From contig CACSIN010000001.1 in the NCBI GenBank assembly GCA_902705835.1, forward strand, positions 165,325 through 207,475: 42,151 bases of DNA, in the 5' to 3' direction. Below the pieces are notes generated by a model. The model was not told the origin of the DNA. It saw only the letters and a program-made list of their open reading frames with translations, and searched no databases. How positions within the stretch are numbered: position 1 is the stretch's first letter; each line of letters begins with the position of its first letter. The position numbers and the translations under genes were made by a program. Origin of the DNA: BD1-7 clade bacterium (GTDB taxonomy: Bacteria > Pseudomonadota > Gammaproteobacteria > Pseudomonadales > DT-91). Below, piece after piece: positions 1 through 42,151 of the stretch.

Positions 1-85
1 TATCAATGGGCGCAAAAGCCCGAAACTGTGTTAAACAACGCACGCTGGATACCGAACAACGAGTGCTGCGTTAATTGAGCGCGAC

Positions 86-114
86 TTTATACCAAAATGC
101 CGCCCTTATAGCAA
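86..114 (-). promoter_or_regulatory. sigma-70 promoter leading off the left edge (probably rpmB)
   Basis: On the minus strand, TTGCTA (109-114) is followed after exactly 17 bases by TATAAA (86-91). Transcription would start near base 79 and run off the left edge of the window. In related bacteria rpmB-rpmG follow radC in the same direction, so the target is probably the ribosomal protein L28 gene. That gene lies outside the window, so the link is inference. Confidence 0.45.
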
Positions 115-174
115 ACCAAACCGATATAAATCGTTGGTTTTTTAACCGATACGGCGCAAAGTCGGCCTTATTGG

Positions 175-849
175 TTACAACAATCCATTCTCCGCAAACG
201 AATACACCGAGCCACGGCCGACTACGAAGTGATCCAATACACGAATATCCAGCATTTTCAGCGCCTCAACCAGCAAAGCCGTTATGGATTTATCCGCCTG
301 GCTCGGTTCTGAGACTCCGGACGGATGATTATGTGCCACAATCACCGCCGCCGCATTATGAAACAATGCACGCTTCGCTAGTTCTCGCGGGTACACTGCT
401 GATTGATCAATCGTTCCCAAAAACAACTCCTCGTATTCCAGCACTTGATGCTGGCTATTGAGAAAGATACAGCTGAAGACTTCCCGTTGCAGGGCGCTCA
501 TACGCACATAGACAAAATCACGGGCGCTGGCTGCTGATGTGATTTCCGGCTGTTGTTTCAGCTCTTCCCAAAAATACCGGCGTGACATTTCCAACACTGC
601 CTGCAGCTGGATGTATTTGACCTTGCCTAGACCTTTAGCCCGACAAAAATCGGTTTGCGACGCACTGAACAAAGCCTGCAGACTGCCATAATCAGCTAAT
701 AGCTGACGCGCCATATCCAGCGCAGATAACCCAGGCACGCCGGTGCGCAGAAATATCGCCAATAATTCAGCATCCGATAAGGCACTAGCGCCTCGATTGA
801 GTAGTTTTTCACGCGGCTGCTCTGAGGCAGGCCAGTGTTGCATAGACAT
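175..849 (-). CDS. radC: RadC family JAMM/MPN+ domain protein
   Basis: A 224-residue protein of the usual RadC length. The first 100 residues carry the helix-hairpin-helix-like region typical of the family. The C-terminal half is a JAMM metalloprotease-like domain with HNHPSG at residues 173-178 and Asp186, giving the His-x-His...Asp zinc-site pattern. The ATG at 849 is preceded by AAAGGAG at good spacing, which favours it over the Met two codons later. It is divergent from coaBC and lies next to a promoter pointing towards the expected rpmB, the normal arrangement. Its role in DNA repair is old and disputed; no enzymatic activity should be assumed from the sequence alone. Confidence 0.93.
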   Translation of the reverse strand: MSMQHWPASEQPREKLLNRGASALSDAELLAIFLRTGVPGLSALDMARQLLADYGSLQALFSASQTDFCRAKGLGKVKYIQLQAVLEMSRRYFWEELKQQPEITSAASARDFVYVRMSALQREVFSCIFLNSQHQVLEYEELFLGTIDQSAVYPRELAKRALFHNAAAVIVAHNHPSGVSEPSQADKSITALLVEALKMLDIRVLDHFVVGRGSVYSFAENGLL

Positions 850-1047
850 CGAATCACTCCTTTGATTTCGATCCTTCGGGAAGATTTATAACGCTCCGTC
901 ACAGCTAAATTTGTTAGTGCTTACACACCGCAAACCCTCACTACAAAAAGCCTTTTAAATCAAAGGTCAGCAGTTTATTATCAGATCGTCGGTGACGCAA
1001 TAACCGCTATTCAATGCGCTACCCTAAGAACCGAACGTAGGAGCCAC

Positions 1048-2268
1048 ATGACCCAACAGAACGAACAACCTCTGCTGAATAAATTGGCAAGCCGCCGTAT
1101 TCTTCTCGGTATCTCGGGTGGTATTGCTGCCTATAAGTCTGCTGAATTGGTAAGACGTCTGCAAGATGCAGGTGCAGATGTTCGAGTTGCAATGACGCGG
1201 GCGGCACAAGAATTCATCACCCCACTGACACTGCAGGCTTTGTCCGGGCACCCAGTCCATACTAGCCTTCTCGACCCAGAAGCCGAAGCCGCGATGGGGC
1301 ATATTGAGCTGGCGCGCTGGGCAGATCTCATCTGTATCGCACCGGCCACAGCGGATGTCATTGCGCGTATCCACGCGGGCATGGCCGACGACTTGTTGAC
1401 CACCCTATGTCTCGCCAGCAAGGCACCTAAAGTGTTGGCACCGGCCATGAATCAAGCCATGTGGTCAGACACTCATACCCAACAGAATGTCAACGCCCTC
1501 GCGCAAGCCGGCTATCACATTGCCGGGCCCGCGGCAGGCTCTCAAGCCTGTGGGGATGTCGGCTTCGGACGCATGTTGGAACCTGAACAAATTCGCGATG
1601 CAATTGCAGATCAATTCGGCGACACATCATTGACCGGCAAACACGTCGTTATTACAGCCGGTCCGACGCGCGAAGCCTTTGACCCTGTTCGATTTATTTC
1701 TAACCATAGTTCCGGCAAGATGGGCTTTGAACTGGCCCGTGCAGCTAGCCACTGTGGTGCACGGGTAACGTTAATCGCGGGCCCCGTCAACCTGCCAACA
1801 CCTGATCGTGTCGAACGGTGTAACGTTATTAGTGCCAACGATATGCATAAGGCCAGCCTTGCTTTAGCGCCTTCAGCCGACATATTTATCGGCTGTGCCG
1901 CTGTTGCTGATTATCGGCCAGCGCACATTGAAACACAGAAAATCAAAAAATCAGGCGATACTCTATCTATTGAACTGGTGAAAAACCCGGACATCGTCGC
2001 GGATGTTGCCCGACAAATACCCAAACCGTTTTGTGTCGGCTTTGCCGCAGAAACCACCGAATTAAAGAAACATGCCACGGGTAAACTAACACGCAAAGGG
2101 TTGGATTTAATTATCGCTAACGACGTTTCCAATCAAGCCATTGGCTTCAACAGCGACGACAACGCAGTGACGGTTTATTCCCATAGCGATACAACAGAAT
2201 TCAGCCAGTGCAGCAAAGCACAGCTAGCGAATCAATTAATCGAGCTGATTGCTACACACTTAGACTGA
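1048..2268 (+). CDS. coaBC: Bifunctional phosphopantothenoylcysteine decarboxylase / phosphopantothenate-cysteine ligase
   Basis: This enzyme adds cysteine to 4'-phosphopantothenate (CoaB) and decarboxylates the product (CoaC), two steps of coenzyme A synthesis in the cytosol. The 406 residues have the normal two-domain order. The flavin-binding CoaC domain covers about residues 1-185, with catalytic His85, the APAMNQAMW motif around 131-139 and the flap cysteine Cys168 in [10 protein letters not shown]. The CoaB domain follows, with [18 protein letters not shown] near its start and the KIKK substrate motif. The ATG has TAGGAG upstream. It is divergent from radC. The dut gene that usually follows it in related bacteria is missing here; algC begins 62 bases later. 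Confidence 0.97.
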
Positions 2269-2330
2269 CATTTAGCCGACAAACGCCACTGTCGTCGATG
2301 AACTTTCAAGCCCCGCATTAAAGGCAGCGC

Positions 2331-4979
2331 ATGAATAAGAAAAAAAATAAAGCCACTAAAAATACCAGAGCGACAAAAAAGGCCGGCAAGAAGATCAGTC
2401 CGGTGATTATCGCCATAATCGCGGCCGCGATCATATTTGCTTGTGCAGGCGGCGGTATTGCCTTTTTGCAAGCGACAACCGAATCCAGCAGCCTTGCCCA
2501 ACAACGTGATCATCAACGAGATCTGGTCGGCCAAGCTGCCGAGCAGGTGGTGATACAACGCTTTGAGGAAATTCATAGCCAGGTAAATTCGATTGCGAAT
2601 GACAACCCGCGACTGCTAAGTAGCCTCAACGAATTTATGGCAGCCTTCAAAAAACAACAAGCCGAGGCGTTGAAACAATCCCGGATCGCCAAGTTGCAAC
2701 CCGACGCACCGATAGCCGATACGCCAACAGAAGCTCCGTCGGTTGATGCAAATGACCCAAAAAATATCCTCATCGATGCCGATCAACAACTGCAGCGTGA
2801 ATTCCCGGGTACAGTCACTGCTCGTTTGCTGCCGTGGACATACGCTGGCAGCGCTGGGCTAAAAAATCAGGCGCTAAAACTGCGTAACAATATGGAAATC
2901 CATCTATTTGCCAATGCCGGCGATGAAAAACACGAAGCCCCGCGTATCTACAAAGTGGATGACCAGTGGGTTTTCAGCATGGCGTATCCGGTTAAAAAAG
3001 GTGAGGACGTGAAAGGTGTGATTCTGCTTACGTATCCGGCAAGCCAGTTACAGCAAATACTCAACAAAATGTTCTTAACAGAACACGCCAGTTTAACACT
3101 GGAGTTGCAACCCAAGAACCAGCGCATCTTTAAGCTAGGCACTGCGAATGCCAACAACGTCGTAACGTTCGAAACTCCGCTTCATAATACGTCATTAAAG
3201 ATCAGCAGCCGCGCCCCTAACCCGACCGGCGTCGCCTCGAATTATCAAGCCGTCTACGGGCTGATCATCGCCATTGCGGTTGTTGCAGCCATTGCCTGTC
3301 TGGCGGTTTACTTTCTGGTTATCGCGAGAGTTCGCAAAGACGCTGCCGCTTTAGAACAGTTTCTAATCCGGCTTGAAGGGCTGCATCAGGGGGAGACGCC
3401 GGAAATGACCATCGCACCGCTCCAAATTGTCGCTAATCAGGCGGATAAATTACGCGGTAAGGTCGGTAAAAATACATTAACAGCCAGCACCGACGGCAAT
3501 ATGGAAACCGACTTCAGTAACGCCAAATCCAAAGGCAATAATCAGTCTGTCGCCTTTTCCGATGTCGCCGACATGGCCATGGTTGAAGAGCAAGCAGACG
3601 AACCAGAGCCACCGACCTACCTGCATTTATTCCGCGATTATGATATTCGCGGCAATGCTGAAGAGATTACCGACGAACTGGCTATCTGGATCGGTCAAGC
3701 CCTTGGCACTGAAGCACTGGAACGTGGCTTAAAAACACTCGCGGTTGCTGGTGATTGCCGTCTCTCAACGGCGCGTTTAAAAGCCGCACTGATACAAGGC
3801 GTCACAGCCACAGGGTGTGATGTGGTTGATGTCGGCCAAGTACCGAGCCCGGTGTTGTATTTTGCAACCCATCATCTCAATACCCAAGCCGGCATCATGG
3901 TCACCGGTAGCCATAATCCGAAGGATCACAATGGCTTCAAGATGCTGATGGGCGGCCAAAGCCTGCATGGAGAAGAAATTCAGCAGCTGGCATCAAGAAT
4001 TCAAAAGCAGGATTTCAAAAAAGGACAGGGGCAAACCTCGTCCACTGATCTAACCCATGCCTATATCGATGAGATATGTACTGACGTCATTGCTGCAAAT
4101 CCTATGAAGATTGTGGTGGATGGCAGTAACGGCGCGGGCGGTGAAATTGCCTGCTCTATTCTTGAACAACTCGATTGTGAAGTCGTACCACTGTACTGCG
4201 AAATGGATGGTAGCTTCCCGAATCATGATCCCGATCCGTGTAACCCAGACAACCTGCAAGACTTGATTCAAACCGTCAAAGATAACAACGCCGATATGGG
4301 TATCGCGCTGGATGGTGACGCCGACCGCATGGTTGCAGTAACACAAGACGGCACCATCGTAGACGGCGATCAGTTGATGATGATTTTTGCCGCCGACGTG
4401 GTATCACGAAACCCTGCCAGCACCGTGGTTTATGACATCAAATGCTCACGCCATCTCAACAAAGTGATTACTGAGAACGGCGGCCGGCCGGTGTTATGGA
4501 AAACTGGCCACTCCAATATCAAAGCCAAAATGCAAGAAACCGGCGCGCTACTTGGTGGCGAATTTACCGGGCATTTCTGTTTCAAAGAACGCTGGTACGG
4601 ATTTGATGATGGCATTTACTCAGCTATGCGCCTGATCGAATTATTAACCATGGATGACCGCAGCCTTGATGAACGGATCGGCATGCTGCCAACCACCATC
4701 AGTACACCAGAAATGGTATTGGACATCAGTAGTGATGCGGAAAAATTCCGTATTATGGAACAACTCAGCCAGACGCTGGCTCAAACCGACGGGAACCTTA
4801 TCGATATTGACGGGGTTCGCATCGAATATAATGACGGCTGGGGGCTTGTTCGCGCATCCAACACTGGCGCACGCCTGACTGCTCGCTTCGAAGGTGATTC
4901 CCAAGAAGCATTGGAACGTATCAAACATACGTTTAGCCAAGCATTGGCCGCGGTTGATTCTGATCTCGCCATCCCCTGA
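2331..4979 (+). CDS. algC: Membrane-anchored phosphomannomutase/phosphoglucomutase with N-terminal sensor-like half
   Basis: Interconverts mannose-6-P/mannose-1-P and glucose-6-P/glucose-1-P for LPS, exopolysaccharide and rhamnolipid precursors. The last ~463 of 882 residues match classical AlgC: phosphoserine loop TGSHNP with Ser527, magnesium loop DGDADR at 661-666, sugar loop GEFTGH at 744-749 and phosphate loop RASNTG from 841. Each lies about 419 residues later than in P. aeruginosa AlgC numbering (Ser108, Asp242, Glu325). The additional N-terminal part has a basic start, a membrane segment at ~24-46, a ~260-residue presumably periplasmic domain, a second membrane segment at ~309-332 and a linker. 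The reading frame is continuous, so this is one polypeptide. The periplasmic part resembles a Cache-type sensor fold by eye only. Similar long AlgC forms are known in pseudomonads. argB follows after 38 bases. Confidence 0.93.
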   Translation: MNKKKNKATKNTRATKKAGKKISPVIIAIIAAAIIFACAGGGIAFLQATTESSSLAQQRDHQRDLVGQAAEQVVIQRFEEIHSQVNSIANDNPRLLSSLNEFMAAFKKQQAEALKQSRIAKLQPDAPIADTPTEAPSVDANDPKNILIDADQQLQREFPGTVTARLLPWTYAGSAGLKNQALKLRNNMEIHLFANAGDEKHEAPRIYKVDDQWVFSMAYPVKKGEDVKGVILLTYPASQLQQILNKMFLTEHASLTLELQPKNQRIFKLGTANANNVVTFETPLHNTSLKISSRAPNPTGVASNYQAVYGLIIAIAVVAAIACLAVYFLVIARVRKDAAALEQFLIRLEGLHQGETPEMTIAPLQIVANQADKLRGKVGKNTLTASTDGNMETDFSNAKSKGNNQSVAFSDVADMAMVEEQADEPEPPTYLHLFRDYDIRGNAEEITDELAIWIGQALGTEALERGLKTLAVAGDCRLSTARLKAALIQGVTATGCDVVDVGQVPSPVLYFATHHLNTQAGIMVTGSHNPKDHNGFKMLMGGQSLHGEEIQQLASRIQKQDFKKGQGQTSSTDLTHAYIDEICTDVIAANPMKIVVDGSNGAGGEIACSILEQLDCEVVPLYCEMDGSFPNHDPDPCNPDNLQDLIQTVKDNNADMGIALDGDADRMVAVTQDGTIVDGDQLMMIFAADVVSRNPASTVVYDIKCSRHLNKVITENGGRPVLWKTGHSNIKAKMQETGALLGGEFTGHFCFKERWYGFDDGIYSAMRLIELLTMDDRSLDERIGMLPTTISTPEMVLDISSDAEKFRIMEQLSQTLAQTDGNLIDIDGVRIEYNDGWGLVRASNTGARLTARFEGDSQEALERIKHTFSQALAAVDSDLAIP

Positions 4980-5002
4980 TCTAACTCTTTTATGTTACGT
5001 AG

Positions 5003-5917
<915 letters not shown>

Positions 5918-5978
5918 GCCGAGATCTCAGGGCACTGTCAACGGCAGTGCCGATGCAAAATAACAAGGTTTTAGAGGC

Positions 5979-6593
5979 ATGACAAAAACAAAACAGCGTG
6001 GTGAACGCCGTCAGCAAATTCTGGAAGCATTGGCGAAGATGCTGGAAGAAAGCCCGGGGGAACGCATCACGACAGCCAAGTTGGCCTCGGCAGTGGGGGT
6101 TTCAGAAGCGGCTCTATATCGCCATTTTCCGTCAAAAACCAAGATGTTCGAAGGTCTGATTGAATTCATCGAAGAAACCATATTCAGCCGCATAACCACC
6201 ATTACCGATGGCAACATGCCTGCTGTGAATCAGTGCGAAAAGATTCTCGCTCTGTTGCTGGTATTTGTTGAACGTAACCCTGGGATATCACGACTATTGA
6301 CCGGTGATGCACTAGCCGGAGAAACTGAGCGGTTGCGCCATCGCATTGCTCAGTTTTATGATCGTTTGGAAACCCAGCTCAAACAAATCATTCGTGAAGC
6401 TGAAATACGTGAAGGTATTCGTCCGCAATTACCTGTCGCCAGTGCAGCGAATCTGATGCTGGCAACAGCAGAAGGTCGGATCAGTCAATTCGTCCGCAGT
6501 GAGTTCAAACGTTCACCCACACAAGACTGGAGCGAACAGTGGGCTGTTTTGACACAAGGTTTTTTCCGCAAAACCATGTCCGTTAGCCCCTAA
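5979..6593 (+). CDS. slmA: Nucleoid occlusion factor SlmA (TetR family)
   Basis: A TetR-fold DNA-binding protein that binds sites over the chromosome and blocks FtsZ ring assembly over the nucleoid. The 204 residues have a basic N-terminus followed by a helix-turn-helix with the segment [22 protein letters not shown] (about residues 40-62), the SlmA signature, and an all-helical C-terminal dimerisation domain. Gene order after argB agrees with related bacteria. AGAGG lies just before the ATG. A perfect tandem repeat and a strong terminator-like palindrome follow directly. Confidence 0.93.
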
Positions 6594-6596
6594 GCA

Positions 6597-6658
6597 GCGA
6601 TTGGCGAGACTGCCAACCATCAAACGAGCGATTGGCGAGACTGCCAACCATCAAACGA
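6597..6658 (+). repeat. Perfect 31-bp tandem direct repeat, two copies
   Basis: Bases 6597-6627 and 6628-6658 are identical. Each copy contains the inverted repeat TTGGC-GAGACT-GCCAA, so there are two palindromes exactly 31 bp (about three helical turns) apart. It starts three bases after the slmA stop codon. It could be a recent duplication, a pair of protein-binding sites or part of the 3' end structure of the slmA mRNA. Confidence 0.95.
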
Positions 6659-6663
6659 ATGTC

Positions 6664-6691
6664 AAAAGGCCTCATATATGAGGCCTTTTTT
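6664..6691 (+). terminator. Rho-independent terminator after slmA
   Basis: A perfect 26-base palindrome (6664-6689) with arms AAAAGGCCTCA and TGAGGCCTTTT around TATA. It ends in six T on the plus strand and begins with four A, so it could also act weakly on the minus strand. It closes the coaBC-algC-argB-slmA group. Confidence 0.9.
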
Positions 6692-6780
6692 GTTCTTGGC
6701 AAAACCTCATCGAACAAAATTAACGGTATCACCCACGTTCAGAAAACAGACATTACCGCTGGTAAATTTAGTATGTAATT

Positions 6781-6799
6781 TCTAATTCTAATAATTAGA
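6781..6799. promoter_or_regulatory. AT-rich inverted repeat upstream of the thioesterase gene
   Basis: TCTAATT (6781-6787) and AATTAGA (6793-6799) form a 7-bp inverted repeat around CTAAT, 36 bases before the start codon at 6835. Position and symmetry fit an operator, but I do not recognise the regulator. It may only be AT-rich promoter sequence. Confidence 0.3.
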
Positions 6800-6834
6800 G
6801 TATCTTGTTATAACGCTAATAAATAAGGAACCCT

Positions 6835-7230
6835 ATGATATCTGAACTCGATTCAACACCAGCACCCATGGGGGAATTGACACTGCAAACCGTGGCAATG
6901 CCCAAAGACACTAACGCATCAGGCGATATTTTTGGTGGTTGGTTGGTTTCACAAATGGATATTGCCGGTGCTATCGCAGCCTCACGCATTGCCAACGGCC
7001 GTGTTGCAACGGTTGCCATCGACAATATGAGTTTCATGATTCCGGTAAAAGTTGGTAGTGTTGTTAGCTGTTATACCTATGTTGAAAATGTTGGCACCAG
7101 CTCTGTGCAGATACAAATTGAAGTGTGGATGGCTCTGCCAAACGACGGCGAACCTCAGAAAGTTACCGAAGGCCTGTTTGTTTTTGTCGCGTTAGATAGC
7201 CAGGGAAAAACACGTTCAATTGATGGCTGA
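6835..7230 (+). CDS. yciA: Acyl-CoA thioesterase, YciA family
   Basis: A single hot-dog-fold protein of 131 residues, the usual YciA length, that hydrolyses acyl-CoA thioesters to free acid and CoA in the cytosol. The NASGDIFGGWLVSQMD segment at about residues 25-40 is the conserved helix region carrying the catalytic Asp, and VATVAIDNMSFMIPVKVG is the following conserved strand pair. TAAGGA precedes the ATG. It appears to be a single-gene unit between two terminator-like hairpins. Substrate range cannot be told from the sequence. Confidence 0.9.
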   Translation: MISELDSTPAPMGELTLQTVAMPKDTNASGDIFGGWLVSQMDIAGAIAASRIANGRVATVAIDNMSFMIPVKVGSVVSCYTYVENVGTSSVQIQIEVWMALPNDGEPQKVTEGLFVFVALDSQGKTRSIDG

Positions 7231-7242
7231 GTTTTCAGCCAT
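7223..7242 (+). terminator. Terminator-like hairpin overlapping the yciA stop codon
   Basis: ATGGCTGA (7223-7230) pairs with TCAGCCAT (7235-7242) around GTTT. The stop codon TGA is inside the stem. The following sequence is T-rich but lacks an unbroken T run, so termination may be weak. Confidence 0.5.
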
Positions 7243-7348
7243 TTATCCTGTTATTCTCGTTGTTCACCACAGCTATTTACCCCTTAGCCAGCGTTCTTTC
7301 GTCGCTCATGGCTTCGTTCAGCGATCCAATTTCCCTGCCCCCCTACCA

Positions 7349-8533
7349 TCACGGCCTTACTGTAGGCACCTCAGCATCACGATGCCAAGCTTTCTCACGT
7401 GCATCGGAATAAGCACTTTCAGAAATTCGATTATAATCTCGGGCGGCTTCAGCAAAGCGGCTGTAACTGGCATAGATTTTTTGCGCCATTGGATCACTAG
7501 CAACCAACTCTGCAACAACATCGTCACTAATATGTTTCAAACGCCTTAACACATCATCGGGTAAGCGACGCAATTCAACACCATGCTCATCGATCAGCTG
7601 CTTCAAGGCAACATTATTACGCGCGGTGAACTCATCCAGCATATCTTGATTAACCGCGCGCGCAGCGGTTTGCACAATCGCTTTCAAGTCATCGGGCAAT
7701 GCTTCGTAGGCGTCTTTGTTAACGATCAATTCCATCGTCGAGCCAGGCTCATGCCAACCGGGGTAGTAGTAATACTTAGCGACCTCATGAAATCCCATTG
7801 CCAAATCGTTATAAGGACCAACCCATTCTGTAGCATCAATGACACCAGTTTTTAGCGATGTATAAAGATCACCGCCGGCAATGTTGACCGCCGTACCACC
7901 GGCGCGACTGAATACTTCGCCTGCCAAGCCAGGGATGCGCATCTTCAGCCCTTTGAGGTCATCGATACCGTTGATTTCCCGATTGAACCAGCCCGCCATT
8001 TGTACGCCAGAGTTTCCGCCGGCCATCGGCACAAGATTGAAGGGCGCATAAAGCTCACGCCAGAGTTCAATGCCGCCGCCATAATGCAACCAGCTGTTCA
8101 TTTCTTGGGCCGTCATACCAAAAGGGATTGTGGTAAAAAAGACCGTCGCCGGTGACTTTCCTTTCCAGTAATAAGCGCCCGTATGTCCGGCCTCAACACT
8201 GCCGCTGGCAACCGCATCAAACACACCTAACGGCGGAACAATTTCTTTGGCGCCAAAAACTTTAACCACCAGTCGCCCATCGCTCATCGCGCGTACTTTC
8301 TCGGCAAATAGTTCCGGTGCCGTACCTAAGCCGGGAAAACCCTTCGGCCACGAAGTCGTCATTTTCCATTCAATCACGGCTTGACGTGCTGCGGGCGCAT
8401 CGCCATCAACATACTGTTGTGCGTGATCACCATCGCGCTGCACTACAAGAAGAACGCACAAAGTAACAACCAGCGCCAATAATCCAAGGATAATTAACGG
8501 CTGTACTTTCAATCGATTTGCGGGGGAATTCAT
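7349..8533 (-). CDS. Membrane-anchored TRAP-type solute-binding protein (DctP/TakP-like)
   Basis: A 394-residue protein with one hydrophobic segment at about residues 13-33 and no clear signal-peptidase site, then a periplasmic DctP-family domain. EWKMTTSWPKGFPGLGTAPELFAEKV is the typical first strand/helix of the TakP-like branch that binds 2-oxo acids or related carboxylates. KMRIPGLAGEVFSRAGGTAVNI holds the conserved Arg that usually contacts the carboxylate. No dctQ/dctM membrane genes are nearby, so it is an orphan. Its ATG lies three bases after the uvrD stop codon, so translation is probably coupled. Ligand and partner are unknown. Confidence 0.85.
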   Translation of the reverse strand: MNSPANRLKVQPLIILGLLALVVTLCVLLVVQRDGDHAQQYVDGDAPAARQAVIEWKMTTSWPKGFPGLGTAPELFAEKVRAMSDGRLVVKVFGAKEIVPPLGVFDAVASGSVEAGHTGAYYWKGKSPATVFFTTIPFGMTAQEMNSWLHYGGGIELWRELYAPFNLVPMAGGNSGVQMAGWFNREINGIDDLKGLKMRIPGLAGEVFSRAGGTAVNIAGGDLYTSLKTGVIDATEWVGPYNDLAMGFHEVAKYYYYPGWHEPGSTMELIVNKDAYEALPDDLKAIVQTAARAVNQDMLDEFTARNNVALKQLIDEHGVELRRLPDDVLRRLKHISDDVVAELVASDPMAQKIYASYSRFAEAARDYNRISESAYSDAREKAWHRDAEVPTVRP

Positions 8534-8536
8534 GCT

Positions 8537-10702
8537 TTAAACAGGCTCCAGCCGGGCATATTCTAGCACCAGCCATTTACTACCAACATCGTGAAAATTC
8601 ACTTGTACACGCGCACTTGCACCCTGGCCTTCAAACTGAACAACAATGCCTTCACCAAACTTAGGGTGGCTTACTGTCTGCCCTAGCTGCACACCGGCAT
8701 CGCCCATAGCCTCAGGCAGAGGCTTGGCATAGCTGCGCGTTACCGGTCGTGAAACCACCGATTGCATGCGCACTTCACGAATTAGCTCAGCGGGAAATTC
8801 ACGGATAAATCGCGACGGCGCATTGACGCTTTCCTGCCCATGCAAACGACGGGTTTCGGCATGGCTGATAGTTAATTTCTGCATCGCTCGAGTAACCCCG
8901 ACATAACACAGACGACGCTCTTCCTCGAGACGACCGGGCTCTTCAATACTCATTTTATGGGGGAAGAGGTTTTCTTCGACGCCAACCAGATAAACGCTCT
9001 GGAACTCCAGACCTTTGGCGCTGTGCAGCGTCATCATCTGTACGCTGTCTTCAAATTCGTCGGCTTGCCCTTGGCCCGCATCCAACGCAGCTTCATCAAG
9101 GAACTGTTGCAACGGCGACACAGCCTCGTCTTCATCATCCCCAAACTCACGGGCGGCACTCACCAGCTCTTGCAAGTTTTCAATTCTGGCTTGGCCCTTT
9201 TCGCCTTTCTCTTTTTCATACATGGGCACCAAACCGGAGCGATCAATGACTAACTCCATCGCCTCATCCAAGGTCGACTGAGAAATGGATTCATCCATGC
9301 CATCAATCAACTCAAGGAACGTTGCTAGGGCGTTCAATGCGCGTGCACTCATGAGCTTATGCTCAATTAGCGCCTCGGCGGCTTGCCATAGACTACAGCC
9401 ATGATCACGGGCATATTCCCGTAACGTTTCAAGCGTTTTGTTACCAATGCCGCGCGGTGGGGTATTCACCACCCGCTCGAAACCTGGGTCATCATATCGA
9501 TTCAGCAACAGGCGCAAGTATGCCAACGCATGTTTGATTTCGAGGCGGTCATAAAATCGCTGGCCGCCGTATATACGGTAGGGAACCCCTGCACGCAGCA
9601 AGGCTTCTTCCAACACCCGTGACTGGGCGTTAGAGCGGTATAAAATGGCGACGTCCGACTTATTCCAATCGGTTTTTCCTATCTGATGTTCAATGTCTTC
9701 AACAACATAACGCGCTTCATCTTGTTCATTGAAGCCGGCATACAGTGTGATGGGGTCGCCGTCCTCGCCATCCGTCCACAGCTCTTTCCCCAAACGCCCT
9801 TGGTTGTTAGCGATAATGGCATTGGCCGCACGTAGAATGGTTGCGGTAGAGCGATAGTTCTGTTCCAGACGAATCACCTTCAGCGGATGAAAGTCGTCAG
9901 TGACACTCTGGATATTTTCGATTTTGGCGCCACGCCAGCCATAAATGGACTGGTCGTCATCACCCACTGCCATGAGGTTGGCTTTATCGCCACAAAGCAC
10001 GCGTAACCAAGCATACTGAACCGTGTTGGTGTCTTGAAATTCGTCCACTAACACATGCTGAAAACGTTTCTGATAATGCGCCAGTAATTGCGGTTGATTG
10101 AGCCAAAGCTCATGGGAACGCAGCAATAATTCAGCAAAATCAACCATGCCGCCTTGCTGGCAAATATCTTCATAGGCCGAGTACACCTGTAACATGGTGC
10201 GCTGGTATAAATCGCCATAATCATCAATGTGAGATGCGCGACGACCTTCATCTTTCTGCCCATTGATATAGCCCTGAGCCTGACGTGGCGGCCAGCGACT
10301 GTCATCCAGCTCCAAGTCTTTCATGATGCGTTTAATCAAACGCAGCTGGTCATCACTGTCGAGTATCTGGAAATTTTGCGGCAACCCGGCTTCGACCCAG
10401 TGAGCCTTGAGTAAGCGGTGAGCTAAGCCGTGAAAGGTGCCTATCCATAAACCTTGAGTGGGGATCTTGAGCATGTGCTCGATACGCCCACGCATCTCCT
10501 TGGCGGCCTTATTGGTAAAGGTTACCGCCATGATGGCATGCGGGGAGATGTTCTCCACTTGCATCAGCCACGCGATACGGTGCACCAGCACGCGGGTTTT
10601 TCCGCTGCCAGCACCGGCCAACACCAACATATTGCCCACCGGAGCGGCAACCGCATCACGCTGAGCTTCATTTAACTGATCGAGAATATCTGAAACGTCC
10701 AT
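8537..10702 (-). CDS. uvrD: DNA helicase II UvrD
   Basis: A 3'-5' superfamily 1A helicase for nucleotide excision and mismatch repair. The Walker A LAGAGSGKTRVL lies near the N-terminus, VDEFQDTN is the Walker B/DEAD-like motif, GDDDQSIYGWRGA is motif III and VTRAMQKLTIS is in motif VI. The C-terminal GVQLGQTVSHPKFGEGIV segment is the Tudor-like RNA polymerase contact of UvrD/PcrA. I chose the ATG at 10702 (MDVSDILDQLNEAQRDAV), which aligns with the start of E. coli UvrD and gives 721 residues; the frame is open nine codons further, to 10729. No start has a clear ribosome-binding site. A LexA-like site lies just upstream. Confidence 0.96.
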   Translation of the reverse strand: MDVSDILDQLNEAQRDAVAAPVGNMLVLAGAGSGKTRVLVHRIAWLMQVENISPHAIMAVTFTNKAAKEMRGRIEHMLKIPTQGLWIGTFHGLAHRLLKAHWVEAGLPQNFQILDSDDQLRLIKRIMKDLELDDSRWPPRQAQGYINGQKDEGRRASHIDDYGDLYQRTMLQVYSAYEDICQQGGMVDFAELLLRSHELWLNQPQLLAHYQKRFQHVLVDEFQDTNTVQYAWLRVLCGDKANLMAVGDDDQSIYGWRGAKIENIQSVTDDFHPLKVIRLEQNYRSTATILRAANAIIANNQGRLGKELWTDGEDGDPITLYAGFNEQDEARYVVEDIEHQIGKTDWNKSDVAILYRSNAQSRVLEEALLRAGVPYRIYGGQRFYDRLEIKHALAYLRLLLNRYDDPGFERVVNTPPRGIGNKTLETLREYARDHGCSLWQAAEALIEHKLMSARALNALATFLELIDGMDESISQSTLDEAMELVIDRSGLVPMYEKEKGEKGQARIENLQELVSAAREFGDDEDEAVSPLQQFLDEAALDAGQGQADEFEDSVQMMTLHSAKGLEFQSVYLVGVEENLFPHKMSIEEPGRLEEERRLCYVGVTRAMQKLTISHAETRRLHGQESVNAPSRFIREFPAELIREVRMQSVVSRPVTRSYAKPLPEAMGDAGVQLGQTVSHPKFGEGIVVQFEGQGASARVQVNFHDVGSKWLVLEYARLEPV

Positions 10703-10716
10703 GGCAGGCATTCTAG

Positions 10717-10732
10717 CATGGATATCCATACA
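10717..10732 (-). promoter_or_regulatory. Possible LexA (SOS) box upstream of uvrD
   Basis: On the minus strand the site reads CTGT-ATGGATAT-CCAT. Compared with CTGT-N8-ACAG, the left half is perfect and the right half is imperfect. It sits 15 bases before the proposed uvrD start. E. coli uvrD is LexA-regulated through a site with a similar imperfect right half. The inner ATGGATATCCAT is itself a perfect palindrome, so chance symmetry is possible. Confidence 0.35.
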
Positions 10733-10843
10733 GGAACTACGAAGATTAGATCATGAATGCCAGGACTAACCCCTTTCGCCGTGGCCGGGCTATCGCTGGC
10801 AGGTTATCATGTCGGTATTCGAACCATTACGCCGCACAAAATC

Positions 10844-11686
10844 ATGTCGATCATTCAAACCATTCAGCAGGCCCGCCAACGACTGCGTAAGTCCGAGCTC
10901 AAGGTGTGTGAGTACATACTCAAACATCAGGAAGAGATCATCCACATGCGTATCGTTGATTTAGCCAGCGCGGCTGAAGTCAGCGAACCAACGGTTGTGC
11001 GCTTTTGTCGTGCCATCAATTGCAGTGGGTTTCAGGATTTCAAATTGCGACTTGCTCAGCACTTGGCGACCCGTCAGGAGTTTGAGCCATTCAAAATCGC
11101 CGATACCGATTCAGTCGGTGATTTATCCATGAAGGTGTTTGATGCCACTCTAGCAACACTGGAACAAGTTCGTGATGCGATCAGCCCGGCAACGATCGAG
11201 GCGGCCATCAATGCACTCAGTAGAGCCAAACGGGTTGAATTTTACGGCTTCGGCGCATCAGCGGCGGTTGCGGCCGATGCGCAGCACAAGTTTTTCCGGC
11301 TTAAAATCAGCTCGGCGGTGTATTCGGACCCGCATATTCAATTGATGTCAGCTATGTCGCTAACCGACGACGATGTGGTAGTCGCCATCTCACAATCAGG
11401 CCAAACAGACGCACTCATCGACGCGATGCGTATTGCCAACGAGTACGGGGCGACAACCATCGCCTTGGCACCGGGCAATTCATTGGTGGCTAAAGAAGCC
11501 AATATTGCGATCGCAATCGATGCCGAAGAAGAGGTAGAAATCTACACACCGCTATCATCGCGTATTGCTCATCTGGTGGTCATCGATTTATTAGCCGTTG
11601 GGGTAGCCCAGCGGATCGGCCCGACTATCTCTCAGCATCTACAGGCTGTTCACAAGGGATTAAAAACGCTGCGCCAAGGCGAGTAA
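10844..11686 (+). CDS. MurR/RpiR family regulator, HexR-like
   Basis: A 280-residue regulator with an N-terminal RpiR-type helix-turn-helix (about residues 1-75; AEVSEPTVVRFCRAINCSGF is the recognition helix region) and a C-terminal SIS sugar-phosphate-binding domain (about 110-270; FYGFGASAAVAADAQHKFFRL and AISQSGQTDALIDA). These segments are close to HexR, which represses central sugar metabolism genes until it binds 2-keto-3-deoxy-6-phosphogluconate. Unlike hexR in pseudomonads it is not next to zwf/pgl/edd, so the name is not certain. I placed the start at MSIIQTIQQARQRL (10844), where the family begins; the frame is open to 10757 with an unlikely N-terminus. Confidence 0.8.
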   Translation: MSIIQTIQQARQRLRKSELKVCEYILKHQEEIIHMRIVDLASAAEVSEPTVVRFCRAINCSGFQDFKLRLAQHLATRQEFEPFKIADTDSVGDLSMKVFDATLATLEQVRDAISPATIEAAINALSRAKRVEFYGFGASAAVAADAQHKFFRLKISSAVYSDPHIQLMSAMSLTDDDVVVAISQSGQTDALIDAMRIANEYGATTIALAPGNSLVAKEANIAIAIDAEEEVEIYTPLSSRIAHLVVIDLLAVGVAQRIGPTISQHLQAVHKGLKTLRQGE

Positions 11687-11718
11687 CACGCACTTAATCG
11701 CCGACACAATGCATCGTT

Positions 11719-13248
11719 TTATTGCAGCCAGAATACCGTTGCCGAAACCGCGCCAATCACTAAAGCCAACGTAATCAATCGATTTTGACGCCGTATAGAG
11801 GTGACCAGCTGCTGTATTTGCAGATCTTCCTGCGGCAATCGAGGTGCCGGTGGCGTACTTAAGTGCTCATAAACAAGATCCGGAATTTCTGGCAAATGTT
11901 CGAGCCAACCGGGTAAATGCCGACCGATTTGTTTGGCCATGTTGCGCGGTGAATAACGTTCTCGCATCCACTCTTCCAGAAACGGCAACGCCGTGTTCCA
12001 TAAATCCAATTGCGGATACAACTGACGGCCCAAGCCTTCGATGTTAAGTAAGGTTTTCTGCAGTAATACCAGTGACGGCTGAACTTCCATTTCGAAACGG
12101 CGTGCCGTTTGGAACAAATACATCAGCAACTCGCCGAAGGAAATCTCTGCCAGGGGTTTTTCAAATACCGGCTCACACACGCTGCGGATAGCCGCTTCAA
12201 AATCATTAACCCGCGTATGTGCTGGCACCCAGCCACACTGAACATGCAGCTCGGCAACTTGATGGTAATCACGCTTGAAGATAGCCAATAAATTGCGCGC
12301 CAGATAATACTGATCAAACTCGCTAAGGCTGCCGATGATGGCACAATCGATGGCGATATACTGAGGGTCGTCTGGCTGCTCGCGCGATACAAAAATATTG
12401 CCCGGATGCATATCTGCATGGAAAAAACTGTCGCGAAATACCTGTGTGAAAAAGATCTCAACACCACGCTCAGCCAACTTGCGCATGTTAGTGCCTTGTT
12501 CACGCAACGCCTCAACATCCGTTACCGGAATACCGTGAATACGCTCCATCACCATCACTTGAGTATCACAGTAATCCCAATAAACCTCAGGCACATACAA
12601 TAACGGAGAGCCGTCAAAATTTCGACGCAGCTGAGAGGTATTAGCAGCTTCTCGCTTTAGATCTAACTCATCAACAATGGTGTGCTGATAATCTTGAACT
12701 ACTTCGATGGGACGCAGACGTTTACCTTCAGGATGAAAACGCTCAACTGCTCGGGCAATCAGGCGTAACAAGCCAATATCTTTGCGAATCACCGGCAAAA
12801 TATTCGGCCTAACAACTTTAACAACCACATCTTCGCCACTGAGCAGTGTGGCCGCATGCACCTGCGCAATCGAGGCTGATGCCATGGGAGTTTTATCAAA
12901 ACTGGCAAACATCTCATCCACTGACTTTTTCAATGCCGTTTCAATGATCGTGCAAGCCACATCACTGTCGAATGGAGCAACGTTATCCTGCAACAATGCC
13001 AGCTCTTCAGCCAGGTCATCGGGTAACAGGTCTTTGCGGGTCGATAATAGCTGGCCAAATTTAACAAAAATTGGCCCCAGCGATTCTAACGCCAGACGCA
13101 ACCGTCGTGCGCGGTTATCCGTTGGCTCCGGTAAAACTGCACTGAAAAAAAATAATAATCGCAACCAAAAGGGCAGCAGGCTGAGATCGATAAAGGTATC
13201 TAAGCGATAGCGAAAAAACGTACGAAGTATGTGGAACAGGCGTCTCAC
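11719..13248 (-). CDS. ubiB: Ubiquinone biosynthesis ABC1-kinase-like protein UbiB
   Basis: An atypical protein kinase-like ATPase needed for coenzyme Q synthesis, membrane-bound. Visible family features are the KxGQ motif at K63-F-G-Q66, the alanine-rich replacement of the glycine loop ([11 protein letters not shown]) and the catalytic segment [12 protein letters not shown]. The C-terminus has one clear membrane helix ([18 protein letters not shown]). At 509 residues it is somewhat shorter than E. coli UbiB (546), which has two C-terminal helices, so this form may keep only one. It starts with GTG preceded by AAGGA at good spacing. It is the last gene of ubiE-ubiJ-ubiB, 60 bases after ubiJ. 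Confidence 0.96.
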
Positions 13249-13308
13249 GTGGGATCCTTAGTGGGGGTAGATACGACCGTTTACCCCATTATAGAAGCAA
13301 TGCCGGTA

Positions 13309-13956
13309 TCAAAAATTCTCAGGGGTCTGGCGCTTCAGCACACGCGCGTGCAGGCGCTGAAGCCGTGCTTGCAGTCGCTCAACCCGCTCATCAAGCACGT
13401 GTATCTCATCAATGAAGGCATCCATTTCAGCTTGAGTCGGTGCTAGGCGTCCTTCTTCAAGAACAAACTCCTGCACATGCCGCAAAAATACTGGCTGTGT
13501 GCTCTTCAGCCACTGTAATGTCTCACGGCTGAATTTTCCCAAAGCATGGGCGGGTAGGTCTCCGATCACTCGGGCCAAATGGTATTCCCAATCCAACTCA
13601 ACATGCGCAAGAATATCCTGCAGATCAATTAACAGGCTACTTTCGCCTTGCAAACGTAAGTCGGCGTTAATCATCTCGGCAGCCTTGTCTTCGGCCGTTA
13701 ACAAACGAATGAACGCCGACATATCGCCACTCAAGTGTGCGGTCGTTGTCGGTGCATCCCCTTCACCCACCAGCATCAGCTGGATGGATTGACCTTCAAC
13801 AGCCACACACAGATCAATATCAGGGTCGGTACACTGCAACCGGATGCTTTTGCCAGCCAGTGATTCAAGTCGCTGACGTGCCATAGGATCAAGCTCCAAT
13901 GCACGATTTACAACACTCTCCAGTGCTGTCAGTCGCCCCTGATTAATCAGCGCCAT
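13309..13956 (-). CDS. ubiJ: Ubiquinone biosynthesis accessory factor UbiJ (SCP2 domain)
   Basis: A lipid-binding accessory protein of the soluble Ubi complex, thought to present ubiquinone intermediates. The 215 residues contain an SCP2-like N-terminal domain (about 10-110), the DLQDILAHVELDWEYHLARVIGD segment typical of UbiJ, and a C-terminal coiled-coil-rich stretch (RVERLQARLQRLHARVL). Its ATG overlaps the ubiE stop codon by one base (TGATG), indicating coupled translation. It lies between ubiE and ubiB, as in E. coli. Confidence 0.93.
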   Translation of the reverse strand: MALINQGRLTALESVVNRALELDPMARQRLESLAGKSIRLQCTDPDIDLCVAVEGQSIQLMLVGEGDAPTTTAHLSGDMSAFIRLLTAEDKAAEMINADLRLQGESSLLIDLQDILAHVELDWEYHLARVIGDLPAHALGKFSRETLQWLKSTQPVFLRHVQEFVLEEGRLAPTQAEMDAFIDEIHVLDERVERLQARLQRLHARVLKRQTPENF

Positions 13957-14705
13957 CAGGTTTTTAACCCTTTGTGCAAAGCTACAATACCGCCAGTCAT
14001 ATTATGGTATTCGACCTGGTCAAAGCCGGCGTCCAGCATCATTTGTTTGAGCGTTTCCTGATCGGGGTGCATACGAATCGATTCTGCCAGATACCGGTAT
14101 GACTCCGCATCATTGGCGACCAACTCCCCCATTTTCGGCAAAATTCGGAACGAATACGTATCGTACGCACGTTCCAAAAGCGTGTTTTGCGGTTTGGAAA
14201 ACTCCAACACCAATAAACGACCACCCGGTTTCAGGATGCGGTACATGGACTCCAACGCTTTATCTTTTTCGGTGACATTACGCAAACCAAAGGCGATGGT
14301 AATGCAATCGAAGTAGTTGTCCGGAAATGGCAGACTTTCGGCATTAGCCTGCACATAATTGATGTTTCCGGCAATGCCTCGATCGGTAAGTTTGTCACGA
14401 CCTACACCCAGCATGGAGGCATTGATATCCGACAGAATGACCTGCCCATCCTTGCCCACTATTTTCGAAAATTTACCCGCTAGATCGCCGGTTCCACCTG
14501 CAATATCGAGAATTTTTTGCCCGCGGCGCGCACAACTCGCTTCAATGGTGAATTGTTTCCACAAACGGTGAACACCACCGGACATCAGATCGTTCATGAT
14601 GTCGTATTTTGCTGCTACAGAATGGAAAACATCAGCAACTTTGCCGGCTTTCTCGTCTTTTGCAACGGTCTGATAACCAAAATGCGTGGAGTCTTTTTCG
14701 CTCAT
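13956..14705 (-). CDS. ubiE: Ubiquinone/menaquinone C-methyltransferase UbiE
   Basis: An SAM-dependent methyltransferase that methylates the quinone ring in ubiquinone (and, where present, menaquinone) synthesis. Of 249 residues, [21 protein letters not shown] is the UbiE N-terminal signature; [16 protein letters not shown] is SAM motif [23 protein letters not shown] is the second UbiE signature. It is the first gene of ubiE-ubiJ-ubiB, with a good promoter 40 bases upstream of its start. Confidence 0.97.
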
Positions 14706-14744
14706 ATTTCGCTCAAAACCAAAGGTCTGAAAATAAACGGTTCC

Positions 14745-14773
14745 ATTTTAGCGGGAATAGCCGCTTGCGTCAC
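14745..14773 (-). promoter_or_regulatory. sigma-70 promoter of ubiE-ubiJ-ubiB
   Basis: On the minus strand GTGACG (14768-14773) and TAAAAT (14745-14750) are separated by 17 bases and match the consensus at four and five of six positions. The predicted transcript would start about 33 bases before the ubiE ATG. It lies between ubiE and the terminator of the RND operon. Confidence 0.5.
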
Positions 14774-14792
14774 CGATAACCATTCAAGGCAT

Positions 14793-14819
14793 AAAAAAGC
14801 CGGAGCTTTACTCCGGCTT
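14793..14819 (-). terminator. Rho-independent terminator of the RND efflux operon
   Basis: AAGCCGGAG and CTCCGGCTT form a perfect 9-bp stem with a 5-base loop (14797-14819). On the minus strand it is followed by a run of six T (14793-14798). It lies 36 bases beyond the stop codon of the RND pump gene. Confidence 0.9.
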
Positions 14820-14854
14820 AATTCCAATCGGTAGCAAGCCGATCAATTCATCAA

Positions 14855-17800
14855 TTAACCGGCAGGCTTATCGATATCGTCCGTACCGGCCGCACCGGAA
14901 TCCATCCGCGCTTGTAGCTTTTCTCGCATGGTCTGAATAATAACGAAGAAGCTAGGCGTTAAGAAGGTGCCCACAATCAACGCTGCAATCATGCCGGAAG
15001 CTACCGTTACACCCAGCGATACCTGCGCACTGGCGCCAGCACCCGAGGCAAATACCAATGGCATGATACCGAGAATAAACGAAAGCGCCGTCATGTTGAT
15101 GGCCCGGAAACGCAATCGGGCGGCATCCACCGCGGCGTCAAAAATGGGTTCACCGTTCAGCTCACGTTTATTCTTGGCAAACTCCACGATCAAGATAGAG
15201 TTTTTCGCGGCCATGCTGATCAACAAGATCAAGCCCACCTGCCCATAGAGGTTAAGCTCCATATTCATAACCAGCAGCGCTGCTGCACTACCACCAAGCG
15301 CGATAGGTACAACCAACAAGATGGCAAACGGTGTCGACCAACTTTCATATTGAGCAACCAAAAACAGGTATATAAATACCAGCGCCATGATAAACGCGAC
15401 AATCGCGGTAGAGCCGGATTTCAGCTGCTGATATACCTGCCCCGTCCAATCGTACTGGAAGCCCGGCGGCATCTGATCAGCCAAGCGCTGGAACTCTTCG
15501 ATTGCCTGTGAAGTACCGTGACCTTGCGCGACGTTGCCATTGATAATGGCAGATCGGAACTTGTTATACCGCCAAACAACATCCGGGCCGAAAATCGTCT
15601 CCTCGGTAAAGAAGTTGGTAATCGGAATCATATCGCCAGAACCAGAACGCACGTAGAACGAATTCATGTCTTCGGCATCTTTGCGGTAATCTCCTTCAGC
15701 CTGCATGATGACTCGGTAGGTCTGGCCGTACTTATTGAAATCGTTGATATAGTACGACCCCAGATTACTTTGCAGGGTATAAAACAACTCTGTCAGGGGC
15801 ACGCCCAGCGTTTTGGCCTTGTCACGGTCAATATCCAAATAAATCTGCGGCACACTGGCCCGAAAGGGCGAAAATGCAGAAGTAATAATGCCACTTTGGT
15901 TAGCCTGAGTAGAGATACTGGTGACTTGTTCAGCCAATTCGGTATATGCACCACCGCCGGTATCTTGAATGACAAATTCCATGCCCCCAGCACTACCCAA
16001 CCCCGGAATTGCCGGTGGTGACAGCGCATAAATACTGGCCTCAGGCAAATTCACATAGGCATAACCATTGAGCTTTTGGGTGATCGCGAACACACTGTTT
16101 TGCCGCCCAGGGCGGTCATCCCATGATCGCAATACAGCAAACATTACCGCCTGATTACCGGATGCAGACCCCGTCAAAATACCAAAACCGGTAATCGAGG
16201 TAACAGATTCCACATTCGGATCAGCCTCCAACATAGCTTCAAGGTCTTTCACCACATCATAGGTACGGGTCAACGAGGCGTTATCAGGCAATTGCACACT
16301 GACCAAAAACAAGCCTTTGTCTTCCTGCGGCACAAACCCGGTCGGGATCTTCATAAACCCGAATACGGTGCCAATCAACAACACGATAAACACGATGGTG
16401 ACGACAGCTAACTTATGGATCAGCGCTTGCACACCGCGACCATATTTATCCGTGACAATATTTAAATACTTGGTGAAGCCGACAAACCACTTCGGCTCTT
16501 TCATATTGGGTTTAAGAATCAATGAACACAGCACTGGGCTCAGCGTTAAGGCATTGATACTAGAGATCACTACCGCCACACAAATAGTGACACCCAGCTG
16601 GCGATACAACTCACCGGTAATCCCCGGTAACAAGGTTACTGGCACAAATACGGCCAACAGCACCAAGGTGGTAGCAATGATCGGCGATGTCACTTCCTTC
16701 ATCGACGCCAATGCTGCTTGTTTCGCCCCAGCTTCGGGGTTTTCACGCAAATGCCGATCGGTGTTCTCGATCACCAAAATCGCATCATCAACCACAATAC
16801 CAATCGCCAAAATCATGGCCAGCAGGGTAATGGTGTTGATCGTCATACCCAGCGCCAACAGCACCGCAAACGTACCGATCAACGAAACTGGGATCGCGAT
16901 ACTCGGTATCATGGTGCTGCGCACCGAACCGAGGAACACAAAAGTAATTAGGATAACCAACACAACCGCTTCAAACAGCGATTCCACTACCTGAGATATC
17001 GATGCAGAAACGTAACGGGTGGTGTTATACGAGGCTTGATAATCCATGCCGGAAGGAAAGTATTGCTTCAGGCTTTCCAACTCAGCCATAACGCGATCGT
17101 TGGACTCCAGAGCGTTCGCATCGGGCGTTAAATACAACGCCATGCTAACCGCAGGTTTACCCTGAAATTCAGAGATAATGGAGTAATCACTCTGGCCTAG
17201 CTCTACCCGTCCGATATCTTTGAGGTAAACAATCGATCCATCTGTTTCCGCACGGATAACGATGTTTTCAAATTCACTAACGTTCTCAAGCCGACCTTTG
17301 GTTTGTAACGTAAATTCGCGTTGTAAACGGCCATCAAACGGTGGCGAGCCAATTTTACCAACCGGTGCCTGAATGTTCTGTTCCTGCAACGCGACGGAAA
17401 CATCTTGTGGCGTGATTGCCAATGACGCCATTTTTTCTGGGTCCAGCCACAATCGCATGGAATATTCGCCACCGAAGATTTGCACTTTGGCAATGCCAGG
17501 AACCCGAGCCAACGCGCTTTGAACGTTGATCTTGGTGTAATTCGACATAAACAGATAATCAAGTGACTCATCCGGTGAATATAACGAGACAACCATCAGG
17601 ATATCCGGCGACTGTTTCTCAACCAACAGCCCTTGCTGACGCACTTCAGCTGGCAGACGCGGTTCGGCTTCCTTGAGTTTGTTTTGCACCCTAACTACAG
17701 CAAGATCCGAGTCGGTACCTAGCTCAAAGGTTACAGCCAGTGAATAACCACCTGAGTTATCACTGGTCGATTTCATGTAAATCATGCCCTCGACGCCGTT

Positions 17801-18010
17801 GATAACATCCTCAATCGGGCTTGCGACGGTGTCTTCAACGACTTTCGCCGATGCACCTGGGAAGGTCGTATTCACCACCACCTGTGGCGGCGTGATTTGC
17901 GGATACTCAGCGATTGGCAGTTGAGTCAGAGAAATAAGACCTGCCAAGGTAATAACGATGGATACCACCAACGCAAACTTGGGCCTGCCGATAAAAAAGC
18001 GACTAATCAT
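14855..18010 (-). CDS. RND efflux pump inner-membrane subunit (HAE1/AcrB family)
   Basis: A proton-driven multidrug exporter subunit of 1051 residues, normal for the HAE1 family. It has the N-terminal membrane helix ([25 protein letters not shown]), two large periplasmic loops and two clusters of membrane helices. Proton-relay residues are visible: the Asp pair in [17 protein letters not shown] of helix 4 and the Lys in [14 protein letters not shown] of helix 10. It follows its adaptor gene by nine bases. No outer-membrane TolC/OprM gene and no TetR-type repressor are adjacent, so it must use an outer-membrane channel encoded elsewhere. Substrates cannot be deduced. Confidence 0.96.
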
Positions 18011-18019
18011 GGCTTGCCT

Positions 18020-19189
18020 CTACTTTGCAGGTGCTTGTTCTTCAGTGGAAGGTATCGTCTGTTGTTTTTCTTGATTGGGTTTTACCTGAACGGTTTGCCC
18101 CGGACGAACACGTTGCAAACCGCCGACAATAACGCTTTGTTGATCTTTCAAATTAGAACCCTTAACAAACTGGCGTTCACCATCGATAGTGCCTAAATCA
18201 ACTTTGTTTGCTGTAACAACGCCAGCTTGGCTAACAGAGTAAACAAAATTCCCCTGTTGATTCGACACAATGGCCGATTGCGGTACAGTCAGCTGCTGTT
18301 CGGTTGCGTTAGATTCGACCAAAACACGCACATACTGCCCTGGACGAAGCAAACCATTAGGGTTAGGGAAGGTTGCGCGCACAGTCAGCGTATCGGTATC
18401 TGCATCAATACGGTTAGAGACAAAATCGAACTCACCGTCGTGCGGGTAAACCTGCCCGTTAGTTAGCTTAACGCCGGCGGTATAGGTTTGGGCTTTCTGA
18501 CCAGAGGCCTCTGCTTTCGCAGCACTTTGCGCCAATTGCAGATAGGTCGATTCGTTAATTTGAAAGAAAGCATAGATCGGATCGATGCTGACGATGGAAG
18601 TCAGCGCACCAGACGTTGGGCTAATTAGATCACCAATGCTGTATTTTTTGTTGCCGATGCGACCATCAATGGGGGCTTCAATCCGTGTCCACTCAAGATT
18701 GATGTTGGCAGTTTCAACGTTCGCACTGGCCGACGCCAGCGACGCTTCTGCTTCAAGCTTATTGGCCGTAAGGGTGTCGAAGTCACTTTGGGAAATCGCA
18801 CCGGTTTTAACTAAGGCCTTACCCCGGTTGTAATTCAACGTTGAAATTTCTACGTTAGCTTTAGCACTGGCTACCTGCGCGTTGGCATTCGCTAATGCAG
18901 CTTTGAAAGGTGCGGGGTCAATAACAAAAAGTAGATCACCTTTTTTGATGATATCACCCTCGACGAAGGTGAATTCTTTCATATAACCGGTAACTTGCGC
19001 TTGGATGCTGGTATCTTCAACCGCCTGTAGACGCCCAACATATTCAAACACTGCCTGATACGGTTTGGTTTGAACCTTCTCAGTCGTGACGATGCTCGGC
19101 GGTGCTTGCGGCGCAGGCTTGGAGCATGCGCTCAACAATGAGACCAGCGCCGTTGCCAGCAAGGTCGTCAGAACAGGGGATTTGAACAC
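18020..19189 (-). CDS. RND efflux periplasmic adaptor lipoprotein (AcrA/MexA family)
   Basis: Membrane fusion protein linking the RND pump to an outer-membrane channel. The 389 residues begin with a lipoprotein signal peptide ending in LLSAC with Cys22 as the lipidated residue. There follow the split barrel-sandwich (lipoyl-like) halves, including VGRLQAVEDTSIQAQVTGYM and WTRIEAPIDGRIGNKKYSIGDLI, around an alpha-hairpin at about residues 100-165, then beta-barrel and membrane-proximal domains (LRPGQYVRVLVE). It is the first gene of the two-gene efflux operon. Confidence 0.95.
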   Translation of the reverse strand: MFKSPVLTTLLATALVSLLSACSKPAPQAPPSIVTTEKVQTKPYQAVFEYVGRLQAVEDTSIQAQVTGYMKEFTFVEGDIIKKGDLLFVIDPAPFKAALANANAQVASAKANVEISTLNYNRGKALVKTGAISQSDFDTLTANKLEAEASLASASANVETANINLEWTRIEAPIDGRIGNKKYSIGDLISPTSGALTSIVSIDPIYAFFQINESTYLQLAQSAAKAEASGQKAQTYTAGVKLTNGQVYPHDGEFDFVSNRIDADTDTLTVRATFPNPNGLLRPGQYVRVLVESNATEQQLTVPQSAIVSNQQGNFVYSVSQAGVVTANKVDLGTIDGERQFVKGSNLKDQQSVIVGGLQRVRPGQTVQVKPNQEKQQTIPSTEEQAPAK

Positions 19190-19255
19190 AGGTAGACTCC
19201 AGTCAAGAACATGTTTCCTAACCGGTCAATCTAGCAAACAGCCTGATAGGGGGCA

Positions 19256-19289
19256 ATCAATAAACACCGCGAATACGGTGTTTATTGAT
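19256..19289 (-). terminator. Long hairpin between hslU and the efflux operon
   Basis: A 14-bp perfect stem (19256-19269 with 19276-19289) around a 6-base loop. The arm includes AAACACCG/CGGTGTTT. It lies 49 bases beyond the hslU stop codon and 67 bases before the adaptor gene start, both on the minus strand. The 3' side is only moderately T-rich, so it could be a terminator of hslVU or a regulatory structure in the leader of the efflux mRNA. Confidence 0.6.
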
Positions 19290-19298
19290 CTATCTATG

Positions 19299-19325
19299 CG
19301 TTTCGCAATGATATTGCGCGAAACG
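19299..19325 (-). repeat. Second hairpin just after hslU
   Basis: CGTTTCGC (19299-19306) and GCGAAACG (19318-19325) form an 8-bp inverted repeat, and the short loop can pair further. It is 12 bases from the hslU stop codon. Together with the next hairpin it makes a tandem stem-loop structure at the 3' end of the hslVU mRNA, perhaps protecting it from 3' exonucleases. Confidence 0.55.
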
Positions 19326-19337
19326 ATACTCGCAGAA

Positions 19338-20666
19338 TTAGAGGATAAAGCGACTAAGATCATGATCTTGCACAAGACTGCCGAGCTTGTTGTCGACAAA
19401 AGCACCGTCGACTACCAATGTCTCTTCGGTCATGTCGGTCGCTTCGAAGGAGGCTTCATCCAACAACCGCTCCATTACCGTGTGCAAACGACGAGCTCCA
19501 ATGTTCTCTGTGCGATCGTTCACTTCCCAGGCGATTTCAGCTACACGACGAATGCCGTCATCAGTGAAATCTAGCGTCAGTCCGTCAGTATCTAGCAGAG
19601 CTTTGTACTGACGAATCAACGAGGCGTCCGGCTCACGCAAGATGCGCACAAAGTCTTCAGGTGATAATGCACTGAGCTCGACACGAATCGGTAAACGACC
19701 CTGTAATTCCGGGATCAAGTCCGATGGTTTAGCTAAATGGAATGCACCGGAGGCGATAAACAGGATATGGTCTGTTTTAACCATGCCGTGTTTGGTATTC
19801 ACGGTAGAGCCTTCGATTAACGGCAGCAAATCACGTTGAACCCCTTCACGGGAGACATCGGTACCACCACCTTCGCCGCGCTTGGCGACTTTGTCGATTT
19901 CATCGATAAATACCATGCCGGTTTGCTCAACGGCTTCAACCGCTTTGGCTTTGACTTCATCTTCGTTTAACAGTTTGCCGGCTTCTTCTTCCTGAATCTG
20001 TTTCATCGCCGATTTCACAGTCATCTTCTTGTTTTTGGTACGATCACCGCCAAAGCTCGAAAACATATTCTGCAGCTGGCTGGTCATGTCTTCCATGCCG
20101 GGCGGTGCCATGATCTCAACACCCACGGGTGCTGCAGACACTTCAATATCGATTTCCTTCTCATCCAAATCGCCTTCACGCAGCTTTTTGCGGAACAACT
20201 GGCGAGTTGTCGAATCTTCGGCCTTTTTGGATTCCTCATCAAAATTACGCGCCGGAGGCAGCAGTGCATCCAGAATACGCTCTTCGGCGGCATCCAAAGC
20301 TCGATTTTGAACCTTGGTCATTTCATCTTCGCGAATCATTTTGATCGATGCATCGACCAAATCACGAACGATAGATTCAACGTCACGACCGACGTAACCC
20401 ACTTCGGTAAATTTGGTGGCTTCAACCTTAATAAAAGGCGCCTTGGCCAGCTTCGCTAAACGGCGGGCGATTTCGGTTTTGCCAACACCGGTAGGGCCGA
20501 TCATCAGTATATTTTTGGGACTAATTTCATTGCGCAGCTCTTCTTCGATCTGCATACGGCGCCAGCGATTACGCAGGGCGATAGCGACAGAGCGCTTAGC
20601 ATCGTCTTGCCCGATAATGTGTTTGTTGAGTTCGTGAACAATTTCACGGGGCGTCATTGTCGACAT
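19338..20666 (-). CDS. hslU: HslUV protease ATPase subunit HslU
   Basis: An AAA+ unfoldase that feeds proteins to the HslV peptidase. The 442 residues contain Walker A GPTGVGKT at 57-64, the GYVGRD pore motif shortly after, an inserted I domain, Walker B with [12 protein letters not shown], and a C-terminus ending DLSRFIL, which docks into HslV. It follows hslV by 17 bases and is cotranscribed from the sigma-32 promoter in front of hslV. Confidence 0.98.
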
Positions 20667-20683
20667 TCAGGACTCCTGATCGA

Positions 20684-21229
20684 TTAGGTTTCGCTATCGA
20701 GTTCTTTGATGGTTCGTGAGTGGTTGGTGTAAACACAAACGTCACCCGCGATTTCCAGGCTCTTTTCGACGATATCCCGGGCACCCAGTTCCGTATTATC
20801 CATCAACGCGCGTGCCGCAGACTGAGCAAACGAGCCACCACTGCCGATGGCAATCATGTTGTCCTCAGGTTCGATAACATCACCATTACCCGTAATTACC
20901 AGCGTGGTTTCTTTGTCAGCAACAATCAGCAATGCTTCGAGTTGACGCAATGCGCGCTCAGTACGCCACATTTTGGCTAACTCAACGGCTGCACGCGTCA
21001 AATGGCCTTGATATTTTTCAAGCTGAGATTCAAACAGTTCAAACAGGGTAAATGCATCAGCGGTGCCGCCAGCAAAACCAGCTAAAACACGTTCATTGTA
21101 GAGCGTGCGGACTTTGCGGGCGTTACCTTTCATGACGGTGTTGCCCATAGAAACCTGCCCGTCACCGCCAACTACGACCTTTCCGGCGCGGCGTACAGAC
21201 AGAATCGTGGTACCTCGGTATTGTTCCAC
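20684..21229 (-). CDS. hslV: HslUV protease peptidase subunit HslV
   Basis: A proteasome-beta-like threonine peptidase of 181 residues. The start codon is GTG with GGAGA at good spacing. The protein begins [14 protein letters not shown]; the mature enzyme must start at Thr7, so a six-residue propeptide is removed, unlike the E. coli form where only Met precedes the Thr. Other family signatures are [24 protein letters not shown] and [10 protein letters not shown]. It heads the hslV-hslU operon. Confidence 0.97.
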
Positions 21230-21261
21230 TAGATGTCTCCAAAGTTAACAGATGTTTCTAA

Positions 21262-21289
21262 CCTTGGGGCAGGAGGGAAGGATTTCAAG
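21262..21289 (-). promoter_or_regulatory. sigma-32 (heat shock) promoter of hslVU
   Basis: On the minus strand CTTGAAA (21283-21289) is followed after 13 bases by CCCCAAGG (21262-21269). This matches the sigma-32 consensus CTTGAAA-N11-16-CCCCATNT at all seven -35 positions and the invariant CCCCA. It predicts transcription from about 21256, giving a leader of some 27 bases before the hslV GTG. The hslVU operon is a classical RpoH target. Confidence 0.85.
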
Positions 21290-21326
21290 CCATCCGTGGC
21301 TTTTTATCTTCGGGCGACAGACGGGA

Positions 21327-22505
21327 TCAACCGCGACGCAAGTAGATCTGTGCTTTGAGATACTCGGTCTCGGCAATGGCAGGATGAATAGGATGATCGG
21401 CAGCGTGTCCACCTTTATAGATCAGCGAAAGGGCGCGATCGACATGGCGAGCGCCTTGCTGCACAGCATCCTGAAGCTGATCATGGTGCAAGTGCATAGA
21501 ACAGGATGCCGACACCATAAGCCCGTCTTTTTCAAGTAATCTCAAACCCAATTCATTGATACGTCGATAAGCTTGCTGACCGTTACGCATGTCTTTCTTG
21601 CGTTTAATAAACGCAGGCGGATCAAGCACAATAACGTCAAACTTCTCTTTGGCTTCAACAAAACTTTCCATCGCATCAAACGCATTGCCGTGGAATGACT
21701 GGATCCGATCACCAAAGCCGTTCAGATCGGCATTTTGTTCGAGTACATCCAATGCTTGCTCCGACGCATCCACACTGACCAGCTCGTTAGCACCACCGGC
21801 AAGACACTGAATACCCCATGCGCCAACGTAACTGAAGACATCCAGCACACGTTTGCCTTCGCAGAGATTGGCAATCCGCGCGCGATTATCGCGGTGATCA
21901 TAAAACCACCCCGTTTTCTGCCCACTTTTTACGGGCGCATGAAATTGCACACCATTCTCAATCAGCGTAACTCGGTCGGGCACACTACCGTATTCATCGT
22001 TGTCTTTAACTTCCAGGCCTTCGACCTTGCGGCTATTGCCGTCATTGCGGAACAAAACACCTTCACATTGCACCAGTTCATGCAAAATTTCGGCGATATC
22101 AGCCTGAAACGGCTCAAGACCCTTACTGTTAATTTGCACCACACAATGGTCGCCGTAACGATCGATGATCAACCCAGGCAAATAGTCGCCGTCGGCATAA
22201 AACAACCGGTAGTAGGGCGCATCATAGACGGTCTCGCGTAACAGCAACGCTTGCTGAATCCGTTGCTTCAACGCCTTACGGTCCAACGATTTGCGACGGC
22301 CAACCAAGCGCCCACAAATCAGCGCGGTTGGGTTCATCAGCGCATAGCCGATCACTCGGCCTGACGGCGCTTCAACGACAACCTGCTCGCCATCAGTCAT
22401 TCCTTTCAGCGGCGTTGCCTGGGTATCGACCTCGTTGCTGAAGATCCAAAGGTGACCGGATTTCAGGCGCTTTTCAGCGCGCGCACTGATGCGAAGTGAG
22501 TTCAT
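21327..22505 (-). CDS. rlmI: 23S rRNA m5C methyltransferase RlmI-like
   Basis: An SAM-dependent enzyme expected to methylate C1962 of 23S rRNA. The 392 residues show an N-terminal PUA domain (about 1-75; HLWIFSNEV), a central EEHEE-like domain and a C-terminal Rossmann methyltransferase domain (about 190-392) with VLDVFSYVGAWGI as SAM motif I, IVLDPPAFIKRKKD as motif IV and the catalytic Cys in VSASCSMHL. It lies between gcvH and hslV, all on the minus strand, but the gcvH terminator separates it from gcvH. Confidence 0.92.
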   Translation of the reverse strand: MNSLRISARAEKRLKSGHLWIFSNEVDTQATPLKGMTDGEQVVVEAPSGRVIGYALMNPTALICGRLVGRRKSLDRKALKQRIQQALLLRETVYDAPYYRLFYADGDYLPGLIIDRYGDHCVVQINSKGLEPFQADIAEILHELVQCEGVLFRNDGNSRKVEGLEVKDNDEYGSVPDRVTLIENGVQFHAPVKSGQKTGWFYDHRDNRARIANLCEGKRVLDVFSYVGAWGIQCLAGGANELVSVDASEQALDVLEQNADLNGFGDRIQSFHGNAFDAMESFVEAKEKFDVIVLDPPAFIKRKKDMRNGQQAYRRINELGLRLLEKDGLMVSASCSMHLHHDQLQDAVQQGARHVDRALSLIYKGGHAADHPIHPAIAETEYLKAQIYLRRG

Positions 22506-22571
22506 GATTACTGCTCGGACAGGTTGGCTTGAACGGCTTTGTCAGATTGGCAAAACCGGGATTTAAAACGC

Positions 22572-22599
22572 AAAAAGCCCGAACCCTCAGGTTCAGGCT
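22572..22599 (-). terminator. Rho-independent terminator after gcvH
   Basis: On the minus strand, AGCC-T-GAACC pairs with GGTTC-G-GGCT around a 4-base loop, with one mismatch in the stem (22577-22599), followed by five T (22572-22576). It begins 25 bases after the gcvH stop codon. Confidence 0.8.
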
Positions 22600-22624
22600 A
22601 TCAGAATCTGTGACGACGATTCGA

Positions 22625-23017
22625 TCAGGCTTCTTCGCCTTCAATTTGCTGCTGATAGTCATCCGATGCCATCAAGTTTTCCAGCTCGGTTTCATCCGAG
22701 ATGCGGATCTTAAAGAACCAACCGTCACCATAGGCATCGCCATTGATGGTTTCCGGTGCATCTTCAAGATCTTCGTTGATAGCAATGACTTCACCGGAAA
22801 CCGGTGCATAGATATCTGAGGCTGCTTTTACGGATTCAACAACACCGGCTTCATCCTGTGCGTTGATCTGATCACCCACTTCAGGCAGCTCAACATAAAC
22901 AACATCACCCAATGCTTCTTGCGCGTGGTCGGTAATACCCACCGTCACAACGCCATCTTCGAGGCGCGCCCACTCGTGGCTGCCCGCGTATTTTAATTCA
23001 GTTGGCAAATCGCTCAT
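22625..23017 (-). CDS. gcvH: Glycine cleavage system H protein
   Basis: The lipoyl carrier protein that shuttles the aminomethyl group between the P and T proteins of the glycine cleavage system. The 130 residues have the lipoyl domain with the modified Lys64 in ESVKAASD. I use the ATG at 23017, with AGAGG seven bases upstream; the frame also has an in-frame TTG directly before it. It is an isolated gene, since gcvT and gcvP are not adjacent. A glycine riboswitch is not apparent upstream. Confidence 0.96.
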
Positions 23018-23033
23018 CAAATCACCTCTTGTT

Positions 23034-23075
23034 CGTTGCGGCCTCTTCGTTGCCGCCTATTCATCGCCGCCTGGG
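23034..23075. repeat. Three imperfect 14-bp repeats in the gcvH leader
   Basis: CGTTGCGGCCTCTT (23034-23047), CGTTGCCGCCTATT (23048-23061) and CATCGCCGCCTGGG (23062-23075) follow one another directly. They lie in the predicted untranslated leader of gcvH, 17 bases from the ATG. The function is unknown; slippage products are a simple explanation. Confidence 0.55.
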
Positions 23076-23170
23076 CAAGACGCGTCTCATCGTTTGCAGT
23101 GCAAGAAGACATGCACAACATCGAGTTGGGTGGAGCGCCGTCAGGCGGGCGGTGGCCCTAATGCGACGCA

Positions 23171-23198
23171 ATTCTACCCGTGCAAAGCCAAATTACAA
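23171..23198 (-). promoter_or_regulatory. Candidate sigma-70 promoter of gcvH
   Basis: On the minus strand TTGTAA (23193-23198) and TAGAAT (23171-23176) are 16 bases apart. It would give a leader of about 145 bases before gcvH, long enough for regulation, although no known glycine riboswitch motif is seen in it. Confidence 0.4.
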
Positions 23199-23267
23199 GG
23201 GCAATGGCAGTGTAGGCGATATTGACACGTTCGATAGCGGAATTACGTCAGCGGTTTTGAATTAATT

Positions 23268-24869
23268 TCAAACACGAGTTTGATGGCGCTGTTGCTGCAG
23301 CGTAAGCGCGATAGGAATTAGCCCAACCACTAATAAACACAAGGCCGGCAGGGCTGCCAACTGGTATTCACCTTCTGACGTTAACTCATAAATTCGCACC
23401 GCTAATGTGTCCCAACCAAAAGGACGCATCAACAAGGTCGCTGGCATTTCTTTCATAACATCAACAAATACCAGCAAGATCGCCAACGCCAGCCCCGGAC
23501 GCACCAAGGGTAAATAGACTTGCCGAAATACCCGTAAACGACTGGCACCCAAAGAACGTGCTGCTTCCGGCAAGCTCTGACTAATCCGAGAGAAACTGGT
23601 TTCTAACGGACCAAAGCCGACGGTTAAAAAACGGATCATGTATGCCATCAACAGCGCAAACACACTACCGAGTATCCAATGATCGGGCCCGAGGCTTAAT
23701 GATTGTTTTAGCCCTAGGGTCGATTTTTCAAACCACCCCAAAGGTACTACGATGCCCACCGCTAAAACGGTTCCGGGCAATGCATAACCCAATTTGGCAA
23801 CCGCAATACCACGACTCACCCACCGGCTGGTTTGAAAGCGTTGCATCAATGCCAAGCCCAATGCGACAGAGGCCGTCAAGATGGCAGCGCCAACGGCCAA
23901 GACTAATGTGTGCCACACCAGATCATAAAAACGGCTGTTCCATTGCGCTGAAACATCATTCAACGCCCAAATCACCAACTGAACACTGGGCAATACAAAA
24001 CTCAGTAACAACACGCTGCCGATCAACACCAGTACGGCTATCGCAGGTAAACCCGTCAACGACTTTCGTTGTGGCTGGCGCCCTTGTCCGGCATAGGTTT
24101 TTCGGCCGCGGCTAGCGCCCTCCAACAGTAAGGCAACAAATACCAGTGTCAGCAACAACGAGGCCAGCTGGCACGCGAGCTGCAAATCGAAGTAATCAAA
24201 CCAGGCTTTATAGATAGCAACGGTAAACGTGTCATAATTAAAAATCGCGACGGTACCAAAGTCTGCAAGCGTTTCCATGAGCGCCAATGCCAACCCCGCG
24301 ACAATGGCTGGTCGTGCCATACCCAGCTGAACAGTCCAAACCACGCGTCTTGGACTTGCGCCCAAACTTTGGGCAGCCTCGATCATGCTGGCAGATTGGT
24401 TCAAAAATGCATTGCGGGCTAGGAGGTAGACGTAGGGGTAAAGCACACTGGTCATCACCAGCGCAACGGTGACAGGGTTACGAATATCATTAACTGTCAG
24501 CCACTCAAGACCGGCGTCCCGCAACAACGATTGCAATGGGCCGCTGTAATCAAATACGCCCAGGTACACAAAAGCCATAACATAGGCAGGCACCGCCATT
24601 GGCAAAATTAAAGCCCATTCGAGCCATCGACGGCCGACAAAATCATAGCGGCAGATCAACCAAGCCAACCCGACACCTACCAGCACAACGCCGGCCCCCA
24701 CCAATACCATCAGCAGTATGGTGTTCCAAAGCAGCTCAGGCAGCCGCGTTTGCAAAAAATGCCGCCACAGCGAGGTATCGACCTCAGTCCAGGCAGAAAA
24801 TACTGCAATGATAGGCACCAGCACCATTAGTACGACTGGTGCCAGCAAGAGATAGTGACGTTTAAGCAT
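23268..24869 (-). CDS. Ferric iron ABC transporter permease (FbpB/SfuB type)
   Basis: An inner-membrane permease made of two fused binding-protein-dependent transport domains, about 533 residues and some 12 membrane helices. Both halves carry the EAA loop that contacts the ATPase: EAAQSLGASPRRVVWTVQLG in the first and EAARSLGASRLRVFRQVYLP in the second. It follows the iron-binding lipoprotein gene by about 30 bases in the same operon. No ATP-binding subunit gene is adjacent in the window. I use the ATG at 24869, since the frame starts two codons earlier only with TTG. Confidence 0.92.
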   Translation of the reverse strand: MLKRHYLLLAPVVLMVLVPIIAVFSAWTEVDTSLWRHFLQTRLPELLWNTILLMVLVGAGVVLVGVGLAWLICRYDFVGRRWLEWALILPMAVPAYVMAFVYLGVFDYSGPLQSLLRDAGLEWLTVNDIRNPVTVALVMTSVLYPYVYLLARNAFLNQSASMIEAAQSLGASPRRVVWTVQLGMARPAIVAGLALALMETLADFGTVAIFNYDTFTVAIYKAWFDYFDLQLACQLASLLLTLVFVALLLEGASRGRKTYAGQGRQPQRKSLTGLPAIAVLVLIGSVLLLSFVLPSVQLVIWALNDVSAQWNSRFYDLVWHTLVLAVGAAILTASVALGLALMQRFQTSRWVSRGIAVAKLGYALPGTVLAVGIVVPLGWFEKSTLGLKQSLSLGPDHWILGSVFALLMAYMIRFLTVGFGPLETSFSRISQSLPEAARSLGASRLRVFRQVYLPLVRPGLALAILLVFVDVMKEMPATLLMRPFGWDTLAVRIYELTSEGEYQLAALPALCLLVVGLIPIALTLQQQRHQTRV

Positions 24870-24900
24870 AAACAATTTGCGTGTACGAAAGCCTCAGGTA

Positions 24901-25962
24901 CTAGCGATAACCAGCAGCATCCATAATCTGTACCGCTTCACGTTGCTTAGCGGCGACATCATCCAACGCCACATCATCGGCCTTAAAGCTGCCCCACGCC
25001 ACGACCTGATCAACCGGCGACACAGCAGGGTTTACCGGAAACTCAAGATTCAACCCAGCCAACAATTGCTGCGCCTGCGTCGAACTTAACCACTCCAATA
25101 ACGCTTGCGCCTGCTTCGGGTGTTTCGCATGTTGGGTCAAACCCGCACCGGAGATATTCATATGCACACCGCGCTGATCTTCGGCTTGGTTTGGCCAATA
25201 GATTTTCAGTGCACCTTGCTCACCTTTACTTTCAAGGCGGCCGTAATAGTAAGTATTCACCACAGTGACATCACATTGCCCAGCCAATACGGCTTTCATT
25301 GCAGCGGTATCATTGGCAAATGGAGCAACTGCCAGGTTATTGACCCAGCCGCCAACAACTTCACGGGTTTTGTCCATGCCGTCGTTAACAATCAGGCTGG
25401 CAACCAGCGATTGATTGTAGACTTTTTTCGACGTTCGTAGACAGAGTTTGCCCTTAAACGCGGGCTCAGCAAGCGCTTCGTAGGTACTCATTTGCGCAGG
25501 TTGAATGTTATCGCTGTTGTAAACCAACGTGCGGGCACGTTGCGTTAGCCCGTACCAGTATCCGGATTTGTCACGCAGATGCACAGGAACATTGGCACTC
25601 AGCACTTCAGATTGTAGGGGTGCCAAAACACCTTCTTGCTGCGCTTTCCAGAGAAAGCCGACATCGGTGGTCAGCAGTATATCCGCAGGGGTACTGGCAC
25701 CTTCGCTTTTCAAACGAACCAGCAATGGCCCGGCTTTGTCGGTAATGTAGGTGATCTTGACGCCGGTCTGCTCGGTGTATGCATCAAACAATGGTTTGAT
25801 CAGGTGCTCCTTACGAGCACTGTAAACAACCACTTCTTTTGCTTCTGCTTGCGCATCGTCGCCTGATTTCTTTTCAGCCGTTGTGTTTGCAGCTTGCTCA
25901 CCACCACAGCCCGTTAGCAGCACAGTGCCCGCTAGTAGGCAGCCTTTTACCCAATTATTCAC
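24901..25962 (-). CDS. Ferric iron ABC transporter substrate-binding lipoprotein (FbpA/FutA type)
   Basis: A periplasmic iron-binding protein, here a predicted lipoprotein. I place the start at the GTG at 25962, which has GAGG six bases upstream and gives the signal peptide MNNWVKGCLLAGTVLLTGC with lipobox LTGC. The frame continues upstream only to a TTG at 26031. VVVYSARKEHLIKPLFDAYTEQTGVKI is the N-terminal FbpA signature, and NTYYYGRLESKG holds the adjacent tyrosines used for Fe(3+) binding. A near-consensus Fur box lies over the promoter. The predicted mRNA leader is about 190 bases, unusually long. Confidence 0.92.
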   Translation of the reverse strand: MNNWVKGCLLAGTVLLTGCGGEQAANTTAEKKSGDDAQAEAKEVVVYSARKEHLIKPLFDAYTEQTGVKITYITDKAGPLLVRLKSEGASTPADILLTTDVGFLWKAQQEGVLAPLQSEVLSANVPVHLRDKSGYWYGLTQRARTLVYNSDNIQPAQMSTYEALAEPAFKGKLCLRTSKKVYNQSLVASLIVNDGMDKTREVVGGWVNNLAVAPFANDTAAMKAVLAGQCDVTVVNTYYYGRLESKGEQGALKIYWPNQAEDQRGVHMNISGAGLTQHAKHPKQAQALLEWLSSTQAQQLLAGLNLEFPVNPAVSPVDQVVAWGSFKADDVALDDVAAKQREAVQIMDAAGYR

Positions 25963-26143
25963 ATTAAACCTCGTCAATGACTTCTTCTCACCACACTTGT
26001 TGAGCGAAAAAACAATCTCAATTGCCAACAAATGGGTTCATTCAACATTATTCTTCGGCTATTTCGAAACCACATCACTCAAGTGCGCCAAGAAAGCTAC
26101 ACCGGATGAATATCGAGATAGAGCGACAAACGCTACCACAAAT

Positions 26144-26162
26144 GATAATGGTTATCATTATT
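26144..26162 (-). promoter_or_regulatory. Fur box of the ferric iron transporter operon
   Basis: The 19-bp site matches the Fur consensus GATAATGATAATCATTATC at 16 positions. It contains the inverted repeat AATGATAA/TTATCATT (26141-26148 and 26152-26159). On the minus strand a perfect TATAAT (26160-26165) overlaps its upstream edge, so bound Fur would cover the -10 region and start site. The site lies just beyond the ubiI stop codon. Confidence 0.9.
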
Positions 26163-26165
26163 ATA
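26160..26165 (-). promoter_or_regulatory. -10 element of the ferric iron operon
   Basis: A perfect TATAAT on the minus strand, overlapping the Fur box by three bases. No good -35 element is found at 16-18 bases upstream; the region reads CAGTAA/GCAGTA. Transcription would begin near 26153. Confidence 0.55.
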
Positions 26166-26188
26166 TTTGAGGATGCTGTATTTACTGC

Positions 26189-27427
26189 TTATCGCACACC
26201 CATCGCCTGCTTCATAATTTGACGCTTCAGTGGCACAACTTGGCCCACACCAGCCATGCCGAGATGACGAATCCAGCTAACAGCAAGCGATTGCTGCCCA
26301 AACAGATGCTTAAATCCTTCCATCACCGTCATCATCATCAGGTTGTCGCCTTTACGTCGACGCTGGTAACGGCTCAATACCCGAAGATCTCCAATGCGAT
26401 GTCCACTGCGATGCGCCCGCAACAGTTCTTCTGCCAACACACGAACATCCTGCAGCCCGAGGTTAATGCCTTGACCTGCCAGCGGGTGAATCGTGTGGGC
26501 GGCATCCGCAACCAGCGCAATGCCGTCTTGCACATAGTCGAGCGCATGACGTTGACGCAGCGGAAAACTAAAACGACGCGACGCACCGACTACATTGCCC
26601 AAACAGGATTCGGTTGCAGATGTCAGCGTGTCACAGAATTCCTGATCATCCAAAGCCATCAAACGGTTGGCCTCTTCGACGCTAGCAGACCAAACAATCG
26701 AACAGAAATGCTCACCATTCTCGCCATCAGGTAATGGCAACAAGGCGCATGGCCCGGTGTGCATAAATCGTTGCCAAGCGGTGTTTTGGTGGGGCTTTTC
26801 CGTCTGTATCGTGCATACCAACCCGTGGTGACCGTAATCCCACTCACGAGTCTTAAAATCCATCGTTTGACGCACAAAAGAATTCGCACCATCAGCGCCA
26901 ACAACCAGCCCGGCTTTAACCTGTCGGTCTTGATCCAATTCAATAACATGGGTTGGATGTTTATCACCACCGACTGTCTGGCTAACAATGCCGCGCACTT
27001 TCACACCCTGCAAAAACTTCACATTCGGGCTCATTTGCAGCTCTTCAACCAAGCTATAAACAATCACCCGATTCTCAACCAATGTCCCCAAATGCGATTG
27101 GTGGATCTCTCGAGCGTCAAACTGAATATTACCGGTGCCTTCGCCATCCCAAACATACATGCTATCAAACATTTGTGAACGCAATGCTGAAATCCGCGGC
27201 CAGATACCAAGCTGTTCGAGAAAACTCTCGCTAGCTCGAGTTAAGGCACTGACTCGTGGATCAAAAGCATCAAGACGACTGTCACATGTTGGCGCTTGAT
27301 CAGGCAATGTACCGCCTTCAATAACCACCACTTTAAGATCGGTATTATTCAACGCACAGGCGAGCGCCGACCCGGCAATGCCAGAGCCAATAATAGCGAC
27401 ATCAAATGCTGGAATATTCTGGGTCAT
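26189..27427 (-). CDS. ubiI: UbiH/UbiI family FAD-dependent hydroxylase, probably UbiI
   Basis: A flavin monooxygenase that adds a hydroxyl to the ubiquinone ring, with C5 the likely position if this is UbiI. The 412 residues have the FAD dinucleotide motif IIGSGIAGSALA at about 12-23, VVGADGANSFVRQ as the central DG motif and LVADAAHTIHPLAGQGINLGLQDV as the second FAD motif. It is the last of ygfB-pepP-ubiH-ubiI, matching the position of visC/ubiI in E. coli. Regiospecificity among UbiH, UbiI and UbiF homologs cannot be settled by eye; position and similarity favour UbiI. Confidence 0.85.
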   Translation of the reverse strand: MTQNIPAFDVAIIGSGIAGSALACALNNTDLKVVVIEGGTLPDQAPTCDSRLDAFDPRVSALTRASESFLEQLGIWPRISALRSQMFDSMYVWDGEGTGNIQFDAREIHQSHLGTLVENRVIVYSLVEELQMSPNVKFLQGVKVRGIVSQTVGGDKHPTHVIELDQDRQVKAGLVVGADGANSFVRQTMDFKTREWDYGHHGLVCTIQTEKPHQNTAWQRFMHTGPCALLPLPDGENGEHFCSIVWSASVEEANRLMALDDQEFCDTLTSATESCLGNVVGASRRFSFPLRQRHALDYVQDGIALVADAAHTIHPLAGQGINLGLQDVRVLAEELLRAHRSGHRIGDLRVLSRYQRRRKGDNLMMMTVMEGFKHLFGQQSLAVSWIRHLGMAGVGQVVPLKRQIMKQAMGVR

Positions 27428-27617
27428 GGTTGTGCGTTCCTGTTTACTATCGTGCAGATGCCCATCGCATCTTTTGGGTATAGGTCAGCGATAATCTGAG
27501 CATCAGGCAGGCCACCTAGCCATGCCAAACGGGCATTATACCAGCCGTAAACGTTAGCGGCATGGAAAACAAAAAAGGCTAGCTACTCACACACCGGCAA
27601 CTGCCAGTATGATGCGA

Positions 27618-28868
27618 TCAGTAGCCACCGCCACTGTGCTGGCGCATACCGGTTGCGAAGCGCACAAACGACGATTTCAATGAGGGCACCAATTCAAGCG
27701 CGAGCAGCCCCATACCGCGCCCAACGACTAGCGGCAACTGACGACGCGCAAAGAGCCCTGGCAACACATCAGAAAACAACGCCGTCGTTTTTTGATCCAG
27801 CAATTGCTGGCGCTGATACTCCTCAAGCAGCGTCAGTTCTCCGGAAGAGCGCCCTGTTTTTTGCCCATCAGCAATAAGGTTCGCTAATACCTGAACATCA
27901 CGAAGCGCGAGATTAAAACCTTGCCCGGCAACCGGGTGTAAGCTGTGAGCGGCGTTACCAAGCACAACAAGGTGCCTACGTACTTGTTCATCAACGGTGG
28001 TTAACATCAGCGGATACGCATGTCTCTGCCCGACCCGCTGAAACTCGCCCATCCGACGACCAAATGTATCCTGCAGTGCGGCAAGGAAGGCAGAATCATC
28101 GGCATCAATCAACGGCTCTGCAATATCTGACGGCATCGTCCAAATCAACGCACTGCGATTTTCACCGTCTTGCGCCGTTAGCGGCAACAATGCCAATGGG
28201 CCGTTGGCCGTAAAACGCTCGTAGGCAGTCCCTTGATGCGGTTCTGAAGTACTAACATTCGTAACGATGGCCGTATGCTGGTAATCCGTGACGTTGGTAT
28301 GAATACCCAAGCTTGAACAAATTTGTGATCGAGCACCGTCGGCAACCACTACCAACTTTGCCGTTAATTTTTGCACGGGAGTCGTATCGTCACGTCCGAG
28401 TCGATATTCGATTTCAGCACCATCGGACTGCGGGCGCACCTGATGAACCGTCGCCGGACACAAAAAATTAACCGCCGTATTATGTTGTAAAAAATGCAGC
28501 AGTGAACGACCCAACCAGGCATTTTCCACCACAAATCCCAGTGCTTCTAAGCCCTCAGATTGATGATCCATGACCGTTGAGCCCCAATTGCCCTTGTCCG
28601 ACACATGCACTTGTTGAATCGGCTCAACGTGCTGACGCAAAAGAGGCCAGATGCCGGCCTGCTCAAAAATGGTATAGCTACTGTGCGATAGTGCCGTTGA
28701 GCGGGCGTCATAGCTCGGTTGATATTGGGGAATTTTTGCATCCATTGCCGGCATTGGAAAACTTTCCAACAAAGCGACCGACAGCGAGGCGGGCAACAAC
28801 GCCGCCAAGCTCGCCCCGACCATGCCGCCGCCGATAATGGCGATATCTACGTGCTGCAATTCGCTCAT
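27618..28868 (-). CDS. ubiH: 2-octaprenyl-6-methoxyphenyl hydroxylase UbiH
   Basis: A flavin monooxygenase of ubiquinone synthesis. The 416 residues show the FAD motif IIGGGMVGASLAALLP at the N-terminus, VVADGARSQICSSLGI as the DG motif and VLGNAAHSLHPVAGQGFNLALRDV as the second FAD motif. Its ATG overlaps the pepP stop codon by four bases (ATGA), so the two are translationally coupled. A 190-base gap separates it from ubiI, with no gene seen in the gap. Confidence 0.92.
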   Translation of the reverse strand: MSELQHVDIAIIGGGMVGASLAALLPASLSVALLESFPMPAMDAKIPQYQPSYDARSTALSHSSYTIFEQAGIWPLLRQHVEPIQQVHVSDKGNWGSTVMDHQSEGLEALGFVVENAWLGRSLLHFLQHNTAVNFLCPATVHQVRPQSDGAEIEYRLGRDDTTPVQKLTAKLVVVADGARSQICSSLGIHTNVTDYQHTAIVTNVSTSEPHQGTAYERFTANGPLALLPLTAQDGENRSALIWTMPSDIAEPLIDADDSAFLAALQDTFGRRMGEFQRVGQRHAYPLMLTTVDEQVRRHLVVLGNAAHSLHPVAGQGFNLALRDVQVLANLIADGQKTGRSSGELTLLEEYQRQQLLDQKTTALFSDVLPGLFARRQLPLVVGRGMGLLALELVPSLKSSFVRFATGMRQHSGGGY

Positions 28869-30190
28869 GTGTCAGCCATCAGTGCTTCAATATCTTGGAC
28901 TTCGCGGGGTACGTCATCGGTTAGAATTTCATAACCGCTTTTTGTTACGGCAATATCATCTTCAATACGAATGCCAATTCCTCGCCACTTTTCCTCAACA
29001 TCGGCGTTATTAGTCGCCACATAAATGCCCGGTTCAATGGTAAGTGTCATACCCGGTTCAAGTGCACGCCAGATGCCATCGACCTTATAATCACCAACGT
29101 CATGCACATCCATACCCAGCCAGTGACTGACTCGATGCATGTAAAATGGCTTATACGCCTCTTCCTCAATAAGGGTATCGACATCACCTGACAACAGACC
29201 CAATTGAACCAACCCTGCTGTGATGACCCGCACCGACGCATCATGCGGGGCGTTAAACGGGTTACCTGGCAAAACTTGTTCAAGCGCGGCCTTATGCGCA
29301 TCTAAAACCAATTGATAGAGCGCGCGTTGCGGCTCCGAAAAACGCCCATTTACCGGAAACGTACGCGTGATATCAGAGGCGTAATAGTCATAGTCAGCAC
29401 CGGCATCTATCAATACCAAGTCGCCGTCATTGAGCTTATCTCGGTTTTCAACGTAATGCAGAACACAGGCATTGGTGCCACCACCGACGATGCTGGGGTA
29501 GGCAGCTTGTCGAACACCGCCCATCATAAACTCGTGCATGATGGCTGCATCCAATTGATATTCGTAAGTAACCGTTTTCGCCTCACGCATAGCACGACAA
29601 TGCGCCCTAGCGGCCAACGCACCGGATTCACGCATCACTGCAATCTCAGCAGCCGATTTGAACAAACGTAAGTCATGTAGCAAATGATTCAAATCAACAA
29701 ACTCGCCCGGCGCCAGTGATCCAGCGCGCCGATTAGCACGGATCGTGTTTAACCAGTGCATTACCTTGGCATCAAATTCCAAATGCCGACCTAGGGAGTA
29801 ATAAACACGCGGATGCCCTTCAATCAGCCCGGGTAAAATGTCATCAATATCGTCAATCGGAAACCCGTCATCGGCCTTGTATTCACGGCAAACGCCTTCA
29901 GGCCCCGCGCGATAGCCATCCCACAACTCACGCTCTGGATCACGGTCACGACAGAAAATCACATATTCGCCTTGCTCGCGACCGGGGGCTAATACCGCAA
30001 CCGCATCTGGTTCATCAAAACCGGTAAGGTAGTAGAAGTCACTGTCTTGGCGAAACGGAAAATTCACATCGCTGTTACGTGGTACTTCACGTGCTGACGG
30101 AATAATCGCGATTGAACCCGGTGCCATATCTTCCATAAGGCGGGCGCGACGGAGGGCAAATTCACTGGCTTTGATTCTTAGCATCGGCAT
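28865..30190 (-). CDS. pepP: Xaa-Pro aminopeptidase PepP
   Basis: A metallopeptidase that removes N-terminal residues before proline. The 441 residues, the same length as E. coli PepP, comprise an N-terminal AMP_N domain and a C-terminal M24 pita-bread domain. Metal ligands appear in LIDAGADYDYYASDITRTF (two Asp), HRVSHWLGMDVHDVG (His), TIEPGIYV (Glu) and GIRIEDDIAVT (Glu). It begins the pepP-ubiH-ubiI block; the gap to ygfB is about 180 bases. Confidence 0.96.
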   Translation of the reverse strand: MPMLRIKASEFALRRARLMEDMAPGSIAIIPSAREVPRNSDVNFPFRQDSDFYYLTGFDEPDAVAVLAPGREQGEYVIFCRDRDPERELWDGYRAGPEGVCREYKADDGFPIDDIDDILPGLIEGHPRVYYSLGRHLEFDAKVMHWLNTIRANRRAGSLAPGEFVDLNHLLHDLRLFKSAAEIAVMRESGALAARAHCRAMREAKTVTYEYQLDAAIMHEFMMGGVRQAAYPSIVGGGTNACVLHYVENRDKLNDGDLVLIDAGADYDYYASDITRTFPVNGRFSEPQRALYQLVLDAHKAALEQVLPGNPFNAPHDASVRVITAGLVQLGLLSGDVDTLIEEEAYKPFYMHRVSHWLGMDVHDVGDYKVDGIWRALEPGMTLTIEPGIYVATNNADVEEKWRGIGIRIEDDIAVTKSGYEILTDDVPREVQDIEALMADT

Positions 30191-30223
30191 GATTACGTTA
30201 GGCTATTTGCGTTAGAAGCGAAT

Positions 30224-30241
30224 GTGGCCATTATCGGCCAC
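30224..30241. repeat. Small perfect hairpin upstream of pepP
   Basis: GTGGCC-ATTATC-GGCCAC, 34 bases before the pepP ATG, in the gap between ygfB and pepP. It has no following T run on either strand, so a terminator is unlikely. An operator or chance symmetry are both possible. Confidence 0.35.
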
Positions 30242-30369
30242 CGACTGATAATAACCAGATGAGGGAGGTTTCGCGAGACGTTGGGGATGGCCTGCCCTGA
30301 TTCACCTAGCTGCCATCGTCAAAAGCGGAGGGTTGTCGACACATCCGCCATTGACGGTAAATACTGCGT

Positions 30370-30999
30370 TTAATGCAGTTGACGTGATTTAAACAAGCTT
30401 TGTGCGTCGAGGTAATCCTTCCCTTGCACCGCATCGTCTTCTGTATCAATAGCATCAACGGCATATTCAACAAAGATGTTCATCGCAGCCAAACGCACGT
30501 ACTCAACGATTTGCATATAGTCATCTTCGGCGTTGTCATCCGAGTTTTCATCATCTTCGGTTTGCAACTGCGAAATTGCCGCTAGGTCATTCAGCGCATC
30601 ATTCACGACTTCAGGCAAATCTTTAATTTTTTTCTCAACCAAGGCAAAGCCGGCGAGAAATCCCTGACACCAAAACGCAAGACAGCGCAACCGCGCATCA
30701 AAATCAGCCTCATCATCCGGCAATAACGGATAGAAACCGAGTTCATCATCCGCTAATGCGATCAATGTCGACATATACACGTATTGCAGTTGTTCACGTT
30801 GTTCTTTCGTAAAACTGGCTTCAGTGTCAATAAATTCGCGGGCTTCGGCTAGCCACTCGTCCATTTCCATGCGCTTCCCTGCCGCGAGCTGACCGCCCAA
30901 CAAACCATGCATTTCTGATGGCGAGTTGTTTGCGCCTAACGCAACAAACAGATCACACACTTCGTCAAACACCAAAGGACGTACCTTTTTACCGCTCAT
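30370..30999 (-). CDS. ygfB: YgfB/UPF0149 family protein
   Basis: A 209-residue acidic, mostly helical protein of the YgfB (UPF0149) family. Conserved features visible are SPSEMHGLLGGQLA near the N-terminus, CLAFWCQGFLAGF in the middle and the acidic stretch before YMQIVEYVRLAAMNIFVEY. The ATG at 30999 has AGAGG eight bases upstream; the frame extends nine codons further only to a TTG. In P. aeruginosa the family member has been linked to control of beta-lactam resistance genes. Whether that holds here is unknown. It is upstream of pepP and divergent from the zapB-like gene. Confidence 0.9.
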   Translation of the reverse strand: MSGKKVRPLVFDEVCDLFVALGANNSPSEMHGLLGGQLAAGKRMEMDEWLAEAREFIDTEASFTKEQREQLQYVYMSTLIALADDELGFYPLLPDDEADFDARLRCLAFWCQGFLAGFALVEKKIKDLPEVVNDALNDLAAISQLQTEDDENSDDNAEDDYMQIVEYVRLAAMNIFVEYAVDAIDTEDDAVQGKDYLDAQSLFKSRQLH

Positions 31000-31191
31000 C
31001 GTTAATACCTCTGAATGCTTCGGCAACTACCGTCAATATGGATGGGTTTTCAAATGCTAGCACTGCCGTGCAACGCAGTCTGCAACTGGCGCAGAATAAA
31101 ATTGCACCCTCACAGAAACTTACATAGCATTGACCACAAAAATCACGCGCACTATAGTACTCAACAACTTACATAGCAATTCTCGAGCGTT

Positions 31192-31401
31192 ATGGACGAT
31201 CAACAACTCCGTCAGCTGGAAACCAAGGTCAATGAACTGATTCGCCTGTGCGAAACTCTCAATGACGAAAACCATGCGCTCAATGACCGCGAGGCTGCCT
31301 GGCAGCAAGAGCGTTCTAAATTGATCGAAAAAAATAATATGGCCCGTGATAAAATCGAAGCCATGATCAATCGCCTTAAGTCGCTGGAGCACAAAGCGTG
31401 A
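31192..31401 (+). CDS. ZapB-like coiled-coil protein (TIGR02449 family)
   Basis: A 69-residue protein that is almost entirely coiled coil (LETKVNELIRLCETLNDENHALNDRE and onward). It matches the small TIGR02449-type proteins encoded directly before zapA in many gammaproteobacteria. The composition and location suggest a role in cell division alongside ZapA, but that is inference. Its stop codon overlaps the zapA start (GTGA). Confidence 0.85.
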   Translation: MDDQQLRQLETKVNELIRLCETLNDENHALNDREAAWQQERSKLIEKNNMARDKIEAMINRLKSLEHKA

Positions 31402-31712
31402 CTGCTGCACCTAATAAGTCTGTTATCAAGCTACTTGGTAAGGAATACCAAATAGCCTGTTCGCCAGAAGAAGAAAAGGCGTTAGAACAGGCTGCTCATT
31501 ATCTGGATGAACAGATGCGCGGCATCCGCGACAGCGGCAAGGTTATCGGCCTTGAACGCATTGCGATCATGGCGGCCCTGAATATTTCTCATGAGCTGCT
31601 CTCAACTACCACAACGGATGAATCCGAAGTGGCACGTCAGCAGGCACAGGTTCAGAAACTGAACAGCAAGCTTGATGATACACTTCATCGATTGAAACAA
31701 ATCAAAATCTGA
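31398..31712 (+). CDS. zapA: Cell division protein ZapA
   Basis: An FtsZ-ring stabilising protein of 104 residues. KSVIKLLGKEYQIACSPEEEKALEQAAHYLDEQM is the ZapA globular head, followed by a helical coiled-coil tail. The start is GTG, overlapping the preceding stop codon by four bases, so it depends on translation of the zapB-like gene. The 6S RNA gene follows, the common arrangement in the group. Confidence 0.95.
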   Translation: MTAAPNKSVIKLLGKEYQIACSPEEEKALEQAAHYLDEQMRGIRDSGKVIGLERIAIMAALNISHELLSTTTTDESEVARQQAQVQKLNSKLDDTLHRLKQIKI

Positions 31713-31766
31713 TTATATTTCAATCACTTAGAATTATTCTATTTGAAAAATAGTCGACCGAAGGTA

Positions 31767-31795
31767 TGGCATTCTTTAACCGGTTTAGCTAGTAT
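31767..31795 (+). promoter_or_regulatory. Promoter of 6S RNA
   Basis: TGGCAT (31767-31772) and TAGTAT (31790-31795) are 17 bases apart, and predict a start near 31802. This coincides with the 5' end expected from the closing stem of 6S RNA, which supports the call although the -35 is poor. Confidence 0.5.
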
Positions 31796-31802
31796 CAATA
31801 CA

Positions 31803-31984
31803 GAGACTTTCTTGGGTACTTGCCAGTAGGTGTTGTCCTCGAGCCGATAAGTAAATACCCAGGGGGCTTTGTCGGGAAATGGTGTGCATGTCCGCTTGAC
31901 GGAAAGCCTGATTTTTTCGCATCGTCTCCGCCTTGAACCGTCGGGTTCAAGGGCTTATCCTGCAGCGGTACTTAGGAAAGTCTT
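31803..31984 (+). ncRNA. ssrS: 6S RNA
   Basis: A regulator of sigma-70 RNA polymerase, which folds into an open-promoter mimic. GACTTTC (31805-31811) pairs with GAAAGTC (31976-31982) to form the closing stem. GAGCCGATA, CGGGAAATGG-type central sequence and the hairpin CCTTGAACC/GGTTCAAGG (31931-31939 with 31944-31952) followed by CCTGCAGCGG match E. coli 6S RNA closely. The length of about 182 nt and the position between zapA and fthC agree with the family. Ends are estimated to a few bases. Confidence 0.93.
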
Positions 31985-32164
31985 CTTTCTCTTCTGTTGT
32001 ATCGGTCTTCACCGCTGACCTTTGTGTCTCCAATTTTCCACACCTTATCTGCCGCTTTTTGTCATATGCATAAATCAGCAATGCAGAGCTAAAATAACCG
32101 CCACAACGGCTCTATATTTCCAGCAAGCGACACAACTTTGCCGGATTTGCGGTATCGTTACTCT

Positions 32165-32806
32165 ATGCCGAACACTCCGAACGCAAGCAGCCAAGACAAA
32201 TCCTCCACCATACTTGCTGACAAAACAGCAATACGTCGACTGCTGCGCCAGCGCCGCCGATCGCTGTCCGACTACCAACAACGTCAAGCTGCGAAAAAAC
32301 TGGCACGCCAACTAAAAAAAGTAATTCCTGCAGACGTTCGCCACATCGGCTTGTACTTTCCTGCAGATGGCGAGATCAACCCTTTAGTCTTTGGGGACGC
32401 CGCCAGAGGCAAACACAAGATTTACTTGCCGCACATGCTCAGTGGGAATCATCTGATGTTTTCGGAATTTGGCCGCCACAAGGGGCTGGTGAAAAAACGC
32501 TTCGGATTGATGGAAGTCAGCCGTCCGACATTCCGGCAGCCTCATCGCTTGGATATCGTGCTCATGCCGCTAGTCGGATACGACAAACACGGTCATCGAC
32601 TCGGCATGGGCGGGGGATTTTACGATCGTACATTTGCCTACCTGACAGGCAATAACTGGCAGAGCAAGCCACAACTCATTGCGGTTGCCCACCACGTGCA
32701 GGTTTATCCCGAATTACCGACCGAAGCATGGGATGTGCCGGTCGACATGGTTGTCACTGACCGGCATATTATTCGCTGCCAGCCTCAGGCTTTCAGGAAG
32801 GTTTGA
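32165..32806 (+). CDS. fthC: 5-formyltetrahydrofolate cyclo-ligase
   Basis: ATP-dependent conversion of 5-formyl-THF to 5,10-methenyl-THF. The 213 residues contain RRLLRQRRRSLS at the N-terminus and the signature GHRLGMGGGFYDRTFAYL near residue 160. The ATG at 32165 is used; the frame continues only to a TTG 27 bases upstream. The gene (ygfA in E. coli) is normally cotranscribed with 6S RNA upstream. Its last 22 bases overlap the 3' end of ilvA on the other strand. Confidence 0.94.
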   Translation: MPNTPNASSQDKSSTILADKTAIRRLLRQRRRSLSDYQQRQAAKKLARQLKKVIPADVRHIGLYFPADGEINPLVFGDAARGKHKIYLPHMLSGNHLMFSEFGRHKGLVKKRFGLMEVSRPTFRQPHRLDIVLMPLVGYDKHGHRLGMGGGFYDRTFAYLTGNNWQSKPQLIAVAHHVQVYPELPTEAWDVPVDMVVTDRHIIRCQPQAFRKV

Positions 32807-34299
32807 TAGGCCGTGTTATCGGTCTCTTCGTCATATCGATAACCTAGCTCATCAAATACCGGGGCTATCTGGTCACGCTCACCTTCAGCAACCTGTAAAC
32901 CGACAAGTACACGGCCGTAGGCAGCACCGTGATTGCGATAGTGGAACATCGAAATGTTCCAACGCTGCCCCAAGCGATCGAGGAAGTTCATTAACGCACC
33001 TGGCCGCTCGGGGAAGGTGAAGGTGTACACAACTTCGTCATCAATCGACGGTGCAATCCCCCCAACCATATGCCGCACATGTTCTTTAGCTATTTCATTC
33101 AGTGTCATATCTTCTACTGAATAACCCTTATTGACGAGCTTATCGATAATGGCCTGGCGATCATCTGCGTCCTTGACCTGCATGCCGACAAATATCTGTG
33201 CCGCTTTATTGTCACTGAATCGATAATTGAATTCTGTGATGCTTCGCTTGCCCAAGATCGAACAAAATGTTTTAAAGCTGCCGGGCTTTTCCGGGATTTC
33301 AACCGCCAGAATCGCTTCGCTTTTCTCGCCTAATTGAGTTCGCTCAGAGAAATAACGAATACGATCAAAATTCGTATTCGCGCCGCTCTCAATCGCGACC
33401 AGTGTTTGTCCTTCTAAACCGTGCTCCGCGACATATTTTTTAAGCCCAGCCAACGACAATGCACCCGCAGGCTCAGCAATCGATCGAGTATCTTCAAAAA
33501 TATCTTTGATCGCCGCACACATCTCATCTGTTGAAGCGGTGATCACTTCATCAACGGTTTCTTTCAGCACGCGGTATGTCTCTTTACCGATTTGCCCTAC
33601 GGCAACACCATCAGCAAAAATACCCACTTCCGGCAAGGTAACACGTTTGTTAGCAGCCATAGCCGCTTTCAAACAGGCCGCATCTTCAGGCTCAACCGCA
33701 ATGATCTTGACCTCAGGGCGCACATATTTGATGTACGCAGCAACCCCGGCAGCAAGGCCACCACCGCCGACGGGTACAAACACGATATCCAAAGGTCCCG
33801 GGTTCTGACGCAAAATTTCGACGCCGATAGTACCTTGGCCAGCAATTACCTGACGATCGTCATACGGGTGAACGTATGTCATGCCTTTTTCTTCAACCAA
33901 CGAAAATGCATGGGCCGAGGCTTCGTCATAGGTATCACCGTGCAATACAACTTTCGCACCCCAGCCTTTGACTGCGTTGACCTTGATAGCCGGCGTTGTG
34001 CGCGGCATAACGATCGTGGCTTTACAGCCGAGGTACTGAGCAGATAGCGCTACACCTTGTGCGTGATTGCCTGCGGATGCCGCAACAATACCTTGCCCTC
34101 GCTGTTCGTCTGTCAGCTGACGCATTTTGTTATAGGCGCCTCGCAGCTTGAACGAAAAAACCGGCTGCATATCTTCACGTTTAATCAGAATTTGGTTGCC
34201 AATTCGACGTGACAAATTCCGCGCAGGTTGTAGCGGTGTTTCGATCGCAACGTCGTAGACGTTAGCAGACAAGATATCTTGGATGTATGACTTCGGCAT
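32785..34299 (-). CDS. ilvA: Threonine ammonia-lyase, biosynthetic (IlvA)
   Basis: A PLP enzyme converting threonine to 2-oxobutanoate, the first step to isoleucine. The 504 residues show Lys51 in FSFKLRGAYNKM as the PLP lysine, SAGNHAQGVALSAQYLG, the PLP phosphate loop PVGGGGLAAG and two C-terminal ACT-like domains (about 325-504; EIPEKPGSFKTFCSIL and FPERPGALMNFLDRL), the form inhibited by isoleucine. I chose the ATG at 34299, where the family starts. A 20-bp tandem duplication covers this start codon and puts a second ATG 20 bases upstream in another frame. No clear Shine-Dalgarno sequence precedes either ATG. Confidence 0.95.
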   Translation of the reverse strand: MPKSYIQDILSANVYDVAIETPLQPARNLSRRIGNQILIKREDMQPVFSFKLRGAYNKMRQLTDEQRGQGIVAASAGNHAQGVALSAQYLGCKATIVMPRTTPAIKVNAVKGWGAKVVLHGDTYDEASAHAFSLVEEKGMTYVHPYDDRQVIAGQGTIGVEILRQNPGPLDIVFVPVGGGGLAAGVAAYIKYVRPEVKIIAVEPEDAACLKAAMAANKRVTLPEVGIFADGVAVGQIGKETYRVLKETVDEVITASTDEMCAAIKDIFEDTRSIAEPAGALSLAGLKKYVAEHGLEGQTLVAIESGANTNFDRIRYFSERTQLGEKSEAILAVEIPEKPGSFKTFCSILGKRSITEFNYRFSDNKAAQIFVGMQVKDADDRQAIIDKLVNKGYSVEDMTLNEIAKEHVRHMVGGIAPSIDDEVVYTFTFPERPGALMNFLDRLGQRWNISMFHYRNHGAAYGRVLVGLQVAEGERDQIAPVFDELGYRYDEETDNTAYQTFLKA

Positions 34300-34320
34300 T
34301 GGATGTATGACTTCGGCATA
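34281..34320. repeat. 20-bp tandem duplication over the ilvA start codon
   Basis: Bases 34281-34300 and 34301-34320 match at 19 of 20 positions, differing only in the last base. On the minus strand each copy contains ATGCCGAAGTCATACATCC, so the start codon and first six codons of ilvA are present twice. Because the unit is not a multiple of three, the upstream ATG is out of frame with ilvA. Confidence 0.95.
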
Positions 34321-34409
34321 ATGGTAGGATTTGCAGATTTTCAAACGGCTAAGCTATCATATTCGTCAATTAAAAAGTAGCACAGGCCAGCAGCAGCTAT
34401 GCTTACCCC

Positions 34410-34436
34410 AGCACTTTAGAGAGTATTTAGAGTGCT
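34410..34436. repeat. Inverted repeat in the ilvA/methyltransferase-like intergenic region
   Basis: AGCACT (34410-34415) and AGTGCT (34431-34436) flank a 15-base AT-rich segment. It lies between the divergent ilvA and methyltransferase-like genes, where their promoters must be. It is a possible operator only. Confidence 0.3.
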
Positions 34437-34477
34437 CTGCATGGAACACGCAGGCAGCGAGCCTTACTCAGTGCACT

Positions 34478-34508
34478 GGCATATGTCTCAGCATGAGACA
34501 CTAATGCC
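34478..34508. promoter_or_regulatory. Nested inverted repeat upstream of the methyltransferase-like gene
   Basis: TGTCTCA (34484-34490) and TGAGACA (34494-34500) form a 7-bp inverted repeat around GCA, and GGCAT (34478-34482) with ATGCC (34504-34508) form an outer pair. It ends 31 bases before the ATG at 34540. A dimeric regulator site or an mRNA leader hairpin are both plausible. Confidence 0.45.
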
Positions 34509-34539
34509 GTGATTGAACACGGGCCAAAAGGATTTTGGA

Positions 34540-35295
34540 ATGCCCTCGGGCAACCTTCGCAAGGATCACATTGTGTATAGCGAAATAACCAAGCCGTCGC
34601 CAAACGGCGTATCGGCAACGTTAAACTCGGCAAGCCCTTCGGCTGCCAATCTATCGACTGCAAATAGTGCGCAGCCTGCGCTTATCATGCCGAATGGCAG
34701 CCTTCCCGATCGCTGGCAGTATCAATGGGTGTATCCGTACATTTGGCAGTGTTCGGCGCAGATATTGGTTCGTTGGATCCACAAAAACCTCGGTCACACA
34801 CATCTGCAAGTCGGCTGCAGCAGCAGCTGGCTGCTGGCACTCGCCACGGCCGGCAAAGCCCGCTCGATGACACTGGCAGATCCAAATTTGAATAGATTGA
34901 AAAAGTGCCAGCAACAACTGTCTCAACATCACCGTATCAGCAGCTTCCAGTATGATTTCACCGAAAAAATGGCCTTTGGTGGCCAGCAATTTTCCTCCAT
35001 CGGCATCGGTAATCTACTGAACCAACTGCCCGGCAGCCTAGATGAACGCGCTCACATTTTTGACGATTTACAACCCCACCTATCAGACGGAGGCAAAGTC
35101 GTTGGTTGGTTACTGGCTATGACGCCAAGCACACATTCGGCGATGGCCACCTTGAGCATGGCAAAATTCCGTCACCTGAATATACTTCATACAAAGGATC
35201 CGGAAACCGTTCTTCAGCAGGCATTGAACCAACGTTTCAACCGCGTTGCCGTTAAACGTATTGGTCATGTTGTGTTGTTTGCCGCCGGCTACTAA
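34540..35295 (+). CDS. Degenerate class I methyltransferase-like protein
   Basis: A 251-residue protein with no confident family name. The first 60 residues are low-complexity, rich in Ser, Ala and Asn. From about residue 85 the pattern resembles a Rossmann methyltransferase: LQVGCSSSWLLALATAGKA at the place of the SAM glycine loop, MTLADPNLNRLKKC as the acidic loop after strand 2, and SIGIGNLLNQLPGSLDERAHIFDDL where motif IV and the following helix would be. The GxGxG is not preserved, so SAM binding is doubtful. The start ATG at 34540 has AAGGA seven bases upstream; the frame extends to a TTG at 34513. It is divergent from ilvA and is followed after 28 bases by a DUF2147 gene. Confidence 0.6.
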   Translation: MPSGNLRKDHIVYSEITKPSPNGVSATLNSASPSAANLSTANSAQPALIMPNGSLPDRWQYQWVYPYIWQCSAQILVRWIHKNLGHTHLQVGCSSSWLLALATAGKARSMTLADPNLNRLKKCQQQLSQHHRISSFQYDFTEKMAFGGQQFSSIGIGNLLNQLPGSLDERAHIFDDLQPHLSDGGKVVGWLLAMTPSTHSAMATLSMAKFRHLNILHTKDPETVLQQALNQRFNRVAVKRIGHVVLFAAGY

Positions 35296-35323
35296 ACGTC
35301 AGACAACCACCACAGGACTGCTT

Positions 35324-35890
35324 ATGTCTCTCGCTCTGTTCACGTCCCTGCGCTCACTGGCCGTGTCTACCACACTGCTGCTGACCGCTGCTTTATCATC
35401 ACTGGCCAGCGCCCAGATCATCGGCTCCGATGACGGCCCGCTATCTCCAGATCTGTCGAACGGCTATTCCGGCTATTTCACCACCATCGATGACAAAACG
35501 AACAAACCCAAATCCATCCTTCGGGTAACCGTCAAAGACGACATGCTATACGCCCAAGTCGTTAAGCTGCTGACAAAACCTCAGGATTCTCTGTGTGAAA
35601 AATGCCCAGACAACCTGAAAAACAAACCCGTGCGTGGCATGTACGTGATCAATGGTTTGAAACGTGATGGCGACGAATTCAGCCGTGGTGAAATTCTGGA
35701 TCCAGAAAACGGCAAAACCTACAAAGCACGTGTATGGCCGGATGAGGGCAATCTGAAGGTACGTGGCTATTTGGGTATTTTCTATCGCACCCAAGAGTGG
35801 AAAGCGAACAAGAATTATGTGCCCGAGACACCCGTCAAAGCAGCACCTGGACCGGATAACAGCGAGCCGGCTAACGCGGCCGACACTTAA
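35324..35890 (+). CDS. Secreted DUF2147 domain protein
   Basis: A 188-residue protein with a cleavable signal peptide (TLLLTAALSSLASA with cleavage before QIIGSD). The mature part fits DUF2147 (PF09917): GYFTTIDDKTNKPKSILRVTV, a CEKC cysteine pair, GMYVINGLKRDGDEFSRGEILDPENGKTYKARVW and LKVRGYLGIFYRTQEW, the last being the typical end of the domain. The C-terminal tail is low-complexity. The ATG at 35324 has CAGGA six bases upstream; the longer frame begins inside the previous gene. The domain's function is not known. It probably forms an operon with the preceding gene. Confidence 0.85.
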   Translation: MSLALFTSLRSLAVSTTLLLTAALSSLASAQIIGSDDGPLSPDLSNGYSGYFTTIDDKTNKPKSILRVTVKDDMLYAQVVKLLTKPQDSLCEKCPDNLKNKPVRGMYVINGLKRDGDEFSRGEILDPENGKTYKARVWPDEGNLKVRGYLGIFYRTQEWKANKNYVPETPVKAAPGPDNSEPANAADT

Positions 35891-35972
35891 ACAACAGTAA
35901 TTTCTGAATCACTTTCGCGGTCAGGGTCTAAATCATCCCCTGATCATTTGATCGTGGTTCAACGCATACAAA

Positions 35973-35999
35973 CGGCATCGGGCTATTACGCCGATGCCG
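35973..35999 (+). terminator. Hairpin between the convergent DUF2147 and HAD genes
   Basis: CGGCATCGG (35973-35981) pairs with CCGATGCCG (35991-35999) around nine bases. There is no long T run on either side, but the position between two convergent genes fits a bidirectional terminator. Confidence 0.55.
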
Positions 36000-36094
36000 C
36001 ATTTCCACACCTTTCAAGACTCCCTCAAGGTGTTGTTTGTTAACCCCCTTACGCGAACTAGGTCACAAACTCGTAAGCCTTGAACTCGCCAGCT

Positions 36095-36754
36095 TTATGC
36101 GTCGCGCAAAGAAATAATCGGCCAGCCTTCAGCTTCTGCGTGTTCTTTCAGTGTGTCATCTGCATCGACGGCGTAGGGGAAGTCGACCATTTCCAGTAAC
36201 GGTAAATCGTTGTGAGAATCGCTGTAAAAATAGCTGCCTTCCAACGAGTGCCCAGTCTCCGTTAACCAGGCCAACAGACGTTCGACTTTGCCATACTGGA
36301 AACACGGAAAGCCGACATAGCGGCCAGTATACTGCCCAGCAACAATTTCAGGATCGGTAGCCAGAATCGCATCGACACCCAACGCTCGACCGATCGGATG
36401 TGTCACAAACGCATTGGTGGCCGTGATAATCAGTAGAAAGTCGCCGGCATCGCGGTGTTTTTGCAACAATTGATGCGCCTGCTCAAGAAACATTGGCTCA
36501 ATCACTGTGCGCATAAATTCCTGATGCAGCTCTGCGAGTTCAGGCATGCTAAAACGCGTCAACGGTTCGAGGGCAAACTGCAAATATTCGTCGATATCGA
36601 GGCCACCACTCTGGTACTGCTGATAAAAGTGATCATTCGCGGCTTTGTAGACGTCGTCATCAACAACGCCTTTGGTTACAAGAAATTCGCCCCATGCATG
36701 ATCGCTATCGCCATTCAGAAGGGTGTTGTCCAAGTCAAATATCGCAAGCGCCAT
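36095..36754 (-). CDS. HAD-IB family phosphatase (possible histidinol-phosphatase)
   Basis: A 219-residue HAD superfamily hydrolase of subfamily IB. Motif I is AIFDLDNTLL with nucleophile Asp7 and acid Asp9; motif II is LLIITATNAFV; motif III/IV is YFYSDSHNDLPLLEMVDFPYAVDAD. The frame is open upstream to 37024 across rppH, but the ATG at 36754 begins the conserved domain and no upstream part looks real. In P. aeruginosa the homologous gene beside rppH (PA0335) has been reported as a histidinol-phosphate phosphatase; that activity is possible but unproven here. It is divergent from rppH. Confidence 0.85.
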   Translation of the reverse strand: MALAIFDLDNTLLNGDSDHAWGEFLVTKGVVDDDVYKAANDHFYQQYQSGGLDIDEYLQFALEPLTRFSMPELAELHQEFMRTVIEPMFLEQAHQLLQKHRDAGDFLLIITATNAFVTHPIGRALGVDAILATDPEIVAGQYTGRYVGFPCFQYGKVERLLAWLTETGHSLEGSYFYSDSHNDLPLLEMVDFPYAVDADDTLKEHAEAEGWPIISLRDA

Positions 36755-36880
36755 AAAAACAACCGGTAAATGTCCACGAAAATGGCTATAATCGCTAGGA
36801 TTTAGCGCCAAAAAACGCGCATAATTGACGAATAACGGCGGTTTGTCAAACCGCTGGTCAGCAACAACCCGGGGATCAAC

Positions 36881-37375
36881 GTGATAGACGAAAATGGCTA
36901 CCGTGCCAACGTCGGCATCATCCTTGCCGATGGTACGGGCAGAGTGTTCTGGGCTCGCCGTGTAGGACAAGACGCATGGCAGTTTCCACAAGGTGGTATT
37001 CGTGAAAACGAAACACCGGAACAAGCCATGTACCGTGAACTAGAAGAAGAAATTGGCCTCAACGCTGATGACGTCAAACTTGTCGCCTGCAGCCGTCAAT
37101 GGTTGCGGTATCGCATCCCCAAACGCATGATTCGTTATGGCTCCGAACCTTTGTGCATCGGCCAGAAACAAAAATGGTTTTTGCTGCAATATCTCAAAGA
37201 AGACAGCTTCATCCGTCTCGATCTGCATCCAAAACCCGAATTTGATCACTGGGAATGGGTGTCGTATTGGTACCCGATGAACGAGGTCGTGTCATTTAAA
37301 CGCGATGTGTATCGCCGAGCCCTCAAGGAACTGGCGTTTAAACACAGTCGCCTAGTGGAAGGCTTGACGTGTTAG
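36881..37375 (+). CDS. rppH: RNA pyrophosphohydrolase RppH
   Basis: Removes pyrophosphate from the 5' end of mRNAs and thereby starts RNase E-dependent decay. The 164 residues are the usual RppH length. The Nudix box runs from Gly38 to Leu60 with the full GX5EX7REUXEEXGU pattern (RELEEEIGL). [21 protein letters not shown] is the typical N-terminal strand pair. The start codon is GTG, preceded by GGGGAT. Its 3' end overlaps the start of ptsP by seven bases, the usual rppH-ptsP pair. Confidence 0.96.
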
Positions 37376-39651
37376 ACCACCTACGCCAAATCGTACAGGA
37401 TGTGAGTGCTGCTAAGGATATCCAGAGCACACTGGATATTATTGTTGCGCGCGTCAAAGACGCGATGCAAACGGAAGTATGCACGGTTTACCTTTACGAT
37501 AAAAACACGGATCGCTACGTGTTTATGGCCACCGAGGGTCTCAACAAGCAAGCACAGGGCCGTTTGAGCCTGACTCGAGACCAAGGCCTCGTCGGCTTAG
37601 TCGCTCGCCGCGAAGAACCCATCAACCTCGATGATGCTGCATCCCACCGCTCATACAAGTTACTGCCAGACATCGGCGAGGAAGAATTCAATGCCTTCCT
37701 TGGTACACCGATCATTCATCACCGAGAAGTACTCGGCGTTTTAGTGGTTCAGCAGCGCCAACGACGCAAGTTTGATGAATCCGAAGAAGCCTTTTTGATC
37801 ACAGTTGCAGCTCAGCTCGCCGGCGTCATCGCGCATGCCAAAGTTGTTGGTGCTATCACACCGTTTGAACGCACCGGTAATCAACAAAACAGTGACGTCC
37901 GATTTCGAGGTATCGCTTGTGCCAACGGTATTGGCATGGCTGAAGCGGTTATCATCAACCCCAGTGCCGACCTTACTGCAATCCCCGAGCGCCGGTGTGA
38001 AAATCCGGAACAGGAAATCGCCTTCTTTCATAAATCTTTGGCGACTGTAAAAACAGACATGCAAAGTTTGCGTGACCGCTTTGCAGAGCGCCTGGCCAAG
38101 CAAGAGACGGCGCTATTTGATGTGTATTTGCAAATGCTCGATGACAATGCACTCGGTGGTGAAATCGAAGTACGTATCGAGCAAGGGTTATCCGCCGCAT
38201 CGGCTGTCAGTGAAGTGGTACTTGCTCATATTGCGACGTTTGAAGGCATGGATGACCCTTACCTTCGTGAACGCGCAATCGATATCAAGGATCTCGGCCA
38301 ACGCTTGATGGCCTATTTACAGCGTGTTGAACACCAGCACTACGACTTTGAAAGCCCCCGCATTCTGATCGCTGAAGAACTCACAGCATCCATTCTGGCT
38401 GAAGTCCCAAAAGGTATGCTCGCGGGTATTGCAACCGTGCGCGGCACCAGCAACTCCCACGTCGCCATCCTTGCACGTTCGATGGGCATCCCGACCGTGA
38501 TGGGCCTGAAGAGCTTGCCCCTGAAAAATTTGCATGAAAAGGTTCTGATCATCGATGGCTACAACGGCGAATTGATCGCCAATGCCAGTGATGCGACTTG
38601 CCAACGGTATGAGAACTTCCAGCAAGAAGAACGTCTCGTTGATCGCGGGCTGGAACAATACAAAGATCTGCCCTGCAAAACCACCGACGGCCACGAAATC
38701 TCTTTACAGGTTAACGCGGGAATTATATCGGATGCCGAGCGCGCTCTAAGTCTAGGTGCCGAGGGCGTCGGTCTTTACCGCACCGAAATTCAATTTTTGA
38801 TCAGCGAACGCTTTCCGTCAGAAGAAGAACAACGTGTCGCGTATCGACGTCAACTGGAGGCATTTCACCCACGCCCGGTGACGATGCGCTGCCTGGATAT
38901 TGGCGGCGACAAGGCCTTGCCGTATTTCCCCATCGAGGAATCTAACCCATTTCTTGGCTGGCGCGGCATGCGAGTAACACTGGATCACCCAGAAATCTTT
39001 ATCGTGCAAATCCGTGCCATGCTGAAGGCCAATGCCAATCTCGGCAACTTGCAAATTTTACTGCCGATGGTGACGCAATTATCCGAGCTCGGCGATGCAC
39101 GCAATCTAATCATGCGCGCTCACAGCGAGTTAGTGCAGGAAATCCCCAATTTACCGTTACCCAAAATCGGCGTTATGGTCGAAGTACCTTCAGCGGTTTA
39201 CCAGATTGACACCTTTGCCCGCTGCTGCGATTTTATTTCCGTCGGCAGTAATGACCTGACCCAATACCTACTTGCCGTCGATCGAAACAACCCTCGGGTG
39301 TCGACGCTCTACAACCATTATCATCCGGCTGTTCTACAAGCCTGCTATCAAGTTGCCCAAGCCTGCAATCGCGCCGAAATACCTTCGTCTATTTGTGGCG
39401 AGCTCGCCGCTGATCCAGCAGCCGCGGTGTTATTGATGGCGATGGGGTTCAACAGTTTATCGATGAGCAGCAGCAACTTGCTAAGGGTCAAATCCTTACT
39501 GCGCTTTATTACCATGGATGATGCCAAACGACTATTACGCGGTGTTTTGAAACTGGATAACGCCCAAGATATTCAGGACTATTTACAACGTAATCTCGAA
39601 GACATCGCGATTACACCGTTGTTTCAAGGGGTTCGCGAACAATCCAAGTGA
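37369..39651 (+). CDS. ptsP: Phosphoenolpyruvate-protein phosphotransferase PtsP (EI-Ntr)
   Basis: The first enzyme of the nitrogen PTS, passing phosphate from PEP to NPr. Of 760 residues, about 1-165 form a GAF domain ([24 protein letters not shown]); then come the PEP-utiliser N-domain, the phosphohistidine domain with His364 in [17 protein letters not shown] and the C-terminal TIM barrel with [13 protein letters not shown] and the CGELAADP motif. The start is GTG, overlapping rppH by seven bases. The GAF domain senses glutamine in some relatives; this is not visible from sequence. Confidence 0.96.
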
Positions 39652-39686
39652 GTGGAGAGATGTCACCGAGAACCGGCGATATCCGT

Positions 39687-39726
39687 AATCCATCATGCGT
39701 GCAAGCGAATACCCGCACGATGGATT
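39687..39726. terminator. Bidirectional terminator-like hairpin between ptsP and cnoX
   Basis: AATCCATC (39687-39694) and GATGGATT (39719-39726) form the base of a stem extended by GTGC/GCAC after a 4-base bulge. It lies between the convergent ends of ptsP and cnoX. No long T run accompanies it. Confidence 0.5.
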
Positions 39727-39751
39727 TGGCTAACGGCTAGTAACATCGTCG

Positions 39752-40654
39752 TTAGTAGAGCAGCGAAAACATCTGCCGTTGAAACTCAATAACCAGCGGA
39801 TCCTTGTTACCTAAGCTTTTGAATATATCCAACAAGATTCGCTTGGCACCGCCATCATCAAAACCACGATCTTTGCGCAAAATACCGATCAATAACTCGC
39901 AGGCTTTGCGGTTTTCAAAAACCTCATGATACTGAACAGCCAGCTGCAATTGCAGCGCCATATCATCCGGCGAACTTTGAAGTTTTTCCTGCAGGGCGGT
40001 TAGCTCTGGTGATTGTGCGGCCGAACGTTTCAATTCAATCTGTGAAACTACCTGCTCGTACAAGCCATCTTGCTCAGCCATCGGAATCGTCTGAATGATC
40101 ACATCAGCATCGTCGACTCGATGTTGATGAACCAGACAAAACGCTAACATCTTGCCAATATCTGGCCGCTGACTGGAATCAGCATACGCTGGCTGTAGTT
40201 CAGCAATCGCACCAGCATAATCCTCAGCGGCAACAAGCCCCTGCGCGGCAGCAAGCTGGCGATCCCATGGCTTCGGCAAATACGGATCCAGCATTGCACG
40301 AATACCTGCATCGTCCTGAGCGCCCGCAAAGCCGTCTACCGGCTGACCGTCTTTCAATAACATCACGGTCGGCAAGCCACGAACACCCAACTGCTGCGCA
40401 ATCATGCTCAGCTCATCGGCGTTCACCCGTGCGAGCAGGAAGTCTCCCTGATATTCGGTTGCCACCTGCTCGAGCGCTTGCACAACTTGCAAACTTTCAG
40501 GCGCACGTGGAGACCAAAAGACGGCGACAACAGGGCGCTGCTGGGATTCTTCGATCAGCACTGCCTGAGCGTTATTCTGATCGATATCGACGACAACATC
40601 TGCCGCTGGCGCGGCGTTTAGCGCAGGATCAAGCGGATTCATCAAGGTTACCAT
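39752..40654 (-). CDS. cnoX: CnoX/YbbN-like thioredoxin-fold co-chaperone
   Basis: A chaperedoxin: an N-terminal thioredoxin-like domain (about residues 20-130) and C-terminal TPR-like helices (about 135-300), the YbbN/CnoX architecture, 300 residues. In the redox position VFWSPRAPESLQVVQALEQ there is no cysteine at all, so disulfide chemistry is unlikely and a holdase or client-transfer role with GroEL or DnaK is expected. RGLPTVMLLKDGQPVDGFAG is the cis-Pro region. The start could be the ATG at 40654 or that at 40642; both lie inside the 3' end of the LysR gene, so translation is probably coupled. Confidence 0.9.
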   Translation of the reverse strand: MVTLMNPLDPALNAAPAADVVVDIDQNNAQAVLIEESQQRPVVAVFWSPRAPESLQVVQALEQVATEYQGDFLLARVNADELSMIAQQLGVRGLPTVMLLKDGQPVDGFAGAQDDAGIRAMLDPYLPKPWDRQLAAAQGLVAAEDYAGAIAELQPAYADSSQRPDIGKMLAFCLVHQHRVDDADVIIQTIPMAEQDGLYEQVVSQIELKRSAAQSPELTALQEKLQSSPDDMALQLQLAVQYHEVFENRKACELLIGILRKDRGFDDGGAKRILLDIFKSLGNKDPLVIEFQRQMFSLLY

Positions 40655-41549
40655 GCTCCAATAATTTGTGTTCGAAGGTCTGTTCCAGGCGACTCATCAC
40701 CTGGGATCTATTTTTAATGATAAATAACTGCCGATGTAAATCGAGGTCTTTCAGGCCCGATACATCCAGCGCAACTAATTCACCATGGCGCAACTCGCTG
40801 GCGATAGCCAGTTCTGATAAGCAGCTAATACCAAAGCCAGTTTTAACCGCTTGTTTGATCGCCTCACTGTTACCCAATTCCAGCAATCTTTCGCTCGTAT
40901 TGAGGTATCGGTGGGTCGCGTTGGTGAAAATTTCACGGGTTCCTGAGCCGGTTTCCCGCAATATCCAGCGACACGCAGCCAGATCCGCAGCTGTGATTTC
41001 GTCGTTATTTGCCTGCTTCTGCGCCAATGGGTGATTGGCCGCAGCAAAGATTCGTAATTCATCATGGCGCCAGACGGTGCGCTCAATTTGGGGTATGTCA
41101 CACAGCCCTTCAATCAACCCCATGTCCAGCCGCAGGTGAGATACATCGGCAATGATTTGCTGCGTATTACCCACCTTGAGATCAATATCGATATCCGGAT
41201 AATCCAACAAAAATTGCGCAATAATTGATGGCGCAAGATAATTACCAATTGTGCTGGAGGCACCAATACGCAGTTGTCCGGCTAATGCATCCGACGTTGC
41301 CATGCGCTCGATTTCCTCGGCCAGCTGCAACAATTGCAGCACTTTGGGCAATAAATTATGACCCACCGGGTTTAACTTAATTCGTTTACCATGACGGTGA
41401 AACAGCGGTGTATTTAACTGTGATTCAAACTCTTTCAACGCCATGCTCATGGCGGATTGGGTCAGCGCAATGCTGTCGGCAGCCTGCGTCATATTTTCAG
41501 ACTGAGCAACAGCGGCAAAGACCCGGAGTTGTTTTAAGGTTATTCGCAT
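40629..41549 (-). CDS. LysR family transcriptional regulator (YeiE-like)
   Basis: A 306-residue LysR-type regulator. The N-terminal helix-turn-helix is at about 1-60 (LKQLRVFAAVAQSENMTQAADSIALTQSAMSMALKEFE), followed by a type 2 periplasmic-binding-like effector domain (about 88-295; GQLRIGASSTIGNYLAPSIIAQFL). The segment ETGSGTREIF resembles the YeiE/CysB-like branch that binds small inorganic or sulfur-containing ligands. It lies 12 bases after the K+ channel gene and overlaps cnoX by 14 or 26 bases, so these three genes probably form one operon. No divergent target gene is visible. Confidence 0.88.
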   Translation of the reverse strand: MRITLKQLRVFAAVAQSENMTQAADSIALTQSAMSMALKEFESQLNTPLFHRHGKRIKLNPVGHNLLPKVLQLLQLAEEIERMATSDALAGQLRIGASSTIGNYLAPSIIAQFLLDYPDIDIDLKVGNTQQIIADVSHLRLDMGLIEGLCDIPQIERTVWRHDELRIFAAANHPLAQKQANNDEITAADLAACRWILRETGSGTREIFTNATHRYLNTSERLLELGNSEAIKQAVKTGFGISCLSELAIASELRHGELVALDVSGLKDLDLHRQLFIIKNRSQVMSRLEQTFEHKLLEHGNLDESA

Positions 41550-41561
41550 AGCGAGTTCCGA

Positions 41562-42071
41562 TTATTTATGACCTCTAGCATCATTTCTTCCAATTACACG
41601 GTGGGCACGCCGATCATTTTGCTTCCAAGTACGTTCCATCGAGAGATACAACAACGAGGCTGTCCAGGTGATCATCATCAAACCCACTAAGGTTTCGATA
41701 CCGGCAGTAAAGCGAATCCAGCCCTCGGGCTCAATATCCCCATACCCCAGCGAGGAATAGGTCGTCATGGAGAAGTATACCGCATCGGAAAAACTACCGT
41801 CATAGTCACCGGCCAGTGTTCCGAGCTCAGGGTTGTCGATCATGAAATAGATGCCTGCAGCAAACAAGAAAATCTGCATCAAGTGCGCCGATAGCCCAGA
41901 AAACACGTGCAATAACAAATGCAATTCCCGCATAACCCCCATGCGTTCAATACGACTGGCCACCAGCGACATAAACGTAAAGTGAATCAAGATACAGGCA
42001 ATGACCAGAACAATATTAATGCCTAGTGTCATTAACATGGCGGAAAAATCCTCTGAGTAATGTGATGTCAT
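41562..42071 (-). CDS. Small potassium channel protein (ion channel 2 family)
   Basis: A 169-residue inner-membrane protein with three predicted membrane segments (about 12-37, 55-78 and 122-146) and a pore loop before the last. The selectivity filter is SSLGYGD with Gly109-Tyr110-Gly111-Asp112, near-canonical for K+ channels (TVGYGD). It lacks a cytoplasmic RCK/TrkA-N domain, so any gating is by another means. It is the first gene of the channel-LysR-cnoX group. Its promoter should lie within the last 80 bases of the window, where I see no convincing -35/-10 pair. Confidence 0.88.
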   Translation of the reverse strand: MTSHYSEDFSAMLMTLGINIVLVIACILIHFTFMSLVASRIERMGVMRELHLLLHVFSGLSAHLMQIFLFAAGIYFMIDNPELGTLAGDYDGSFSDAVYFSMTTYSSLGYGDIEPEGWIRFTAGIETLVGLMMITWTASLLYLSMERTWKQNDRRAHRVIGRNDARGHK

Positions 42072-42151
42072 TGATCAATGTTCTTCTTATCTTCACGACG
42101 GGACAGACGCCGCTATCTTTTGCAGTTATGACCCAACTGTAAAGCACTATG

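Follow-up and report, generated by a model that had tools for sequence, protein, structure and literature searches.

The question raised by this locus is why the product of an algC gene should carry about 420 residues ahead of its phosphomannomutase/phosphoglucomutase (PMM/PGM) enzyme, and what this N-terminal half might do. The window, by which we mean the entire 42,151-nucleotide stretch of DNA that was analysed, contains around algC the gene run radC (reverse strand), coaBC, algC, argB and a TetR/SlmA-like gene, the names of the neighbours being those that we presume from sequence recognition. The open reading frame list and the translation agree that the 882-codon algC frame has no internal stops (0 within 2331-4979). 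The features on which the following argument depends are:

1048..2268, forward strand: coaBC, upstream of algC with a 62 nt gap, queried as CoaBC protein
2331..4979, forward strand: algC, membrane-bound form, a single open frame of 882 aa with an ATG start
2331..2402, forward strand: predicted cytoplasmic tail, Lys-rich, residues 1-24, net charge +8 over the 20 residues preceding the first helix
2403..2459, forward strand: predicted first membrane helix, residues 25-43 (hydropathy, AlphaFold2)
2460..3263, forward strand: predicted periplasmic dCache-fold domain, residues 44-311 (Pfam, loop model, Foldseek, VIA-align)
3264..3320, forward strand: predicted second membrane helix, residues 312-330 (hydropathy, AlphaFold2)
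3321..3626, forward strand: predicted cytoplasmic linker, residues 331-432 (AlphaFold2, HAMP comparison)
3405..3407, forward strand: Met359 codon, with GGGGGAG 9 nt upstream, duplex energy -9.9 kcal/mol
3627..4934, forward strand: PGM_PMM domains I-IV, residues 433-868 (Pfam)
5018..5917, forward strand: argB, downstream of algC, queried as ArgB protein

The two hydropathy peaks in the N-terminal half (residues 25-43 and 312-330) fall close to the membrane helices that an earlier note on this DNA had placed, within one frame, at about residues 24-46 and 309-332, and in the full-length AlphaFold2 model (mean pLDDT 79.7) helices at 24-91 and 299-349 flank a mixed alpha/beta domain. The loop enclosed by the membrane helices spans about 268 residues in the window protein, with a median of 219 among 51 long forms. 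This set was obtained from 53 long forms by leaving out L011 and L054, which do not have two hydropathy peaks; it includes the window, its near-twin L005 and close Pseudomonas relatives, and counts taken from it are not independent. Extra hydropathy peaks occur in L015 and in L079 (a 1567-codon frame), and the minimum loop length of 65 comes from L015, suggesting that its flanks were read at the wrong place. Outside the set fall the short forms L035-L038, most of the 60 other loci among 80 named ones, and L106, which has its enzyme motif at residue 333 and no membrane helix. Lysine and arginine are more numerous in the inside than in the outside flanks in 45 of the 51 long forms, with four ties and two cases against, a bias that most probably places the loop in the periplasm and the enzyme in the cytoplasm. 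Both the pair of helices and the periplasmic placement of the loop read in the earlier note are thus upheld.

Comparison of the window with its closest relative (L005, genome G142), to which it is 95% identical over residues 1-420, yields a dN/dS of 0.106 for this region (54 synonymous and 22 non-synonymous changes) and of 0.021 for the catalytic part at 430-882. Judged from these substitutions, the N-terminal half is under purifying selection at the protein level.

The loop was modelled from window residues 40-315 with a 20-sequence alignment. The model has a mean pLDDT of 72, with core blocks at 69-93 and the best-modelled core at about residues 143-296, and the first two helices are poorly modelled. 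A Foldseek search of the PDB recovered 57 matches at E<=1e-3, with the KinD sensor domain as the best (E 5.8e-7), followed by McpU, TlpQ and Mlp24, and lower down by Tlp3, CqsR and PctC; DosP is the one plainly different kind among the best 50 of the 57. VIA-align of the loop with 4jgo_A gave a Z of 9.8 over 171 residues (rmsd 4.7), which exceeds only modestly the common range of Z 7-8; a weightier argument is that the Foldseek matches agree on one superfamily. The features of the dCache superfamily, namely an extracytoplasmic position between two membrane helices and double PAS-like modules following a long helix, are present in a model of moderate confidence. The match to the solved dCache domains of KinD, McpU, TlpQ and PctC indicates that the term "Cache-like", applied to this loop in the earlier note, was correct. 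The Pfam dCache_1 model (PF02743) matched residues 208-247 with 18 bits, below its curated cut-off of 45, and at E<=1 it was found in 7 of 20 long family members (best 8.5e-6); hence, we claim a dCache fold rather than membership of PF02743.

The algC loop shares its fold with the dCache domains of KinD, McpU, TlpQ, PctC and CqsR. These domains belong to sensor kinases or chemoreceptors, whereas the window protein combines the domain with a metabolic enzyme as output and a linker predicted to be disordered, and does not have the amino-acid motif fragment. This fragment, R-x-W-Y/F, is part of the ligand motif of the amino-acid-binding dCache_1AA domains; it is absent in the window protein and found in none of the 51 long homologues. 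A different short sequence, LRNNME, occurs at window residues 184-189, and this, LRNNIE or a near variant is seen in a total of 21 of the 51 long forms.

The N-terminal half had been taken in the earlier note to be poorly described, a view that does not stand, given that the title of Qian, Fei and Galperin (2019, Environ Microbiol 21:3969), as cited in PMC9537760 and PMC12542728, already concerns a membrane-bound AlgC of gammaproteobacteria; the discussion section of PMC9537760 cites that paper in connection with type IV pili. The present finding is thus a correct rediscovery. The window protein, a PMM/PGM preceded in one frame by two predicted membrane helices and a predicted periplasmic domain, is an ordinary member of an already published family that is common in gammaproteobacteria. 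The published form, from work on Lysobacter enzymogenes, is said to comprise two membrane segments and a periplasmic dCache domain and to lie in a coaBC-dut-algC cluster, and the long form was reportedly missed in P. aeruginosa, where truncated frames were used. The membrane segments, the dCache domain and the coaBC neighbour would be common to that form and the window protein, but the window has no dut between coaBC and algC, and no match to PF00692 (dUTPase) was found anywhere in the genome.

Two additions can be made to the earlier observation of a membrane-bound AlgC, one of which is the predicted-disordered, non-HAMP nature of the linker. Residues 375-423 have pLDDT values below 50 in the AlphaFold2 model and are read as disordered. 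A HAMP-like linker, prompted by the helix-gap-helix arrangement after the second membrane helix, was rejected on the grounds of an hhalign value of 5.4% versus 98.6% for a split-HAMP control, and HAMP is not found among the best 25 of 27 Pfam families matched by 20 long members. With a disordered linker that is not a HAMP domain, signalling to the enzyme along a rigid piston or coiled coil is improbable, and the model favours tethering, clustering, partner binding or location over rigid coupling. An acidic motif of the DILDID type is present in 12 of the 51 linkers, where shuffling gives 0.21 on average, although related sequences are not independent; it is absent from the window linker.

The catalytic part contains all four PGM_PMM domains (114.9, 98.3, 83.9 and 39.4 bits), each above its Pfam cut-off, and its best NCBIfam match is PgmG with 468 bits, under the cut-off of 600. 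The motifs TGSHNP (containing Ser527), DGDAD (661-665) and GEFTGH (743-748) are present, Ser527 being the catalytic residue, D661, D663 and D665 belonging to the metal loop, and E744 and H748 to the sugar loop. The P. aeruginosa AlgC structures (1k35 and others) align over residues 430-882 with E 3e-156. Thus, the recognition of a classical AlgC as the C-terminal enzyme holds, and only its beginning, previously set at about residue 420, has to be moved by some ten residues to 430 or 433. Two further members of the phosphohexomutase superfamily are encoded in the same genome, GlmM (457 aa, above its curated cut-off) and a CpsG-type PMM (452 aa, 690.6 of 801 bits, below the cut-off), and both, unlike the window algC product, are without the N-terminal half.

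Relatives of the N-terminal half, on the evidence of sequence searches, span the Gammaproteobacteria. Within the order of the window it was matched at E<=1e-3 in 42 of 194 genomes (including the window's own) and 19 of 96 genera, which bears out its expected conservation in related genomes; the corresponding stop-to-stop frames measure 595-1022 codons, with no stops inside the match. In a class-wide search the catalytic part was detected at E<=1e-60 in 281 of 369 genomes, and among the matches listed, 148 non-window ones comprise 69 frames of up to 560 codons, four of 561-720 and 75 of more than 720. In the family of the Pseudomonas-type genome G094 the gene is found at E<=1e-100 in 115 of 119 genomes, with 94 of the 115 frames longer than 780 codons, three intermediate and 18 of at most 560 (two of the latter being partial matches). 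The class-wide and G094-family lengths, being measured from stop to stop, are upper bounds. At least two hydropathy peaks precede the enzyme in 31 of 32 long homologues from the genome-search loci. A scan of named genomes covered at least 80 loci in an uneven sample: the TGSH motif lies beyond residue 380 in 20 of 80 loci, of which 19 show at least two peaks before the enzyme. All 20 long loci bear gammaproteobacterial names, including Halioglobus, Marinobacter, Pseudomonas, Sedimenticola, Nitrococcus, Dokdonella, Oleiagrimonas, Stenotrophomonas, Luteimonas, Kangiella and Methylophaga. One long form labelled Klebsiella (L088) is, in our opinion, from a mislabelled MAG.

The unity of these N-terminal halves was assessed with hhalign, by comparing the loops, stripped of their membrane helices, of 43 of the 51 long forms in four groups. 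Five of the six group pairs matched at 96.1-99.7% (order versus Pseudomonas 99.7%, Xanthomonadales versus others 98.4%, order versus Xanthomonadales 96.1%), and three permuted-column controls gave 0.0-0.5%. The direct comparison of Pseudomonas with Xanthomonadales gave 0.3% for loops and 1.9% with the helices included. Inclusion of the helices yielded the same picture, with the window group of four sequences matching Xanthomonadales at 76.6%. Thus, the groups are linked, Pseudomonas and Xanthomonadales being joined only via the other groups.

The long frame might also be read from within. Met359 is the only in-frame internal start in the window linker with a strong ribosome-site-like match, its -9.9 kcal/mol comparing with -3.7 kcal/mol for the long start itself, and its equivalent in L005 reaches only -4.6. 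The ATG codons at Met415 and Met417 are preceded by hardly anything resembling a ribosome site (-1.6 kcal/mol). When the best-scoring internal start of each linker is taken, the family mean is -6.26 (50 of the 51 long forms), and control codons in the catalytic part average -6.59; long starts average -6.69, so that the measure separates little. A family-wide conserved internal start found no support, as the best linker sites are, by this weak measure, no better than the controls and 17 of the 51 long forms have no linker ATG.

A different kind of internal signal is suggested by a P. aeruginosa-type locus (L123, genome G567) with an 868-codon frame, whose last 463 residues are identical to 1k35 at 457 of 463 positions (98.7%, six differences). 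Ten solved AlgC sequences among the matches listed cover only residues 406-868 or less of L123, and six of the ten begin exactly at its internal Met. Hence, the classic P. aeruginosa AlgC appears, from these alignments, to correspond to the C-terminal portion of a long frame of this kind, the soluble 463-residue form (1k35) matching only the catalytic part. A review (PMC4064291) locates AlgR sites at -94, +163 and +391 relative to the point where algC transcription was mapped to begin. In L123 the three site sequences lie at -340, -84 and +144 relative to the internal ATG, and their spacings of 256 and 228 fit the published positions (256 if there is no position zero). Mapped onto L123, the transcription start lies near codon 324, beyond the second membrane helix (codons 272-290), and the AlgR-dependent transcript therefore could not encode the anchor. 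It would code only for the classic 463-residue soluble form, so that the L123 gene could give two forms. This AlgR-dependent promoter, as placed by sequence inside the long frame of L123, is the second addition to the earlier observation. As a general feature of Pseudomonas the AlgR trio found no support: the first two sites occur together in exact form in 2 of 25 genomes from the genus, and the match in L123 is the only one within algC (one of 25 genomes). Six Pseudomonas-type loci were scanned for AlgR sites, of which L045 has a single one-mismatch site and the other five none. In the window (positions 1901-5100) no AlgR-like site was found in the N-terminal half; two one-mismatch 9-mers at 3672 and 4668, both in the catalytic coding part, were taken as chance.

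As the best overall explanation we favour, with some reserve, a dCache-tethered PMM/PGM tuned by a periplasmic small molecule. Two membrane helices would hold the periplasmic dCache domain and fix the enzyme to the cytoplasmic side of the inner membrane, with a flexible linker of about 100 residues connecting anchor and enzyme. The dCache domain would bind a periplasmic small molecule, the bound ligand may alter how the anchored enzyme associates with itself or with partners, and these altered contacts could tune how much mannose-1-P and glucose-1-P is locally available for envelope polysaccharides. The tuning of precursor supply by an outside signal, as proposed in the earlier note, is thus a plausible reading. 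That AlgC is anchored and bears a dCache domain is, on the predicted structure, nearly certain, and that the domain senses a ligand and thereby alters mutase output is a proposition for which the arguments on either side are evenly balanced. One rival, a minority possibility in our estimate, holds that the domain has lost ligand binding and has a structural role, as an anchor or a surface for assembly. It would position the mutase next to the glycan or pilus machinery of the membrane, perhaps with the involvement of the acidic linker motif. Such a bare tether would be consistent with a linker that is disordered in the model and not HAMP, with the missing amino-acid motif fragment, with the higher dN of the N-terminal half than of the enzyme, and with the recurrence of the DILDID-type motif in other linkers of these non-independent sequences; but the domain has the fold of ligand-binding sensors, retained in distant lineages, and a single helix would be enough for an anchor alone.

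Two other explanations concern the product rather than the domain. In one, rated as rather unlikely, the gene would give, in addition to the anchored protein, a soluble mutase whose expression begins at an internal promoter or start, and regulation would consist in the choice of form. The AlgR sites of L123, with the mapped start past its second membrane helix, and the strength of Met359 relative to the long start in the window point this way, but the exact AlgR pair is rare in the genus, the window N-terminal half has no AlgR-like site, the equivalent of Met359 is weak in the closest relative, and over the family the best internal starts do not, by a weak measure, exceed the controls, a third of the linkers (17 of 51) having no ATG. 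In the other, the N-terminal half would be an annotation artefact, with a soluble form from near residue 415 as the sole product. The ATG codons at 415 and 417 and the six solved sequences beginning at the matching internal Met of L123 could be cited for it, but purifying selection, conserved topology and the existence of homologous N-terminal halves all oppose it, as does the poor ribosome-site match of both codons, and it is extremely improbable. The sole internal start near residue 420 contemplated in the earlier note is likewise not borne out, by a measure weak enough to give the long start itself only -3.7. Returning to the ligand-tuned, anchored enzyme, it could tentatively be combined with the internal promoter into a dual-output algC, in which an upstream transcript would yield the anchored, dCache-ligand-tuned mutase, and the AlgR promoter of the P. 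aeruginosa lineage large amounts of an untethered, unregulated cytosolic mutase at times of alginate demand.

These possibilities bear on the understanding of an enzyme whose products mannose-1-P and glucose-1-P, according to PMC4064291, feed the synthesis of LPS, alginate, Psl and rhamnolipid in P. aeruginosa. If the native AlgC is a membrane sensor-enzyme, then the solved 463-residue structures leave out its built-in control. The embedded AlgR promoter bears on whether the promoter and enzyme data of the classic work pertain to only one of two forms, and, were the dual-output gene real, classical AlgC biochemistry would be that of an emergency form only.

The genomic neighbourhood of the long form is also recurrent, with coaBC-(dut)-algC-argB as the typical order at long loci. 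In the named-contig set, CoaBC adjoins algC in 17 of the 20 long loci and in 7 of the remaining 60, and the corresponding counts for ArgB are 13 of 20 and 10 of 60, loci cut by contig ends having been kept in these counts. Seven short algC forms lie between CoaBC and ArgB (L052, L056, L057, L062, L066, L070 and L072), suggesting that the N-terminal half is dispensable there. Three of these loci with both neighbours kept (L052, L056 and L057) are of the Halomonas type.

Seven loci retain coaBC and argB as the flanking genes of algC and yet encode a short form of AlgC that is devoid of the N-terminal half (L052, L056, L057, L062, L066, L070 and L072), with three of them being Halomonas-type. These loci, in which the gene neighborhood is retained, represent a natural test of the contribution made by the N-terminal half.

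In part of the long forms, the dCache domain of the N-terminal half displays a short signature, which in the window protein takes the following form:

2880-2897, forward strand: LRNNME signature, residues 184-189, at a helix start within the dCache domain

An LRNNIE or similar signature is common to 21 of the 51 long forms, a set whose counts are not independent, given that it includes the window protein, its near-twin and close Pseudomonas relatives. This signature is a candidate ligand or dimer surface. The linkers between the second membrane helix and the enzyme contain a short acidic motif of the DILDID form in 12/51 long forms, the mean count after shuffling of the linkers being 0.21:

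Linkers with the DILDID-form motif: L018, L020, L027, L045, L046, L047, L013, L019, L025, L028, L043, L055

These linkers are variable in their remaining sequence, and the motif is possibly a partner-binding one. It is absent from the linker of the window protein.

In related genomes, dut sits between coaBC and algC. The equivalent gap in the window (2269-2330) lacks dut, and a search of the entire genome of the window organism (100% complete) with the dUTPase family PF00692 (E<=0.001) recovered no match, the control for this search being matches in 11 of 14 control genomes. Another type of dUTPase may substitute in this organism.

A long AlgC adjoining coaBC and argB was also found on L088, a metagenome-assembled contig titled Klebsiella pneumoniae, which is probably a mislabelled bin. 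In locus L123, from a P. aeruginosa-type genome, the AlgR sites published for the algC promoter (PMC4064291), at locus positions 1501, 1757 and 1985, all lie within the long algC frame.
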